Of a stretch of DNA of 64,000 bases, positions 1 through 64,000 are shown piece by piece; the stretch's first letter is position 1, and each line of letters starts with the position of its first letter. Source of the DNA: Sinimarinibacterium flocculans (GTDB lineage Bacteria > Pseudomonadota > Gammaproteobacteria > Nevskiales > Nevskiaceae); contig NZ_QICN01000001.1 of assembly GCF_003201205.1 (NCBI RefSeq), forward strand, positions 434,001 through 498,000, written 5' to 3'. The translations under genes were made by a program, and so were the position numbers. The notes beneath the pieces were generated by a model. That model had not been told where the DNA came from. It saw only the letters and a list, made by a program, of their open reading frames with translations, and searched no databases.

Positions 1-1082
1 CCGACATCCGCCGCTGGGTCATGGCGATGGACTATCCGAACCCGATCCACTGGGACCAGGAGTTCGCGCTGGCGTCGAAGTTCGGCGGCATCGTTGCGCC
101 GCAGTCCTTCGCGGTGGCGATGGACTACGGACACGGCTGCCATCCGGCCGGGGTCGGCAAGATTCCGGGCTCGCATCTGATCTTCGGCGGCGAGGAGTGG
201 TGGTTCTTCGGCGCACCGGTGCGTCCGGGCGACAAGCTGTTCCAGAAGCGCCGCTTCGACGGCTACGACGTCAAGGACACGAGCTTCGCCGGTCCCACCG
301 TATTCCAGCGTGGCGACACCGAACACCGTAACCAGGACGGCGTGCTCGTCGCACGCGAGCGCGCGACCTCGATCCGCTACCTGATCGAGGAGGCGAACAA
401 GCGCGGCGTGTTCGGCAAGGAGAAGGCCTCGCCCAAGCGCTGGGACAAGCAGGAGCTGGCCGAGATCCACAAGCTGCGCTACGACTGGATCCTGTCCAAT
501 CGTGAAGGCCGCTCGCCGTTGTGGGCTGACGTGAAGGTCGGCGACAAGCTGCCGCGCCGCGTGATCGGCCCGCATTCGATCGCGACCTTCGTCACCGAGT
601 ACCGGGCCTTCCGCCAGAACATCTGGGGCACCTGGCGCTGGAACGTGCCCGAAGGCATGGTCGATCCGGCGACCGCGGACGCCGGCTTCGCCAAGGACAT
701 GAGCTACGACTACAGTGCGCGCAAGATCGACCCGCGCCAGGGCGACGGCCTGTACCACGGGCCGTCGAGCGGTCACGTGAACCTGGAGAAGGCGAGCAAC
801 ATCGGCATGGGCGGCATGTACGGTTATGGCGCATCGATGAACGCCTGGCACCTGGATTACGTGTCCTACTGGGCCGGCCACGACGGCTTCGTCTGGCACT
901 CGAAGACGCAGTTCCGCAGCCCGGCGTTCGAGGGCGATGTGACCTTCATCGACGGCGAAGTCGTCGACAAGCAGCCGAACTCGGCCTACGGCTGTCCGGT
1001 CGCGGTCGTCGAAGTGAAGATGACGACGCAGAAGGGCGAGCAGATCCTCAAGGGCACGGCCGACGTGCAGCTGCCGTACTGA
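1..1082 (+). CDS. MaoC/FAS1-type dehydratase family protein, 5' end cut by window
   Basis: Probable acyl-CoA hydratase/dehydratase of the hotdog (MaoC, FAS1-like dehydratase) superfamily, acting on a CoA thioester. The reading frame is open to the left edge, and the residues before the first ATG (DIRRWV at position 3) continue the usual N-terminal pattern of the family, so the true start lies outside the window. The motif DYPNPIHWD near the visible N-terminus is the typical entry to a MaoC-like hotdog domain. A second hotdog-like half follows (YWAGHDGF, FEGDVTFIDGEVV), giving a double-hotdog of at least 359 residues. The next gene is an acyl-CoA ligase on the same strand, which suggests a shared lipid or steroid side-chain catabolic role. 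The substrate cannot be read from sequence. Confidence 0.75.
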   Translation, partial: DIRRWVMAMDYPNPIHWDQEFALASKFGGIVAPQSFAVAMDYGHGCHPAGVGKIPGSHLIFGGEEWWFFGAPVRPGDKLFQKRRFDGYDVKDTSFAGPTVFQRGDTEHRNQDGVLVARERATSIRYLIEEANKRGVFGKEKASPKRWDKQELAEIHKLRYDWILSNREGRSPLWADVKVGDKLPRRVIGPHSIATFVTEYRAFRQNIWGTWRWNVPEGMVDPATADAGFAKDMSYDYSARKIDPRQGDGLYHGPSSGHVNLEKASNIGMGGMYGYGASMNAWHLDYVSYWAGHDGFVWHSKTQFRSPAFEGDVTFIDGEVVDKQPNSAYGCPVAVVEVKMTTQKGEQILKGTADVQLPY

Positions 1083-1128
1083 TTCCGTTGCCATGATTCC
1101 ACGTCGCAGGCTGCCCCCTGTATCCCCC

Positions 1129-1202
1129 TGTAGGAGCGGCTTCACCCGCGACACGGCGGGCACGCCGCACGAAACAGGGTCGCGGCTGAAGCCGCTCCCA
1201 CA
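1129..1202. repeat. REP-type palindromic element
   Basis: Two 24-base arms, at 1129-1152 (TGTAGGAGCGGCTTCACCC...) and 1179-1202 (...GGCTGAAGCCGCTCCCACA), are near-perfect inverted copies around a 26-base spacer. The core GGAGCGGCTTCA resembles the REP repeats familiar from Pseudomonas and Xanthomonadales genomes. The right arm ends at the base before the ATG of the acyl-CoA ligase. No other full copy was seen in this window. Confidence 0.85.
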
Positions 1203-2921
1203 ATGACGTCTCCTGTCGCCGAACAGATGTCGATCGTCCGCGGCATTCCGCTGCAGGAGGAGCCGGGGCAGGGCGCGCACACGATTCCCGGCTACCTGCG
1301 CGAGGTCACGCAGCGTTACGCCGGTGCCGAGGCGCTGGTGATGCACACCGCTGCCGGGGTTGAGCGCTGGTCCTACGAGATGCTGTGGGAGCGCTCCGTC
1401 GAAGTGGCCAGGGCCCTGATCGCCAGCGGTGTCGGCAAGGACAGCCGCGTCGGCATCCTGATGGTCAACCGGCCGGAGTACCTGTCGTCGGTGTTCGGCA
1501 TCGGCCTGGCCGGTGGTGTCGCGGTGGCGCTGAGCACCTTCTCGACGCCGGCGGAGCTGGAGCACCTGATTGCCGTCTCCGGCATCTCGGTGCTGTTGTT
1601 CGACGGACGCGTGCTCAAGCGTGATTTCGGCGCCGTACTGGCCGAGCTGGAGCCGGCGCTGCTGGACGCGGCGCCGGGCGCGCTCCAGTCGACGAAGTTT
1701 CCGTTCCTGCGCCATCTAGTGCGCCTCGATTCGGTCACCGCGGACGATGCCGGAGACCTGAAGGCGCGCAGCTTCGAGTCGTGGACGGATTTCCTCGGCC
1801 GCGGCCGCACGGTGACGGATGCCATCGTAGACGCGCGTGCGGCGGCGGTTGCGCCGTCGGATGCCGGCGGACTGTTCTTCTCGTCCGGGACCACCAGCCT
1901 GCCCAAAGGCATCCTGCACGCGCAGCGGGCGTTCGCGATCCAGTGGTGGCGATGGCCGCGCGTGATGTGCGTGAAGGGGCCCGCGCGTGCCTGGACCGGC
2001 AACGGCTTCTTCTGGTCCGGCAACATCACGATGATCGTCGGCGTGGCGCTGTCGACCGGCGGCTGCATCGTGCTGCAGCCGTACTTCGAGCCGGAACAGG
2101 CGCTCAGGCTCTGGGAAGCCGAGCGCGTGAATTACCTGTCGGGCCGGCCGCACCAGTGGGCGCGGCTGCAGGAGGCGCCGAACTGGGCGAGCGCCGATCT
2201 GTCGAGCCTGCACTACATCACCAATGCCGATCTGCTCAAGCAGCACCCGAGCGTGAAGACCGGCTGGCGCCTGCCGATGACCTTCGGCACCACCGAGACC
2301 AACACCGCGGCGACGACCTACACGGCGGACACGTCGCCCGAGCAGTACGCCGGCAGTGCCGGCGAGCCGCTACCGGGCAACCTGCTGAAGGTCGTCGATC
2401 CGCTGACCGGTGCGGTCGTCCCGCGCGGCCAGCGTGGCGAGATCTGCCTGAAGGGGCCGACGCTGATGCTCGGCTACATCGGCAAGGCGGTCGAAGACGT
2501 CCTCGACGACGAGGGCTATTACCGCACCGGTGACGGCGGCTACGTCGACGAGGTCGGGCGGCTGTACTGGGAAGGCCGGCTCACCGAGATCATCAAGACC
2601 GGCGGCGCCAACATCTCGCCGCCGGAGATCGACGCGGTGATCGCGTTGTATCCCGGCGTGCGCCGCACGCAGACCGTCGGTGTGCCGCACGACACGCTCG
2701 GCGAGATGGCGGTGGCCTGCATCGTGCCGCACGAAGGCGTGGACATCGACGAGGATGCACTGCGCGTGTTCCTGAAGGAGCGCCTGGCCAGCTTCAAGGT
2801 TCCGCGCCGCTTCCTGTTCCTGCAGGAAGAGGAGATGGCGGTGACCGCCAACGGCAAGGTGAAGTCGGGCGAACTCCGCCAGCTCGCCGAAAAGCGGCTG
2901 CAGCCGGGCGTGGTGGCCTAG
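1203..2921 (+). CDS. AMP-dependent acyl-CoA synthetase/ligase
   Basis: ANL-superfamily enzyme that activates a carboxylic acid through an acyl-adenylate to the CoA thioester. Visible motifs: the P-loop SSGTTSLPKG (about residues 226-235), the TFGTTETN adenine-binding segment, YYRTGD (about 439-444), the hinge GRLTEIIKTGG followed by NISPPEID, and the C-terminal NGKVKSG containing the catalytic lysine. At 572 residues it is full length. The first ATG directly follows a REP palindrome and has no Shine-Dalgarno sequence, so translation may start at the in-frame ATG at 1227 or elsewhere. It ends 3 bases inside the convergent TetR gene. Preference for fatty acid, bile acid or aromatic acid is not determinable. 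Confidence 0.88.
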   Translation: MTSPVAEQMSIVRGIPLQEEPGQGAHTIPGYLREVTQRYAGAEALVMHTAAGVERWSYEMLWERSVEVARALIASGVGKDSRVGILMVNRPEYLSSVFGIGLAGGVAVALSTFSTPAELEHLIAVSGISVLLFDGRVLKRDFGAVLAELEPALLDAAPGALQSTKFPFLRHLVRLDSVTADDAGDLKARSFESWTDFLGRGRTVTDAIVDARAAAVAPSDAGGLFFSSGTTSLPKGILHAQRAFAIQWWRWPRVMCVKGPARAWTGNGFFWSGNITMIVGVALSTGGCIVLQPYFEPEQALRLWEAERVNYLSGRPHQWARLQEAPNWASADLSSLHYITNADLLKQHPSVKTGWRLPMTFGTTETNTAATTYTADTSPEQYAGSAGEPLPGNLLKVVDPLTGAVVPRGQRGEICLKGPTLMLGYIGKAVEDVLDDEGYYRTGDGGYVDEVGRLYWEGRLTEIIKTGGANISPPEIDAVIALYPGVRRTQTVGVPHDTLGEMAVACIVPHEGVDIDEDALRVFLKERLASFKVPRRFLFLQEEEMAVTANGKVKSGELRQLAEKRLQPGVVA

Positions 2922-3565
2922 GCAGTCGGGCGACGGTTCGTGCGGATGGCGTCCTCGATCAGCCCGGCGATCCAGGCGAGAGCGGCGCTCGTTTCGGCGG
3001 TGTCCAGACGCCAGGCCGTGCCGAGCCGCTCGTAGAGCGGTGGCGTCCACAGCATGTCGAGCATGGCGGCAGCGATGACGCAGTCGCGCGATGGCCAGTC
3101 CGGCGCGGCACGCTCGACGGCGCTGGTCAGGGCCGCGCGCCGACGATGGTCGAGTGCGGCGAGGGCGGGCTCCTCGGCTGCAGGTGCAGGCGTCGCGAAC
3201 GAGGACAGGTATCGGTGGACGTCGGTCGCGATGGATGCGAAGTCGCGCAGTTCGATGTGATCGAGCCGGACCCCGGACTCCTCGACGAGTCGCTGCAGGA
3301 TGGCGCCGCGCAGCGTGCGCTCGTCGGAGAAATGACGATGCACCGTGCGCACGCTGATGCCCGCCTGTTCGGCGACTGCCTTGAACGTGAGCGCACGCCA
3401 GTCCCAGCTGGCCAGGCGGTGTGCGATCCGGGCGCCGGCCGCGACGATGTCCTCGCGGGTCCGCGCCGCCTGCTGGCGACGCAAGGGGCTGTGGTAGGGA
3501 CGTCGCCGGGTATCGGCGGAATCGGCTGCGGCGCGGGCTTTGCGTGGAGGCATCGACTCGATCAT
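2918..3565 (-). CDS. TetR-family transcriptional regulator
   Basis: One-component repressor with an N-terminal helix-turn-helix (ALTFKAVAEQAGISVRTVHR, then HFSDERTLRGAIL) and a variable C-terminal ligand/dimer domain rich in alanine. The start is placed at the ATG at 3565 (MIESMPPRKA); an ATG at 3553 is equally possible, and longer versions would run far into the neighbouring thioesterase gene. Its position between acyl-CoA ligase and thioesterase/SDR genes suggests it senses an acyl-CoA or lipid and controls this block, which is inference. No operator palindrome was pinned down. Confidence 0.8.
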   Translation of the reverse strand: MIESMPPRKARAAADSADTRRRPYHSPLRRQQAARTREDIVAAGARIAHRLASWDWRALTFKAVAEQAGISVRTVHRHFSDERTLRGAILQRLVEESGVRLDHIELRDFASIATDVHRYLSSFATPAPAAEEPALAALDHRRRAALTSAVERAAPDWPSRDCVIAAAMLDMLWTPPLYERLGTAWRLDTAETSAALAWIAGLIEDAIRTNRRPTA

Positions 3566-3635
3566 AGCGAAGCCTGCAGAGCTGTCTGTCGGGCTGTGGA
3601 ATGCTCGCGGCGCTGCGCGTGGCCGTCCCGCTCCG

Positions 3636-4061
3636 TCAGTCGGCCTCGGGAAGATCGAGCACCTTCCAGATACCGTCGGCGCTGGCCAGTGTGCGCTCAC
3701 CCGCGCACAGCAGGCCGCGCATGAAGATCAGCTGCCGGCTGCGGCGGACGAGCTCGGGGGTGCAGGTGATGAACTCTCCGGTGCGGCCGCCGGCCACGAA
3801 GTGCAGCTGAAGCTGGGCAGTGACCAGATGCTTGCCGCCGAGCGCGTCGGCGGCGCCGAAGCCGAGGGCGATGTCGGCGAAGGTCATCAGTGCACCGCCG
3901 TGGATTGCGCCGGGCCGGTTGTTGCCCTGCTGCGAGCCGCCGAGAAACCCGATCGTGCGGGCGTTCGCGGCGCCGCGGAGCCAGATCGGCCCCAGGTGTC
4001 CGGTGAAGCCTTCGCCGGTCAGCGAGGTCCAGCCGGCGGCGACAAGCGATTGGGCATCCAT
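3636..4061 (-). CDS. PaaI-like hotdog-fold thioesterase
   Basis: Small 141-residue single-hotdog protein that would hydrolyse acyl- or aryl-CoA thioesters in the cytoplasm. The segment HGGALMTFADIALGFGA carries the HGG motif and following helix typical of the PaaI/YbgC-like thioesterase family, and the length is normal. The ATG at 4061 is the only good start. It lies 49 bases downstream of the SDR stop on the same strand and is probably co-transcribed with it and with the TetR gene. Substrate unknown. Confidence 0.8.
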   Translation of the reverse strand: MDAQSLVAAGWTSLTGEGFTGHLGPIWLRGAANARTIGFLGGSQQGNNRPGAIHGGALMTFADIALGFGAADALGGKHLVTAQLQLHFVAGGRTGEFITCTPELVRRSRQLIFMRGLLCAGERTLASADGIWKVLDLPEAD

Positions 4062-4110
4062 GACTGCGGCAGTTCGATTCGGGCGTTCGGCGTGTTTCCG
4101 GTATCGGGGC

Positions 4111-4905
4111 TCAGGCGGCCGGCCGGCGTTCGGCCAGCAAGGCCTCGGCGCTCAGGTACTTGGTCGTCGTCCAGCCGCCGTCGAGGGCGATGCTCTGGCC
4201 GTTGATGTAGCTGCCCTCCGCCGAGGCGAGGAAGTGGATGAGGTTGGCGACATCCTCGACGGTGCCTTCCCGGTCGAAAGGTGTCATCTCGTGATTGATG
4301 CGCCGGAACGGCGCAGCGTCCCAGTAGGCATCGGTCATGTCGGTGCGGATGACGCCGGGCGCGACCAGATTGCTGCGGATGCCCTGTGCGCCGTACTGCG
4401 CCGCGAGCGTCTGCGTGAGGCCGATCAGTCCGGCCTTCACCGCACAGTAGGCACCGCCATCGAGCCCGCCGACCAGGCCGAAGGTCGAACCGACGTTGAC
4501 GATGGCCGATCCGGGTTTCATCACGCCGAGTGCTGCCCGACAGAAGCGGAACGGCGCCTTGAGGCTCGTTTCGACGACCTCATCGAGCGTGTCGTCGTCG
4601 GTCTGATGCACCGGGGCCCACTTGCCGGCACCGGCGTTGTTGACCAGGCAGTCGAGCCGGCCGAAGGCCTGCATCGCGATATCGACGGCCCGCTGCGCGG
4701 CACTCCTGTCGGTGACGTCCACGGCAAGCGTCCGGACCTCCGTCAGCGACGACAGTTCCGCAACCAGCTCCGCCAGCTTCTCGGGGCGGCGCGCCACCGC
4801 GACGATGCGATAGCCGCCGGCGGCGAAGCGGCGCGACGTGGCGGCGCCGATGCCGGCACTTGCACCGGTGATCAGCACGACGGGTTTGCCGGATTCCTGA
4901 GCCAT
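4111..4905 (-). CDS. SDR-family NAD(P)-dependent oxidoreductase
   Basis: Classical short-chain dehydrogenase/reductase of 264 residues. The cofactor motif TGASAGIG is near the N-terminus, NNAG follows, then the catalytic Ser (VNVGSTFG) and YCAVK (YxxxK), and a C-terminal substrate loop ending DGGWTTTKYL. The start at 4905 (MAQESGKP) is chosen because AAAGAGGAG lies just upstream on the minus strand; an upstream in-frame start at 4968 has no such site. It is the first gene of a probable minus-strand group with the thioesterase and TetR genes. It probably oxidises or reduces a hydroxyacyl, sterol or similar lipid intermediate. Confidence 0.85.
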   Translation of the reverse strand: MAQESGKPVVLITGASAGIGAATSRRFAAGGYRIVAVARRPEKLAELVAELSSLTEVRTLAVDVTDRSAAQRAVDIAMQAFGRLDCLVNNAGAGKWAPVHQTDDDTLDEVVETSLKAPFRFCRAALGVMKPGSAIVNVGSTFGLVGGLDGGAYCAVKAGLIGLTQTLAAQYGAQGIRSNLVAPGVIRTDMTDAYWDAAPFRRINHEMTPFDREGTVEDVANLIHFLASAEGSYINGQSIALDGGWTTTKYLSAEALLAERRPAA

Positions 4906-5090
4906 GGGCTGCCACTCCTCTTTGCGTGATGTGCGAGCGGCATGCGCTGCGACGCCGCGTCGCGGCATCTTATCGGCGGTGCAGGGCGCAGGAACGTCGT
5001 TGCCGTGAAGCCGCGGGGTGGACTGCGTCGCGAGGCACTAGCGTGCGCGCTGACAGACCAGTGGCCGCGGCGTCGGCGTGGCGCGCAGGC

Positions 5091-6227
5091 TCACGCGCCG
5101 AGCCGGGCGGCGGCTGGCGGCGGGGTGTGGCGGCCGGTCTGCGGAATCTTCGCCTGTCCCCGCGCTGCCCCGGAGGCGAGTTCGCGCCGGAAGCGCTGGG
5201 GGGGCACGCCGGTCCAGCGCTTGAAGGCGCGACCGAAGCTCGACTGGTCGGAGTAGCCGAGCAGATCGGCGAGCGCGTCCAGCGACATCTGTCCGTGTTC
5301 GAGATGGTCCTTGGCCAGATCGATCCGCATCTTCTCGAGGATGTCGGAGAAGCGCAGGCCGTGTTCGCTCAGGCTGGCCTGCAGCGTCCGTACCGAAGTG
5401 CCGAGCTTTCTTGCGCACTGCTCGACCGAGCAGCTTCCGCGCGGCAATGCGCCCCGCAGATAGTCCTCGACCCGCTCGACGATCGTCCTTCGCGATGTGG
5501 CCCTGACACGATCGAGATAGCCGCCCAGCAACCGGAACAGCAGGCGGTTGGCGCTGCTCACCGGCTGATTCAGGAACGCGGCGGGGAAGCTCACCGCGTT
5601 GACGCTTGCGCCCGCGCGAAACGGGCAGCCCAGCCTGCTCTCGATCTCCGGCACGACGTCGGCGGGCACGTCCACGGTGAGTTGCACCCGGCTCGGCTGG
5701 AATCCGGGACCGCCGACCAGGCGCAGCAGCTTCAGGTTCAGCATGGCCGCCTGCAGGCTAGCCTGCGTGTTGTGGCCGAGGTCGGCCTGCACGCGCCAGC
5801 GGATCTCGGCCGCTTCGCGTCCTTCGACGAGTTCGAGCACCGGCACCGGCGAATGGACTACCGGGATGTAGTCGATGAAGCAGGTGACCGCCTCGCGCAT
5901 CGTCGATGCGGCCTTGCACAACGCGGCGACCGAGCCGTAGACGCCGATCGGATCCTGGAGCTGCGCCAGGCGCAGACCGAACAAGGGCTCGCGCAGGCTG
6001 CGGCTGCAGAACTCCAGCATGTCCACCAGCGCCTTGCTGTCGATGAAGGCATCCGGGTCGTGGATCAGGCGGGCGTCGATGCCGTGCCGCTCGAGGATCT
6101 CGCGCGGATCGCCGCCCAGGGTTCTGACCAGTCCGGAGAAGCCGTTGAGGTTCGCGGTCCGCATCTGCCGCTCGACGGGCGTCGAATCCAGCGGCCCTTC
6201 GAGACGAAAGAAATAGTCGTCGCTCAT
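5091..6227 (-). CDS. AraC-family regulator with arabinose-binding-like N-terminal domain
   Basis: 378-residue activator-type protein. The N-terminal two thirds match the sensor domain common to the OruR/AraC-type lipid- and amino-acid-responsive regulators (pattern FGLRLAQLQDPIGVYG, then CFIDYIPVVHSPVPV). The C-terminal 100 residues carry the double helix-turn-helix (CARKLGTSVRTLQASLSEHG and LADLLGYSDQSSFGRAFKRW, then GVPPQRFR). The ATG at 6227 is preceded by GAGGAG at good spacing. It is likely to regulate the neighbouring lipid block, and its own promoter must lie in 6228-6420. Confidence 0.85.
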   Translation of the reverse strand: MSDDYFFRLEGPLDSTPVERQMRTANLNGFSGLVRTLGGDPREILERHGIDARLIHDPDAFIDSKALVDMLEFCSRSLREPLFGLRLAQLQDPIGVYGSVAALCKAASTMREAVTCFIDYIPVVHSPVPVLELVEGREAAEIRWRVQADLGHNTQASLQAAMLNLKLLRLVGGPGFQPSRVQLTVDVPADVVPEIESRLGCPFRAGASVNAVSFPAAFLNQPVSSANRLLFRLLGGYLDRVRATSRRTIVERVEDYLRGALPRGSCSVEQCARKLGTSVRTLQASLSEHGLRFSDILEKMRIDLAKDHLEHGQMSLDALADLLGYSDQSSFGRAFKRWTGVPPQRFRRELASGAARGQAKIPQTGRHTPPPAAARLGA

Positions 6228-6432
6228 CGCATGCTCCTCGCTGGCCGCACGACGGCGCCGGAAAAAGCATACCGTCGGGCGTCGGCGATAATCAACACTG
6301 ATGTCTGTCGACGACGGAATCGCGAGGCGCAGATATAAGGACCGGGCGCGCCGCGTGTGCTCAGCGCCCGGCACGCGTCGGCCTGCGCTCATTCAGGACA
6401 AAAAACTGCGTGCATCGCGAGCCGGACCTATC

Positions 6433-6438
6433 TATAAT
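6433..6438 (+). promoter_or_regulatory. Distal candidate -10 element
   Basis: TATAAT, identical to the sigma-70 -10 consensus, about 120 bases upstream of the initiator tRNA. A matching -35 is not apparent (only GTGCAT at 17-base spacing). It would give a longer tRNA precursor. Confidence 0.4.
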
Positions 6439-6515
6439 GCCGGCCCGGTCGAGAGGTAGCGGAAACGAGGCCTCGGAGAAATTGGTTTTTGGCTCAAGGA
6501 TTTGGCATATGTCCG

Positions 6516-6545
6516 TTGCGCCGCGCCACTCCGAAATCCTATACT
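6516..6545 (+). promoter_or_regulatory. Proximal promoter of tRNA-fMet
   Basis: TTGCGC (6516-6521) and TATACT (6540-6545) are separated by 18 bases. The -10 matches consensus at five of six positions; the -35 keeps only TTG. Transcription would begin about 8 bases before the mature tRNA 5' end. Confidence 0.5.
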
Positions 6546-6559
6546 TCTCGTCTGTCTGG

Positions 6560-6636
6560 TGCGGGGTGGAGCAGTCTGGCAGCTCGTCGGGCTCATAACC
6601 CGAAGGTCGCAGGTTCAAATCCTGCCCCCGCTACCA
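6560..6636 (+). tRNA. Initiator tRNA-fMet (CAT anticodon)
   Basis: 77-base cloverleaf with encoded CCA. The anticodon CAT is at 6594-6596. Two initiator hallmarks are visible: the anticodon stem ends in three consecutive G-C pairs (GGG/CCC flanking the loop CTCATAA), and positions 1 and 72 do not pair (T1 against T72 here, instead of the C1-A72 of E. coli). Acceptor pairs 2-7 are GCGGGG/CCCCGC. The location directly upstream of rimP-nusA-infB matches the E. coli metY arrangement. Confidence 0.93.
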
Positions 6637-6650
6637 CATTAGGCTTGAGA

Positions 6651-6675
6651 AAGGCCCCTTCGAGGGCCTTTTTTG
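6651..6675 (+). terminator. Rho-independent terminator after tRNA-fMet
   Basis: AAGGCCC (6651-6657) and GGGCCTT (6664-6670) form a 7-bp stem around a six-base loop, followed by a T run. It separates the tRNA from rimP. Partial read-through would feed the rimP-nusA-infB operon, as known for metY in E. coli. Confidence 0.85.
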
Positions 6676-6713
6676 TTGGCGAAACATCGGCTTGGAGGCG
6701 CGCGACAGCTGGG

Positions 6714-7178
6714 ATGGCGGTGCTCAGAGAGCGGCTGCAACAACTACTCGAACCGGTCGTCGAGGCGCTCGGTTACGAGCTCGTGCTGCTCGAGTTCAGC
6801 CCTAGTACCAAGAGTGGGCTGCTGCGACTGTATATCGACAGTCCCGGCGGCATCACGATCGAGGACTGCGAGCGTGTCAGCCGCGAGGTGGCCGGCCAGC
6901 TCGACGTCGAGGACCCGATCAGCAGCGGCTATCGCCTCGAAGTCTCGTCGCCCGGGCTCGACCGTCCGCTGGTCAAGCCGTCTCACTATGAACGCTTCGT
7001 CGGAGAGCAGGCGCGGGTGCAGCTGCTGGCGCCGCGCGACGGGCGGCGCCGGTTCGTCGGCTGGATCCGCGTTGCGGGTACCGACGCGGTGCAGCTGGAA
7101 ACGCAGGATGGCCTCGTCGAGCTTCCGTACGCGGAGATCGATCGGGCGCGACTGGTGCCGGAATACGATCGAGAGTAG
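6714..7178 (+). CDS. rimP: Ribosome maturation factor RimP
   Basis: Cytoplasmic factor needed for 30S subunit assembly. The 154-residue protein has the usual two domains: an N-terminal alpha/beta domain (LEPVVEALGYELVLLEF, then LRLYIDSPGGITIEDCERVS) and a C-terminal SH3-like barrel after the family signature LEVSSPGLDRPL. The ATG at 6714 has GGAGG rather far upstream (15 bases). First gene of the rimP-nusA-infB-rbfA-truB operon; its stop overlaps the nusA leader by only a few bases. Confidence 0.95.
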   Translation: MAVLRERLQQLLEPVVEALGYELVLLEFSPSTKSGLLRLYIDSPGGITIEDCERVSREVAGQLDVEDPISSGYRLEVSSPGLDRPLVKPSHYERFVGEQARVQLLAPRDGRRRFVGWIRVAGTDAVQLETQDGLVELPYAEIDRARLVPEYDRE

Positions 7179-7184
7179 GTGATC

Positions 7185-8675
7185 ATGAACAAGAACATCC
7201 TGTTGATGGTGGACGTGGTCTCCAACGAGAAGGGCGTCGAGAAAGACCTGATCTTCGAGGCGCTGGAAGCTGCGCTCGCGTCCGCCGGCAAGGAGCAGTA
7301 CGGCGACGAGTCCGACCTGCGCGTCGCGATCGATCGCGAGACCGGCGACTACGAGACGTTCCAGCGCTGGACGGTGCTCGAGGACGACAGCGAGGAATTC
7401 GAGTACCCGGAACGGCAGATCAAGCTGTCGTATGCGGTCAAGCAGAAGGAAGATGCCCAGCCTGGCGACGTGCTCGAGCACAAGGTCGATTCCGTCGACT
7501 TCGGCCGCATCGGAGCCCAGAAGGCCAAGCAGGTCATCGTGCAGAAGGTGCGCGAGGCCGAGCGTGCGCAGGTGGTCGAGGCCTATCAGGATCGGGTCGG
7601 CGAGCTGATCACCGGGCAGGTCAAGCGTCTGGAGCGCGGCAGCGTCATCGTCGACCTGGGCGGCAACGCCGAGGCGATCATCCTGCGCGACCAGCTGATC
7701 CCGCGCGAGCCGGTCCGGCCGGGCGATCGCATTCGCGGCTACCTGTACGAGGTGAGCCCGCAGGCGCGCGGGCCGCAGCTGTTCCTGTCGCGCACGTCGC
7801 CCCAGTTCCTGATGGAACTGTTCAAGCTCGAGGTGCCCGAGATCGCCCAGGGCCTGATCGAGCTCAAGGGCGCGGCCCGTGACCCCGGGTTGCGCGCGAA
7901 GATCGCGGTGCAGGCCAAGGACAAGCGCATCGATCCGGTCGGCGCCTGCGTCGGCATGCGCGGTTCGCGTGTGCAAAGCGTCTCCAACGAGCTCGCCGGC
8001 GAGCGCGTCGACATCGTGCCGTGGGACGAGAACATCGCGCAGTTCGTCATCAACGCGATGGCGCCCGCCGAGGTCGAGACCATCATCGTCGACGAGGAAT
8101 CGCACTCGATGACGATCGGTGTCTCCGAGGAGAAGCTGGCGCAGGCCATCGGCCGCGGCGGCCAGAACGTTCGCCTGGCTTCGGAGCTGACCGGCTGGAT
8201 CCTCAACGTCATGACCTCGGCCGATGCCGAGGCGAAGAAGGAAGAGGAGAACCAGTCGGTCCTGCAGGGCTTCATGGAGGCGCTGGACGTCGACGAGGAG
8301 GTCGCGACCGTACTCGTGCAGGAAGGCTTCACGACGCTCGAGGAAGTGGCCTACGTGCCGACGCAGGAACTGCTCAAGATCGAGGAGTTCGACGAGGCCA
8401 TCGTCGAGGAACTGCGCAACCGCGCCCGCGACGTGCTCCTGACCAAGGCGATCGCCAAGGCGGAGCAGCGCGCGCACGCGCAGCCGGCCGACGACCTGCT
8501 GGCGGTCGAGGGTGTCGACGAGGACACGGCCTACCAGCTGGCGGAAGTCGGCATCGGCGATTGCACGGCGCTTGCCGATCTGGCGACCGACGAGCTGATC
8601 GAGCTGCTTCCGGATTTCGGTGAGGAGCGCGCATCGGCGCTGATCATGGCGGCGCGTGCCAAGGCCTACGCCTGA
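7185..8675 (+). CDS. nusA: Transcription termination/antitermination factor NusA
   Basis: RNA polymerase-binding elongation factor that modulates pausing, termination and antitermination. The 496-residue order is: N-terminal RNAP-binding domain (about 1-125), S1 domain (GQVKRLERGSVIVDLGGNAEA, about 135-200), KH1 and KH2 (DPVGACVGMRGSRVQSVS, then AIGRGGQNVRLAS), and two C-terminal acidic repeats (about 365-425 and 440-495), which is the gammaproteobacterial form. The ATG at 7185 aligns with E. coli NusA (MNK...) and has GAGAG 9 bases upstream; an in-frame GTG at 7179 is possible. Confidence 0.97.
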   Translation: MNKNILLMVDVVSNEKGVEKDLIFEALEAALASAGKEQYGDESDLRVAIDRETGDYETFQRWTVLEDDSEEFEYPERQIKLSYAVKQKEDAQPGDVLEHKVDSVDFGRIGAQKAKQVIVQKVREAERAQVVEAYQDRVGELITGQVKRLERGSVIVDLGGNAEAIILRDQLIPREPVRPGDRIRGYLYEVSPQARGPQLFLSRTSPQFLMELFKLEVPEIAQGLIELKGAARDPGLRAKIAVQAKDKRIDPVGACVGMRGSRVQSVSNELAGERVDIVPWDENIAQFVINAMAPAEVETIIVDEESHSMTIGVSEEKLAQAIGRGGQNVRLASELTGWILNVMTSADAEAKKEEENQSVLQGFMEALDVDEEVATVLVQEGFTTLEEVAYVPTQELLKIEEFDEAIVEELRNRARDVLLTKAIAKAEQRAHAQPADDLLAVEGVDEDTAYQLAEVGIGDCTALADLATDELIELLPDFGEERASALIMAARAKAYA

Positions 8676-8713
8676 ACCGTGGACTGAAGAGCGTCTGCTC
8701 GGGAAGGAACTGA

Positions 8714-11329
8714 ATGTCAACGGTAACCGTACAAGACTTCGCTAAGGAACTCGGCCGGCCGGTCGACGAGCTGCTGTCCCAGTTCAAGGAGGCCGGCGTC
8801 GCCGTCACCAAGGCCGATGCTTCGGTCACGGCCGAGGACAAGGTGGCACTGCTGAGCTATCTGCAGCAGAAGACCCGCAGCACTTCCGGCGCCGAACCGC
8901 GCCGCATCACGCTGAAGCGCCGCGAGACGACGGAACTGAAGCTTGGCGGCAGCCGCGGCGCGCCGGCCAAGACCGTCAGCATCGAGGTGCGCAAGAAGCG
9001 GACGTACGTCAAGCGCGAGGAGCCCGAGGCCCAGGACCCCGAGGCACTGCGCGAGGCCGAGGAAGCGGCCGCACGCGTCGAGGCCGAGCGCGAGCTTGCC
9101 GCACGTGCGGCAGCCGAGGCCGAGGCACGCCGGCATCAGGAAGAGGCGGAGCGCAAGCTCAAGGAAGAGGAAGCCGAGCGTCAGCGCACCGAGGCCGAGG
9201 CTGCGGCCAAGCACGCCGAGCAGGAGCACACGCGCCTGCTGCAGGAGGACCCGCTGTATCGTGCGAAGTGGGAGGCCGAGCAGGCCCGCGTGCGGGCATC
9301 GGAGAATGTCCGGCGTGCCGCCGAAGCCGCGCGCACGATGGCCGCGGCTCCGACTCCGCCGCCGGGTGTTGCGCCCGGTGCCGCGCCTGCGGCGGCCAAG
9401 CGCGCCGGCGGGCGTGACCGCGGTGCCGCCAAGGGGCGCTCCGAGCTGCATCTGGCCGAGGGCAAGAGCGGCCGCCGCGAACGCAAGACCAAGAAGCCGT
9501 CGGGGCGGGTGCGCGTGGAGAACGTGCACGTGTTCGAGAAGCCGGTGGCGCCGATCGTTCGCGAGGTCGAGGTGCCGGAGGCGATCACCGTCGGCGAGCT
9601 GGCCAATCGCATGGCGGTCAAGGCCACGGAACTCATCAAGGTCATGATGCGCAACGGCGTCATGGCCACCATCAACCAGACGCTCGATCAGGACACGGCG
9701 GCCCTGATGGTCGAGGAGCTGGGGCACAAGGCGCGCATGGTCAAGGCCAGCGATGCCGAGGACAAGCTCGAGCAGGCGGTGTCGGGCGAGCAGGCCGACG
9801 TCGAGACCGAGCCGCGTCCGCCGGTCGTGACCATCATGGGCCACGTCGACCACGGCAAGACCTCGCTGCTCGACTACATCCGCAAGACCAAGGTCGCCGC
9901 CGGCGAAGCCGGTGGCATCACGCAGCACATCGGCGCCTATCACGTCGAGACCGACAAGGGCATCGTGACGTTTCTCGATACGCCGGGTCACGCGGCGTTC
10001 ACGAGAATGCGTGCGCGCGGTGCGCAGATCACCGACATCGTCGTACTGGTCGTGGCGGCCGACGACGGTGTCATGCCGCAGACGCGCGAAGCGATTCAGC
10101 ATGCCAAGGCGGCCGGTGCGCCGATCGTCGTGGCGATCACCAAGGTCGACAAGCCCGAGGCCGACATCGACCGCGTCAAGACCGAGCTGACCAAGGAAGA
10201 GATCGTGCCCGAGGACTGGGGTGGCGACATCCAGGTCGTCGGCGTGTCGGCGTTCTCCGGCGAGGGCGTGGACGCCCTGCTCGACGCGATTCTCGTCCAG
10301 GCGGAGATCCTCGAGCTCAAGGCGCCGATCGAGGCACTGGCGCGTGGCAACATTCTCGAATCGTCGATCGAGAAGGGCCGCGGCCCGGTGGCGACCGTGC
10401 TGGTTCGCGCCGGCACGCTCAAGCAGGGCGACGTCGTGCTGTCCGGCCCGCACTTCGGCCGCGTCCGTGCGATGTTCGACGAGGCCGGCAAGCCTGTGAA
10501 GCAGGCCGGTCCGTCGATTCCGGTGCAGATCCTCGGTCTGTCCGGTGCGCCGGATGCCGGTGACGACGTGGTCGTCGTGGCCGACGAGCGCAGCGCGCGC
10601 GAGCTGGCACAGCTGCGCGAACAGAAGCTGCGCGAGCAGAAGCTGGCGCAGTCGCAGGCGCTGCGCATGGACCAGGTCTTCGCGAAGATGGGCGAGGGCG
10701 AGGTCAAGCAGCTCAACCTGATGATCAAGGCCGACGTGCAGGGTTCTGCCGAGGCAATCGCCGACGCGCTGCGCAAGATCCCGAGCGAAGAGGTCAAGGT
10801 CAACGTGCTGTCGTCGGGCATCGGCGGCATCAGCGAGTCCGACGTCGATCTGGCGCTCGCCTCCAAGGCCACGATCATCGGCTTCTCCGTCCGTGCCGAT
10901 GCCGGCGCGCGCAAGCGCATCCAGGACACCGGCGTCGACGTCCGTTACTACTCGATCATCTACGACATCCTCGACGATGTTCGCGATGCGGTCGCCGGCT
11001 TGCTCGGTACCGAGACGCGCGAGCAGATCGTGGGTATCGCCCAGGTGCGCGACGTGTTCCGCAGCTCGAAGCTCGGCGCGATCGCCGGCTGCCTGGTGAT
11101 CGAAGGCTCGGTGCAGAAGAGTCTGCCGATCCGCGTGCTGCGCAACCAGACGGTGATCTACGAGGGCGTGCTCGAGTCCCTGCGCCGCTTCAAGGACGAC
11201 GTGGCGAAGGTCGAGGCCGGCACCGAATGCGGCATCGGCGTCAAGGACTACAACGACGTCAAGGTCGGCGACCAGATCGAGTGCTTCCAGCGTGTGGAGG
11301 TGCGGCGCACGGTATCGGCAGCCGCCTGA
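8714..11329 (+). CDS. infB: Translation initiation factor IF-2
   Basis: GTPase that brings fMet-tRNA to the 30S subunit and promotes subunit joining. 871 residues: an IF2_N module ([20 protein letters not shown]), a long charged Ala/Glu/Arg-rich linker (about 80-280) with coiled-coil character, a second IF2_N module ([20 protein letters not shown]), then the G domain with G1 GHVDHGKT (about 376-383) and G3 DTPGHA, domain II, and the C-terminal tRNA-binding domain. The G4 motif reads TKVD rather than NKxD. The start at 8714 is preceded by GGAAGGA. Confidence 0.97.
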
Positions 11330-11352
11330 TGCCGTCGTCCGCCTGACGCGTC

Positions 11353-11727
11353 GTGCGAGACTTTCCGCGCCGGCTGCGCCTGAACACCCAGCTTCAGGCC
11401 GAGCTGGCGATGCTGATCCGCGAGTCCCTGTCCGACCCACGCGTGGCGGGGGCGACGATCACCTCGGTCGACGTGTCGCCGGATCTTCGCAACGCCCGCA
11501 TCCGCGTCAGCCTGCTCGCGGACGATGCGCGCCTGTCCGTCGCCGTCGCCGGTCTCAATCATGCGGCCGGCAAGCTGCGCAGCGCGCTGGCCCAGCGCCT
11601 CAAACTGCGGCGCGTCCCGGAGCTGCGCTTCGTCGCCGACGTGGAATTGCGGCAGGCCGAGCGGGTCAGCGCGCTGATCCACGACGCCGTCCGTCGCGAC
11701 GCCGACAAGGCCGGGCGCGACAGCTGA
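11353..11727 (+). CDS. rbfA: 30S ribosome-binding factor RbfA
   Basis: Small KH-like 16S rRNA maturation factor of 124 residues. It shows the family pattern: DPRVAGATITSVDVSPDLRNARIRVS, then LNHAAGKLRSALAQRLKLRRVPELRFVAD. Translation must begin at GTG 11353, because an in-frame stop lies three codons upstream and there is no earlier start; no clear Shine-Dalgarno sequence. It lies 23 bases after infB and 13 bases before truB within the operon. Confidence 0.93.
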   Translation: MRDFPRRLRLNTQLQAELAMLIRESLSDPRVAGATITSVDVSPDLRNARIRVSLLADDARLSVAVAGLNHAAGKLRSALAQRLKLRRVPELRFVADVELRQAERVSALIHDAVRRDADKAGRDS

Positions 11728-11740
11728 TCCCCATGCGGTC

Positions 11741-12673
11741 ATGAGCAAGCCACGGCGCCCGCGTCGACGCGTCGACGGCATCCTGTTGCTGGACAAACCG
11801 GTCGGCCTGAGTTCGAACGCGGCCTTGCAGGATGTCCGCCGGCTGTTCGGAGCCGACAAGGCCGGGCATACCGGCAGCCTCGACCCGCTGGCCAGCGGCG
11901 TGCTGCCGATCTGCCTCGGCGAGGCGACGAAACTCTCGGGCGTTCTGCTCGATGCCGACAAGTGCTACGTCGCCGAGGCACGCCTGGGATTGCGCACGGC
12001 GACCGGCGACGTCGAGGGCGAGGTGATCGAGACCGGGCCGGTACCGGGGATCGATGCGCTGCGGCAGGCCGCGACGCGGATGACCGGACGCATCACCCAG
12101 GTGCCGCCGATGTATTCCGCGCTCAAGCACGAAGGGCAGCGGCTGTATGCGCTCGCGCGCCAGGGGATCGAGGTCGAGCGGGCGCCGCGCGAGGTACGGA
12201 TTCACGCCCTTGAGGTCACGCCGCTCCCCGAGTCCGATCGCGTGCTGGTGCGGGCGCAATGCTCCAAGGGGACTTACATCCGCACTCTGGTGGAGGATCT
12301 GGCCCGCGCTGCCGGCGGTTGTGCGCATCTGGCCGCACTGAGGCGCACGGCGGTGGCCCCGTTCGAGGGGCTGCCGATGCACACCCTCGACGAGCTGCAG
12401 GAGCGGGCGGCGCAGGGCGGAACCGCGGCGCTCGATGCGCTGCTGCTCGCACCGGCGGCGGGTCTGTCGAACTGGCCGCGGGTGCAGGTGGCTGAGGAAA
12501 CTGCGGCGCGCCTGGCGCGCGGGCAGGCTGTCGGCCTCGGTGACACTGCGGCGCCGGGGCGCTGCGCGGTCACCGACGACGCAGGCCGCCTGCTGGGCCT
12601 GGGCGAGGTTGACGAGCGTGGCAGCCTGAGGCCGCGCCGTTGGCTGCTGCCGAATGCCGCTGACGGCTTGTGA
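11741..12673 (+). CDS. truB: tRNA pseudouridine-55 synthase TruB
   Basis: Converts U55 in the T loop of tRNAs to pseudouridine. 310 residues with the N-terminal GILLLDKPVGLSSN, the catalytic-aspartate segment GHTGSLDPLASGVLPIC, KCYVAEARLG, and the RNA-binding YIRTLVEDLA motif. A C-terminal PUA-like domain follows (about 245-305). Length is typical. It follows rbfA and precedes rpsO, the standard gammaproteobacterial order. Confidence 0.96.
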   Translation: MSKPRRPRRRVDGILLLDKPVGLSSNAALQDVRRLFGADKAGHTGSLDPLASGVLPICLGEATKLSGVLLDADKCYVAEARLGLRTATGDVEGEVIETGPVPGIDALRQAATRMTGRITQVPPMYSALKHEGQRLYALARQGIEVERAPREVRIHALEVTPLPESDRVLVRAQCSKGTYIRTLVEDLARAAGGCAHLAALRRTAVAPFEGLPMHTLDELQERAAQGGTAALDALLLAPAAGLSNWPRVQVAEETAARLARGQAVGLGDTAAPGRCAVTDDAGRLLGLGEVDERGSLRPRRWLLPNAADGL

Positions 12674-12697
12674 TTGCCCTGTGGAAAAAGCTAATAT
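12668..12697 (+). promoter_or_regulatory. Candidate rpsO promoter
   Basis: TTGTGA (12668-12673) and TAATAT (12692-12697), spaced by 18 bases, lie in a short AT-rich stretch that overlaps the truB stop codon and precedes rpsO. The marked local drop in GC content supports a promoter here, as for rpsO in E. coli. Confidence 0.45.
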
Positions 12698-12747
12698 ATT
12701 GGGCTTTGTAAAGACCAAATACATTCGAGTTTTCGGAGTTTGCAGCA

Positions 12748-13017
12748 ATGACCGTGACCGCTGAACGCAAGTCGGACGTCGTCAAGAAGTTCGCCCGCAG
12801 CAACCAGGACACCGGCTCGCCGGAAGTGCAGGTGGCCCTGCTGACCGAGCGCATCAAGGCGCTGGGCCCGCACTTCGACCAGCACAAGAAGGACAACCAC
12901 TCCCGTCGCGGCCTGCTGAAGATGGTCAACCAGCGTCGTCAGATGCTCGACTATCTCAAGCGCAAGGACGAAACGCGCTACACCAAGCTGATTGCGGAAC
13001 TGGGTCTGCGTCGCTGA
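12748..13017 (+). CDS. rpsO: 30S ribosomal protein S15
   Basis: 89-residue four-helix protein that binds 16S rRNA and bridges to the 50S subunit. The signatures [16 protein letters not shown] and [22 protein letters not shown] are diagnostic, and the length equals the family norm. The 74-base leader after truB is AT-rich and could host S15 autoregulatory structure, as known in E. coli, but a pseudoknot was not demonstrated here. Followed by a strong terminator and then pnp. Confidence 0.98.
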
Positions 13018-13054
13018 TCCCTCCCAGACGTTGTCGGCCGCCATTGCATTCAAG

Positions 13055-13093
13055 CCCCCGGTCGTGAAACCACAGGTTTCACCGGGGGTTTTT
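13055..13093 (+). terminator. Rho-independent terminator after rpsO
   Basis: CCCCCGG (13055-13061) pairs with CCGGGGG (13082-13088), and the inner arms TGAAACC/GGTTTCA extend the stem past a small bulge. A TTTTT run follows. It separates rpsO from pnp. Confidence 0.92.
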
Positions 13094-13272
13094 GCTTTGC
13101 CGGCAGCGACGGCAGCACCGCAGGACCCGCGTCGTCAACGACAGCGGGCCAGCGGCATCGCAACAGGGCCCGGGGCATCTCGTCCTCGCCGCGGGCCACG
13201 CCAATATCCGACGGATGTCCGCGAGCGCGCGATGCGTGCACCGATCCGCCGCCAACCGTGAGAACAATACCC

Positions 13273-15378
13273 ATGGCCGTTCCCGCCACACCCGCCACAC
13301 CGATCCGCAAGACCTTCCGCTACGGCAGCCGCGACGTCACCATCGAAACCGGCGCCATCGCGCGCCAGGCCAGCGGTGCGGTCACCGTCACGGTCGACGA
13401 GACCGTGGTGCTGGTTACCGTCGTTGCCCGCAAGGATGCCAAGCCGGACCAGGACTTCTTTCCGCTGACGGTCGACTACCTCGAGAAGTTCTACGCCGGC
13501 GGCCGCATCCCCGGCGGCTTCTTCAAGCGCGAGGGACGCCCGACGGAGAAGGAGACCCTCACCAGCCGCCTGATCGACCGGCCGATCCGCCCGCTGTTCC
13601 CGGACGGCTTCTACAACGAGATCCAGATCATCGCGCAGGTGATGTCGCTGAACCCGGAGGTCGACGGCGAGATCCCGGCGATGATCGGTGCCTCGGCGGC
13701 GCTGGCGCTGTCCGGCGTTCCGTTCGCGGGGCCCATCGGTGCCGCCAAGGTCGGTTACAAGAACGGCAACTACATCCTCAATCCTTCCAAGAGCGAGCTG
13801 GCCGACTCCGAGCTCGAGCTCGTGGTTGCCGGGACCAAGGATGCGGTGCTGATGGTCGAGTCCGAGGCCAAGATGCTGCCGGAGCCGGTCATGCTTGGCG
13901 CCGTGCTGTTCGGCCACGAGCAGATGCAGGCCGCCATCCAGGCGATCAACGAGCTGGCCGCCGAGGCCGGCAAGCCGAAGTGGGAGTGGACGGCGCCGGA
14001 TCGCAGCGCGGTCAAGGCCTTCGTCGCCCAGTTCGAGGGCGCGATCACCGAGGCCTACGGGCACACCGACAAGCAGACGCGCTACGGCAAGCTGGACGAG
14101 GTCGCCAAGCAGGCCAAGGCTGCCCGTCCGGCCGACGCGCCGTTCACCGACAACCATATCAAGGCGGAACTCGACGAGCTCAAGGCCAAGATCGTGCGCA
14201 ACCGCATCCTCGACGGTGCGCCGCGCATCGACGGTCGCGACCGCGAGACGGTGCGTCCGCTGGCCATCAGCACCGGTGTGATGCCGCGTGCCCACGGTTC
14301 GGCGCTGTTCACGCGCGGCGAGACGCAGGCCATCGCGATCACGACGCTGGGCACCGGCAAGGACTACCAGATCATCGACGCGATCGACGGCGAGACCCAC
14401 GATCACTTCCTGTTCCACTACAACTTCCCGCCGTACTGCGTGGGCGAGACCGGGCGTGTGAACATGCCCAAGCGCCGCGAAGTCGGCCACGGCCGCCTCG
14501 CCAAGCGCGGTGTCGCGGCGGTGATGCCGGACCTCGACAAGGAATTCCCGTACGTCGTGCGCGTGGTTTCGGAGATCACCGAGTCCAACGGCTCGTCGTC
14601 GATGGCTTCGGTCTGCGGCGCCTGCCTGTCGCTGATGGACGCCGGTGTGCCGATCAAGGCGCCGGTGGCCGGTGTCGCGATGGGCCTGATTCTCGAGGGT
14701 TCGCGCTGGGCCGTGCTGACGGACATCCTCGGTGACGAGGACCACCTCGGCGACATGGACTTCAAGGTCGCCGGCACCGAAGGCGGCGTCACGGCGCTGC
14801 AGATGGACATCAAGGTGGCCGGCATCAGCGGCGAGATCATGGCGCAGGCGCTCACGCAGGCGAAGGCCGCGCGTCTGCACATCCTCAAGCAGATGAACGA
14901 GGTGCTGGCGACGCCGCGCAGCAACCTGTCGCCGTATGCGCCGCAGATCACGACGATCAAGATCCACCCGGACAAGATCCGCGAAGTGATCGGCAAGGGC
15001 GGCTCGACCATCCAGGCGATCACGCGCGAGACCGGCACGTCGATCGACATCAGCGACGACGGCACGATCAAGATCGCCGCGGTCGACGGCAAGGCGGCGG
15101 AGGCGGCGATCAACCGCATCCAGACGCTGACCCGCGACGTCGAGGTCGGCGCGATCTACGAGGGCAAGGTCGCCAAGATCATGGACTTCGGCGCCTTCGT
15201 CACGATTGCCCCGGGCAAGGACGGCCTCGTGCACATCTCGCAGCTCGCCGACAAGCGCGTCGAGAAGGTCGAGGACGTGGTCAAGGAAGGGCAGGAAGTC
15301 CGCGTCAAGGTGCTCGAAGTCAGCCGCGACGGCAAGATCCGCCTGTCGATGAAGGCGGTCGACGTCGAAGCTGCATGA
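13273..15378 (+). CDS. pnp: Polyribonucleotide nucleotidyltransferase (PNPase)
   Basis: Phosphorolytic 3'-5' exoribonuclease and degradosome component. About 701 residues: two RNase PH-like domains (first: [20 protein letters not shown]; second: [16 protein letters not shown], then [14 protein letters not shown]), a KH domain ([20 protein letters not shown], about 555-610) and an S1 domain ([20 protein letters not shown], about 620-690). The ATG at 13273 is preferred over an in-frame GTG at 13258 by alignment of the N-terminus with other PNPases; neither has a strong Shine-Dalgarno sequence. The 3' flank carries an 11-bp perfect palindrome and other hairpins. Confidence 0.97.
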
Positions 15379-15394
15379 ACTTTGGTTGAACGGA

Positions 15395-15419
15395 GCCGGA
15401 TTCTGCGTCAGAATCCGGC
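15395..15419. repeat. Perfect inverted repeat in the pnp 3' flank
   Basis: 11-base arms GCCGGATTCTG and CAGAATCCGGC around a CGT loop, 16 bases after the pnp stop. No T run follows on the plus strand, so it looks like an RNA-stabilising or processing hairpin rather than a terminator. Confidence 0.7.
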
Positions 15420-15504
15420 CCCACCAACATAGCGCCTCCGGTGTCAGCACCGAGCACCGGGGTGGTCTTTCTGGGGAGATCGGAGCAGCCCGCACGTACG
15501 GGCG

Positions 15505-15534
15505 AAAAAAGAAGCCCCCTGGGATACAGGGGGC
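15505..15534 (-). terminator. Rho-independent terminator, minus strand
   Basis: Read on the minus strand, GCCCCCTG and CAGGGGGC form a perfect 8-bp stem with a 5-base loop, followed by TTCTTTTTT. It would end the candidate small RNA and any transcript running out of phaR. Confidence 0.88.
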
Positions 15535-15580
15535 AAGGTGCGAGAAAGGCGCGAGGCCTTTCTGGAGGAGACCTTCCTGA

Positions 15581-15611
15581 CCCGGCACGCCACCCGGCCT
15601 GCCGGGTTTTT
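15581..15611 (+). terminator. Terminator for pnp, plus strand
   Basis: CCCGGCA (15581-15587) pairs with TGCCGGG (15600-15606) and is followed by TTTTT. The same bases, read on the other strand, form the 5' hairpin of the candidate small RNA. Confidence 0.65.
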
Positions 15612-15635
15612 CGTTGCCGCGTCATGTTGCAGTGC

Positions 15636-15664
15636 AGTATAGGGATGGCTGACTGTGAAGTCAA
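15636..15664 (-). promoter_or_regulatory. Strong sigma-70-type promoter of the candidate small RNA
   Basis: On the minus strand TTGACT (15659-15664) and TATACT (15636-15641) each match consensus at five of six positions and are separated by exactly 17 bases. An A/T block at 15678-15702, about 50-75 bases upstream of the predicted start, could act as a distal UP element. Confidence 0.82.
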
Positions 15665-15767
15665 CAAACCGGCCTCATTTATAAAATATTATAAAACAGG
15701 CACTTATCTGTGACTTCGGGCCGATTTGTGACGCGAACGTCACTTCGCCGTTGCAACGCTCGCGCGA

Positions 15768-16286
15768 TCAGCGCGCTTGATCCGCGTCCTCGGCTCCCGC
15801 GTCGATACCCGCGCGGCGCTTGATCGACTTGGCGCGCGACGACAGGTTGCGCAGGAACTCGGCGCGGACGGAACGCCAGATCGGTACCTGCCGTTCGGCG
15901 ATGTCGACGAGGCTCTGGATCGGTTGCGGTGCCTGACCGAGCAGGCCCCGCAACTGCTCGGTGAACTGGTGTTGCTGCTGCTGGAACAGCTGGGCCGACA
16001 ATTCCAGATAGCGGCCGATGCTGTTCTGCATCGGGTCACCGTAGTAGCGGATGATGAATTCGAGCAGGTCGGTCGTGAAGATCGGATCGCCGCCTTCTTC
16101 CTGCTCCGCGATCACCTGCAGCAGGATGCTGCGGGTGATGTCGTCGCCGGTGCGCTTGTCCTCGACCCGGAACGGGATGTGTTCGAGGACCAGCTTGCGA
16201 ATCTCTTCGAGCGTGATGTACCGGCTGATGTGGGTGTCGTACAGACGCCGGTTCGGATACTTCTTGATGACGCGTGATTCGCTCAT
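15768..16286 (-). CDS. phaR: Polyhydroxyalkanoate synthesis repressor PhaR
   Basis: Regulator of polyhydroxyalkanoate granule genes that binds both DNA and polymer. The N-terminal PHB/PHA accumulation regulator DNA-binding domain is unmistakable: RVIKKYPNRRLYDTHISRYI, then TLEEIRKLVLE. It is followed by the PHB_acc domain (GDPIFTTDLLEFIIRYYGDPMQNS) and a glutamine-rich helix. 172 residues from ATG 16286; an upstream GTG at 16316 would add 10 residues. No phaC/phaA/phaB or phasin gene is in the window. Confidence 0.9.
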   Translation of the reverse strand: MSESRVIKKYPNRRLYDTHISRYITLEEIRKLVLEHIPFRVEDKRTGDDITRSILLQVIAEQEEGGDPIFTTDLLEFIIRYYGDPMQNSIGRYLELSAQLFQQQQHQFTEQLRGLLGQAPQPIQSLVDIAERQVPIWRSVRAEFLRNLSSRAKSIKRRAGIDAGAEDADQAR

Positions 16287-16345
16287 GTCGACAGGGTCTT
16301 GGGGCTGATGTTGCACTGCGTTTGCTGCATAGCATCATGCCAGAC

Positions 16346-17284
16346 TCAGGGGGCTTGCTCCACATTGATGCAGGCGCCTTGGGGCAGGGCACCGGGCCGC
16401 CAGTGCTGGACCGCCCAGCTCAGCACCTCTTCGACGGACGCCGTGGCGAGCGCATCGGGCGGTCTCTGGCCAAGCCACTGCAGACATTGGTGCAGGCGCG
16501 TACCGGCGGCGCTTTCGTCAATGGCACGCGCGTGGTTCTGCTTGGAAAGCTTGCGTCCGTCGCTGCCGACGAGCACGGGCAGGTGACGGTACCGTGGCGA
16601 GACGTACCCCAGTGCCGCGCCGATCTGCCGCTGCATGAACGTCGAGCCAAGCAGGTCTGCGCCGCGGACGACCTCGGTGATGCCCTGGGCCTGCTCATCG
16701 ACGGCGCAGGCCAGCTGGTAGCCGACGATGCCGTCGCGCCGGCGCACGATGAAGTCGCCGATGTGCTCGGCCGGGTCGCAGCGCTGCAGGGCCTGCCAGC
16801 CGTCGTCGAATGCCTGCGTACCGGCATCGGCGCGCAGGCGCAGTGCATGCCCCGTGGGCGGCAGGCGTCGATCGCGGCAATGCCCGTCATACACCGGACC
16901 TTCCATGCCCTTGCGCAAGGCCGAGGCGCGCAGGCGCGCGCGGCTGCAGTCGCAGGCATACAGGCGATGCGAGTCCTCCAGCCGCGCGAGCGCAGCGGCG
17001 TAGTCATCGGTGTGCTGCGACTGGTAGCGCGGCGCCTCGTCCCAGTGCAGTCCATGCGCCTCGAGCTGGCGCAGGATCCGCGCGGTCCACGCGGGATCGC
17101 AGCGTGCGGTGTCGAGATCGTCGATGCGCAGCAGCCAGTCGCCGCCGGCGACGCGGGCGCACAGCCAGCTGGCCAGCGCCGTCAGCAGCGAACCCAGGTG
17201 CAGGGGGCCGCTGGGCGTGGGCGCGAAGCGGCCACGATAGCGATGGACGGGATCGCTCCCGGCTGGGGTCCTGGGATCGGTCAT
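16346..17284 (-). CDS. gluQ: Glutamyl-Q tRNA(Asp) synthetase
   Basis: Truncated glutamyl-tRNA synthetase paralogue that activates glutamate and attaches it to queuosine-34 of tRNA-Asp. The 312-residue protein has the class I GRFAPTPSGPLHLGSL segment, the zinc-site cysteines (YACDC and downstream HC), RIDDLDTAR, and a KLSKQN version of the KMSKS loop. It lacks an anticodon-binding domain, as expected. It is adjacent to phaR on the same strand rather than to dksA as in many relatives. The queuosine gene queF is 6 kb away. Confidence 0.93.
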   Translation of the reverse strand: MTDPRTPAGSDPVHRYRGRFAPTPSGPLHLGSLLTALASWLCARVAGGDWLLRIDDLDTARCDPAWTARILRQLEAHGLHWDEAPRYQSQHTDDYAAALARLEDSHRLYACDCSRARLRASALRKGMEGPVYDGHCRDRRLPPTGHALRLRADAGTQAFDDGWQALQRCDPAEHIGDFIVRRRDGIVGYQLACAVDEQAQGITEVVRGADLLGSTFMQRQIGAALGYVSPRYRHLPVLVGSDGRKLSKQNHARAIDESAAGTRLHQCLQWLGQRPPDALATASVEEVLSWAVQHWRPGALPQGACINVEQAP

Positions 17285-17373
17285 CGGTTCGGCCGCGTGC
17301 CCTGAGTCACAAGGCGCGGGGACGCCGGCATGCTACATTAACTTCACCGTTCAACCCGCTGAACCTTCATCGG

Positions 17374-17421
17374 ATGGACCCCGAAGAACCCGAGCCCGCA
17401 GAGAGCGGCCCCGATTCATGA
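17374..17421 (+). CDS. Possible 15-residue leader peptide
   Basis: A short frame (MDPEEPEPAESGPDS) ends in a stop that overlaps the ATG of the following HAD gene as ATGA, suggesting translational coupling. It is acidic and proline-rich. There is no strong ribosome-binding site before it, so it could be chance. Confidence 0.25.
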   Translation: MDPEEPEPAESGPDS

Positions 17422-18218
17422 GCCTGCGCGCCGTCCTGTTCGACGTCGACGGTACCCTAGCCGACACCGAGTCTCTCGGTCACCGGCCGGCCTATAACCG
17501 GGCGTTCCGCAAGCTCGGTCTGCAGATGCGCTGGGGGCCCAAGCTGTATCGCCGCCTGTTGAAGCTTCCGGGCGGACGCGAACGGCTCAAATACTACGTG
17601 CAGCACTACCGCCCCGATCTGGGCGCGCAACAGGCCGAGGTCGATGCCGACATCGATGCCTGGGTCGCGAAGGTGCACGAACTCAAGTCCAAGTATTTCC
17701 GGCGGCGCATGCGTCACGGCAAGGTGCCGCTGCGCCCCGGTGTTGCGCGCGTCATGCGCGAAGCGCGGCGCGAGGGCCTGAAGCTGGCGATCGTGACCAA
17801 TGCGAGCCTGAAGACGCTGCGTCCGGTGCTCCGGTACTGCATGGGGCCGGAACTCGCTGCCGAGGTCGACGTCATCGCCAGCGGTGAGGAAGTGGCGCAC
17901 AAGAAGCCCGCGCCGGATCTCTATCGGCTGGCGATGCGTCGGCTGGACGTCAAGGCCTGCGACTGCGTGGCCCTCGAGGATTCGGAGATGGGCATGAAGG
18001 CGGCGGTCGCCGCCGGCGTCGCCGCGGTCGTCACGGTCAACAGCGATACCGTCGAACAGGATTTCGAACGTGCGTCACTGGTGATGTCCAGCCTCGGCGA
18101 GCCCGGAGCGCCGGCCCGCGTCTTGCGCGGCCAGTTGCCGGGCCCCCAATGGGTCACGATCGGTGCGCTGCGGGGCGTTCTGGAGCAGTCGAAACCCCGT
18201 CCGGCGCGCGCGGCCTGA
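17418..18218 (+). CDS. HAD-family hydrolase, CbbY/beta-phosphoglucomutase-like
   Basis: 266-residue cytoplasmic phosphatase/phosphomutase-like enzyme. All HAD motifs are present: FDVDGTLADTE (Asp9, Asp11), VTNAS, the KKPAPD lysine motif and LEDSEMGM. A helical cap (about 20-95) fits subclass I and the CbbY group. The ATG at 17418 overlaps the stop of a tiny upstream frame. It is followed closely by an alkyl-DHAP-synthase-like gene, so its substrate may be a phosphorylated glycerol or sugar derivative; this is inference. Confidence 0.83.
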   Translation: MSLRAVLFDVDGTLADTESLGHRPAYNRAFRKLGLQMRWGPKLYRRLLKLPGGRERLKYYVQHYRPDLGAQQAEVDADIDAWVAKVHELKSKYFRRRMRHGKVPLRPGVARVMREARREGLKLAIVTNASLKTLRPVLRYCMGPELAAEVDVIASGEEVAHKKPAPDLYRLAMRRLDVKACDCVALEDSEMGMKAAVAAGVAAVVTVNSDTVEQDFERASLVMSSLGEPGAPARVLRGQLPGPQWVTIGALRGVLEQSKPRPARAA

Positions 18219-18293
18219 GTTTGCGGCGGTTATCGGGGCCGTCCTCGCCGGACCAGCCGATATACTGCGCCCGGTTCGATGGCCGGAGCACGC

Positions 18294-19886
18294 ATGCGAC
18301 GCTGGAACGGTTGGGGGGAAGACAGCGACGACTATGCACTGGGCGACGACGCCCGTGCCTTCCTGAAGGATCGCGTCGGTGCCGGCACCGCCCCGCGCGA
18401 CGCGGTGCTGCAGCAGGTACTCGAGGCCTTGCCGGCCAGCCGTCTGCCGTCCGGTGCGCCATTCGAGACGGAAGCACGGCTGCGCGTGCTGCACGCCCGC
18501 GGACAGAGCTTTCCCGACTGGGTTGCGCTGCGTTCGGGGCGCGTCGGCCCCTGCGCCGACGGTGTCGCCCTGCCGTCGAGTCACGACGAGGCCGCACAGG
18601 CGCTGGCGTCCGCCCGCAGGCTCGGCGCGCTCGTGGTGCCCTATGGCGGCGGCACCAGCGTCGTCGGCCACCTGGCGGTGCCGCCCGTCGACCGCCCGGT
18701 GGTCAACATCTCGCTGGAGCGGATGAACCGGCTGCTGAGCGTCGACGACAAGGCCTGGCTCGCCAGTTTCGGCGCCGGCACGCCGGGGCCGCAGGTCGAG
18801 GCGCAATTGCGCTCCCATGGATTCATGCTCGGCCACTTTCCGCAGTCGTACCCGTACTCGACGGTCGGGGGCTGGGTGGTCACGCGGTCGTCCGGACAGC
18901 AGTCGCTGCGCTATGGACGCATCGAGCAAATGTTCGCATCCGGTCGCCTGGCGACGCCGCGCGGCCAATGGAGTGTCGGCGGCGTGCCGGCGTCGTCGGC
19001 CGGGCCCGACCTGCGCGAGATCGTGCTCGGCTCGGAAGGCCGGGTGGGCCTGCTGACCGAGGTCAGCATGCGCCTGCGGCGGCTGCCGGAGGAGGAGAGT
19101 TTCCACGGCGTGTTCTTCCCGGACTGGGCGTCGGCGGTCGACGCCGTGCGCGCCATGGTGCAGGCGGACCTGCCGCTGTCGATGCTGCGGTTGTCCAACG
19201 AGATCGAGACCGAGACCCAGCTGCGACTCGCCGGCCACCCGCAGATGATCCGCTGGCTGCAGCGTTATCTGGGCATGCGCGGGATTGACCGCGGGCAGTG
19301 CATGCTGATGCTGGCGGTCACCGGCACGCTGGCGGAATGCCGGCGCACGCGGCGCGACGCGCTGGCCATTGCCAAGCGCCACCGTGGCGTCCATGTCGGC
19401 AAGGGCATGGGCAAGACCTGGGCGCGCAACCGCTTTCGCGGCCCCTTGCTGCGCAACGCGCTGTGGGAGCTCGGCTATGCGGCGGACACCGTGGAGACCT
19501 GCGTCAACTGGCCCGCCGCGACCGGACTGATGCGCGCGATCGAGCAGGCCGCGCACGACGCGATGGCCGCCGAGAACGAACGCATCCATGCGTTCACGCA
19601 CCTGTCGCATGTCTATCGCCAGGGGTGCAGCATCTATTCGACCTTCGTGTTCCGTTCGGCGGGTGATCCGGACGCGAACCTGGAACGCTGGCGCAAGCTC
19701 AAGAGCCGGGTGTCGGAAGCGATCGTCGCGCACGGCGGCACCATCAGCCATCAGCACGGCGTGGGCGTCGACCATGCGCCCTACCTGCCTGCCGAGAAGG
19801 GCGCGCTGGGCATGGATCTGCTGCGCGCAGTCGCGCGCGAGCTGGATCCTGACGGCATCATGAATCCGGGCAAGCTGTTCTCATGA
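18294..19886 (+). CDS. FAD-binding oxidase, alkyldihydroxyacetonephosphate synthase-like
   Basis: 530-residue flavoprotein of the vanillyl-alcohol-oxidase/PCMH fold. The FAD domain shows VVPYGGGTSVVGH and LGHFPQSYPYSTVGGWVVTRSSGQQSLRYG. The C-terminus carries GTISHQHGVGVDHAPYL and ELDPDGIMNPGKLF, the region holding the HHH-type motif of alkylglycerone-phosphate synthase. Such enzymes exchange the acyl chain of acyl-DHAP for a fatty alcohol to make the ether bond. The start at 18294 is preferred because GGAG lies 5 bases upstream; an ATG at 18279 has none. It is followed by GlpD-like and FGGY kinase genes. Activity as an ether-lipid enzyme is unproven. Confidence 0.8.
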   Translation: MRRWNGWGEDSDDYALGDDARAFLKDRVGAGTAPRDAVLQQVLEALPASRLPSGAPFETEARLRVLHARGQSFPDWVALRSGRVGPCADGVALPSSHDEAAQALASARRLGALVVPYGGGTSVVGHLAVPPVDRPVVNISLERMNRLLSVDDKAWLASFGAGTPGPQVEAQLRSHGFMLGHFPQSYPYSTVGGWVVTRSSGQQSLRYGRIEQMFASGRLATPRGQWSVGGVPASSAGPDLREIVLGSEGRVGLLTEVSMRLRRLPEEESFHGVFFPDWASAVDAVRAMVQADLPLSMLRLSNEIETETQLRLAGHPQMIRWLQRYLGMRGIDRGQCMLMLAVTGTLAECRRTRRDALAIAKRHRGVHVGKGMGKTWARNRFRGPLLRNALWELGYAADTVETCVNWPAATGLMRAIEQAAHDAMAAENERIHAFTHLSHVYRQGCSIYSTFVFRSAGDPDANLERWRKLKSRVSEAIVAHGGTISHQHGVGVDHAPYLPAEKGALGMDLLRAVARELDPDGIMNPGKLFS

Positions 19887-19967
19887 TCCTCGCGCAGACC
19901 TCGCCGATGGTTCCGGCGACGGTCTCTTTCGGCCAGGCATCGGCGACGCAGCGTCGGGAGCGGCGGC

Positions 19968-21506
19968 ATGGTCGCGCGCACTGAGCTGTCGGCGCTGCGC
20001 GATCGCTACGATCTGGTGATCGTCGGCGGCGGCATCACCGGCGCGGGCATCTTCCGCGAGGCGGTGCGTACGCAGGCGAGTGCGCTGCTGGTCGAAGCGC
20101 GCGACTACGCATCGGGGACCTCGTCGTGGTCGTCGAAGCTCGTGCACGGCGGCCTGCGCTACCTGAAGAACGGCCAATGGCGCCTGACGCTCGAGTCGGT
20201 GCGCGAGCGCCAGCGACTGCTCGGCGAGGCGCCGGGCCTGGTCGAGCCGCAGACTTTCCTCATGCCGATCTACGCCGGGCGCAAGCCGGGCCGCTGGCTG
20301 ATGCAGTTCGGTCTGCGCATCTACGACTGGATGGCCGGCGCGCGGCGTTCGCGCTGGCTCGATGCGCAGACGACACTTGAAGCCGAGGCCGACTTGGCGC
20401 GCCGCGATCTGCTGGGCGCCATGGCCTACGAGGATGCGCGCACCGACGATGCGCGGCTGGTGCTGCGCCTGATTCTCGACGGCTGCGCCGACGGCGGCGT
20501 CGCGCTGAACTATGTCAAGGCCAGTGTGCGCAGCGACGGCCAGCGCGTCTGTGGCGTTCGTCTGAGCGATGCCGTCAGCGGCAGTGAACGCGAGATCGAC
20601 GCCGGCGTCGTGATCAACGCGACCGGTGCCTGGGCCGGCGCGCTGCCCGGCGCCCCGGCCGGCGCGCCGTCATTGCGTCCGCTGCGCGGCAGCCACCTGC
20701 TGTTCTCGCCACGGCGCTTCGGCCTGCGCCATGCGGTGTCCTGGCTGCATCCGCAGGACGGCCGTCCAGTGTTCGCCTACCCCTGGGAAGGGGCCGTGCT
20801 CTACGGTACGACCGACCTGGATCACGGCGAGACACCGGACGAGCCGCGGATCACGAGCCAGGAGGTCGACTATCTGCTGGCGGGTCTTGCTGCGCAGTTC
20901 CCGCGGCTGTGCCTCAACGCCGGGGACGTGATCAGCACGTATGCCGGCGTGCGGCCGGTGGTGGGCGGCGGCAAAGCCGATCCTTCGGCCGAGTCGCGCG
21001 AGTCGGCCCTGTGGCAGACGCCGGGCCTGGTGGGCATCACCGGGGGTAAGCTGACGACGTTCCGCGTCACCGCGCGCGAGGTCCTGCGTGCCGCCGCACG
21101 CGAGTTGCCGCGGCTGCTGCCGCAGGACGAGCAGCCGCTGTTCGCCTCGGCGACGCCGGTCGACAGTCAACGCCGGCTGTACGGGCGTCTCGGCATCGCC
21201 GCCGCCGGCACGCTGATGCAGGAAGTGCCGGGCGAGGAGCTGTCCCGTATCGGTGACACGCCGTGGACCTGGGCCGAGCTGCGCTGGGCCGCGCGTCACG
21301 AGCAGGTCGTGCATCTGGACGACCTGCTGCTGCGGCGCAGCCGTCTGGGGCTGGTCGTCGAGAACGGTGCCCGGGCGCTGCTGCCCCGGGTGCTGGCGAT
21401 CTGCCGCGAAGAGCTTGGCTGGGATGCGGCGCGCTGCGACGCCGAACAGGCGCGCTGGCTCGGCCGCTGGCAGTCTCAGCACGCACCTCCGGGCTGGACC
21501 GCGTGA
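19968..21506 (+). CDS. FAD-dependent glycerol-3-phosphate dehydrogenase, GlpD/GlpA family
   Basis: Oxidises glycerol-3-phosphate to dihydroxyacetone phosphate, donating electrons to quinone at the membrane. 512 residues with the FAD dinucleotide motif VIVGGGITGAGI (about 17-28), the SSWSSKLVHGGLRYL family signature, YGTTDLDH, the STYAGVRPVVGGG segment and a C-terminal alpha-helical domain. It is a GlpD-like paralogue, not linked to glpF or glpR here. Its stop overlaps the GTG of the downstream kinase (GTGA). Context suggests supply of DHAP to the upstream alkyl-DHAP-synthase-like enzyme or recycling of its products. Confidence 0.88.
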   Translation: MVARTELSALRDRYDLVIVGGGITGAGIFREAVRTQASALLVEARDYASGTSSWSSKLVHGGLRYLKNGQWRLTLESVRERQRLLGEAPGLVEPQTFLMPIYAGRKPGRWLMQFGLRIYDWMAGARRSRWLDAQTTLEAEADLARRDLLGAMAYEDARTDDARLVLRLILDGCADGGVALNYVKASVRSDGQRVCGVRLSDAVSGSEREIDAGVVINATGAWAGALPGAPAGAPSLRPLRGSHLLFSPRRFGLRHAVSWLHPQDGRPVFAYPWEGAVLYGTTDLDHGETPDEPRITSQEVDYLLAGLAAQFPRLCLNAGDVISTYAGVRPVVGGGKADPSAESRESALWQTPGLVGITGGKLTTFRVTAREVLRAAARELPRLLPQDEQPLFASATPVDSQRRLYGRLGIAAAGTLMQEVPGEELSRIGDTPWTWAELRWAARHEQVVHLDDLLLRRSRLGLVVENGARALLPRVLAICREELGWDAARCDAEQARWLGRWQSQHAPPGWTA

Positions 21507-23059
21507 AACCGCGGCATCTGCTCGCGCTCGATGTGGGGACGCAGAGTGCGCGGGCCCTGCTGTTCGATGCCCGTGGGGAGTTGCTCGGCAAGGCGCAGCG
21601 CGCCTTCGATCCGGTCTACGTCTCGCCGCAGCCGGGATGGGCCGAGCAGGATCCGGAACGCTACTGGGAGGCGATGTGCGAATGCAGCCGGCAGCTCTGG
21701 CGCGACGGTTTGCGCCCGGACGATGTCGCCGCGGTGACCCTGACCACGCAGCGGGCGACGATGATCTGCGTCGATGCCGCCGGGCAGTCCCTGCGCCCGG
21801 CCACCGTCTGGCTGGATCAGCGGCGTTGCACCGAGCCGCCGCGACTGTCGCCGCTGTGGCGAAGCCTCTTCCGTCTGGCCGGCGCCGCGCCGTTGGTGGC
21901 GCACCTGCAGCGCGAGGCCGATGCCAACTGGCTGGCACAGCACGAACCGGCGATCTGGCGCGAGACCGACAAGTTCCTGTTCCTGTCCGGCTGGCTGACC
22001 CGGCGTCTGGTCGGTGCGTACGTGGATTCCGCCGGCTGCCAGGTGGGCTTCGTGCCCTTCGACTATGCCCGTCTCGACTGGGCCGGGCCGCGCGACTTCA
22101 AGTGGCAGGCGATCGCGGTCCGGCGTGAACAGCTCCCCGACCTGGTGCCCCCGGGGGCCACGCTCGGCGCGCTGACGACGGCTGCCGGCGAGGCGCTCGG
22201 CGTGCCTGCCGGCGTGCCGCTGATCGCCGCGGCCGCGGACAAGGCCTGCGAGGTTCTCGGCAGCGGCGCGACGACGCCGGACGCGGCGCAGCTGAGCTTC
22301 GGGACGACGGCGACGATCAACACCACCCAGTCGCGCTACATCGAAGTCCAGCGGATGCTGCCCGCCTATCCGGCGGCGATGCCGGGGGCCTGGAACACCG
22401 AGATCCAGATCTACCGCGGCTTCTGGATGGTGTCCTGGTTCAAGCGCGAGTTCGCGCATCGCGAGCAGGCGCTGGCGGCGGCGCGCGGCGTGCCGGTGGA
22501 GGCCCTGTTCGACGAACTGGTGGCCGGCGTGCCGCCCGGTTCGATGGGGCTGATGCTGCAACCCTACTGGTCGCCCGGCGTGCGCGATCCCGGGCCCGAG
22601 GCCAAGGGCGGCATCATCGGCTTCGGCGACGTGCATACGCGGGCGCACTTCTACCGGGCGATCCTCGAAGGGCTCGTCTACGGGCTGCGTGCCGGGCGCG
22701 AACAGATCGAGCGCCGCACCGGCGTGGCGATCCGGCGGTTGCTGGTCTCGGGCGGCGGCTCGCAGTCCGACCAGGCGATGCAGATCACCGCCGACGTCTT
22801 CGGCCTCGCGGCCGAACGTCCGCCGATCTACGAGACCTCGGCGCTCGGCGCCGCTATCAACGCGGCGGTCGGCATCGGCCTGTACCGCGACCATGCGCAG
22901 GCAGTCGCGGCGATGACCCGCAAGGGCACCGTCTTCGTGCCGGAGCCGTCGGCCGTTGCGACCTACGATGCGCTGTACCGCGAGGTCTATCGGCGGATGT
23001 ATCCGCGCCTCAAGCCCCTGTACGAGCGTATCCGCGCGATTACCGGCTACCCGCCGTAG
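21503..23059 (+). CDS. FGGY-family carbohydrate/polyol kinase
   Basis: 518-residue sugar kinase of the glycerol kinase/xylulokinase superfamily. The N-terminal phosphate-binding motif ALDVGTQSARALLFD, the middle LSFGTTATIN adenosine-site segment and the C-terminal VSGGGSQSDQAMQITADVFG are visible. The start is GTG 21503, overlapping the stop of the glycerol-3-phosphate dehydrogenase gene, which indicates translational coupling. The substrate could be glycerol or another polyol; sequence alone does not decide. Its 3' end overlaps the convergent Mpo1-like gene by 13 bases. Confidence 0.87.
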   Translation: MKPRHLLALDVGTQSARALLFDARGELLGKAQRAFDPVYVSPQPGWAEQDPERYWEAMCECSRQLWRDGLRPDDVAAVTLTTQRATMICVDAAGQSLRPATVWLDQRRCTEPPRLSPLWRSLFRLAGAAPLVAHLQREADANWLAQHEPAIWRETDKFLFLSGWLTRRLVGAYVDSAGCQVGFVPFDYARLDWAGPRDFKWQAIAVRREQLPDLVPPGATLGALTTAAGEALGVPAGVPLIAAAADKACEVLGSGATTPDAAQLSFGTTATINTTQSRYIEVQRMLPAYPAAMPGAWNTEIQIYRGFWMVSWFKREFAHREQALAAARGVPVEALFDELVAGVPPGSMGLMLQPYWSPGVRDPGPEAKGGIIGFGDVHTRAHFYRAILEGLVYGLRAGREQIERRTGVAIRRLLVSGGGSQSDQAMQITADVFGLAAERPPIYETSALGAAINAAVGIGLYRDHAQAVAAMTRKGTVFVPEPSAVATYDALYREVYRRMYPRLKPLYERIRAITGYPP

Positions 23060-23418
23060 GGGCCGTAGGCGCGTTCGCCGCCGACGATGCGCCACCACGT
23101 GCCGGCAATGACGTAGCGGGGGAAGTTGACGAACTGCTCGGCGACGAGGCGCTGCGCGAACACCCAGGCACCGGCCCAAGGTTCGGGGGCGACGGCTTCG
23201 CGGTCGTGACCGAGGCCCTGGAGAAAGACGGATACGACGATCAACAGCAAACCGTCGAAGGCGGCGAACAGGCCGCTGAACAGTATCGAGCCGAGCATGT
23301 CGATCGCGCCCCACCAGAACAGGGGCACGGCGACGATGTGCAGGATCAGGTTGAGGCGGTCCTGGTGGCGCTCGGCGTAGCCGGCCCACTGGGTTTCGAG
23401 CAGGGTTGCGAAACTCAT
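23047..23418 (-). CDS. Mpo1-like (DUF962) membrane protein
   Basis: Integral inner-membrane protein of 123 residues with three or four hydrophobic segments (LILHIVAVPLFWWGAI, ILFSGLFAAFDGLLLIVVSVFL, and a C-terminal one). The pattern HxxRLNxxLHxxAVPL, followed by FLQGLGH, is characteristic of the DUF962/Mpo1 family, whose yeast member is a dioxygenase in fatty-acid alpha-oxidation of phytosphingosine. The start at 23418 (MSFATLLETQW) has GGAG upstream. Its function in this bacterium is unknown; the neighbouring lipid genes make a lipid role plausible. Confidence 0.75.
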   Translation of the reverse strand: MSFATLLETQWAGYAERHQDRLNLILHIVAVPLFWWGAIDMLGSILFSGLFAAFDGLLLIVVSVFLQGLGHDREAVAPEPWAGAWVFAQRLVAEQFVNFPRYVIAGTWWRIVGGERAYGPYGG

Positions 23419-23530
23419 CGCGGCTGAGCTCCATGGCATTGGCAATGCGCGGCGGCGCAGGGCACAGGGCGGGGAACGGGCGGCACGGGCGAACCCGGTA
23501 CGCCGAAGCCTCGTTGACGGCGGAGCGGGG

Positions 23531-23953
23531 TCACGGCGTGGCTCCGGCGCCGGTGGGGTCGACGTGCCAGGCCGGCGGCGGCAGGCTGCCGCTCCATCCG
23601 GGCTGACGGTGCTCGACGGACACGTGCGTATAGATGCCGCCGCGCACGTTGAACACGGCAGTCAGGCGCATGAAGCGCGGCTGCGTCGCCGCCACCAGGT
23701 CGTCGAGGATTTCGTTGGTCACGGCCTCGTGGAACTTGCCCTCGTCGCGGAAGCTCCAGACGTACAGCTTCAGCGCCTTGAGTTCGACGCACAGGCGGTC
23801 GGCGACGTACTCCAGATAGAGCGTGCCGAAGTCCGGCTGCCCGGTCTTCGGGCACAGGCAGGTGAACTCCGGGATCCGCATGCGGATTGCGAAATCGCGT
23901 TGCGGCGCCGGGTTCGGAAAGGTTTCGAGAGACTTGCTCGGCTGGGTCGACAT
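23531..23953 (-). CDS. queF: NADPH-dependent 7-cyano-7-deazaguanine reductase, short form
   Basis: Reduces preQ0 nitrile to preQ1 amine in queuosine biosynthesis. The 140-residue protein is the unimodular (YkvM-type) QueF. It contains the catalytic cysteine in [20 protein letters not shown] and the QueF motif region [28 protein letters not shown]. The long E. coli-type N-terminal half is absent. Divergent from smc. It pairs functionally with gluQ (16346-17284), which modifies queuosine-containing tRNA-Asp. Confidence 0.93.
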
Positions 23954-24081
23954 CGAGAAAAGGCGGCGAAGACGGGCCCGGTGGACGGGGCGGCTTCATA
24001 ATTTACACTACGCGCCCTGCGGGCCCGTGCCCTTCACCTATAAGACCGCGCCCACGCGAGGCGCGAAAACACTCGATCAGC

Positions 24082-27000
24082 ATGCGCCTTTCTGGCATCA
24101 AGCTCGCCGGCTTCAAGTCTTTCGTGGACGCGATGCAGCTGCCGCTGCCGGTGAACCTCACCGCGGTCGTCGGCCCCAATGGCTGCGGCAAGTCCAACAT
24201 CATCGACGCGGTGCGCTGGGTGCTGGGCGAGACCAGCATGAAGAACCTGCGCTCCGCGGACGCAGAGGACGTGATCTTCAACGGCTCGAAGACGCGCAAG
24301 CCGGTCGGCCGCGCCGCGGTCGAGCTGCTGTTCGACAACAGCGACGGCACCATCGGCGGGCCGTATGCGGCCTACAGCGAGATCGCCGTGCGCCGCGAAC
24401 TGACGCGCGAAGGCGGCTCGCAGTACTACCTCAATGGCGCCAAGTGCCTGAAGCGCGACGTCACCGACCTGTTCCTCGGGACCGGTCTGGGCGGCAAGAA
24501 CCAGTACGCGATCATCGAGCAGGGCATGGTGTCGCGGATGATCGAGGCCAAGCCGGAGGAGCTGCGCCACTGGCTGGAAGAGGCGGCCGGAATCTCAAAG
24601 TACAAGGATCGTCGCCGCGAAACCGAGTCGAGAATCAGGCAAACCCGAGAAAACCTGATTCGACTGAATGACTTGCGGTCAGAAATTCAGCAAAGACTGG
24701 AAGTTCTGACGAAGCAGGCTGCCAATGCCGAGAAGTACAAGGCGGCCAAGGCCGAGGAACGCCAGCTGCGTGCGGAAATCCTGGCGCTGCGGATGCGCCA
24801 GTTCGACGAGCAGTGCGCGGGACACGAGTCGGCGATCGCCGAGCTGGAGCAGGCGCTCGAGCAGGCGCGCTCGCGCGTCCATCACCTCGCCGAGGCGCGC
24901 GTCTCGGCCGATGTCGAAAGCCGCGCGCTCGCCGGTCACCTGAACGAGGAGCAGAGCAAGGTCTACGAGGCCGAGGCCCAGCTCGCACGGCAGGAACAGA
25001 GCCTGCAGCACGCGCGCGAACTGCAGCAGCTCAAGGCGCGCGAACTCGACCAGATCGCGCGCCAGCTCGCGGAGCTGGATGCGCGCCAGGATCGCGAGCA
25101 GCAGCGCCTGGAAGAGGCGCGACGGCAGCTCGCCGACCTGGAGCGGCAGGTGGCCGATGCCGAGAACGGCGAGGTCGATGCGCAATCGGCGGTGATCGCC
25201 GCCGAAGAGGAAGCGCAGGAGGAACAGCATCGCTGGGACGTGTTCGTCCAGGACGCCGAGACGCCGCTGTCGCAGACCGAGGCGGAGCGCGTGCGCGTCC
25301 AGCAGCTCGAACGTGCGCGTTTCCAGAACGATGAACGGCACCGCCGGCTGCAAGGCGAGCTGGCGCAGATCAACGTCGAGCCGATCCGCGTCAGTCTTGA
25401 GGAAGCGGATCGCGAGCTGGCGACGCTGAACGCCGAACTCGATGGTGCCGACGAGCGCCTGCGCGAGATGGACACGCAGCTGCAGCAGCTGCGCGACGAG
25501 CGCACCGCATCCGAAGCGGCGCTGCACGAGACCCGTCAGCAGCTCCAGGCGGCGCGCGGGCGCGTGGCCTCGCTGGAGACGCTGCAGCAGGCGGCGCTGC
25601 GCGAGGACGATGCCGGCCTGAATCAGTGGCTGGCGCAGCACGGGCTGAGCGAGTATCCGCGGCTGGCTGCATCCCTGCAGGTCGACAACGGCTGGGACAA
25701 TGCCGTCGAACAGGTCCTCGAGGGCCTGCTCCAGGCGCCGGTGGTACAGGACTTCGCAGGACGCGTCCGCGGACTCCAGGCGCCGGAGGGCGGGATCGCA
25801 CTGGTCGCCGACACGACCGCGCGTGGAGCCTCGGGACTTGCCGCCCAGGTCAGCGGCCCGCAGGCCGTCATCGACCTGTTGCACGGCATCCATGCCGTCG
25901 ACACCCTCGACGACGCGGAGGCGCTGCTGCCGACGCTGGCCGCCGGCGAATCGGTGATCACGCGCGACGGCGTCTGGTGTGGCGCGCAGTTCCGCCGCTG
26001 GCCGGGCCGCGGCAGCGCCGAGGGCGGCGTGATCGCGCGCAGCCAGCTGCTCAAGCAGCTCAAGGTGCAGGTCAAGGCGCAGCAGCAGCAGGTGCTCGAG
26101 CGCGAGCAGGTCCTGGGCGAGTTGCGGGGGCGCATCCATGCCGCCGAGCAGGAACGTCGGGACACCTCGTCGAAGTTCGATCAGTTGCGCCACCGCCAGG
26201 CGCAGAAGCTCGCCTTCCGCCAGGCCCAGGCGGTGCGCCTCGAGCAGGCGCAGCAGCGCTTCGAGGCGCTGAGCCAGGAGATCGAGACCCTGGATCGCGC
26301 ACGGGCGCAGCAGCAGGACGAGCTGGAGACCTCGCGCACGCGCCTGTCGTCACTCGAGCAGATCGCCCAGGAACTCCGCGACAAGCGCGCGGCGATGCAG
26401 CAGAACCTGCAGCGCAAGCGCGACGCCGTGGTGCGCGCGCGCAACGACGCGATGCAGGTGCAGCAGTCGCGCAACAACCTGCAGGTCCAGCTCGCCGGTC
26501 GGCGCAGTGCCCTGAGTGCCCTGGAGCAGGCGATCGCCGACATCCATGCCGGGCGCGAGACGCTGCAGGCACGGCGGATCGAGGAGGAGCGCCACGCGGC
26601 CGAACTCGATGCGCCGCTGCAGACCCAGGCCGGCGACGTCGAGCAGGCGCGCGCGGCCGTGGAGACGGCGCGCGCGGCCCTGCGGACGGTACGCGAGCAG
26701 GTGGAGGCGGCCGAACTCAAGCTGCAGGAGGCCGCGCAGGTGGCGCGCGCGGCGGAGGCGGACAAGGACGCGGCGCTGGAGCGCCTGCAGCAGGCGAAGC
26801 TGGAATTCGAGAACCTGCGCGCGCATCGCGACAGCCTCGAGGAACAGATCGGCGAAACCGGCTTCGAACGCGAGGCCCTGTTTGCCGGACTCGCCGAGGA
26901 TGCCACGCTGGCCAACTGGGAGGACCGGCTCGGCGTCGTGCTGCGTCGCATCGAGCGGCTCGGCGCGATCAACCTCGCGGCGATCGAGGAGCTCGAAGAG

Positions 27001-27584
27001 GCCCAGGGGCGCGAAACCTACCTCGCCGAGCAGCATGCCGACCTGCACGGGGCCCTGGAGACGCTCGAAGAGGCGATCCGCAAGATCGACACCGAGACCA
27101 AGGAGCTGTTCCGGCAGACCTTCGACAAGGTCGACACGGTGTTCCGCGACCGCTTTCCGAAGCTGTTCGGCGGCGGCGAAGCCTATCTGGAGCTGACCGG
27201 CGAGGACCTGCTCGATACCGGCGTGCGCGTGATGGCGCGTCCGCCCGGCAAGCGCAATTCGACCATCCACCTGCTCTCGGGCGGCGAGAAGGCGATGACG
27301 GCGGTGGCGCTGCTGCTGGCCCTGTTCCAGCTCAACCCGGCGCCGTTCTGCCTGATGGACGAGGTCGACGCCCCGCTGGACGATGCCAACGTCGGCCGCT
27401 TCTGCGAGGTGGTCCGGGAAATGTCGCAGAACGTGCAGTTCATTATCATCACGCACAACAAGATCACCATGGAGCTGGCGCGACAGCTGCACGGGGTGAC
27501 CATGCAGGAGCCGGGCGTCTCGCGCCTGGTCAGCGTGGACATCGAGCAAGCCGTCGAGCTGGCGACCGAGCAGGGAACGAAGGA

Positions 27585-27588
<4 letters not shown>
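24082..27588 (+). CDS. smc: Chromosome segregation ATPase SMC
   Basis: 1168-residue condensin ATPase that extrudes DNA loops with ScpA and ScpB (encoded at 33.6-35.3 kb). Visible: Walker A GPNGCGKSNIIDA (residues 31-38 for the P-loop), long coiled coils (about 170-500 and 670-1000), a hinge around residues 520-660, the ABC signature LSGGEKAM (about 1064) and Walker B CLMDEVDAPLDDAN (about 1093). The ATG at 24082 aligns with the conserved MRLSGIKLAGFKSF; the reading frame extends upstream, but those residues are not SMC-like. Its stop overlaps the zipA start (ATGA). Confidence 0.97.
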
Positions 27589-30369
<2,781 letters not shown>

Positions 30370-30381
30370 GCGTCCGGACGC

Positions 30382-30654
30382 TCAGGATGCGACCTCGTCG
30401 GGCGTGCGCGCGACGATGGACAGCGCATGGATGTCGGACTGCATCAGGGCGTCGAGTGCGGCGTAGACCGTCCGGTGCCGCTGCAGCGGTCTCTGGCCGG
30501 CGAAGGCGGCGCTGACGATCTCGACGCTGAAGTGTCCCTTGCCGCTGGCCGCGCCGGCATGACCGGCGTGCAGGTGGCTGTCGTCGCGCACGGCCAAGTG
30601 CGTCGGCGCGAAGGCCTGCTGCAGCGTTTCGCGGATGCGTTCGACACGGCTCAC
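30382..30654 (-). CDS. BolA-family protein
   Basis: 90-residue BolA/IbaG-like protein; members act with monothiol glutaredoxins in iron-sulfur cluster handling or as transcription factors. The pattern HLAVRDDSHLHAGHAG, then GHFSVEIVSAAFAGQRPLQRHRTVYAAL, gives the invariant histidines and the class II-like fold. The GTG start at 30654 overlaps the yciI stop (GTGA). Last gene of the yciB-yciI-bolA minus-strand group. Confidence 0.88.
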   Translation of the reverse strand: MSRVERIRETLQQAFAPTHLAVRDDSHLHAGHAGAASGKGHFSVEIVSAAFAGQRPLQRHRTVYAALDALMQSDIHALSIVARTPDEVAS

Positions 30655-30950
30655 GGCAGGACCTTGAGATACGGCTGCACTGTGGTGCGGCTGAACACGC
30701 CCGCATGGACATACGGGTCATCGGCCGCCCAGGCCCGGGCGTCGGCGAGGCTCGGGAACTCCGCGATGATCAGGCTGCCGTGGAACCCGGCGTCCCCCGG
30801 ATCGGGCGCATCGACGCGCGGCCTCGGGCCGGCGGCGAACAGCCGCTTCCCGTCGATCAGCGGTTGCAGGTAGGCGAGATGCGCGGCACGGGTCGCGCGG
30901 CGGATCGGAAGCGAGTCCGGCGCGTCCTCGCCCAGGATCATGTAGAGCAT
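30651..30950 (-). CDS. yciI: YciI-family protein
   Basis: 99-residue ferredoxin-like alpha/beta barrel (YCII) protein. The motif RATRAAHLAYLQPLIDGKRLFAAGP contains the conserved histidine, and DPYVHAGVFSRTTVQPY is the usual C-terminus. The family includes a 5-chlorohydroxyhydroquinone dehydrochlorinase-like fold, but the cellular role is uncertain. It lies between yciB and bolA; the stop overlaps the bolA start. Confidence 0.85.
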   Translation of the reverse strand: MLYMILGEDAPDSLPIRRATRAAHLAYLQPLIDGKRLFAAGPRPRVDAPDPGDAGFHGSLIIAEFPSLADARAWAADDPYVHAGVFSRTTVQPYLKVLP

Positions 30951-30953
30951 CGA

Positions 30954-31484
30954 CTACTCCTCCGGCAGGTACTGCCGCAGGAACGGCACATGGGCGAGGA
31001 AGAACACGAACATCAGCAGCGTGAAGCCGAAGGTCTTGAACTGCACCCAGGTCTCTTCCGAGAAGTGCTGGGCGACATAGACGTTGAGCAGCGCGCAGAA
31101 CGCGAAGAAGCCGGCCCAGGCCAGGTTCACCTTGCGCCAGACCGGGTCCGGCAGTGTCACCGTCTTCTGCGGGATGCGGGCGAGCAGTACCTTGTCGCCG
31201 ATGACGTGGCTGAGCAGCAGGGCCAGGGAGAATACGGCATAGACCGCGGTCGGCTTGTACTGGATGAACGCCGGGTCGCGAATCCACAGCGTCAGGCCGC
31301 CGAGCAGACCGGCGACGACCGCGGTGATCAGGTGGGTCTTGTGGATGCGCCGCTCGCGCAGCCAGTAGACGGCCACGAGCAGGAACAGCGAGACGATGAG
31401 CACGCCGGTGGCGACGTAGATGCCGGCGACGTAGTAGGCGCCGAAGAACAGCAGCGCGGGGGCGAAATCGAGCAGGGCCTTCAT
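30954..31484 (-). CDS. yciB: Inner membrane-spanning protein YciB
   Basis: 176-residue intracellular septation protein A family member with five predicted transmembrane helices. The conserved PALLFFGAYYVAGIYVATGVLI, FIQYKPTAVYAVFSLALLLSH and WRKVNLAWAGFFAFCALLNVYVA segments identify it. The family is linked to envelope integrity and cell division. The ATG at 31484 is the clear start. Divergent from the yciO-like gene. Confidence 0.92.
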   Translation of the reverse strand: MKALLDFAPALLFFGAYYVAGIYVATGVLIVSLFLLVAVYWLRERRIHKTHLITAVVAGLLGGLTLWIRDPAFIQYKPTAVYAVFSLALLLSHVIGDKVLLARIPQKTVTLPDPVWRKVNLAWAGFFAFCALLNVYVAQHFSEETWVQFKTFGFTLLMFVFFLAHVPFLRQYLPEE

Positions 31485-31606
31485 TGAGTGGCGTCCTGTA
31501 CGGGCCGGCGCCGACGTGGCGACGCCTTTTCCATGCAGGCTGGATGTCCTTTGATGAACGAGGTCCGTACATTCTAGAAGGCTTGGGCCGGTAGAATGCG
31601 CGCCTC

Positions 31607-32230
31607 ATGGCCGACTGGTTCCAGATCCACCCGGTGAATCCGCAGCAGCGCCTGCTCGCGCAGATCGCCGTGCGGGTGCGACAGGGCGCGGTGATCGCGT
31701 ATCCGACCGACTCCTGCTACGCGCTTGGCTGCCAGCTCGACGACCGCGGTGCCGCGGAGCGGCTGAGACGCATCCGCGACTTCGACCGCCATCACCAGTT
31801 CACGCTGGTGTGTCGCGACCTGTCCGAGATCGCGACCTACGCCAAGGTCGACAACCGCCAGTTCCGCCTGATCAAGTCGCTGACGCCGGGGCCGTACACC
31901 TTCGTGCTGATGGCGACCAAGGAGTTGCCGAGGCGCGTGGCCCACGAGAAGCGCAAGACCGTCGGCATCCGCGTGCCGGGGCACGTCACCACGCAGGCCC
32001 TGCTCGAAACCCTGGGCGAGCCGCTGATTTCCTGCACGCTGCAGTTTCCCGGCGAGGATCTGCCGGTCGGCGAGCCCGAGGACTGGCGCGAGCAGCTCGA
32101 CCGGTCCGTCGACATCGTGATCGACGGCGGCCCCTGCGGCGTCGATCCGACCACGGTGCTGGATCTGAGCGAAGACGACGTCAGCGTGGTCCGTCGCGGC
32201 AAGGGCGACCTGGAGCGGATCGGGTTGTAG
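31607..32230 (+). CDS. yciO: Sua5/YciO/YrdC-family protein (YciO type)
   Basis: 207-residue protein with the YrdC fold that binds double-stranded RNA and nucleotides; relatives make threonylcarbamoyl-AMP for tRNA t6A, but the YciO subgroup is of less certain role. Visible: AVIAYPTDSCYALGCQ, RIRDFDRHHQFTLVCRDLS, KSLTPGPYTFVL and TVGIRVPGHVTT. It is divergent from yciB. The TAG stop at 32228-32230 is formed across the left end of a MITE-like element. Confidence 0.85.
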   Translation: MADWFQIHPVNPQQRLLAQIAVRVRQGAVIAYPTDSCYALGCQLDDRGAAERLRRIRDFDRHHQFTLVCRDLSEIATYAKVDNRQFRLIKSLTPGPYTFVLMATKELPRRVAHEKRKTVGIRVPGHVTTQALLETLGEPLISCTLQFPGEDLPVGEPEDWREQLDRSVDIVIDGGPCGVDPTTVLDLSEDDVSVVRRGKGDLERIGL

Positions 32231-32478
32231 CCCGCATTTCTCACAGGGTCGCCTTCGATCCTCGCGCCGGTGCTGGACGGGGTTGAAGATTTCACGATGA
32301 GCCTGCAGAACAAGCTGTTGTCGGGATCGAAGGCTGATCGGCGCTGGCCTGCCTGCGGTGCCATCGGCTTGGGCTTCACTCAACCGATGGAACCACCATC
32401 GGTTTCGTTCCAGCCCGGCGCCGCTGGCAGCCTCGGCATACGGCCATCACTCGATCCCCCTGTGAGAAGTGCGGGCTA
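32228..32478. mobile_element. MITE-like non-autonomous element with 19-bp TIRs and TA duplication
   Basis: Terminal inverted repeats GCCCGCATTTCTCACAGGG (32230-32248) and CCCTGTGAGAAGTGCGGGC (32458-32476) match at 18 of 19 positions and are flanked by TA on both sides, consistent with a TA target duplication. The 247-bp body has nested inverted repeats: GCCTTCGATCC/GGATCGAAGGC (32251-32261, 32324-32334) and AACCGATGG/CCATCGGTT (32382-32404). No transposase gene is present. The family is unassigned; an IS630- or IS1380-derived end is possible. Confidence 0.75.
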
Positions 32479-32618
32479 GCAGGGGCGGCTGCGCCCGGTC
32501 AGCCCGGACCCGGCGGCCGGTATAATGCGACGCCTACGAGGGTGCATCGGGCCGGTCCTGCGGCCGTCGATCGGACCTCCCAACGGCCGTCAGGCCCATT
32601 GCCCGTCAAGCCCGCACC
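32231..32618. other. Intergenic region between yciO and trpS
   Basis: 388 bases. The left two thirds are the MITE-like element; the remaining 140 bases hold a candidate trpS promoter. Short open frames inside the element show no family resemblance and are not annotated as genes. Confidence 0.65.
32521..32526 (+). promoter_or_regulatory. Candidate trpS -10 element
   Basis: TATAAT, a perfect -10 hexamer, 93 bases before the trpS start and just outside the MITE. No good -35 is visible at 16-18 bases. Confidence 0.5.
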
Positions 32619-33632
32619 GTGAGCGCATCGCCCAAACCCGTCGTCCTGTCCGGCATCCAGCCCTCCGGTCACCTGACCCTCGGCAACTATCTGGGCGCGA
32701 TCAAGAACTGGCTGCCGCTGCACGCCAGTCACGACTGCTACTACATGCTCGTGGACCTGCACGCGGTCACCGTGCGCCAGGACCCGGCGGAGTTGCGCGA
32801 GCGCTGCTACGAGTTCATCTCCCTGTACCTCGCCTGCGGGCTCGACCCGGCGAAGAACGTGCTGTTCGTGCAGTCGCACGTGCCGGCGCACGCGAGGCTG
32901 GCGTGGGTGCTGAACTGCTATACGCAGTTCGGCGAGCTGTCGCGGATGACGCAGTTCAAGGACAAGAGCGCCAAGCACGTCGACAACATCAACGCCGGCC
33001 TGTTCAGCTATCCGGTGCTGATGGCCGCCGACATCCTGCTCTACCAGGCCAATGCCGTGCCGGTGGGCGACGACCAGAAGCAGCACCTCGAGCTGACGCG
33101 CGATGTGGCGATCCGCTTCAACAACGTCCATGGCGCGGACAAGCCGGTCTTCACCGTTCCGGAGCCGATGATCCCGCCGGTCGGCGCGCGCATCATGGGG
33201 CTGCAGGAACCGACGAAGAAGATGTCCAAGTCCGACGACGCGCCGACCAATGCGCTGTACCTGCTCGACCCGCCGGACACGCTCGTGCGCAAGATCAAGC
33301 GTGCGGTCACCGACCTCGGCAGCGAGGTGCGCTTCGACGTCGCCGAGAAGCCGGGTGTCTCGAACCTGATGTCGATTCTCGCGGCCGCGAGCAACCGCTC
33401 GATCGAATCGATTGCGCAGGAGTACGACGGTCAGGGTTACGGCAAGTTCAAGCAGGCGGTTGCCGACGCGGTGGTCGCGACGCTGGAGCCGGTGCAGGCA
33501 CGCTACCGCGAGGTGCGTGACGACACCGAAGGCCTGCGCCGCGTGCTGCGCGACGGCGCCGAACGCGCCTCGGCACGCGCCGACGCCACGCTGCAGCGCG
33601 TCCACGACGCCCTCGGTTTCATTCCGGCATGA
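32619..33632 (+). CDS. trpS: Tryptophanyl-tRNA synthetase
   Basis: Class Ic aminoacyl-tRNA synthetase charging tRNA-Trp. 337 residues with the HIGH-type PSGHLTLGNYLGAI near the N-terminus, MAADILLYQANAVPVGDDQKQHLELTRD, and KMSKS in LQEPTKKMSKSD. The start is GTG 32619. Its stop overlaps the scpA start, so trpS, scpA, scpB and rluB probably form one operon. Confidence 0.96.
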   Translation: MSASPKPVVLSGIQPSGHLTLGNYLGAIKNWLPLHASHDCYYMLVDLHAVTVRQDPAELRERCYEFISLYLACGLDPAKNVLFVQSHVPAHARLAWVLNCYTQFGELSRMTQFKDKSAKHVDNINAGLFSYPVLMAADILLYQANAVPVGDDQKQHLELTRDVAIRFNNVHGADKPVFTVPEPMIPPVGARIMGLQEPTKKMSKSDDAPTNALYLLDPPDTLVRKIKRAVTDLGSEVRFDVAEKPGVSNLMSILAAASNRSIESIAQEYDGQGYGKFKQAVADAVVATLEPVQARYREVRDDTEGLRRVLRDGAERASARADATLQRVHDALGFIPA

Positions 33633-34492
33633 ATACCGAAACCGGCGCCGAGGACATGACCGCGGATGTCCCCGCAGCGGTCGCGGACGCCCGCGCGCCG
33701 AAGGTCCATGGCCAGCCGATGGAGAAGCTGCCGGAGGACCTGTACATCCCGCCGGACGCCCTCGAGGTGTTCCTCGAAGCCTTCGAGGGGCCGCTCGATC
33801 TGCTGCTGTACCTGATCCGCCGGCAGAACCTGAACATCCTCGACATCCCGGTCCTGAAGATCACGCAGCAGTACATCCAGTACATCGAGCTGATGCGCGA
33901 GCTCAAGCTGGAACTGGCCGCCGAGTACCTGGTGATGGCGGCGCTGCTGGCCGAGATCAAGTCGAGCATCCTGCTGCCGCGTCCGCCGCCAGACGAGGCG
34001 GTGGAGCAGGGCGACCCGCGCATGGAGCTGGTGCGCCGCCTGCAGGAGTACGAACGGTTCAAGACGGCTGGCGAGACGCTGGAAAAGATGCCGCGCGTCG
34101 GCCGCGACGTGTTCCTCGCGCAGGCACGGCCGGAGGTGATTCCGCAGTCGGCGCAGGTGCCGATGCCGACGCTGCGCGAGCTGGTGATGGCGTTCCGCGA
34201 CGTCATGGAGCGCAGCGCGCTGTTCACGCATCACCAGATCTCGCGCGAGCCGCTGTCGGTGCGCGAGCGCATGTCGCACATCCTGTCGCGCATCTCCAAG
34301 GGGCCGGCGCGCTTCGTCGATCTCGTGGACCCGGAAGAGGGGCGTATCGGGGTCGTCGTCTGCTTCCTCGCCGTGCTCGAGCTGGCGAAGTCGTCGCTGA
34401 TCGCCGTGCAGCAGGATGCGCCCTTCGAACCGATGCTGCTGGCGCCGCCCAAGGCCGCGCCGGCAACGCTGGAGGAAGCTGTCGATGAGTGA
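33629..34492 (+). CDS. scpA: Segregation and condensation protein A
   Basis: Kleisin subunit linking SMC heads. 287 residues: the N-terminal SMC-neck-binding motif FEGPLDLLLYLIRRQNLNILDIPV and AAEYLVMAALLAEIKSSILLP are diagnostic. The C-terminal winged helix (FVDLVDPEEGRIGVVVCFLAVLEL) binds the SMC head. The ATG at 33629 overlaps the trpS stop; its 3' end overlaps scpB by 8 bases. The partner smc gene is 9.5 kb to the left. Confidence 0.95.
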   Translation: MNTETGAEDMTADVPAAVADARAPKVHGQPMEKLPEDLYIPPDALEVFLEAFEGPLDLLLYLIRRQNLNILDIPVLKITQQYIQYIELMRELKLELAAEYLVMAALLAEIKSSILLPRPPPDEAVEQGDPRMELVRRLQEYERFKTAGETLEKMPRVGRDVFLAQARPEVIPQSAQVPMPTLRELVMAFRDVMERSALFTHHQISREPLSVRERMSHILSRISKGPARFVDLVDPEEGRIGVVVCFLAVLELAKSSLIAVQQDAPFEPMLLAPPKAAPATLEEAVDE

Positions 34493-35285
34493 AGAAACGA
34501 CGAACCAGGACGCGGGCGAGCAGGATCTCGACCTGGCGTCGCCGCCGCAGGTGGACGACGAGCGCTGGGGCATGCTCGAGCGCGTGCTCGAAGCCCTGCT
34601 GCTGGCGTCGGACCAGCCGCTGTCGATCGAGCAGCTGCACCGCCTGCTCGGCAACGAGCTGGGCGTGACCAAGAAGGATCTGCGCGCCGGGCTCGAGCGC
34701 CTGGAAGCGACGCTGGCCGGTCGCGCCGCGGAGCTGCGCGAAGTGGCCAGTGGCTTTCGCATCCAGGTGCGGCCCGACTACGCCGAGTGGGTCAGCAAGC
34801 TGTGGCAGGAGAAGCCGCCGCGTCTGTCGCGCGCGCTGCTGGAGACGCTGGCGCTGGTCTGCTACCGCCAGCCGATCACGCGTGGCGAGATCGAGGAGGT
34901 CCGTGGCGTGGCGTTGTCGCCGAACATCATCCGCACGCTGCTCGAACGCAACTGGATCCGCGAGGTCGGCGTCAAGGAAGTGCCCGGCCGGCCGTCGCTG
35001 TTCGGCACGACCCAGCAGTTGCTCGACGACCTGTCGTTGAAGTCGCTCGACGATCTGCCGAGCCTGCCCGAGATCAAGGACCCGCAGCAGCTCGAAGCGG
35101 CCCTGCAGAAGCTCGGCGAGCAGCTGCACGAGGTCTCGCATGTTGCCGACGCGCCGGCCGGAACGACGGCGTCCGCCGCAGAGGATCAGCCGGCCGCCGG
35201 TGACGAGGCTGCGCCGGCCGATACCGGGACCGGCGACGAGGCGGGCGAGGGCGATGCCCCGCCGGCACCGCCGACCGTGCACTGA
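34485..35285 (+). CDS. scpB: Segregation and condensation protein B
   Basis: Dimeric winged-helix subunit of the SMC-ScpAB complex. 266 residues. The core LERVLEALLLASDQPLSIEQL, VASGFRIQVRPDYAEWVSKLW and LALVCYRQPITRGEIEEVRGV, with NWIREVGVKEVPGRPSLFGTT, is typical. A low-complexity acidic Ala/Glu/Asp tail of about 60 residues (from about 205) extends beyond the usual fold. The ATG at 34485 lies inside the scpA end, implying coupling. Confidence 0.94.
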   Translation: MSEETTNQDAGEQDLDLASPPQVDDERWGMLERVLEALLLASDQPLSIEQLHRLLGNELGVTKKDLRAGLERLEATLAGRAAELREVASGFRIQVRPDYAEWVSKLWQEKPPRLSRALLETLALVCYRQPITRGEIEEVRGVALSPNIIRTLLERNWIREVGVKEVPGRPSLFGTTQQLLDDLSLKSLDDLPSLPEIKDPQQLEAALQKLGEQLHEVSHVADAPAGTTASAAEDQPAAGDEAAPADTGTGDEAGEGDAPPAPPTVH

Positions 35286-35298
35286 GCACGGACGCCCC

Positions 35299-36162
35299 GT
35301 GGCCGAACGCATCCAGAAACTGCTGGCCACCGCCGGCGTCGCGTCGCGCCGCGAGATCGAGCGCCTGATCGCCGAGGGGCGCATTCTGGTCAACGGGCGG
35401 CCGGCCGAGATCGGCCAGCGCGTCGATCACGACGACAAGATCCGCGTCGACGGCCGGCCGATCGGCCTGCAGCGCAAGGCCGACCCTACCCGCGTGCTGA
35501 TCTACAAGAAGCAGGTCGGCGAAGTCGTCACGCGCGAGGACCCGGAAGGGCGGCGTACGGTATTCCGCAAGCTGCCGGTCCTCGAGGCCAGTCGCTGGAT
35601 CGCCGTCGGCCGGCTCGACATCAACACCTCTGGTCTGCTGCTGCTGACCAACAACGGCGAGCTTGCGCGGCGCCTGATGCATCCGAGTTTCGAGGTGCCG
35701 CGCGAGTACGCGGTGCGCGTCCACGGCCAGGTGGATGCCGAGATGATCCAGCGCCTGACGCGCGGCGTCGAACTCGACGACGGCATGGCGCGGTTCGAGT
35801 CGATGCTTGCCGATGCTTACGAGGACGGCGAGGGCAGCAACCAGTGGTTCCGCGTGCGGCTGCGCGAAGGGCGCAACCGCGAGGTCCGTCGCCTGTTCGA
35901 ATCGCAGGGGCTCGAGGTCAGCCGCCTGATCCGCGTGAGCTACGGGCCGATCGAGCTCGGCCGCGGCATCAAGTCCGCCACCAGCCGTGAAGCGACAGCG
36001 GCCGAGATCGAGGCCCTGATGGAGGCGGTGGGACTCGAGCCGGAACGTCCATCGGCACGCCCGCGCAGCGCGAGGCCGTCGACCGGAAGGGCGGCGGCGC
36101 GCACGAAGTCCGCGGCGCGCAAGCCCATGCGCAAACCCCGTCCTACAGCGCGCGACCGTTGA
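35299..36162 (+). CDS. rluB: 23S rRNA pseudouridine synthase, RluB type
   Basis: RsuA-family enzyme modifying U2605 of 23S rRNA (E. coli numbering). 287 residues: an N-terminal S4 RNA-binding domain (ERIQKLLATAGVASRREIERLI), then the catalytic domain with WIAVGRLDINTSGLLLLTNNGEL (catalytic Asp in GRLD), REYAVRVHGQ and EGRNREVRRLFE. A basic Ala/Arg/Lys-rich C-terminal tail is likely to bind RNA. The start is GTG 35299, 13 bases after scpB. Its end overlaps the convergent yciK-like gene by 20 bases. Confidence 0.92.
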   Translation: MAERIQKLLATAGVASRREIERLIAEGRILVNGRPAEIGQRVDHDDKIRVDGRPIGLQRKADPTRVLIYKKQVGEVVTREDPEGRRTVFRKLPVLEASRWIAVGRLDINTSGLLLLTNNGELARRLMHPSFEVPREYAVRVHGQVDAEMIQRLTRGVELDDGMARFESMLADAYEDGEGSNQWFRVRLREGRNREVRRLFESQGLEVSRLIRVSYGPIELGRGIKSATSREATAAEIEALMEAVGLEPERPSARPRSARPSTGRAAARTKSAARKPMRKPRPTARDR

Positions 36163-36889
36163 CGCCGCGGCTGTCGGGACCCAGCAACCACAGCAGGCTC
36201 GGCACGACACTGTCCGGCAGCGGCACCGTCTCGGCGCGCTCGCCCGGGTAGCCGCGCAGGCGCACGCCGCTGCGCATCGGTCCCGGATCGAAGCTGTTGA
36301 TCCGCAGCGTCGAGCGGTCGCTCAGCTCCGCGGCCCAGGAGCGCATCATCTGCTCGACCGCGGCCTTGGCGATGCCGTAGACACCGTCGTAGGCATGCGG
36401 CTCGCGACCGTGCCGGTCGGACAGGAAGACGACCGAGGCGTCGCTCGACGCCTGCAGCAGCGGCAACAGGTTGCGGGTCAGCGCGTAGGCTGCGGTGAGG
36501 TTGACCTGCAGCCCCTCCACCCAGTCCTTCGGCTCGATGTCGGCCATCGGCGAGAACGCCTTGAAGTGGACAGCGCAGTGCAGCAGGCCGTCGAGGCCGC
36601 CCATTTCTCGCGCCACCGTCTCCGCGAGATCGGCGTAGTCCTTCCATCCGGCGCCGACCAGATGCATGGGGTAGATCGCTGGTTGTGGTGCGCCGCCGGC
36701 TTCGATGGCGTCATAGACGGCCTCCAGCTTCCTGACCGTGCGTCCGAGCAGGATCACGGTGGCGCCGTGTGCCGCGCATCCCAGCGCCGCGGCGCGACCG
36801 AGGCCGTCGCCGGCGCCGGTGATCAGGATGCGACGGCCGGCGAGCAGATCCGGTGTCGGCTGGTAGTTGGCGGGAATCGAGTCGGACAT
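36143..36889 (-). CDS. yciK: YciK-family short-chain oxidoreductase
   Basis: 248-residue SDR of the YciK group, of unknown physiological substrate. The cofactor loop is ITGAGDGLGRAAALGCAAHGA, and the catalytic region is VVFLSDRHGREPHAYDGVYGIAKAAVEQM (Ser, and Tyr-x3-Lys as YGIAK). The start at 36889 fits the YciK N-terminus (NYQPTPDLLAGRRILITGAG). It is downstream of mupP and ubiG on the same strand, the order also found in pseudomonads. Confidence 0.88.
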   Translation of the reverse strand: MSDSIPANYQPTPDLLAGRRILITGAGDGLGRAAALGCAAHGATVILLGRTVRKLEAVYDAIEAGGAPQPAIYPMHLVGAGWKDYADLAETVAREMGGLDGLLHCAVHFKAFSPMADIEPKDWVEGLQVNLTAAYALTRNLLPLLQASSDASVVFLSDRHGREPHAYDGVYGIAKAAVEQMMRSWAAELSDRSTLRINSFDPGPMRSGVRLRGYPGERAETVPLPDSVVPSLLWLLGPDSRGVNGRAL

Positions 36890-36942
36890 CGGTGGCGCGG
36901 CAGCAGGGGGCGCGTAGTGTAGCGGCCCCCGCGGGGCGGCTC

Positions 36943-37614
36943 TCAGCCGCGAGGCTGCCCGGCGAGCCAGTGCAGCAGGGCGTCCGGCGACTCCACGACC
37001 CGATCGGCGCCCCAGCGGTCGACCGGGGTATCGCCGATGTAGCCCCAAGCAGCGGCGATGCTGCGCATGCCCGCCGCGTGTGCCGCATCGATATCGCGCA
37101 GGTCGTCGCCCACGTAGACACAGTTCGACGCCGCAACGCCGGCGAGTGCTGCGGCGTGCAGCAGTCCGTCCGGTGCCGGCTTGGCGCGTGGCACCTCGTC
37201 GGCGCTGACGGCGCAGCAGGCGCGCGCGGCCAGGTCGAGCGCATCGAGCAGCGGCCCGGTCAACCACGCCGGCTTGTTGGTCATCACACCCCAGCGCCGC
37301 TGCTGCGCCTCGATGCCGGCCAGCAGCTCGGCGATACCGTCGAAAGGCCGCGAATCGTCGGCCAGATGTGCGCGATAACGGTCGAGGAACAGGCGGCGGT
37401 GCGCATCGAACTCCGGATGCTCGGGCGTGATGCCGAGCGCCTTGTGCAGCAGCCCGCGAGCGCCGGCGGACGCGACCGGCCGGTAGTCGGCCAGCGGCAG
37501 CGGCGGCAGCCCCAGCGTCGCGCGGACGTGGTTGGCGGCATGGCCGAGATCCGGCGCGGTATCGACCAGCGTGCCGTCGAGATCGAACAGCACGCAGTGG
37601 ACCGGTGCGCTCAT
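36943..37614 (-). CDS. mupP: HAD phosphatase, MupP/Gph type
   Basis: 223-residue phosphatase. In pseudomonads the gene in this position hydrolyses N-acetylmuramic acid 6-phosphate in peptidoglycan recycling; the close relative Gph acts on phosphoglycolate. HAD motifs: VLFDLDGTLVDTAPDL (Asp10, Asp12), VMTNKPAWL, RAKPAPDGLLHA and YVGDDLRDIDAAHAAGM. The ATG overlaps the ubiG stop by ATGA. The MupP assignment rests on synteny; Gph is the alternative. Confidence 0.82.
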   Translation of the reverse strand: MSAPVHCVLFDLDGTLVDTAPDLGHAANHVRATLGLPPLPLADYRPVASAGARGLLHKALGITPEHPEFDAHRRLFLDRYRAHLADDSRPFDGIAELLAGIEAQQRRWGVMTNKPAWLTGPLLDALDLAARACCAVSADEVPRAKPAPDGLLHAAALAGVAASNCVYVGDDLRDIDAAHAAGMRSIAAAWGYIGDTPVDRWGADRVVESPDALLHWLAGQPRG

Positions 37615-38381
37615 CGGTCCTGCGGTCGCCGGCAGTGCATGAAGTAGTTGACGTCGATGTCGTCGGACAGCGTCGCTGCCCGCAGCAGCGGGTTGTAGCG
37701 CAGGCCCTTCATGCCCTGCAGTTCGAGTCCGGCCGCGCGCGCCCAGGCTTCCAGCTCGGACGGCCGGATGAACTTCTCGTACTGGTGCGTGCCGCGCGGC
37801 ACGAGGTTCAGCAGATACTCGGCGCCGACGATCATCAGCGCGAACGACTTCGGGTTGCGATGGATGGTCGAGAACACCACGTCGCCACCGGGGCGCACGA
37901 GACGCGCGCAGGCGGCGACGACCGAGGCCGGATCGGGTACGTGCTCGAGCATCTCCAGGCAGCACACCAGGTCGTAACGGCCGGCCTGCTCGGCCGCCAG
38001 CGGCTCGGCGGCGATCTGCCGGTAGTCGACGGCGACGCCGGACTGCTGCGCGTGTGCACGCGCGACGGCGAGCACGTCCGCAGCCATGTCGACGCCGAGC
38101 ACCTGGGCGCCCTCGCGTGCCAGCGCCTCGGCCAGCAGGCCGCCGCCGCAGCCGACGTCGACGGCGCGCTTGCCCCGCAGCCCGTCGGCGCAGCGCGCGA
38201 TGTAGCGCACGCGCGGCGGGTTGATGACGTGCAGCGCCTGCATCTCGCCCTGCGGGTCCCACCAGCGCGCGGCGAGGGCGTCGAAGTTGGCGATCTCCTT
38301 CTGATCGACATTGGCGCTGCGGGTTCCAGCCGTGGCGCCGGCCCCGACCGGACCGTGCTCTGTTCCGGACGCATTCGTCAT
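37611..38381 (-). CDS. ubiG: Ubiquinone biosynthesis O-methyltransferase UbiG
   Basis: Performs both O-methylations of ubiquinone synthesis with S-adenosylmethionine. 256 residues: EIANFDALAARWWDPQGEMQALHVINPPRVRYI, then the SAM-binding VDVGCGGGLLAEALAREGA, LEMLEHVPDPASVV and the C-terminal NYFMHCRRP. The ATG at 38381 overlaps the stop of the upstream deaminase gene; an earlier GTG at 38402 is unlikely. Confidence 0.95.
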   Translation of the reverse strand: MTNASGTEHGPVGAGATAGTRSANVDQKEIANFDALAARWWDPQGEMQALHVINPPRVRYIARCADGLRGKRAVDVGCGGGLLAEALAREGAQVLGVDMAADVLAVARAHAQQSGVAVDYRQIAAEPLAAEQAGRYDLVCCLEMLEHVPDPASVVAACARLVRPGGDVVFSTIHRNPKSFALMIVGAEYLLNLVPRGTHQYEKFIRPSELEAWARAAGLELQGMKGLRYNPLLRAATLSDDIDVNYFMHCRRPQDR

Positions 38382-39691
38382 GGCTTGATCTTCCTGCGCC
38401 ACTCGCCGGCGCGGGCGATCGCGGCATGCTCGTCGAGCGTCGTCAGACGCCGCTCGCGCAGCAGCGCACGACCGGCGACATAGGCATCGCTCACCTGTTC
38501 GCGGCCCGCGGCGTAGACCAGTTGCGAGAGCACGTTGTAGACCGGTTGGGTGTTCGCGGCGGACAGGTCCACGGCGATGAAGTCCGCCGACTTGCCGGCC
38601 ACCAGCGAACCGATCTCGTCGTCCAAGCCGAGCGCCCGGGCACCGCCGAGCGTCGCCGCGTGCAGCGCGTCGGCGGCCGGCAGGGTCCGCGCGTCGCCTG
38701 CCACCGCCTTGGCCAGCAGGGCCGCGCAGCGCATTTCCCCGAACAGGTCGAGATCGTTGTTGCTCGCCGCGCCGTCGGTGCCCAGGGCGACGTTGACGCC
38801 GGCCGCGCGCAGTTTGCCGATCGGCGCGAAACCGCTGGCGAGCTTGAGGTTGGATTCGGGACAGTGGGCCACATGAACGCCGTGCGCCGCGGCCTGCGCG
38901 ATCTCCTCGTCGGTGAGCTGGGTCATGTGCACCGCGATGAAGTCCGGGCCGAGCAGCTCGAGCTCGCGCAGCCGCTGCCAGGGGCGCTTGCCGGTGGCCT
39001 CTACGGCCATCGCCACCTCGCCGGCGGTTTCGTGCACGTGCATGTGGATGCCGATACCCAGCTCGTTGGCGTACTGGCGGATTTTCAGCAGCGGTGCGTC
39101 GGAGACCGTATAGGGCGCATGCGGCGCGAAGATCGTGCGCACCAGCGGCTCGTGCTTGAGGGCGTCGTGCAGTTCCAGGCCCTTGTGGATGTATTCATCG
39201 GCCGACGATGCCCAGGCGCTCGGGAAGTCGATCGCGATCAGGCCGACGCTGGCGCGCACACCCGCCTCGATGGCGATGCGCGCGCTCGCGTCGGGGAAGA
39301 AGTACATGTCGTTGATGCAGGTGACGCCGCCTCGGATCATCTCGGCGAACGCCAGCCGCGCGCCGTCCTCGCAGAAGTCGGGTGCCACGTGCGCGGCCTC
39401 GGCCGGCCACATGTGGTTCTGCAGCCAGTCCATCAGCGGCAGGTCGTCGGCGATGCCGCGCAGCAGGCTCATTGCCGCGTGCGTGTGGACGTTGACCAGG
39501 CCGGGCAGCACTGCGTGGTCGGGCAGCGCCAGCGTCTCGCGTGCCTGGTACTGCGCCCGGGCCTCGGCGATCGGCAGGACCGCGACGATGCGCCCGCCAT
39601 CGACGATCAGCGCATGGGATTCGAGCACGGCGCCGGCCGGTTCGATCGGCACGAGCCAGCGCGGTGCGACCAGCAGGTCGACGGAAATCAT
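38378..39691 (-). CDS. mtaD: TRZ/ATZ amidohydrolase, 5-methylthioadenosine/S-adenosylhomocysteine deaminase
   Basis: 437-residue metal-dependent deaminase converting methylthioadenosine (and possibly SAH) to the inosine form. Metal ligands and motifs are seen in [39 protein letters not shown] and [18 protein letters not shown]. It is the first gene of the group with ubiG, mupP and yciK, and is divergent from mtnA across 52 bases. In P. aeruginosa a homologue in this position has been shown to deaminate methylthioadenosine, so assignment combines family and synteny. Confidence 0.9.
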
Positions 39692-39743
39692 GGGTGTCAG
39701 CGGGGCCGGTAGAATCTGCGCCGCATTCTATCCGAGCGATGCC

Positions 39744-40745
39744 ATGACCTCCGCCGTGCAGCCGATTCTCTGGACCCGCGAGCAGCTGCGGTTGCTGGAC
39801 CAGCGCGAGCTGCCGCAGCACGTGCGCTGGCTCGATTGCCGCGGTGCCGCCGACGTGGCCGCGGCGATCCACGACATGGCGGTGCGCGGTGCGCCGGCGA
39901 TCGGCATCGCGGCCGCGTACGGACTGGTGCTGGCGCTGCGCGCCGACGCCGACGGTTTCGACCGCGCCTTCGCCGCGCTGGCCGCGTCGCGGCCCACCGC
40001 GGTGAACCTGCGCTGGGCACTCGAACGCATGCGCGGTGTGTGGCTGGCGACGCATGACATCGAGGCCCTGGAAGCCGAGGCCGTGCGCATCCACGAGGAG
40101 GATCTGGCGCAGAACCTGCAGATCGGCGCCTTCGGTGCCGCGTTGCTGCCGTCCGGCGCACGCGTGATCACCCATTGCAACACCGGCGCGCTGGCCACCG
40201 GCGGCCACGGCACCGCGCTCGGCGTGATCCGCAGCGCCTGGGCGCAGAACCGGCTGGCCATGGTCTACAACACCGAGACGCGGCCGTGGTTGCAGGGCGC
40301 GCGCCTGACGGCGTGGGAACTGCAGCAGGAGGGCATCCCGGCGCGCCTGATCGCCGACGGTGCCGCGGCGCACCTGATGTCGCGCGAGAAGATCGACTGG
40401 GTGATCGTCGGCGCCGATCGCATCGCCGCGAACGGCGACACCGCTAACAAGATCGGGACGTATGCGCTCGCCGTCGCGGCCCGTCGTCACGGGGTGAAGG
40501 TCATGGTCGCGGCCCCGAGCGGCACCTTCGACCTGCGCTGCCCGTCAGGTCGCGAGATCCCGATCGAGGAGCGGCCGTCCACCGAACTCACGGCGTTCCG
40601 CGGGCAGGCCGTGGCACCCGATGGATTCGACGCCTTCAACCCGGTGTTCGACGTGACGCCGGCGGAGCTGATCGATGCCATCGTCTGCGAGCGTGGCGTC
40701 GTCGGGACGCCCACGTCCGAGGGGGTCGCGCGGCTGCTGGGATAG
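39744..40745 (+). CDS. mtnA: Methylthioribose-1-phosphate isomerase
   Basis: Isomerises 5-methylthioribose-1-phosphate to methylthioribulose-1-phosphate in methionine salvage. 333 residues with [38 protein letters not shown] (catalytic Cys) and [21 protein letters not shown] (catalytic Asp). The ATG at 39744 gives the expected N-terminus. The divergent neighbour is the methylthioadenosine deaminase gene and the next gene is gyrA, an arrangement shared with pseudomonads. Confidence 0.95.
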
Positions 40746-40765
40746 GCCCTTTCGAGGGGGCTTTG

Positions 40766-40774
40766 TGTTAAAAT
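40766..40774 (+). promoter_or_regulatory. Candidate extended -10 promoter for gyrA
   Basis: TGTTAAAAT matches an extended -10 (TG-N-TAAAAT) in the only AT-rich part of the mtnA-gyrA gap, about 100 bases upstream of gyrA. The TTGACA at 40778-40783 lies after it and has no -10 at proper spacing. Confidence 0.4.
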
Positions 40775-40834
40775 TCCTTGACAAATATGACCGCGCCCAC
40801 CGGGTGCGCAACCCTCTGAAAAGGCAATAAAAGC

Positions 40835-40865
40835 TGCGGCACCGCGAGGGCCGCGGCGTGCCGCA
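40835..40865 (+). promoter_or_regulatory. Hairpin in the gyrA 5' untranslated region
   Basis: TGCGGCAC (40835-40842) pairs with GTGCCGCA (40858-40865), and inner CGCG/CGCG arms extend the stem to 12 bp with a 2-base bulge and an AGGGC loop. It ends three bases before the first gyrA ATG and would occlude ribosome access there. Confidence 0.6.
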
Positions 40866-40868
40866 TAC

Positions 40869-43586
<2,718 letters not shown>

Positions 43587-43602
43587 GCGGGGCGCCGGGC
43601 GT

Positions 43603-43854
43603 TCAGATCCCTTCGGATGACGGCCTGAGCTGACGCAGGTCCTCGACGCCGTTGCGGCAGCCGAAGACGAAGGCGTCCGGGTAGCCCTCGCAGTACTGCG
43701 GATCGGTGAAGTTGCCGCGCTGTGCCCATTCGTAGCCGTCGGTGTGGGTCGTGCAATGCGTGCTGCACGGCGCCGGCGGCGGCACGGTGTCGCCGCGGGC
43801 GCAGGCGCCGATCAGCAGGGTGGTGAGCGTCAGCGGAAGGATGATGCGGGTCAT
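43603..43854 (-). CDS. Small cysteine-containing lipoprotein
   Basis: 83-residue protein with a signal peptide and lipobox (TLLIGAC; lipidated Cys18), so probably anchored in the outer membrane facing the periplasm. The mature part has four further cysteines (PCSTHC, QYCEGYPDAFVFGC), likely forming two disulfides. I do not recognise the family. It lies tail to tail with gyrA, 16 bases away, and just downstream of an SDR gene on the same strand. Confidence 0.65.
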   Translation of the reverse strand: MTRIILPLTLTTLLIGACARGDTVPPPAPCSTHCTTHTDGYEWAQRGNFTDPQYCEGYPDAFVFGCRNGVEDLRQLRPSSEGI

Positions 43855-43883
43855 CGTCGGAAAGTGGATTCGAAGCGTCGGGG

Positions 43884-44816
43884 TCAAAGATAGCGCACGC
43901 CGGTGAGGCGTTCCGATGCCTCCCACAGCAAGCGGTTGCGTTCGGGATCGCGGGCGATGCGCAGGCAGCCGACGCGCCGCGGATGGCCCTTGAGCTGTTG
44001 CCAGCCGTCCGGACCGAAGTAGTCGCCGCTTTCGACGTCGGGCATGGTGATCGCGTAGAGCTGCGGCAGCGCGCCCATGGCCTGATCCTGGCTGAGCAAG
44101 GCGTTGCCGAACTGCATCAGCAGCCTGCCGACACGGGAGTTCTGCTGCGCCGGCCCGACGAACATCAGATTGGTCGCCGCATAGCCCGGGTGGGCACAGG
44201 CCGAGCGGACATCGAAACCGGCGGCGCGCAGGCGACGGTCCAGCTCGAAGTGGAACCTCAGGTTGGCCATCTTGCTGCGACCGTAGGCGTCCCACTTGTT
44301 GTAGCGCTGGCGCTCGAAGCCCAGGTCGCCCGCATCGAGGCGCATGCCCCACTTGTGGGCATTGCTGGCGACGCTGACGACGCGCGCGCCGGCTGTGGCC
44401 TTGAGCTGGTCGAGCATCAGGCCGGTGAGGGCGAAGTGGCCGAGATGGTTGGTGCCCATCTGCATCTCGAAACCGTCCTTCGTGCGCTGCAGCGGCAGCG
44501 CCATGACGCCGGCGTTGTTGCACAGCACGTCGATGCGCTCGAAGCGGCGTGCGCAATCGGCAGCGAACGTGCGGACCGACGCCAGGTCGGCGAGGTCCAG
44601 GGTCATCAGCTCGGCCTTCGCGCCGGGAGCGCGCCGCTGCACCTGGTCGAGCGCGGCGCCGGCCCGGTCCGGATTGCGGCAGGCCATGATCACCTCGGCG
44701 CCGGCCGCGGCGAGCGCAACGCTGGTCTCCAGTCCCAGCCCGCTGCTCGCCCCGGTCACGACGATGCGGCGACCCTGCTGCGGCGGAATGTCCGCCACGG
44801 TCCATTGCGTGCTCAT
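43884..44816 (-). CDS. SDR-family oxidoreductase, retinol dehydrogenase-like
   Basis: 310-residue short-chain dehydrogenase of the longer RDH/WW-domain-oxidoreductase-like group. Cofactor motif VTGASSGLGLETS with a downstream Arg (ACRNPDRA, favouring NADP), CNNAGVM, the catalytic region VVSVASNAHKWG and Tyr-x3-Lys as YGRSKMAN. Proteins of this type often act on aldehydes, retinoids or lipids; the substrate is unknown here. Divergent from dinB. Confidence 0.83.
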   Translation of the reverse strand: MSTQWTVADIPPQQGRRIVVTGASSGLGLETSVALAAAGAEVIMACRNPDRAGAALDQVQRRAPGAKAELMTLDLADLASVRTFAADCARRFERIDVLCNNAGVMALPLQRTKDGFEMQMGTNHLGHFALTGLMLDQLKATAGARVVSVASNAHKWGMRLDAGDLGFERQRYNKWDAYGRSKMANLRFHFELDRRLRAAGFDVRSACAHPGYAATNLMFVGPAQQNSRVGRLLMQFGNALLSQDQAMGALPQLYAITMPDVESGDYFGPDGWQQLKGHPRRVGCLRIARDPERNRLLWEASERLTGVRYL

Positions 44817-44884
44817 CCGGCTCCCCCGTCACAAAGCGCTGCAGCGTAGCCGGTTTTGCGTTGCGACCGCTACGATGGCGGCGA

Positions 44885-45958
44885 ATGCGCAAGATCATTC
44901 ACGTGGACATGGATGCGTTCTACGCATCCGTAGAGCAGCGCGACGATCCGTCGTTGCGCGGCCGTCCGGTGGTCGTGGCGTGGCGGGGGGCGCGCTCGGT
45001 GGTCTGTGCGGCCTCGTATGAGGCGCGGCGCTTCGGCGTGCGCTCGGCGATGCCGGCGGTGCGCGCCGAGCGGCTGTGTCCGGAGGCTGCGTTCGTGCCG
45101 CCGGATTTCAGCCGCTACCGAACGGTGTCGCGCCAGGTCCGCGAGATCTTCCGCCGCCATACCGCGCTGGTCGAACCGCTGTCCCTGGACGAGGCCTACC
45201 TGGACGTGAGCCATCCGCTCAGCGATCTGCCCAGCGCCACCGCGATCGCCGAATCGATCCGCGCCGCGATTCGCGCCGAACTGCAGCTGACGGCTTCGGC
45301 CGGAGTCGCCCCGAACAAGTTTCTCGCGAAGATCGCCTCGGACTGGCGCAAGCCCGATGGCCTGTTCGTGATCCGGCCGGCACACGTCGCGAAGTTTCTC
45401 GAACCGTTACCGGTGGGGCGCCTGCCCGGCGTCGGCAAGGTGATGGAAGGCCGGCTGGCGCAGATGGGCATCGCGACGGTCGGGCAATTGCGCCTGCGCG
45501 ATCCAGGTGAGCTGCAGGATCGTTTCGGTCGCTATGGCCGGCGCCTTCACGAACTGGCGCACGGGATCGACGAACGCAGCGTCGAACCGGACCGCCCGGT
45601 GCAGTCGGTTTCGGCCGAAGACACCTTCGCCCAGGATCTGCCGCTCGATGCACTGGCTCCGCACGTCGAACGCATGGCGCGGAAAGCCTGGACGGCGTCG
45701 CGCAAGTACGAGCGGATCGGGCGCACGGTCGTGCTCAAGCTCAAGACCGCGGACTTCCGCATCCTGACGCGCAGTCACACGCCGCCGCTGCCGCCGGCGG
45801 ACGAGGCCGAATTCGTCGGCATTGCGGTCGGCCTGCTGGCGCGCGCGGCAGGCGTGGCCGGTACGCGCTACCGTCTCGTCGGTGTCGGACTGGGAAATTT
45901 CGCCGACGCCGACGATCCGCGCGTGCAGGACCTGTTCACCGGGACGGCGATGACGTGA
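44885..45958 (+). CDS. dinB: DNA polymerase IV
   Basis: Y-family translesion polymerase. 357 residues: catalytic carboxylates in [13 protein letters not shown] and [12 protein letters not shown], the helix-hairpin-helix [21 protein letters not shown], and a C-terminal little-finger domain. The start at 44885 ([12 protein letters not shown]) matches the family N-terminus. No CTGT-N8-ACAG LexA box is visible in the 68-base gap to the divergent SDR gene, so SOS control is not evident. The extreme C-terminal beta-clamp motif is not obvious. Confidence 0.94.
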
Positions 45959-46025
45959 GACCGTCATCCGCACGCCATCTGTCCGCCACGCCGTTCTCAC
46001 AGTCGACCGGGACACTGCAGCGGCC

Positions 46026-46042
46026 GGTCCGGGAGACGGACC
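46026..46042 (+). promoter_or_regulatory. GGA-loop hairpin before the GDPD ribosome-binding site
   Basis: GGTCCG and CGGACC form a 6-bp stem displaying a GGAGA loop, about 20 bases upstream of the start, next to the strong GGAAGGAG ribosome-binding site. A GGA in a hairpin loop is the shape bound by CsrA/RsmA, which is only a suggestion. Confidence 0.3.
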
Positions 46043-46061
46043 TCCACGGAAGGAGCACGGC

Positions 46062-47339
46062 ATGCGCAAGCGCAGGAAGGTGAGAGGGCTGTTGTCGGCC
46101 ATTGTCGCGCTGTGCGCGGCATGGGCCCCGGGGTCCGCGACGGCGGGCGGCGATCACGGTCAGGCAGGGACCGCGGTCGAACTCGGGCCACGACCGTTCC
46201 ATCTGGTCGAGGACATGGACGACAGTCCGCTCAAGCGCCGGCTGCAGCAGTGCGCGAAGCGACCGTCGCGGCGTAGCGACTTCTCGATTGCGCATCGCGG
46301 CGCCCCGCTGCAGTTTCCGGAGCACACGCGCGAGTTCTACGAAGCTGCCATCCGCATGGGGGCCGGCATCGTCGAGTGCGACGTGACGTTCACCGCGGAC
46401 CGTGAGCTGGTCTGCCGGCATTCGCAGTGCGATCTGCACACGACGACCGACATCCTGGCGAGACCGGACCTGGCGGCGAAGTGCTCGGCGCCGTTCGTGC
46501 CCGCCGAGTTCGATCCGGCGACCGGCGAGCGCACCCGCGCGGCATCGGCGCGCTGCTGCACCAGCGACATCACGCTGGCCGAGTTCAGGACGCTGTGCGG
46601 CAAGATGGACGCGGCGAACCCGGATGCGACGAGCGTCGCCCAGTACCTCGACGGGACGGCCCGCTGGCGCACGGACCTGTACGCCGGCTGCGGTACGCTG
46701 ATGACACATGCCGAGAGCATCGCGCTGTTCCGGCGCCACGGCGTGAAGATGACGCCGGAGCTCAAGGAGCCGTCGGTGCCGATGCCGTACCAGGGCGACT
46801 ACACCCAGCAGCAGTACGCGCAGCAGATGATCGACGAGTACCGCGCCGCCGGCGTGCGTCCGCGCGAGGTGTTCCCGCAGTCCTTCCGCATCGAGGACGT
46901 GCGGTACTGGATCGAGCACGAGCCGCTGTTCGGACGCCAGGCGGTCTATCTCGACGGCCGCGTCGACGATCCTGCCTTCGTCGCCACGCTCGAGGACTTC
47001 CAGGCGCTGGCCGCGCAGGGCGTGCGCATCGTCGCGCCGCCGATGTGGGCGCTGGTAACGCTCGACGAATCGCAGCGGATCGTGCCGTCCGGGTACGCAC
47101 AACTAGCGCGTCTGGCGGGGCTCGACATCATTGCCTGGAGCTTCGAGCGTACCGGTCCGATCGCGGACATGATCCCCGAGGGGCGCCAGTACTACTTCCA
47201 GAGCGTCGCTGAGGTGATGGACAACGACGGCGACGCGATCGAGGTGCTCGACGTGCTGGCGCGCGAGGTCGGCATCATCGGCATTTTCTCGGATTGGCCG
47301 GCGACGGTCACGCACTACGCCAACTGCATGCGCCTGTGA
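46062..47339 (+). CDS. Periplasmic glycerophosphodiester phosphodiesterase-family protein
   Basis: 425-residue GDPD-fold protein with an N-terminal signal peptide (about residues 1-29, ending ATAGG). The active-site pattern is intact: AHRG (His78, Arg79), Glu105 and Asp107 in VECDVTF, and His120 in VCRHSQCD. It would hydrolyse glycerophosphodiesters to glycerol-3-phosphate outside the cytoplasm. It is longer than typical GlpQ and unusually rich in cysteines (CRHSQC, KCSAP, ARCCTS, TLCGK, AGCG), implying disulfides. The ribosome-binding site GGAAGGAG is strong. Its product could feed the cell's glycerol-3-phosphate enzymes. Confidence 0.82.
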
Positions 47340-47345
47340 GGCGGA

Positions 47346-47747
47346 TCAGGGGGCGATCGCGGCGTTGCGTTCGTCGATCTGCTCGTTGAGCGTCCAGTAG
47401 TCGTAGAGGATGCCGAGCCCGAAGACGCCGACCGTGAGCAGGTACAGGATTCCGGTGATCCACTTGCCCTGGTAGAAGCGGTGGATGCCGAAGATGCCGA
47501 GGAAGGTCAGCAGGATCCAGGCGACGGAGTAGTTGATAGGGCCGCCGCGGTAGCGGCGGTCGGCGTCGCGGTCCATCCCCGGGATCAGGAACAGGTCGAC
47601 GATCCAGCCGATGAACAGCAGGCCGAGCGTGAAGAACCAGATCGTGCCAGTGATCTGGCGGCCGTAGTAGAACCGGTGGGCGCCCATGAATCCGAAGATC
47701 CACAGGGCGTAGCCGACCGGCATGTGGTGGGTGTTGTGCTGGCTCAT
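47346..47747 (-). CDS. Tandem TM2-domain membrane protein
   Basis: 133-residue inner-membrane protein with two consecutive TM2 units. Each unit has a GxHRFYxG turn between two hydrophobic helices and an acidic end: MGAHRFYYGRQITGTIWF...VDLFL and FGIHRFYQGKWITGILYL...LYDYW. Four membrane helices are expected. Bacterial TM2 proteins have no settled function. It is tail to tail with the GDPD gene, 6 bases apart. Confidence 0.8.
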   Translation of the reverse strand: MSQHNTHHMPVGYALWIFGFMGAHRFYYGRQITGTIWFFTLGLLFIGWIVDLFLIPGMDRDADRRYRGGPINYSVAWILLTFLGIFGIHRFYQGKWITGILYLLTVGVFGLGILYDYWTLNEQIDERNAAIAP

Positions 47748-47804
47748 TCGCTCGTTCTCCGTCGGCCTTGGATGCCCGAAGGGCCGTTTGCGTTTGCACG
47801 CGCC

Positions 47805-48422
47805 TCAGGCGGCGTGCGCGACACCCGAGTAGACGTAGGTCATCGGCTTCGGCCCCTTGAGGTAGCGGTGTGCGAGTTCGCCGATGCGGAATCCGCCGGC
47901 CTCGATCAGGGCCGGGATGTCGCGGTTCAGGTGGCAGCCGCCGGCGATCGGTTTCCACACCGGTGTCAGCCGGTGCTGCCAGCGGCGGACACCGTCATCC
48001 GGCGCGAGACCGTGTTCGCAGAACAGCAGCTCGCCGCCAGGCTTGAGCACGCGGCGCATCTCGGCCAGCGCCGGTACCGGATCGGGAATCGTGCACAGCG
48101 TGAACGTGCAGACGACGCTGTCGTAGCTGGCGTCCGCGGCGCCGATCTGCTCGATCACCAGCGGCACCGTGTCCACCGGAATGCCGATGCCCTGCGCCCG
48201 CCGGCGCGCCTTGGTCTGGATCTCGGCCGAGGGATCGACGCCGAAGATGTGCTCGACCTTGTGCGCGTCGTAGAACTCCAGGTTCAGGCCGCTGCCGATG
48301 CCGATCTCCAGCACGCGCCCGCGTGCGCGCGGCACGATCTGCGAACGTGCCTTCATGATCTCGCCGAGGCCGCAGGCGCAGTCGATCACGTGCGGCAGGA
48401 TGTAGCGGTCGTAAAAGCCCAT
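47805..48422 (-). CDS. Class I SAM-dependent methyltransferase
   Basis: 205-residue methyltransferase with the SAM motif VLEIGIGSGLNLEFYD, followed by the acidic GVDPSAE, CTFTLCTIPDP and LKPGGELLFCEHG. It resembles the UbiE/METTL7-like group acting on small or lipid substrates. The substrate is unknown. The ATG at 48422 (MGFYDRYILPHVIDCACG) is clear. The gene lies 28 bases after the M23 peptidase stop on the same strand. Confidence 0.83.
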   Translation of the reverse strand: MGFYDRYILPHVIDCACGLGEIMKARSQIVPRARGRVLEIGIGSGLNLEFYDAHKVEHIFGVDPSAEIQTKARRRAQGIGIPVDTVPLVIEQIGAADASYDSVVCTFTLCTIPDPVPALAEMRRVLKPGGELLFCEHGLAPDDGVRRWQHRLTPVWKPIAGGCHLNRDIPALIEAGGFRIGELAHRYLKGPKPMTYVYSGVAHAA

Positions 48423-48450
48423 GAACGTCTCCCGGTATGCGCCGTGCACT

Positions 48451-49149
48451 TTACGGGCTGTGGCTGCGCAGTGCAGCGATGCGCAGCAGCAGGTTGGGGT
48501 CCGGGCAGTTCGCAAGCCAGCGTTCGCGCTCGCCGGCCTCGCAGACGCCGGGGTAGTCACCGGTGCGCCCCTCGAGATCGATGACGATCTGGAAGTGCAG
48601 GTGCGGCGGCCAGCCGACGTTCTCGCCGGGTTCGCCGAGTGCGCCGATGCGCTCGCCGGCGCCGACGACCTGACCGGGGCGCAGCGTCGACAGGCCGGCG
48701 CGCGCCAGGTGCCCGTAGAGGGTGTGGAAGCGCCAGCCGTCGATCTCGTGTGCGAAGACGAGGGTCGGGCCGTAGTCGCCGAAGGTGCGGTTGTCGGCGA
48801 GGCTGTGCAGCCTGCCGTCGAGCACGGCGTGAACCGGCGTGCCGGCGGCGGCCCACAGATCGACACCGAGATGAATCGTCCGCCAGCGGCCATCGGCCCG
48901 ACGGAACAGGGGACTCAGGCGGTAGAGCGCGCGGTCTTCGGCGTACCCGCCGGCGGCGCAGCGAACCGCGGCGGCGTGCATCTGCGCCTGCACCCAGGTA
49001 CCGAAGCGCTCGAGGTCGAGCGGATCGAACGCCCCCAGTGCCGCGTTGCCGGCGCTCAGGTCGAGTGCCACGACGCCGGCGGCATCGAGATCGAAACCGA
49101 AGGGACTGGCGGTCGGAGCCTGCGCGAGGCTGCGCTGCAGCGGCGTCAC
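48451..49149 (-). CDS. M23-family (LytM-type) metallopeptidase without signal peptide
   Basis: 232-residue protein whose C-terminal half is a complete M23 zinc endopeptidase: HLGVDLW (His93, Asp97), YGHL (His147) and PHLHFQ (His183, His185). Such enzymes usually cut peptidoglycan cross-bridges, but no signal peptide or membrane segment is visible. The N-terminal 85 residues resemble the linker before the M23 domain in some fused aminotransferase proteins. The GTG start at 49149 overlaps the M14 peptidase stop (GTGA), so translation is coupled. Confidence 0.8.
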   Translation of the reverse strand: MTPLQRSLAQAPTASPFGFDLDAAGVVALDLSAGNAALGAFDPLDLERFGTWVQAQMHAAAVRCAAGGYAEDRALYRLSPLFRRADGRWRTIHLGVDLWAAAGTPVHAVLDGRLHSLADNRTFGDYGPTLVFAHEIDGWRFHTLYGHLARAGLSTLRPGQVVGAGERIGALGEPGENVGWPPHLHFQIVIDLEGRTGDYPGVCEAGERERWLANCPDPNLLLRIAALRSHSP

Positions 49150-50225
49150 GAGCCGGTGGCCTGCAGGTTGCGGTCGAGCGGCTGCGGGCCGTACCAGTAG
49201 GCGAAGGCCGACTCGTAGAGCATCGTGCGCAGTTCGGGGGGCGGACGCCAGCGCTCGTGCGAGATCGCGGCGCGGATCATGAAATCGAAGAAGGTGAGGT
49301 GGGTGCGCAGGATGCGCTGGTGCCGGTGCGGCGCGATCGGGTTGAAGATGCCGAGCACCGAGAAGATCTGCGCCGGGCTCTTCTTGACCCAGAGCCAGGA
49401 ACCCATCTCCAGCGTCAGCGGAATGAAGGGCCGGTCGCTGCCGAGCTTGGCACGGTCGTAGAGGTAGTCCCAGAGATCGCCGTGCGTCGTGTACTGGCGC
49501 GCCTGCGGTTCGATCACGTAGATGCTGTGATAGGGATGCGTGGTGCGGAACATCGTGCGCAGCGCGTAGATCTCCGGCAGGCAGTCGATCGGCCGGCGCG
49601 ACCGTGCGTACGGGAACCAGATGCGGTCCTTGGTGCCGAAGCCGGAGTGGCAATCGATCGACAGGCTGAAGGCATGCGGCAGCAGGCGCTGCTCGACGAC
49701 CTCGCACAACACCTGGGCCTCCGGCTGCATCGGGGCATCCCGGCGGCCGCGATACCAGGGCAGCGCCGAGGTCAGGCGCTGACCGCCGAGCAGCCAGGAG
49801 ACGTCATGGTCGGCGTCGACGGGCGCGTTGCGCATCAGGTCGACGCCGGCCGGATTGCTGCGCGTGCGGCGGCGCATGCCGCCGGGATTGACCAGCGGCA
49901 CGAAGACCAGGCGTACGCGTTCGAGCATGTGCCGCAGCGACTCGTCCCAGTGCAGGCGCTCGATGAGCGTTTGCAGGAACGCGATCAGTACCTGGGCGCC
50001 GATGCGCTCGACGCCGTGGATGCCGCCGAAGAAACCGACGGCCGGCGCGCGCGGATCCGTCGTGCCCAGCTCCAGGCAGTGCAACGGCAGGCGTTCCTTG
50101 CCGAGGACGACCTCGTGCAGCACTTCGCTGCGCAGCAGTCCGTCCGCGCGACGGATCAGTGCGCGGATGGCATCGAGTTCCGGGAAGTCGCCGGTGCTGA
50201 ACGGGCGGGGGAGCAGCTGCGCCAT
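49146..50225 (-). CDS. M14-family zinc carboxypeptidase
   Basis: 359-residue metallocarboxypeptidase-like protein. Zinc ligands are HGVE (His70, Glu73) and His193 in SIDCHSGFG; FVPLVNPGGM and NPAGVDLMRN provide the substrate-binding Asn/Arg pattern; the catalytic Glu is probably in LTLEMGSW. There is no signal peptide, so it may act in the cytoplasm on murein peptides or other peptides. It overlaps the downstream M23 gene by four bases, suggesting the two act together. Confidence 0.82.
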   Translation of the reverse strand: MAQLLPRPFSTGDFPELDAIRALIRRADGLLRSEVLHEVVLGKERLPLHCLELGTTDPRAPAVGFFGGIHGVERIGAQVLIAFLQTLIERLHWDESLRHMLERVRLVFVPLVNPGGMRRRTRSNPAGVDLMRNAPVDADHDVSWLLGGQRLTSALPWYRGRRDAPMQPEAQVLCEVVEQRLLPHAFSLSIDCHSGFGTKDRIWFPYARSRRPIDCLPEIYALRTMFRTTHPYHSIYVIEPQARQYTTHGDLWDYLYDRAKLGSDRPFIPLTLEMGSWLWVKKSPAQIFSVLGIFNPIAPHRHQRILRTHLTFFDFMIRAAISHERWRPPPELRTMLYESAFAYWYGPQPLDRNLQATGS

Positions 50226-50259
50226 GCCGGCATCTTAGAACGGCCGCATGACAAACGCG

Positions 50260-50928
50260 TCAGCGCAGCAGCTCGTAGGGGCCGCCCTTCTGCAGGGCCC
50301 GCTGGTACGCCGGGCGCGCGTGAATGCGTTCGAGGAAGGCCGCGATCCGCGGATACTCGTCGATGCCGCCGGCACGCGACGCCGCGGCCTCCAGCGGAAA
50401 GCTCATCTGCACGTCGGCGGCGGTGAAATCCTCGCCCGCGAACCAGGTGCTGCGGCCGAGTTCCGACTCGACGTAGTCCAGATGCAGCCGGGTGTTCGGG
50501 CCGAGAAACTGGCGATGCACCGCCTTGACGATACCGGCGGCGATCGGCCGGATCAGCATGGGGCTTCCCGGAACGATGCGGTTGAAGATCAGGGTCATCA
50601 CCATCAGGGGCATCAGCGAGCCCTCGGCATAGTGCAGCCAGTAGCTGTAGCGAAGGCGGGCGTCGCTGCCGGCCGCCGGTGCCAGCCGGCCGCTGCCGTG
50701 GCGGTCGACCAGGTATTCGATGATCGCGCCGGTCTCGGCGACTACGCGCTCGCCGTCGCTGATCACCGGCGACTTGCCCAGCGGATGCACGTTCTTCAGC
50801 GACGCCGGTGCCAGCATGGTCTTGGCGTCGCGCTCGTAACGCTCGACGCGGTAGTCGATGCCCAGTTCCTCGAGCAGCCAGAGGACGCGTTGCGAGCGGG
50901 AGTTGTTGAGATGGTGGACGGTGATCAC
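50260..50928 (-). CDS. Glutathione S-transferase family protein
   Basis: 222-residue cytosolic GST. The N-terminal thioredoxin-like domain starts ITVHHLNNSRSQRVLWLLEELG, where the Ser-Arg-Ser-Gln stretch holds the catalytic serine, and includes NVHPLGKSPVISDG with the cis-proline and ETGAIIEYL. The C-terminal helical domain has FTAADVQMSFPLEA. The start is GTG 50928 with AGGA 8 bases upstream. It probably detoxifies electrophiles; the substrate is unknown. Confidence 0.86.
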   Translation of the reverse strand: MITVHHLNNSRSQRVLWLLEELGIDYRVERYERDAKTMLAPASLKNVHPLGKSPVISDGERVVAETGAIIEYLVDRHGSGRLAPAAGSDARLRYSYWLHYAEGSLMPLMVMTLIFNRIVPGSPMLIRPIAAGIVKAVHRQFLGPNTRLHLDYVESELGRSTWFAGEDFTAADVQMSFPLEAAASRAGGIDEYPRIAAFLERIHARPAYQRALQKGGPYELLR

Positions 50929-50944
50929 GTGGGTTTTCCTGTTG

Positions 50945-51397
50945 TCAGTCGTGGTCGTCGCGGCCGCTGACCCCGGGGTCGCGTTCGGTGCGCAGCCCGA
51001 GGGCGCTGCGGGTCGCCTGACCGGACAGGCGGTTGACGCCGCGGATGGTGCCGTAGACGGCGTTGGCGATGACATCGTGGGCCTGGCGCACGACGCGCGT
51101 CGTGTCCCGCGTCGCCGGCAGGGCTTCGAGCAGGCCGAACGGAATCGCCGCGATGCCGAAATGGACCTGGCGAACGGCCTGCGTGCCGACGTCGACCGCG
51201 GTTTCGGTCAGCTGCTGCGCTTCGGCCAGTTGTCGCTGCTGTTCGATGCGGCGGCGCAGCTCGATCAGCAGGGCTCCGCTGCGACGCAGACTGTCGGCAA
51301 GGCCTTCGATGGCGCGGGTGTCTGCGGTGCTGCGTCGCCAGACCTCGGCGCTCAGCGCGATCGCGAGCAGGCCCAGCACCGCGTCAACCCAGACCAT
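50945..51397 (-). CDS. Membrane-anchored coiled-coil protein of unknown function
   Basis: 150 residues. One N-terminal hydrophobic segment (VDAVLGLLAIALSAEV) is followed by a likely coiled coil (about 25-65, rich in Leu/Glu/Arg/Gln) and a region with VHFGIAAIPFGLLEALPATRDTTRVV. I do not recognise the family. Its start lies 14 bases inside the upstream gene (51384-51752), so the two are translationally coupled. Confidence 0.6.
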   Translation of the reverse strand: MVWVDAVLGLLAIALSAEVWRRSTADTRAIEGLADSLRRSGALLIELRRRIEQQRQLAEAQQLTETAVDVGTQAVRQVHFGIAAIPFGLLEALPATRDTTRVVRQAHDVIANAVYGTIRGVNRLSGQATRSALGLRTERDPGVSGRDDHD

Positions 51398-51752
51398 GGA
51401 TGCGCACCTCCGCCTGTACGCCGTGCTCGCCGAGCTGCTGCCGCAGCATCTCGGCCGCGCGTTGATAGACGAGCCGGCGGATCAGCCCGGGCGCGACGCG
51501 ACCGAGCGGCCCGGCCAGCGGCGATTCCTGGCTCGCGAGTTCCACCGGGTTGAGGATTTCGATGGTGATCAGGGCGCCGCCGGTATTCAGCAGGGTGGCG
51601 GCATCCGGCGGCAGCGCATTCCAGCTGCGGGCCAGCACGGTCTGGTCGCGGGCCAGCGTCGCCAGCAGGCGTTGCTGCTGGTGCGCGCGCCGCCACAGCA
51701 GCAACAGGCTCGCGATCAGCGCGACGAGCACGAGTACGATGAACATCTGCAT
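51384..51752 (-). CDS. Membrane-anchored protein of unknown function
   Basis: 122 residues with an N-terminal transmembrane helix (FIVLVLVALIASLLLLW), a basic/Gln stretch and a C-terminal folded region (GALITIEILNPVELASQESPL, then a helical MLRQQLGEHGVQAEVRIHG). No known family is apparent. It overlaps the next gene by 14 bases, and both have a short cytoplasmic tail facing the same side, so they may form one complex. The GC-rich promoter region to the right (51753-51903) shows nothing striking. Confidence 0.6.
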   Translation of the reverse strand: MQMFIVLVLVALIASLLLLWRRAHQQQRLLATLARDQTVLARSWNALPPDAATLLNTGGALITIEILNPVELASQESPLAGPLGRVAPGLIRRLVYQRAAEMLRQQLGEHGVQAEVRIHGLG

Positions 51753-51903
51753 GGGGGAGCCGTCATCCGGCGCAGGACTGCGGCCACGCTAGCGATTGTG
51801 CCTTGCCACCGCAAGCCGCAACGCTGGCAGCGCCGGGTCGCACCGTATCAGTCCTGGCGGCGCCGGCCGGGGCGCGGTCGGCTTCACGGCGCGGCGACGG
51901 CAG

Positions 51904-52320
51904 TCAGCGGCCGCCGAGCACGAGCGTCGCGCGCTCGACATCCTTCGGACGTACCCAGAACACGGCCCCGTAGCGCTCGGCGCCGGCGGCGATCGCATCG
52001 ATCTGCGTGATGTTGATGCCGGCCGTCCCCAGACGCTCGGCGAGCTTGACCAGCGCGCCGGCGCGGTCCTTGCCCTGGGCGAGAAAACCCGTCCGCTTCT
52101 TCGACAGGCGCCAGCCGAACTGCTTGGCGAGTGCTTCGAGCCAGGCGGCATCTTCGGGGATCAGTTCGACCTGCGACGTTCCGGATGCCGCCGGAAAGGC
52201 GGTGAGGGCGAGCAGGTTGATGCCGTGCTTCTTCAGGGTCTTCAGCAGGTGCGAGCCGTCACCCGGTTTGTCGCGGTGATGCAGGACGTACTTGTTCACC
52301 CGACGGATGCCCTTGGCCAT
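51904..52320 (-). CDS. ACT-domain amino-acid-binding-like protein
   Basis: 138-residue protein with two ACT-like halves. The first begins VLHHRDKPGDGSHLLKTLKKHGINLLALTAF, the second FLAQGKDRAGALVKLAERLGTAGINITQID; both show the beta-alpha-beta pattern and glycine turn of ACT regulatory domains. It contains no catalytic domain. The ATG at 52320 has AGGAG 7 bases upstream, which excludes the ATG at 52326. Ligand unknown. Confidence 0.72.
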   Translation of the reverse strand: MAKGIRRVNKYVLHHRDKPGDGSHLLKTLKKHGINLLALTAFPAASGTSQVELIPEDAAWLEALAKQFGWRLSKKRTGFLAQGKDRAGALVKLAERLGTAGINITQIDAIAAGAERYGAVFWVRPKDVERATLVLGGR

Positions 52321-52511
52321 CAGCATGCTCCTGAACGGATTCGCCGAAGCAGAAAAGCACAAATCCCCGGTACGCGCCAGCGCATCGCGGGCGGGCGGCT
52401 CGCGATCAGCGCCCATTCAGTCCGGCGCCGTCACACTGCATGGGTTCGACGTTCAGGGAAGCGTCGGACCGGGAGCTCCCCGAAAAAACGGTTCAATCCA
52501 GCAGGATCACC

Positions 52512-53444
52512 ATGACAAGGATACTGGCAACCACGACGCTGGCCCTGTTGCTCGCCGCCTGCGGCAGCGACGGTGGCGGCGATTCCGGACCGGCGAAGCT
52601 GTCGCTCTCGGTCACCGACGCACCGGTCGATTCGGCCGAGGCCGTCGTCGTCTCGTTCACCGGTGTCGAGTTGTTCCCGAGCGGCGGCGGCGATGTCGTC
52701 GGCTTCGAGTTCGACCCGCCGCTGTCGATCGACCTGCTGGCGCTGCAAGGCGACAACAGCGCCTTCCTGATCGAGGACGCGGATATCGAGGCCGGCGTCT
52801 ACGACGAGGTCCGTCTGATCATCGACACAGAGAACGCCAGCTGCAACAACCTCGTGGCGCCCTTCGCCTCGTACATCCGCATCGACGGCACCGACTATCC
52901 GCTGACCGTGCCCAGCGGCGGCGCCTCGGGACTGAAGATCTCCGGGCCGATCACCGCGGCCGCAGGCGGCCGTGCGGACTACACGATCGATTTCGATCTG
53001 CGCCGCTCGATCGCCGAGCGCGGCGCCACCGGTTGCTACAACCTGCGCCCGGTGCTGCGCGTCGTCGACAACGCCGAGGTCGGCTCCCTGTTCGGCACCG
53101 TCGATCCGGCATTGCTCGCCGATTCCACGTGTACGGCCGATCCGGTCACCGGCCGCGGCGCGGCGGTGTACGTGTTCGAGGGCAGCGGTATCGAGCCGGA
53201 TGATATCGACGGCACGGATCCGGAGCCGCTGACGTCGGCGCTGCTGGCGCCTGTCGAGGGCGGAGGGCTCGCGTACGAGGTGGGCTTCCTGCTCGCCGGC
53301 GACTACACCGTTGCCCTGAGCTGCCAGGCCGGAGAGGACGAGGCCGCGACCGACGACGAGATCGCCTTCGCGGTGACCGTGGACGTTGCCGTCGAGGCGG
53401 ACGCCGCGACGGAGCAGAACTTCACCGTCACGCCGGCGCCGTAG
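52512..53444 (+). CDS. DUF4382-domain lipoprotein
   Basis: 310-residue secreted lipoprotein. The signal peptide ends in lipobox LLAAC (lipidated Cys17). The DUF4382 domain follows (KLSLSVTDAPVDSAEAVVVSFTGVEL, then LLALQGDNSAFLIEDADIEAGVYDEVRLIID), and a C-terminal beta-rich, acidic region resembles a carboxypeptidase-regulatory-like fold. Probably exposed on the periplasmic face of the outer membrane or on the cell surface. Function unknown. It is divergent from the ACT gene and is followed by a strong terminator. Confidence 0.82.
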   Translation: MTRILATTTLALLLAACGSDGGGDSGPAKLSLSVTDAPVDSAEAVVVSFTGVELFPSGGGDVVGFEFDPPLSIDLLALQGDNSAFLIEDADIEAGVYDEVRLIIDTENASCNNLVAPFASYIRIDGTDYPLTVPSGGASGLKISGPITAAAGGRADYTIDFDLRRSIAERGATGCYNLRPVLRVVDNAEVGSLFGTVDPALLADSTCTADPVTGRGAAVYVFEGSGIEPDDIDGTDPEPLTSALLAPVEGGGLAYEVGFLLAGDYTVALSCQAGEDEAATDDEIAFAVTVDVAVEADAATEQNFTVTPAP

Positions 53445-53466
53445 CGTCGAGACCGGTGTAAACCGG

Positions 53467-53500
53467 CGGGCCGGCGTCTCATGAGACGCCGGCCCGTTTT
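53467..53500 (+). terminator. Rho-independent terminator after the DUF4382 gene
   Basis: CGGGCCGGCGTCTC (53467-53480) pairs perfectly with GACGCCGGCCCG and flanking bases around an ATGA loop, followed by TTTT. The 3' flank belongs to the next gene's leader. Confidence 0.9.
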
Positions 53501-53515
53501 CGTTAGGCTGTGACC

Positions 53516-54334
53516 ATGAGCATCCTGCAGCTGCCGCATGCACCGCCGCGCGTCCTGCTGTTCGACTGGCATGCCACCCTGGTCGACACCATGGATGCGA
53601 TGTACTACGCGCTGGACGATGTGCTGCCGCGCTTGGTCGGGCTGGGGCTGATCGAGCGGCTGGTGCCGCCGGGACAGTCGAAGACGATCGAGGACGCGCG
53701 GCTGGTCAAGTACGTGCGCGAGCATGCGCGCCTGCATCCGAAGATCCGGGCCGAGCGCCGGATCTCGCGCACCGACATCTTCGAACTGCTGTTCGGCGAC
53801 GACCAGGAGGCGAAGGCGATCGCCCACGCCGAGTTCGACCGCAGCTACGAGCGGCATTTCGGTCTGGTCCGGCCGATGGAGCGGGATGCGCGCGCGCAGC
53901 TGGAAGCGCTGCGTGCCCTGGGTATCCGGCTCGGCGTGCTGTCCAACCGCAGTCGCCGCTTCATGGCGCACGAGATCTACACCGTCGACGGCAGTGGCTG
54001 GCACGAGCTGTTCGACACCATGGTCTGCGGCGACGACGTCGAGCGGCGCAAGCCGCATCCCGACCTCATCCGCAAGGCACTGGCCGATCTCGGCGCGGCG
54101 ACCGACGAAGGCTGCTGGTACGTGGGCGACAGCACGACCGACATCACGGCGGCGAAGCGCGCCGGCGTGACGGCCGTGTTCTACAACGGCGCCGGATGGG
54201 ACCGGCACTGGCTGGACCGGATCTTTCCCGGCACCGACCGCCATCCGCACCGTCCGGACGCCGTGGTCGCCGACCTCGGCGAGCTGGTCGCACTGGCCCG
54301 GCGCTTCCTGGATGCCGTGGCCGCCGCCGGCTGA
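53516..54334 (+). CDS. HAD-family hydrolase with altered motif I (DWHAT)
   Basis: 272-residue HAD-superfamily protein. Motif I reads LLFDWHATLVDT: the nucleophile Asp17 is kept, but the usual second Asp is His19. Motif II is LSNRSRR, motif III ERRKPHPDLI (Lys), motif IV VGDSTTDI. A helical cap lies at about 30-115. The missing Asp recalls the phosphonatase subgroup, where it is Ala, so phosphatase activity cannot be assumed. The ATG at 53516 follows an AGG 9-10 bases upstream. It is tail to tail with the DUF1295 gene. Confidence 0.78.
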   Translation: MSILQLPHAPPRVLLFDWHATLVDTMDAMYYALDDVLPRLVGLGLIERLVPPGQSKTIEDARLVKYVREHARLHPKIRAERRISRTDIFELLFGDDQEAKAIAHAEFDRSYERHFGLVRPMERDARAQLEALRALGIRLGVLSNRSRRFMAHEIYTVDGSGWHELFDTMVCGDDVERRKPHPDLIRKALADLGAATDEGCWYVGDSTTDITAAKRAGVTAVFYNGAGWDRHWLDRIFPGTDRHPHRPDAVVADLGELVALARRFLDAVAAAG

Positions 54335-54348
54335 TCGGGGGCGCCGCT

Positions 54349-55221
54349 TCAGCGCGCGGGGCGGGGCCAGGGCAGCAGTGCCGGCACGCGGCGCATGTGC
54401 TCGGCATAGCCCGGCCGGCGCTCGACGCTGCGCCGGTCCATGAAGGGAATGCTGGCGAACGCGAACATCCCGGTCATCGTCAGCGCGCCGGGAACGATCC
54501 ACCACCACTGCGACGGCGCCGCCGCCAGGCCGAACAGCATCAGGCCCCACCAGAAGCCGAGTTCGCCGAGGTAGTTCGGGTGGCGCGACCAGCGCCACAG
54601 TCCACTGGTGATGAACGCGCCGGCCTGTTTGCGGGCGATGAAGGCGTGCAGCTGCAGGTCGGCCACCGTCTCGATCAGGATCGCGCCGAGCGTCACCGCC
54701 AGCGCCAGCGCATCGAGCGCGCCGAAGCCCGCGTGTCCGCGGCTCATCACCGCGTAGACGGGCAGGCAGCCGAGGAACACCTGGATCGTCGGGAACACGT
54801 GGATGCCCGCCAGGTCCGCCCACAGTGCCGCGCGGCCGGCGCGCTCGCGGACCAGCGGATAGCGCCAGTCCTCGTGATGCAGCCCGCCCCAGTGCACGGC
54901 CCAGTTGGCCGTCAGGCGCAGACCCCACAACCACACCAGTGCGATGACCAGCCACGCGCGCACGGGGTCGATCCCGCTGGCGGCATGGCTCCAGTACCAG
55001 TACAGCGCGAACAGCGGCGGCAGCACGCTCCAGTACGCGTCGTAGAAGCTCGAGTTCCGGTAGGCGCGGGAGAACGCGAAGATCACCAGCGTGGCCACGA
55101 GGTCCGCCACGAACAGGTCCCAGGGCTGCGGCAGTTCGACCGCCAGCAGGGCTGCGGCCCCTGCGGCCAGACACAGCGCATATGCGATCACGATGGCCGC
55201 GTAGTCACGCCTGCCTGCCAT
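54349..55221 (-). CDS. DUF1295 (steroid 5-alpha-reductase-like) membrane protein
   Basis: 290-residue multi-pass inner-membrane protein, about seven hydrophobic segments. The C-terminal signature SGLWRWSRHPNYLGELGFWWG, followed by the PFMDRRSVERRPGYAEHMRRVPALLPW tail, is typical of DUF1295 and the steroid-reductase/isoprenylcysteine-methyltransferase superfamily. It likely acts on a lipid or sterol-like substrate using NADPH, but this is by family only. The ATG at 55221 is the natural start. Confidence 0.82.
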   Translation of the reverse strand: MAGRRDYAAIVIAYALCLAAGAAALLAVELPQPWDLFVADLVATLVIFAFSRAYRNSSFYDAYWSVLPPLFALYWYWSHAASGIDPVRAWLVIALVWLWGLRLTANWAVHWGGLHHEDWRYPLVRERAGRAALWADLAGIHVFPTIQVFLGCLPVYAVMSRGHAGFGALDALALAVTLGAILIETVADLQLHAFIARKQAGAFITSGLWRWSRHPNYLGELGFWWGLMLFGLAAAPSQWWWIVPGALTMTGMFAFASIPFMDRRSVERRPGYAEHMRRVPALLPWPRPAR

Positions 55222-55309
55222 GTGCCAAGCCCCCGAATGGTCGAGGCTCGACGCTAGCGACTGTCCCCGGCGGCAGCCTCGTCACAGCGGACGAGGCCGC
55301 GAGCCGTCG

Positions 55310-55855
55310 TCAGGGACGCGCCGCCTCGCGCAGAAAGCGCGCCAGGCCGCCGAGTTGCACCGACTGGACCTCGTCCACCACCGGCGCGAACTCGGCCAGA
55401 TCGTCCGGCGAGTACCCGCCGACGCGGTAGTACAGGGTGATGCGCGTGCCGCCGTCGATGGCCTCGAAACGCCAGTCGAGCGCGCCGTGCAGGCCCATGC
55501 CCTGCAGCGGGCCGAGGCCGCCGGTCATGCGCAGGAGCCTGCCCGGATCGGCGAAGCTCACGCGCATGTGCGCGGCCTGGCGCGCGCCGTCGATCTCGCA
55601 GAAGCAGCCGCCCGCGCGCGGCTCGATCGACAGCCGGGCGGCGTCCCCCCACCAGGTGTGGTCCGCCGGCCACCAGCGGCCCACGTCCTCGACGAGGGCG
55701 CGGAAGGCCACGTCCGGTGGGACCGGGACGGTCTCGACGTTCTCGATGGTGAAGCCCTGCGGCGAGCTGTCGAGGACCGCGCCGTTGGCCACCGTCGCCG
55801 ACAAGGATGTGCCCACGCCTGCCAGCATCAGCGCCGCCATTTTCGTAAGGTGCAT
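55310..55855 (-). CDS. Secreted SRPBCC (START-like) protein
   Basis: 181 residues. An N-terminal signal peptide (about 1-25, MAALMLAGVGTSLSATVANGA) precedes a SRPBCC/AHSA1-like fold: VPVPPDVAFRALVEDVGRWWPADHTWWGD and then LDWRFEAIDGGTRITLYYRVGGY. Such domains bind hydrophobic ligands; a periplasmic location is less usual for the group. Ligand unknown. The gene lies upstream of the tRNA-His promoter on the opposite strand. Confidence 0.76.
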   Translation of the reverse strand: MHLTKMAALMLAGVGTSLSATVANGAVLDSSPQGFTIENVETVPVPPDVAFRALVEDVGRWWPADHTWWGDAARLSIEPRAGGCFCEIDGARQAAHMRVSFADPGRLLRMTGGLGPLQGMGLHGALDWRFEAIDGGTRITLYYRVGGYSPDDLAEFAPVVDEVQSVQLGGLARFLREAARP

Positions 55856-55922
55856 CGTCGATCTCCCTGCCGGTTTCGGGTGCCGGCATCGTCGCTGCCG
55901 GCGGGGTTCGCGGCCAGACCTG

Positions 55923-55949
55923 TTGACGCCGTAACAGTTTTGCTATGAT
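55923..55949 (+). promoter_or_regulatory. Promoter of the tRNA-His/tRNA-Lys unit
   Basis: TTGACG (55923-55928), then an extended -10 TGCTATGAT (TG at 55941, TATGAT 55944-55949), 15 bases between hexamers. It lies about 43 bases before tRNA-His in an AT-richer dip. Confidence 0.6.
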
Positions 55950-55991
55950 TCGCGCCCCTGAGCGGGACCCGGTCGGGGAAATGCTCGCGAT

Positions 55992-56068
55992 GGTGACCGT
56001 AGCTCAGTCGGTAGAGTCCCAGATTGTGATTCTGGTTGTCGCGGGTTCGAGCCCCGTCGGTCACCCCA
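55992..56068 (+). tRNA. tRNA-His (GTG)
   Basis: 77-base cloverleaf with encoded CCA. The acceptor includes the histidine-specific extra G at position -1 opposite C73 (GGTGACC/...GTCACC). The anticodon GTG is at 56026-56028 within loop TTGTGAT, with the stem CCAGA/TCTGG. The T arm GCGGG/CCCGT is well formed. Confidence 0.95.
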
Positions 56069-56095
56069 CTTTCAAGGCAATTGCGTACGAAGTTC

Positions 56096-56170
56096 GGGCT
56101 GCTAGCTCAATGGTAGAGCAGCTGACTCTTAATCAGTAGGTTCGGGGTTCGAGTCCCTGGCAGCCCACCA
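56096..56170 (+). tRNA. tRNA-Lys (CTT)
   Basis: 75-base cloverleaf with encoded CCA. Acceptor GGGCTGC pairs with GCAGCCC. The anticodon loop CTCTTAA gives CTT at 56128-56130, reading AAG. It is 27 bases after tRNA-His and probably on the same transcript. Confidence 0.94.
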
Positions 56171-56186
56171 CTACGCAAGTTCCAGC

Positions 56187-56216
56187 AAGCCCGGCGGATA
56201 CCGGGCTTTGTCGTTT
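56187..56216 (+). terminator. Terminator after tRNA-Lys
   Basis: AAGCCCGG (56187-56194) pairs with CCGGGCTT (56201-56208) around a six-base loop; the T tract is imperfect (TGTCGTTT). It overlaps the ppiD leader, so partial read-through is likely. Confidence 0.65.
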
Positions 56217-56245
56217 ATGTGCGCCGTACCGAGGACCATCGAAAC

Positions 56246-58165
56246 ATGCTGCAGCAGATTCGTGACCGTACGTCTGGGCTGATCGCAGGATTCATCGTTG
56301 CGCTCATCGCAATCCCCTTCGCGTTCTTCGGCATCGAGTCGCTGGCGCCGGGCGGCGGCGACCCGGTCGTGGCGGAGGTCGGCGACCAGAAGATCCACGA
56401 GTCGCAGTTCCGGCGGCAGTACGACCAGCGCTATCAGCAGCTGGTGCAGCTCATGGGCGAGAACTTCCGCGCCGACATGTTCGACCAGGAGCGCATGCGC
56501 GCCGCGGTGCTGCGTGACATGACGCAGGAGACGATGCTGCGGCAGTACACCGAGGACCGCGGCTATCGCGCCGACGATGCGACCCTGTTCAACGTGATTT
56601 CGGCGGAATCGGCGTTCCAGCGCGACGGCGAGTTCGACGGCCAGGCCTACCGCGATGCTCTGCAGCGTGCGGGCTTCACCGTCGAGCGCTACGAAAGCCA
56701 GCTGCGCGACAACATCGAGATGAACCAGATGCGTGAGGCGGTCGTCGATACCGCCTTCAGCACGCCGGTCGAGCGGACACTCGCCGCGAAGCTGCAGGCG
56801 CAGGAGCGCACGCTGCAGTACGCCGTCTTCGAGGTTGCGCGCTATCGCGACCGCGTGAGCGTGACCGACGAGCAGGTCGAAGCGCGCTACGAGCAGACCA
56901 AGGCCCGCTATATGGCGCCGGAGCGCCTGCGACTCGCCTATGTCGAGCTGGCGCTGGACAAGCTGCCGGACGTGGAGCCGCCCTCCGAGGATGTGCTCAA
57001 GGTGCTCTACGAGGGCGAGAAGGCCGGTCGCTTCACCACGCCCGAGGAGCGCAGCGCGCGGCACATTCTCGTCGGCTTCGGGGCCGACAAGGACGCCGCT
57101 AAGCAGAAGATCGAGGACCTGGCGAAGCAGCTCGCCGACGGCGCCGATTTCGCCGAGCTGGCGCGCGAGCACTCGGAGGACCCGGGGTCCAGCCAGGCCG
57201 GCGGAGACCTCGGCTGGGTGCGTCGCGGACAGATGGTCAAGGGCTTCGAGGATGCGTTGTTCGCACTCGACGAGGGCCAGACGAGCGCGCCGGTCGAGAC
57301 CGAGTTCGGCTGGCACCTGATCCGTCTCGACGAACTCAAGCCGGCCACGGTCCGTGCCTTCGACGAAGAGGGCGTGCAGCAGTCGCTCAAGGAACTGTTC
57401 GCCGATCGCGAGCGTCAGCAGCGCTTCCAGGAGATGTCGGAGCGCCTGGAGCAGCTGGCCTTCGAGAACCCCGGCGCGCTCGAGCCGGTGGCCCAAGCGC
57501 TGGAGCTGCAGGTGCAGACGACCGACTGGTTCGAGCGCGGCAAGGGCAGCGGCATCGCGGCGGAGCCCAAGGTGGTCGAGGCGGCGTTCTCGCGTGAAGT
57601 GATCGAGGACGGCGAGAACAGCCAGCCGCTGAGCCTGGGCGGCAACCGCATCGTCGTCGTGCGCAAGGCCGAACACGAGCCGCCGCGGCAGAAGGCGCTC
57701 GACGAGGTGGCCGGACAGGTCCGTGCCGAGCTGGTCGACGAGGCCGCGCGCAAGCTCATCGAGCAGGAAGCGCAGGAAGTGCTCAACGCGGTCCGCGGCG
57801 GCACCGACTTCCAGGAGATCGTCAGCGCCAAGAACGGCGAGCTGCGCAACCCGGGCAAGATCCGCCGCGACAACGAGGAAGTGGAGGCTGCGGTCGTTGC
57901 CGCCGCATTCCGGCTGCCGCATCCGCAGGACGGCACGCCCTCGACCGGCGAGGCGCAGCTCGACAACGGCGGCAGGGCGGTGCTGCTGCTCAGCGCTGTC
58001 GACACGCCCGAGGATGCGCGCCTCAACGAAGTGCAGCAGCGGCGTCTGCGCGACCTCGCGGCCGGTGCGCAGTTCGGTGCCTACATGGAAGAGATCGAGA
58101 CGCGGGTCGGCGTCGAGATCCGCGAGCGGCCGGACGACGCCGAAACGCCGCCGATCGACGGCTGA
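56246..58165 (+). CDS. ppiD: Membrane-anchored peptidyl-prolyl isomerase PpiD
   Basis: Periplasmic chaperone at the Sec translocon exit. 639 residues: a short cytoplasmic tail ([14 protein letters not shown]), one transmembrane helix ([18 protein letters not shown], about 15-32), a SurA-like helical chaperone region (about 45-250), one parvulin domain ([20 protein letters not shown], then [23 protein letters not shown], about 265-365) and a long C-terminal region. The ATG at 56246 has GAGGA upstream. It is followed by a symporter and fabI. Confidence 0.92.
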
Positions 58166-58235
58166 GCCCGCTCGTTGGCGGCACCGAGGCCGTTCGTGGT
58201 TCAATCGAACCCGGACGGCCTTCTTCGTTGCGCAC

Positions 58236-59483
<1,248 letters not shown>

Positions 59484-59486
59484 AAC

Positions 59487-60284
59487 TCAGCCCCTGTCCG
59501 CGCCGGGCAGCGTCATGCCCATGATGTTGTAGCCGGCATCGACGTAGAGGATCTCGCCGGTGATGCCGGATGCGAGGTCCGAGCACAGGAACGCGGCCGC
59601 GTTGCCGACTTCCTCGATGGTGACGTTGCGCTTGAGCGGCGAGGCTTCCTCGGCCGCCGAGAGCATGCCGCGAAAGCCGGTGATGCCGGCTGCCGCGAGG
59701 GTCTTGATCGGTCCGGCGGAAATGCCGTTGACGCGGATGCCCTGCTCGCCGAGATCGGCGGCCATGAAGCGCACGTTCGCTTCCAGCGATGCCTTGGCGG
59801 CGCCCATGACGTTGTACATCGGCACCGCGCGGACCGCGCCCAGGTAGGTCAGCGTCAGCAGCGAGGCCTTGCGGCCCTGCATCAGCGGGCGGGCAGCCTT
59901 GCCCAGCGCCGCGAACGAATAGCTCGAGATGTCGTGCGCGATGCGCGATCCTTCGCGCGTGACGGCATCGAGGTAGCGGCCTGCGAGCTGCTCGCGCGGT
60001 GCGAAGCCGATCGAGTGCACGAGCACGTCGAGCCCGCCCCATTGCCGCTGCAGCTCGCTCATCAGTTCATCGATCTGCGCGTCTTCGGCGACGTCCAGCG
60101 GAAGCACGATCTTCGAGCCGCACTCGGCGGCGAAGGCCTCGACACGGCTCTTGAGCCGGTCGTTCTGATAGGTGAAGGCCAGCTCGGCGCCCTCGCGATG
60201 GAAGGCTTCGGCGATGCCGGTGGCGATCGAACGATCACTGGCGACGCCGGTGATCAGGGCACGCTTGCCCGAAAGGAACCCCAT
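59487..60284 (-). CDS. fabI: Enoyl-[acyl-carrier-protein] reductase FabI
   Basis: NADH-dependent enzyme completing each fatty-acid elongation cycle, and the triclosan target. 265 residues: [51 protein letters not shown] and the catalytic Y-x6-K in [20 protein letters not shown]. FabI-specific spacing separates it from ordinary SDRs. The ATG at 60284 is preceded by a repeat element (60317-60390). It follows the TonB/AgmX-like gene on the same strand. Confidence 0.95.
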
Positions 60285-60316
60285 GTGTCGTGCTCCGTGG
60301 CGCTATGGCGGGCGTA

Positions 60317-60390
60317 AGTTTCCGGTTTCCGGTCGCCGGTTTCCAGTCATGGAACCGCGTCCGGAAACCGGAGACCATCCGCCGGAAACT
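60317..60390. repeat. Palindromic CCGGTTTCC repeat cluster
   Basis: Left half contains AGTTTCCGG, GGTTTCCGG and CCGGTTTCC; right half contains CCGGAAACC, CCGGAGACC and CCGGAAACT, so the halves are inverted around a GGAACC-containing centre (60317-60325 against 60382-60390). It resembles iterated intergenic palindromes of Xanthomonadales-like genomes and may stabilise or terminate transcripts between the TonB-like gene and fabI. Confidence 0.75.
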
Positions 60391-60394
60391 GCTT

Positions 60395-61372
60395 CTACGA
60401 CGGCAGGAACGTGATCGGGTAGTTGGGATAGGTGAACGCCGGCACGTCCTTGGCGCCGAAGTTCATCAGCATCACGCGCTGCACGATCTTGCGTTCGAGG
60501 TCGGGATTGTTGAAGGTGCTGGACACCAGCTTGCAATCCGTCACCGAGCCGTTGGGCGCGATCGTCAGGCTGATGACGATCTTGCCGGCGCCCAGGTTGG
60601 GGTTGTCGCGCGCAGCCCGGTTGTAGATCGATGTGATCGCGCCCTTGTTGCGGTCGAAGATCAGCTGGATCTCCTCGAGCGTGCGGCCGGCGATCAGGCG
60701 GTCGCCACCTTGCCCGGGCCGTGTGCGGTCCGGGCCGACGCCGACCGGGCTCTCGACCTGCGTCGTGCGCCGTTCGCCGAGTCCGCTGCCGGACTGCGCG
60801 CGCCGGGTCGCGCCGGTGCCGCTCGGCGAGCCGATGCCGCTGGATGCCGCGGACGCCGACTGTTCGAAGACGCGGCTGTCGCCGCCGTCGCTGCCGCCGG
60901 AGCGATCGATCGTCGCCAGTGCCTGGTCGGGTCGCTGGATCGACTGCACGCCGCTGTGCAAGGCCTGCAGCTGATCGGCGAACGCCATGACGCCTGAGCG
61001 CGACGCCGTCTCGCGGGCGCGTTCGACGGCGCGCTGCTGCTGGACCTCGGGGGGCTGGGCCGGCGGCGCGGTCGGCTGCGGCTGCGGCTCAGCCGGGGCT
61101 TCGGGTTCGACCGGGTCCGGTTCGTCCTGCTCGGCCGGTTGGGGCTCCTCGACCTTGTCGGCCACCGGTGCCGGTTCCTCGGCCAGCAGTTCGACATAGC
61201 GCGAGCCGGTCAGCGTGCCGCCGCCGCGCGTCAGCCCGACGAGTTCGAGGAACGGCACGACGATGCTGATGATCAGCAGCGGAATGCCGACGATCACGAT
61301 CAGGCGGTTGAAGCGGCGATCCGACTCCGCAGCCAGATCCCAGCTCTGCCACTGGATGGTCTGCGTGCTCAC
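60395..61372 (-). CDS. TonB/AgmX-like energy-transducer protein
   Basis: 325 residues. A cytoplasmic N-terminus of about 24 residues is followed by a single transmembrane helix (LIVIVGIPLLIISIVVPFLELV), a periplasmic Pro/Glu/Gln-rich linker (about 65-110), a flexible Ser/Gly region and a C-terminal AgmX/PglI-type domain (LEEIQLIFDRNKGAITSIYNRAARDNPNLGAGKIVISLTIAPNGSVTDCKLVSSTFNNPDLERKIVQ). This is the shape of a proton-motive-force transducer working with ExbB/ExbD. The start is GTG 61372. Last gene of the ExbB-ExbD-ExbD operon; its partner at the outer membrane is unknown. Confidence 0.85.
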   Translation of the reverse strand: MSTQTIQWQSWDLAAESDRRFNRLIVIVGIPLLIISIVVPFLELVGLTRGGGTLTGSRYVELLAEEPAPVADKVEEPQPAEQDEPDPVEPEAPAEPQPQPTAPPAQPPEVQQQRAVERARETASRSGVMAFADQLQALHSGVQSIQRPDQALATIDRSGGSDGGDSRVFEQSASAASSGIGSPSGTGATRRAQSGSGLGERRTTQVESPVGVGPDRTRPGQGGDRLIAGRTLEEIQLIFDRNKGAITSIYNRAARDNPNLGAGKIVISLTIAPNGSVTDCKLVSSTFNNPDLERKIVQRVMLMNFGAKDVPAFTYPNYPITFLPS

Positions 61373-61472
61373 TGGTGCACCTTATAGCTGAAGGGACAAT
61401 GCAGACTTCGCCGTGAGCGGACGCGCGCCTCCCGCACCCATTGCGCTTCGCGCAAGCGCCGTGTCGACGCGC

Positions 61473-61988
61473 TCATGCGCCGTCTCCACCGGCGCGGTGT
61501 GCGACGGCGAGCGAGATCTTCGCGAAGCGTGCATCGGTGCACGTCGCCATGATCTTCTTGACCAGCTGATAGGGGATGTCCTTGTCGGCCATGATGTTGA
61601 TTTCGCCGCGGGAGACCGCGCCGTCGGCGTCGCCGCCCACGACCGGCAGCAGGCCTTCCTGCAGCAGACGCGCCTTGAGCGGTCCGAGCACGTTGGCGGT
61701 GCTGTCCATCGCGGCGGTCGTGCTCATGACGACCTCGCTGTTCACGAGGATGTCCTCGTTGGTGACCATCAGCAGCACGGTTTCGCGCGGACCGTCCACG
61801 GCGACCGATTCCGGCAGCACCAGCGTTCCGGGGTTCGGCAGCACCTCGACCTGCGAGGAGTTCACGAGCAGGAAGAAGACCAGGATCGTGAAGATGTCCA
61901 TCAGCGAGGTCAGCGACAGCGCCCCCGGACGGTTGCGCTTGCGACGGCGTTCCAGGCGCTGCGTGCGCAGCGTGTGGGCGCGGATCAC
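61473..61988 (-). CDS. ExbD/TolR-family protein, second copy
   Basis: 171-residue biopolymer transport subunit: a basic N-terminus (RTQRLERRRKRNRP), a transmembrane helix (LTSLMDIFTILVFFLLV) with the proton-path aspartate in SLMDIF, and a periplasmic ExbD domain. The GTG start overlaps the stop of the first ExbD gene (GTGA), so the two are made in tight coupling. The 100 bases after it, before the TonB-like gene, show no gene. Confidence 0.88.
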   Translation of the reverse strand: MIRAHTLRTQRLERRRKRNRPGALSLTSLMDIFTILVFFLLVNSSQVEVLPNPGTLVLPESVAVDGPRETVLLMVTNEDILVNSEVVMSTTAAMDSTANVLGPLKARLLQEGLLPVVGGDADGAVSRGEINIMADKDIPYQLVKKIMATCTDARFAKISLAVAHRAGGDGA

Positions 61989-62482
61989 GGTGCGGCCTCC
62001 TGTGCCGGCGCATCGCCGACCGAAATCTGCGGGAACATGTCGACCAGCACCCCTTCGCTCGCGGCCGGCAGGTAGTGGACGGTGTCCATCACCTGGATCA
62101 TCACGTCGTAGGCGATGCCGGGTTCGAGCAGCAGGGTGATGCGGTCCTCTGCCGGATTGCGCTCCTTGATGCCGGCCAGCGCCTGGCCCAGCGCGGCGTA
62201 GCTGTAGTCGTCCTCGGCCTTCGGCCACGACTGCACGGTGGCGCCGTCATTGGTCAGCGTCAGTCCGGTTTCGCGGATCACGACGGTCAGGCCGCGCTTG
62301 ACGTCCTCGGACGGCGGCTGGCTGCGGGAGCTGTCGGGCAGGTCCAGTTCCTTGATCGTCAGCTGCGTGAAGACGGCCGTGATCAGCAGGAACGGCACCA
62401 GCACGACCATCAGGTTGAGAAAGGCCGTGATGTTGAGCTCCGCCACGTCCTGGCGGCGCGCACGGCGCATGCGGGCGAGCAT
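61985..62482 (-). CDS. ExbD/TolR-family protein, first copy
   Basis: 165-residue ExbD-like protein with a basic N-terminus, a transmembrane segment LNITAFLNLMVVLVPFLLITAVF and a periplasmic domain (GLTVVIRETGLTLTNDG, then MDTVHYLPAASEGVLVDMFPQIS). The membrane segment has Asn (LNLMVVL) where most ExbD/TolR proteins have the essential Asp, unlike the second copy. It follows ExbB by 13 bases and overlaps the second ExbD gene. Confidence 0.86.
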   Translation of the reverse strand: MLARMRRARRQDVAELNITAFLNLMVVLVPFLLITAVFTQLTIKELDLPDSSRSQPPSEDVKRGLTVVIRETGLTLTNDGATVQSWPKAEDDYSYAALGQALAGIKERNPAEDRITLLLEPGIAYDVMIQVMDTVHYLPAASEGVLVDMFPQISVGDAPAQEAAP

Positions 62483-62495
62483 CGGCGTCTCTGGT

Positions 62496-63128
62496 TTAGC
62501 CCTTGAGGCCGAGGCTGTTGAGGAACTTGATCGCCGCCATCTCGACGCTGTCGATCAGGTCGTTGGCCCTGGACTGCAGCCAGGCATGCGACAGCAGCAG
62601 CGGAATGGCGACCATCAGGCCGAACGCCGTGGTGTTCATGGCCACCGAGATCGACGCCGACAGCAGGTTCGCCTTCTCCGCCGGATTGACGTTGGCCACC
62701 GCGTTGAAGCCCTGGATCAGGCCGATGATGGTGCCGAGCAGTCCGAGCAGCGTGGCGATGTTGGCGAAGGTCGCGAGGTAGTGCGTGCGCCGCTCGAGCA
62801 GCGGCGTGACTTCCATGATGCTTTCCTCCATCGCCATCTCGATCTCGCCGCGGGTCGCGTTGCCGCGGGCCCGGGCCAGGCCGAAGCCGAGCACGCGACC
62901 GATTGCCGTCTCCGACTCGCCGGCGAGCTGCTCGGCGGCCTCGTGCTTGCCCTGGTTGAGCAGCGGCAGCAGGTTCGACCACAGCTGGCGGTTTTCGACG
63001 TTCGCGCGACGCAGGTACAGCGCGCGCTCGATCGCGATCGCGAGCCCGATGATCAGCACCACCAGAATGGGGTACATGAACGCGCCGCCACTCTGGAAGA
63101 AGCGCAGGACGGTGGCAAAGAACTCCAT
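62496..63128 (-). CDS. ExbB/TolQ/MotA-family proton channel protein
   Basis: 210-residue inner-membrane subunit with three transmembrane regions: FMYPILVVLIIGLAIAIERALYL, ATLLGLLGTIIGLIQGF and MNTTAFGLMVAIPLLLSHAWL. The conserved LATFANIATLLGLLGTIIG and NTTAFGLMVAIP motifs are characteristic of ExbB/TolQ. It would form the proton-conducting pentamer for the two ExbD-like proteins. The ATG at 63128 is the start. Confidence 0.9.
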   Translation of the reverse strand: MEFFATVLRFFQSGGAFMYPILVVLIIGLAIAIERALYLRRANVENRQLWSNLLPLLNQGKHEAAEQLAGESETAIGRVLGFGLARARGNATRGEIEMAMEESIMEVTPLLERRTHYLATFANIATLLGLLGTIIGLIQGFNAVANVNPAEKANLLSASISVAMNTTAFGLMVAIPLLLSHAWLQSRANDLIDSVEMAAIKFLNSLGLKG

Positions 63129-63191
63129 GGGGTCAGCCTCTTGATGAATCAGTGCGTGGTTGGGTGACGGGGCTTGTGCGTTGCATCCGCT

Positions 63192-63539
63192 TCAGCGGCC
63201 GCCGGGGGTGACGATACCTTTTTGCTTCAGCGCGCCACTGAGCGCGTTGTGATACTCGATCTGGCGGACGAACACCTGCTCGTCCACGGGTAGCAGTTCC
63301 TCCTGCAAGAGACGCGCCGGACGGTCCATGTCCGGTTCCGGACGCGCGTCGCGCCACGGCATGATGTACAGACCGATCGGCGATTCGCGTTCGCCGATGA
63401 TGGTCGTGCCGGCCTCGCCGGTGTCCTGGCGGCCGGCGGACTGCGGCATACCGCCGACGGCCGGCATCTCGTCCTGCGCCGTCGCGGCGCCGGCGAACCC
63501 GAGCAGCACGATCCCCAGCAGCCGGGTTGCCCCGCTCAT
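63192..63539 (-). CDS. Small secreted protein in the ExbB/ExbD operon, unknown family
   Basis: 115 residues with a clear signal peptide (LLGIVLLGFAGAATAQDE, cleavage near residue 22) and a mature region containing GTTIIGERESPIGLYIMPWRD and a C-terminal VDEQVFVRQIEYHNALSGALKQKG. I do not recognise a named domain, although the GERESPIGLYIMPWR segment looks like a conserved block. Its ATG overlaps the TPR-gene stop (ATGA). A periplasmic partner of the energy-transduction complex is the likely role. Confidence 0.7.
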   Translation of the reverse strand: MSGATRLLGIVLLGFAGAATAQDEMPAVGGMPQSAGRQDTGEAGTTIIGERESPIGLYIMPWRDARPEPDMDRPARLLQEELLPVDEQVFVRQIEYHNALSGALKQKGIVTPGGR

Positions 63540-64000
63540 GGCTGCACCTCGCTGCCGTCCGGCGGCGCTGCGGACGCAGGAGCCTCGGCCGGCGGGTTCT
63601 CCGCCTCGATCTGCGCAACCCAGGCCATGACCCGGAGGTCGTCGCCACCGGTCAGGCGCAGATATTCGCGGTAGTGGGGCAGGGCGTCCGTCGGTCGTCG
63701 CAGGTGCGCGTCGAGCAGCAGCCCGAGATTGTAATGCGCGAAGGCGTACCCGGAATCGATTGCCAGCGCGCGTTCGTACGACGCGCGGGCGCGCTCGAAG
63801 TCTCCGGACTCGCGGTAGAGGATGCCGAGCCAGTTCAAGGCGATCTTGTTGTCGGGCTTGAGCTGTGCGGCGCGGGCGAGCGCCCCGATCGCCTGCGGAC
63901 GGCGGTTGGAGCGCGCGAACAGGATGCCGAGGTTGGTCCACGGGCCGGCGTGCTCGGGGAAGTCCTGCGCCACCGTGCGGAAGGCCTCCTCGGCTTCGCC
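63536..64000 (-). CDS. TPR-repeat protein, 5' end cut by window
   Basis: At least 154 residues of a tetratricopeptide-repeat protein. Visible repeats: AGPWTNLGILFARSNRRPQAIGALARAAQLKPDN, KIALNWLGILYRESGDFERARASYERALAIDSG, YAFAHYNLGLLLDAHLRRPTDALPHYREYLRLTGG. A Pro/Ala/Glu-rich tail follows. The frame stays open to the right edge (GEAEEAFRTV), so the start lies outside the window. It is the upstream partner of the secreted protein and ExbB/ExbD genes. Confidence 0.85.
   Translation of the reverse strand, partial: GEAEEAFRTVAQDFPEHAGPWTNLGILFARSNRRPQAIGALARAAQLKPDNKIALNWLGILYRESGDFERARASYERALAIDSGYAFAHYNLGLLLDAHLRRPTDALPHYREYLRLTGGDDLRVMAWVAQIEAENPPAEAPASAAPPDGSEVQP

Follow-up and report, generated by a model that had tools for sequence, protein, structure and literature searches.

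The locus lies in a 64,000-nucleotide stretch of the Sinimarinibacterium flocculans genome, called the window here. The named sequences nearest to its pnp include Fontimonas, Solimonas and Sinimarinibacterium, which places it in the order Nevskiales or the GTDB counterpart. Between pnp and phaR, on the minus strand, there is a predicted small RNA (sRNA) gene provided with a promoter, an operator-like site and a terminator. Positions are counted from the first letter of the window.

13258..15378, plus strand: pnp, convergent with the sRNA (TIGR03591, 1052 bits)
15505..15630, minus strand: predicted sRNA transcript of about 120-126 nt, with its start near 15628-15630 placed from the -10 box
15505..15534, minus strand: intrinsic terminator hairpin and U tract (8-pair stem at 15534..15514, then a T run)
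15535..15542, minus strand: second single-stranded segment CGCACCUU, predicted seed 2 (from the fold)
15543..15563, minus strand: core stem-loop of 8 pairs (covariation)
15564..15573, minus strand: CU-rich single-stranded segment GGUCUCCUCC, predicted seed 1 (anti-Shine-Dalgarno, anti-SD), unpaired in the centroid fold
15578..15624, minus strand: 5' hairpin (from the fold; sequence variable beyond near relatives, by eye)
15625..15636, minus strand: predicted PhaR operator TGCACTGCAACA, overlapping the last -10 base and the predicted start site
15636..15641, minus strand: -10 box TATACT (sequence scan and comparison of copies)
15659..15664, minus strand: -35 box TTGACT (at least 5 of 6 bases kept in 41 of 42 copies)
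15768..16286, minus strand: phaR, with its ATG start at 16286; the sRNA is just 3' of it on the same strand
16309..16320, minus strand: PhaR-type site CGCAGTGCAACA, 34 nt ahead of the phaR ATG; predicted autoregulation

The product of phaR matches TIGR01848 with 146 bits (cut-off 109), and PF07879 and PF05233 also above their cut-offs. An earlier, sequence-only reading had described an sRNA of trans-acting layout that has a promoter of its own, an anti-SD segment and a terminator, and we support this layout, the function being a predicted one. The promoter TTGACT-17-TATACT is present on the minus strand where it had been placed (15664..15636), as is the terminator. A scan of 5 kb gave one promoter where 0.6 is expected and four terminators where 2.5 are expected; promoter and terminator are therefore not significant alone, and conservation decides whether the sRNA is real. 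The predicted RNA folds better than 200 of 200 shuffles (z -3.77 for 126 nt and -3.88 for 122 nt), the median length over 90 copies is 124.5 nt, and the U-rich terminator tail is the sole Hfq-type feature seen. Regarding the 5' stem-loop that had also been described, the hairpin exists, but its sequence, unlike that of the core, varies across the order (by eye) and it is terminator-like for pnp on the plus strand: an inner hairpin at 15592-15607 followed by TTTTT resembles a pnp terminator and is shared, on the opposite strand, with the 5' half of the sRNA.

The core of the RNA is formed by single-stranded GUCUCCUCC, an 8-pair stem, single-stranded CGCACCUU and the terminator, which is the architecture of a double-hairpin RNA. 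The CU-rich anti-SD segment noticed from the letters is in place, with TCTCCTCC single-stranded in the centroid fold of the core. In 26 diverse copies, chosen from 32 by omitting four with the stem shifted by one base and two near-duplicates, the CTCCTCC of seed 1 and the CGCA of seed 2 are invariant, and helix 1 is paired in 96.1% of cells with changes on both sides in 6 of its 8 pairs. Covariation of the whole structure amounts to 0.381 versus 0.097 when shuffled (0 of 500 shuffles as high), and slid controls reach at most 0.239. An alignment-free test of the arms found 7 of 7 arm pairs in 123 of 127 anchored copies, the anchor being missing in 2 of 129; the mean pairing over 17 distinct arm pairs is 6.35 versus a null of 5.02 with a maximum of 5.88. 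The second stem that had been proposed between the CU-rich segment and the terminator thus shows strong covariation.

Loss in relatives had been named beforehand as one outcome that would speak against the RNA; it was looked for and not found. A DNA search matched the region in 58 of 61 genomes, its own included. A covariance model of the core (R1), built from 20 sequences drawn from some of the genomes later searched, matched 80 of 85 genomes of the order, again with its own, or 68 of the 72 of good quality. Many genomes contain 2 to 5 copies, some of them in tandem. Among the five genomes without the sRNA, two (G035 and G076) are in fragments, a third (G084) reaches 81% completeness and likewise gives no PhaR match, and G054 and G059 are 97-99% complete. 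A broader model (R2), whose strict filters may miss weak members, identified the RNA in 10 of 369 genomes of the class, four within the order and six outside it. When applied to 80 named pnp loci, R2 matched 13 (L031-L043) and 0 of the 67 others at E 0.1; of the positive loci, L039 is labelled Rhodospirillales and L040 Gammaproteobacteria. By this conservation the sRNA gene is real, with a transcript that is itself predicted. The Rfam covariance search that had been proposed as a check gave only three tRNAs as gathering matches in the window and no family at threshold at the sRNA locus, consistent with an undescribed RNA. The literature searched, covered in part and mostly at title level, describes this sRNA nowhere and contains nothing on Solimonas small RNAs. 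A phage-borne origin was considered and rejected, since an exact 15-mer occurs in 51 viral stretches and R2 confirmed 0 of these 51 at E 0.1; a search for plasmid relatives of the core at L244, a locus outside the order, returned a single, irrelevant match.

Besides the promoter boxes, the locus has a control element that the sequence-only reading overlooked. Directly 3' of the -10 box, TGCACTGCAACA fits published PhaR sites. The PhaR consensus is given as TGCRNYGCASMA in Bradyrhizobium (PMC6201568) and as YTKNTGCRNYGCANMAR in Ralstonia (PMC12849132), and the window site agrees with the core of both, not with every outer position of either. It satisfies the PhaR-regulon pattern TGCRNYGCANMA, whose R, Y, M and A positions are obeyed in 90 of 90 sites adjacent to a -10 box. 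A -10 box followed by a GCA..GCA site, (T/C)GCANNGCANC(A/G), was present in 42 of the 44 copies first extracted, and TGCRNYGCANNA lies at most 150 nt upstream in 96 of 129 distinct copies, leaving 33 without the site. For the 90 copies whose site adjoins the -10 box, variation was counted with a pattern that requires TGC and GCA alone and leaves the other positions free. Position 4 is A in 88 and G in 2 (R in 90 of 90), position 6 is C in 45 and T in 45, never A or G (Y in 90 of 90), and positions 11 and 12 are C and A, respectively, in all 90. The free operator positions vary only within the PhaR consensus in these copies, which are related and hence not independent trials. A strict pattern, TGCANTGCANCA, occurs 14 times in the window's genome versus 0 for the reversed control, with several of the sites inside genes by eye. 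Also in this genome, TGCANTGCAACA sites (L117, L120, L122) stand before pyrophosphatase-, TrkA- and acyl-CoA dehydrogenase-like genes, by eye.

Counting both strands, the motif family seen before phaR is present in 53 of the 69 distinct phaR upstream regions compared, 7 of the 69 being from outside the order; it is found in 0.9% of base-shuffled sequences and, when reversed, in 3 of 69. Three genomes (G044, G047, G082) have the sRNA with no TIGR01848 match, and in all three the operator is absent and TACGAAAGTCGTA replaces it (loci L227, L228 and L224); a phaR gene may have been missed in G082, which is only 87% complete. Co-loss of PhaR and operator is not a strict rule, because G055 and G056 also carry TACGAAAGTCGTA at the sRNA yet keep PhaR, and G060 keeps PhaR with neither site. 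TACGAAAGTCGTA is a palindrome placed before TATACT at L224-L228, in part of one genus. Separately, (T)AGGTAAGTTA is common to paralogues in one genus (L136, L146 at 1179, L152 at 1827, L182, L188 at 1801, L216), where it stands between the -35 and -10 region and may be a further operator.

The neighbourhood ties the family to phaR. Within the fetched flanks of the 129 copies there are phaR and pnp in 73, phaR only in 8, pnp only in 9, a GcvA-type gene in 7 and none of these in 32; the PhaR-type site is present in 63, 7, 6, 1 and 19 of these copies, respectively. All 81 phaR-linked copies have the sRNA 3' of phaR, with both on one strand, and 11 of the 81 have no PhaR-type site. Outside the order, the arrangement is phaR, phasin, sRNA at L244, phasin, sRNA at L245 and phaR, sRNA, pnp at L246; L248 is beside pnp, and L240-L242 show no phaR, phasin or pnp. 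By eye, PhaR-type sites can be recognised in both phasin promoters, that of L244 and that of L245. A link to PhaR had been suspected earlier by way of antisense action on pnp. The link itself is supported, but the operator in the sRNA promoter and the position 3' of phaR explain it better. What stands of the antisense claim is overlap with the 3' flank of pnp only, since the RNA, whose end is near 15505, does not reach the pnp stop at 15378. Antisense action on pnp was rejected as the main function, because the RNA is beyond the pnp stop and unlinked copies exist.

The window's genome contains a second sRNA with the same core (L163 1534-1603, minus strand; G000:C9:111233-111302), whose stem is wholly different in sequence and still paired. 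It is divergent from gcvA, on the opposite strand and 127 nt apart (NF008352 GcvA 300.9 bits, cut-off 288), and copies at L164, L167 and L171 are placed likewise. The enterobacterial sRNA GcvB is divergent from gcvA too; the GcvB Rfam model gave no row for L163 among matches to E 5 or, in a second search, to E 1. Second copies at L025 1781, L029 1289 and L201 1775 have CTCCTTGA in place of CTCCTCCA and no recognisable promoter or operator, which suggests a diverged seed or decayed copies.

PhaR is known in other bacteria as a sensor of stored carbon. We think that the locus encodes a PhaR-repressed, trans-acting double-hairpin sRNA that would report the status of the carbon store, and we give this reading a probability of about 0.68. 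The conserved promoter, the conserved operator-like site, the core structure and the linkage to phaR are there at the level of sequence. Transcription, binding of PhaR, the direction of regulation and pairing with targets are predictions drawn from these. In a cell without stored granules, PhaR would occupy TGCACTGCAACA, which lies between the -10 box and the start site, and block transcription; once reserves form, the granule surface would titrate PhaR and the sRNA would be made. Its single-stranded CUCCUCC and CGCACCUU could then pair with Shine-Dalgarno regions and block translation of uptake and breakdown genes for carbon, mostly hydrophobic, and, in the window's genome, probably also of some wax-ester/TAG synthases. 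Thus, the sRNA may report full reserves as a signal to take up and store carbon more slowly. PhaR can also activate, as described for phaP3 in R. eutropha (PMC12849132).

Candidate targets were sought through GGAGGAGA with an ATG 2-9 nt further on, which occurs 29 times in the window's genome versus 0 for the reversed control. Scanning the ORFs behind 23 of the 29 sites (leaving out 6 ORFs of 2-148 aa) revealed two WS/DGAT genes (L375 and L376, only the latter being a listed TIGR02946 match), an acyl-CoA dehydrogenase, an AMP-binding ligase, a P450, two FMO-like enzymes, a Rieske oxygenase, a LolA-like/DUF1329 protein, three TonB plugs and OmpW. Unrelated genes are also among them, such as those for an AraC regulator, a penicillin amidase and a peptidase, and the YbaB and SpoVR sites look internal. 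In G006, 26 of 33 site ORFs were scanned (leaving out 7 of 14-89 aa), giving a protein with a fatty-acid-desaturase domain (AlkB-like by eye), an FMO, part of a phenol hydroxylase, two DUF1302 and one DUF1329 proteins, a DcaP porin, a TonB plug, an acyl-CoA dehydrogenase, HgmA, a sugar transporter and unrelated genes. WS/DGAT was dropped as a conserved target because it is not general: none is among these 26 ORFs, and of 20 WS/DGAT genes examined in the same genus, the top one or two listed for each genome, 4 have GGAGGAGA at the ribosome-binding site, including the gene that prompted the idea. The predicted targets are weak evidence, because GGAGGAGA is simply a strong SD.

The nature of the store in this organism deserves attention. 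In the window's genome, PHA synthase models gave only 19- and 22-bit matches, none convincing, and no PF09361 phasin was found; the TIGR01838 search was restricted to this genome. TIGR01836, which also detects the Caulobacter enzyme below its cut-off and so served as a general PhaC detector, has no match in 16 of 85 genomes, 14 of which have the sRNA. The wax-ester/TAG synthase model TIGR02946 matches in 83 of 85 genomes, five times in the window's own. G054 and G059, the two genomes in which it is missing, lack the sRNA as well, though PhaR is present (Fisher p 0.003); they count as one event because they belong to the same genus. Outside the order, TIGR02946 is found in 4 of 6 sRNA genomes versus 1 of 16 sRNA-less ones (16 of 20 listed), in a comparison that is not taxonomy-matched; the tie is not absolute, because G221 and G428 have the sRNA without TIGR02946. 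With weak PHA synthase matches and no PF09361 phasin, the classical PhaR signal may be absent here, and a classical PHB reading for the window's genome is weakened. Since there are five WS/DGAT matches instead, the sensed store may be neutral lipid, and neutral lipid bodies may be taken as the leading candidate for the PhaR signal in this genome.

We think that several aspects make this family worth study. The family is a large addition to the known sRNAs, is backed by covariation and reaches threshold with no Rfam model. A likely upstream regulator, PhaR, is in hand, which is rare for orphan sRNA families, and PhaR-to-sRNA control of carbon storage is suggested beyond the rhizobial MmgR case. 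Moreover, it is a testable puzzle that PhaR and the sRNA persist where PHA synthase is not detectable and wax-ester synthases are present.

Other explanations have to be weighed against the PhaR-repressed sRNA. A conserved housekeeping double-hairpin sRNA might be driven by a constitutive sigma-70 promoter, TGCANYGCANCA being then part of the promoter or the RNA 5' end instead of a PhaR site. The motif does abut the -10 box, would be partly transcribed and, in tandem as in dispersed copies, is passed on together with the promoter; however, the restriction of position 6 to C or T, the same motif before phaR at a different distance and its absence in the three sRNA genomes with no PhaR match make this explanation unlikely. 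The convergence with pnp and the terminator-like 5' hairpin on the plus strand would also suit a local element that curbs read-through from pnp by antisense action or transcription collision, its RNA having little function in trans. We regard this as very improbable, given that none of pnp, phaR and gcvA is in the fetched flanks of 32 of 129 copies and that the conserved part is the core, not the 5' hairpin.

The sequence-only reading had also suggested an RsmA-type regulatory RNA, that is, one sequestering RsmA/CsrA in the manner of RsmY/Z, and stem-loops with a terminator are indeed present. Rsm decoys carry several GGA motifs, whereas the 96 copies with a PhaR-type site have 0 or 1 in 84 cases (46 with none, 38 with one) and 2 or 3 in 12 (7 and 5, respectively), so that the RNA is unlike the RsmY/RsmZ/CsrB type and RsmA-type action is unlikely by this count. 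As the locus has, in addition, no gathering match to any Rfam family, this suggestion is scarcely credible.

Three known systems come closest. MmgR of Sinorhizobium meliloti (alpha-r8; RF00519, suhB) is likewise a small trans-encoded sRNA with a CU-rich single-stranded segment and a terminator, and it has a PhaR(AniA)-type promoter site of the same sequence type and a tie to storage (PMC12542648, PMC8401924). In S. meliloti, a study of PhaR binding lists TGCACCGCAGCA for the promoter of mmgR and describes MmgR as repressed by PhaR (PMC12542648), and MmgR is described as acting negatively on storage, on PHB and phasins (PMC8401924). That promoter trait is present in the window sRNA and in 96 of 129 copies. 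In contrast, RF00519 gives only 15.6 bits at 15300-15800 of the window, where it and RF02278 are the highest-scoring sub-threshold rows, and at most 26.9 among 20 loci (the paralogue L163), with a gathering threshold of 41. The CUCC run is 3' of hairpin 1 in the MmgR model and 5' of it here, and the present family, unlike MmgR, is often tandem or multicopy and beside phaR.

The toxic sRNA or double-hairpin RNAs of Betaproteobacteria (ncS03, ncS05, ncS27 and ncS62, RF02278) and Bordetella S17 also have two hairpins and CU-rich anti-RBS segments, several copies per genome and predicted targets in carbon uptake and metabolism, and ncS03, ncS05 and ncS27 are higher in glucose medium (PMC5688073, PMC11722255). 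Three of the four ncS RNAs reportedly have an upstream motif in common (PMC5688073). Folds, invariants and covariation reveal the same two hairpins and CU-rich single-stranded segments in our family. RF02278, however, gives 15.5 bits for the window and at best 29.0 (L237) among 20 loci, with a gathering threshold of 50, and the main text of both papers does not name PhaR. The Neisseria NmsR sibling sRNAs, likened here by description, are tandem siblings with CU-rich segments directed against the RBS (PMC5688073).

Direct homology with MmgR or with the betaproteobacterial RNAs, as one ancient family and not by convergence, would be compatible with the PhaR-repressed sRNA. The CU-rich/double-hairpin plan is shared (PMC5688073), and full-length, in-register sub-threshold matches to both models recur in several of the 20 loci, so that distant kinship with RF00519/RF02278 is conceivable. 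With every score under gathering and the CUCC run on the other side of hairpin 1 in the MmgR model, we consider direct homology possible, if doubtful. A wider proposal, speculative and rather unlikely in our opinion, is that Nevskiales PhaR, repurposed or broader, would sense wax ester/TAG bodies with the sRNA family as its main output. Lipid-full release of PhaR would then raise the sRNA and shut hydrophobic-carbon uptake and wax-ester synthases, and MmgR, the betaproteobacterial double-hairpin RNAs and the present family would form one storage-signal lineage. MmgR offers the published parallel for the control logic, and the present RNA probably works like it while failing the RF00519 model; the Burkholderia double-hairpin RNAs, as described in PMC5688073, are by analogy the precedent for the anatomy and for the class of targets.
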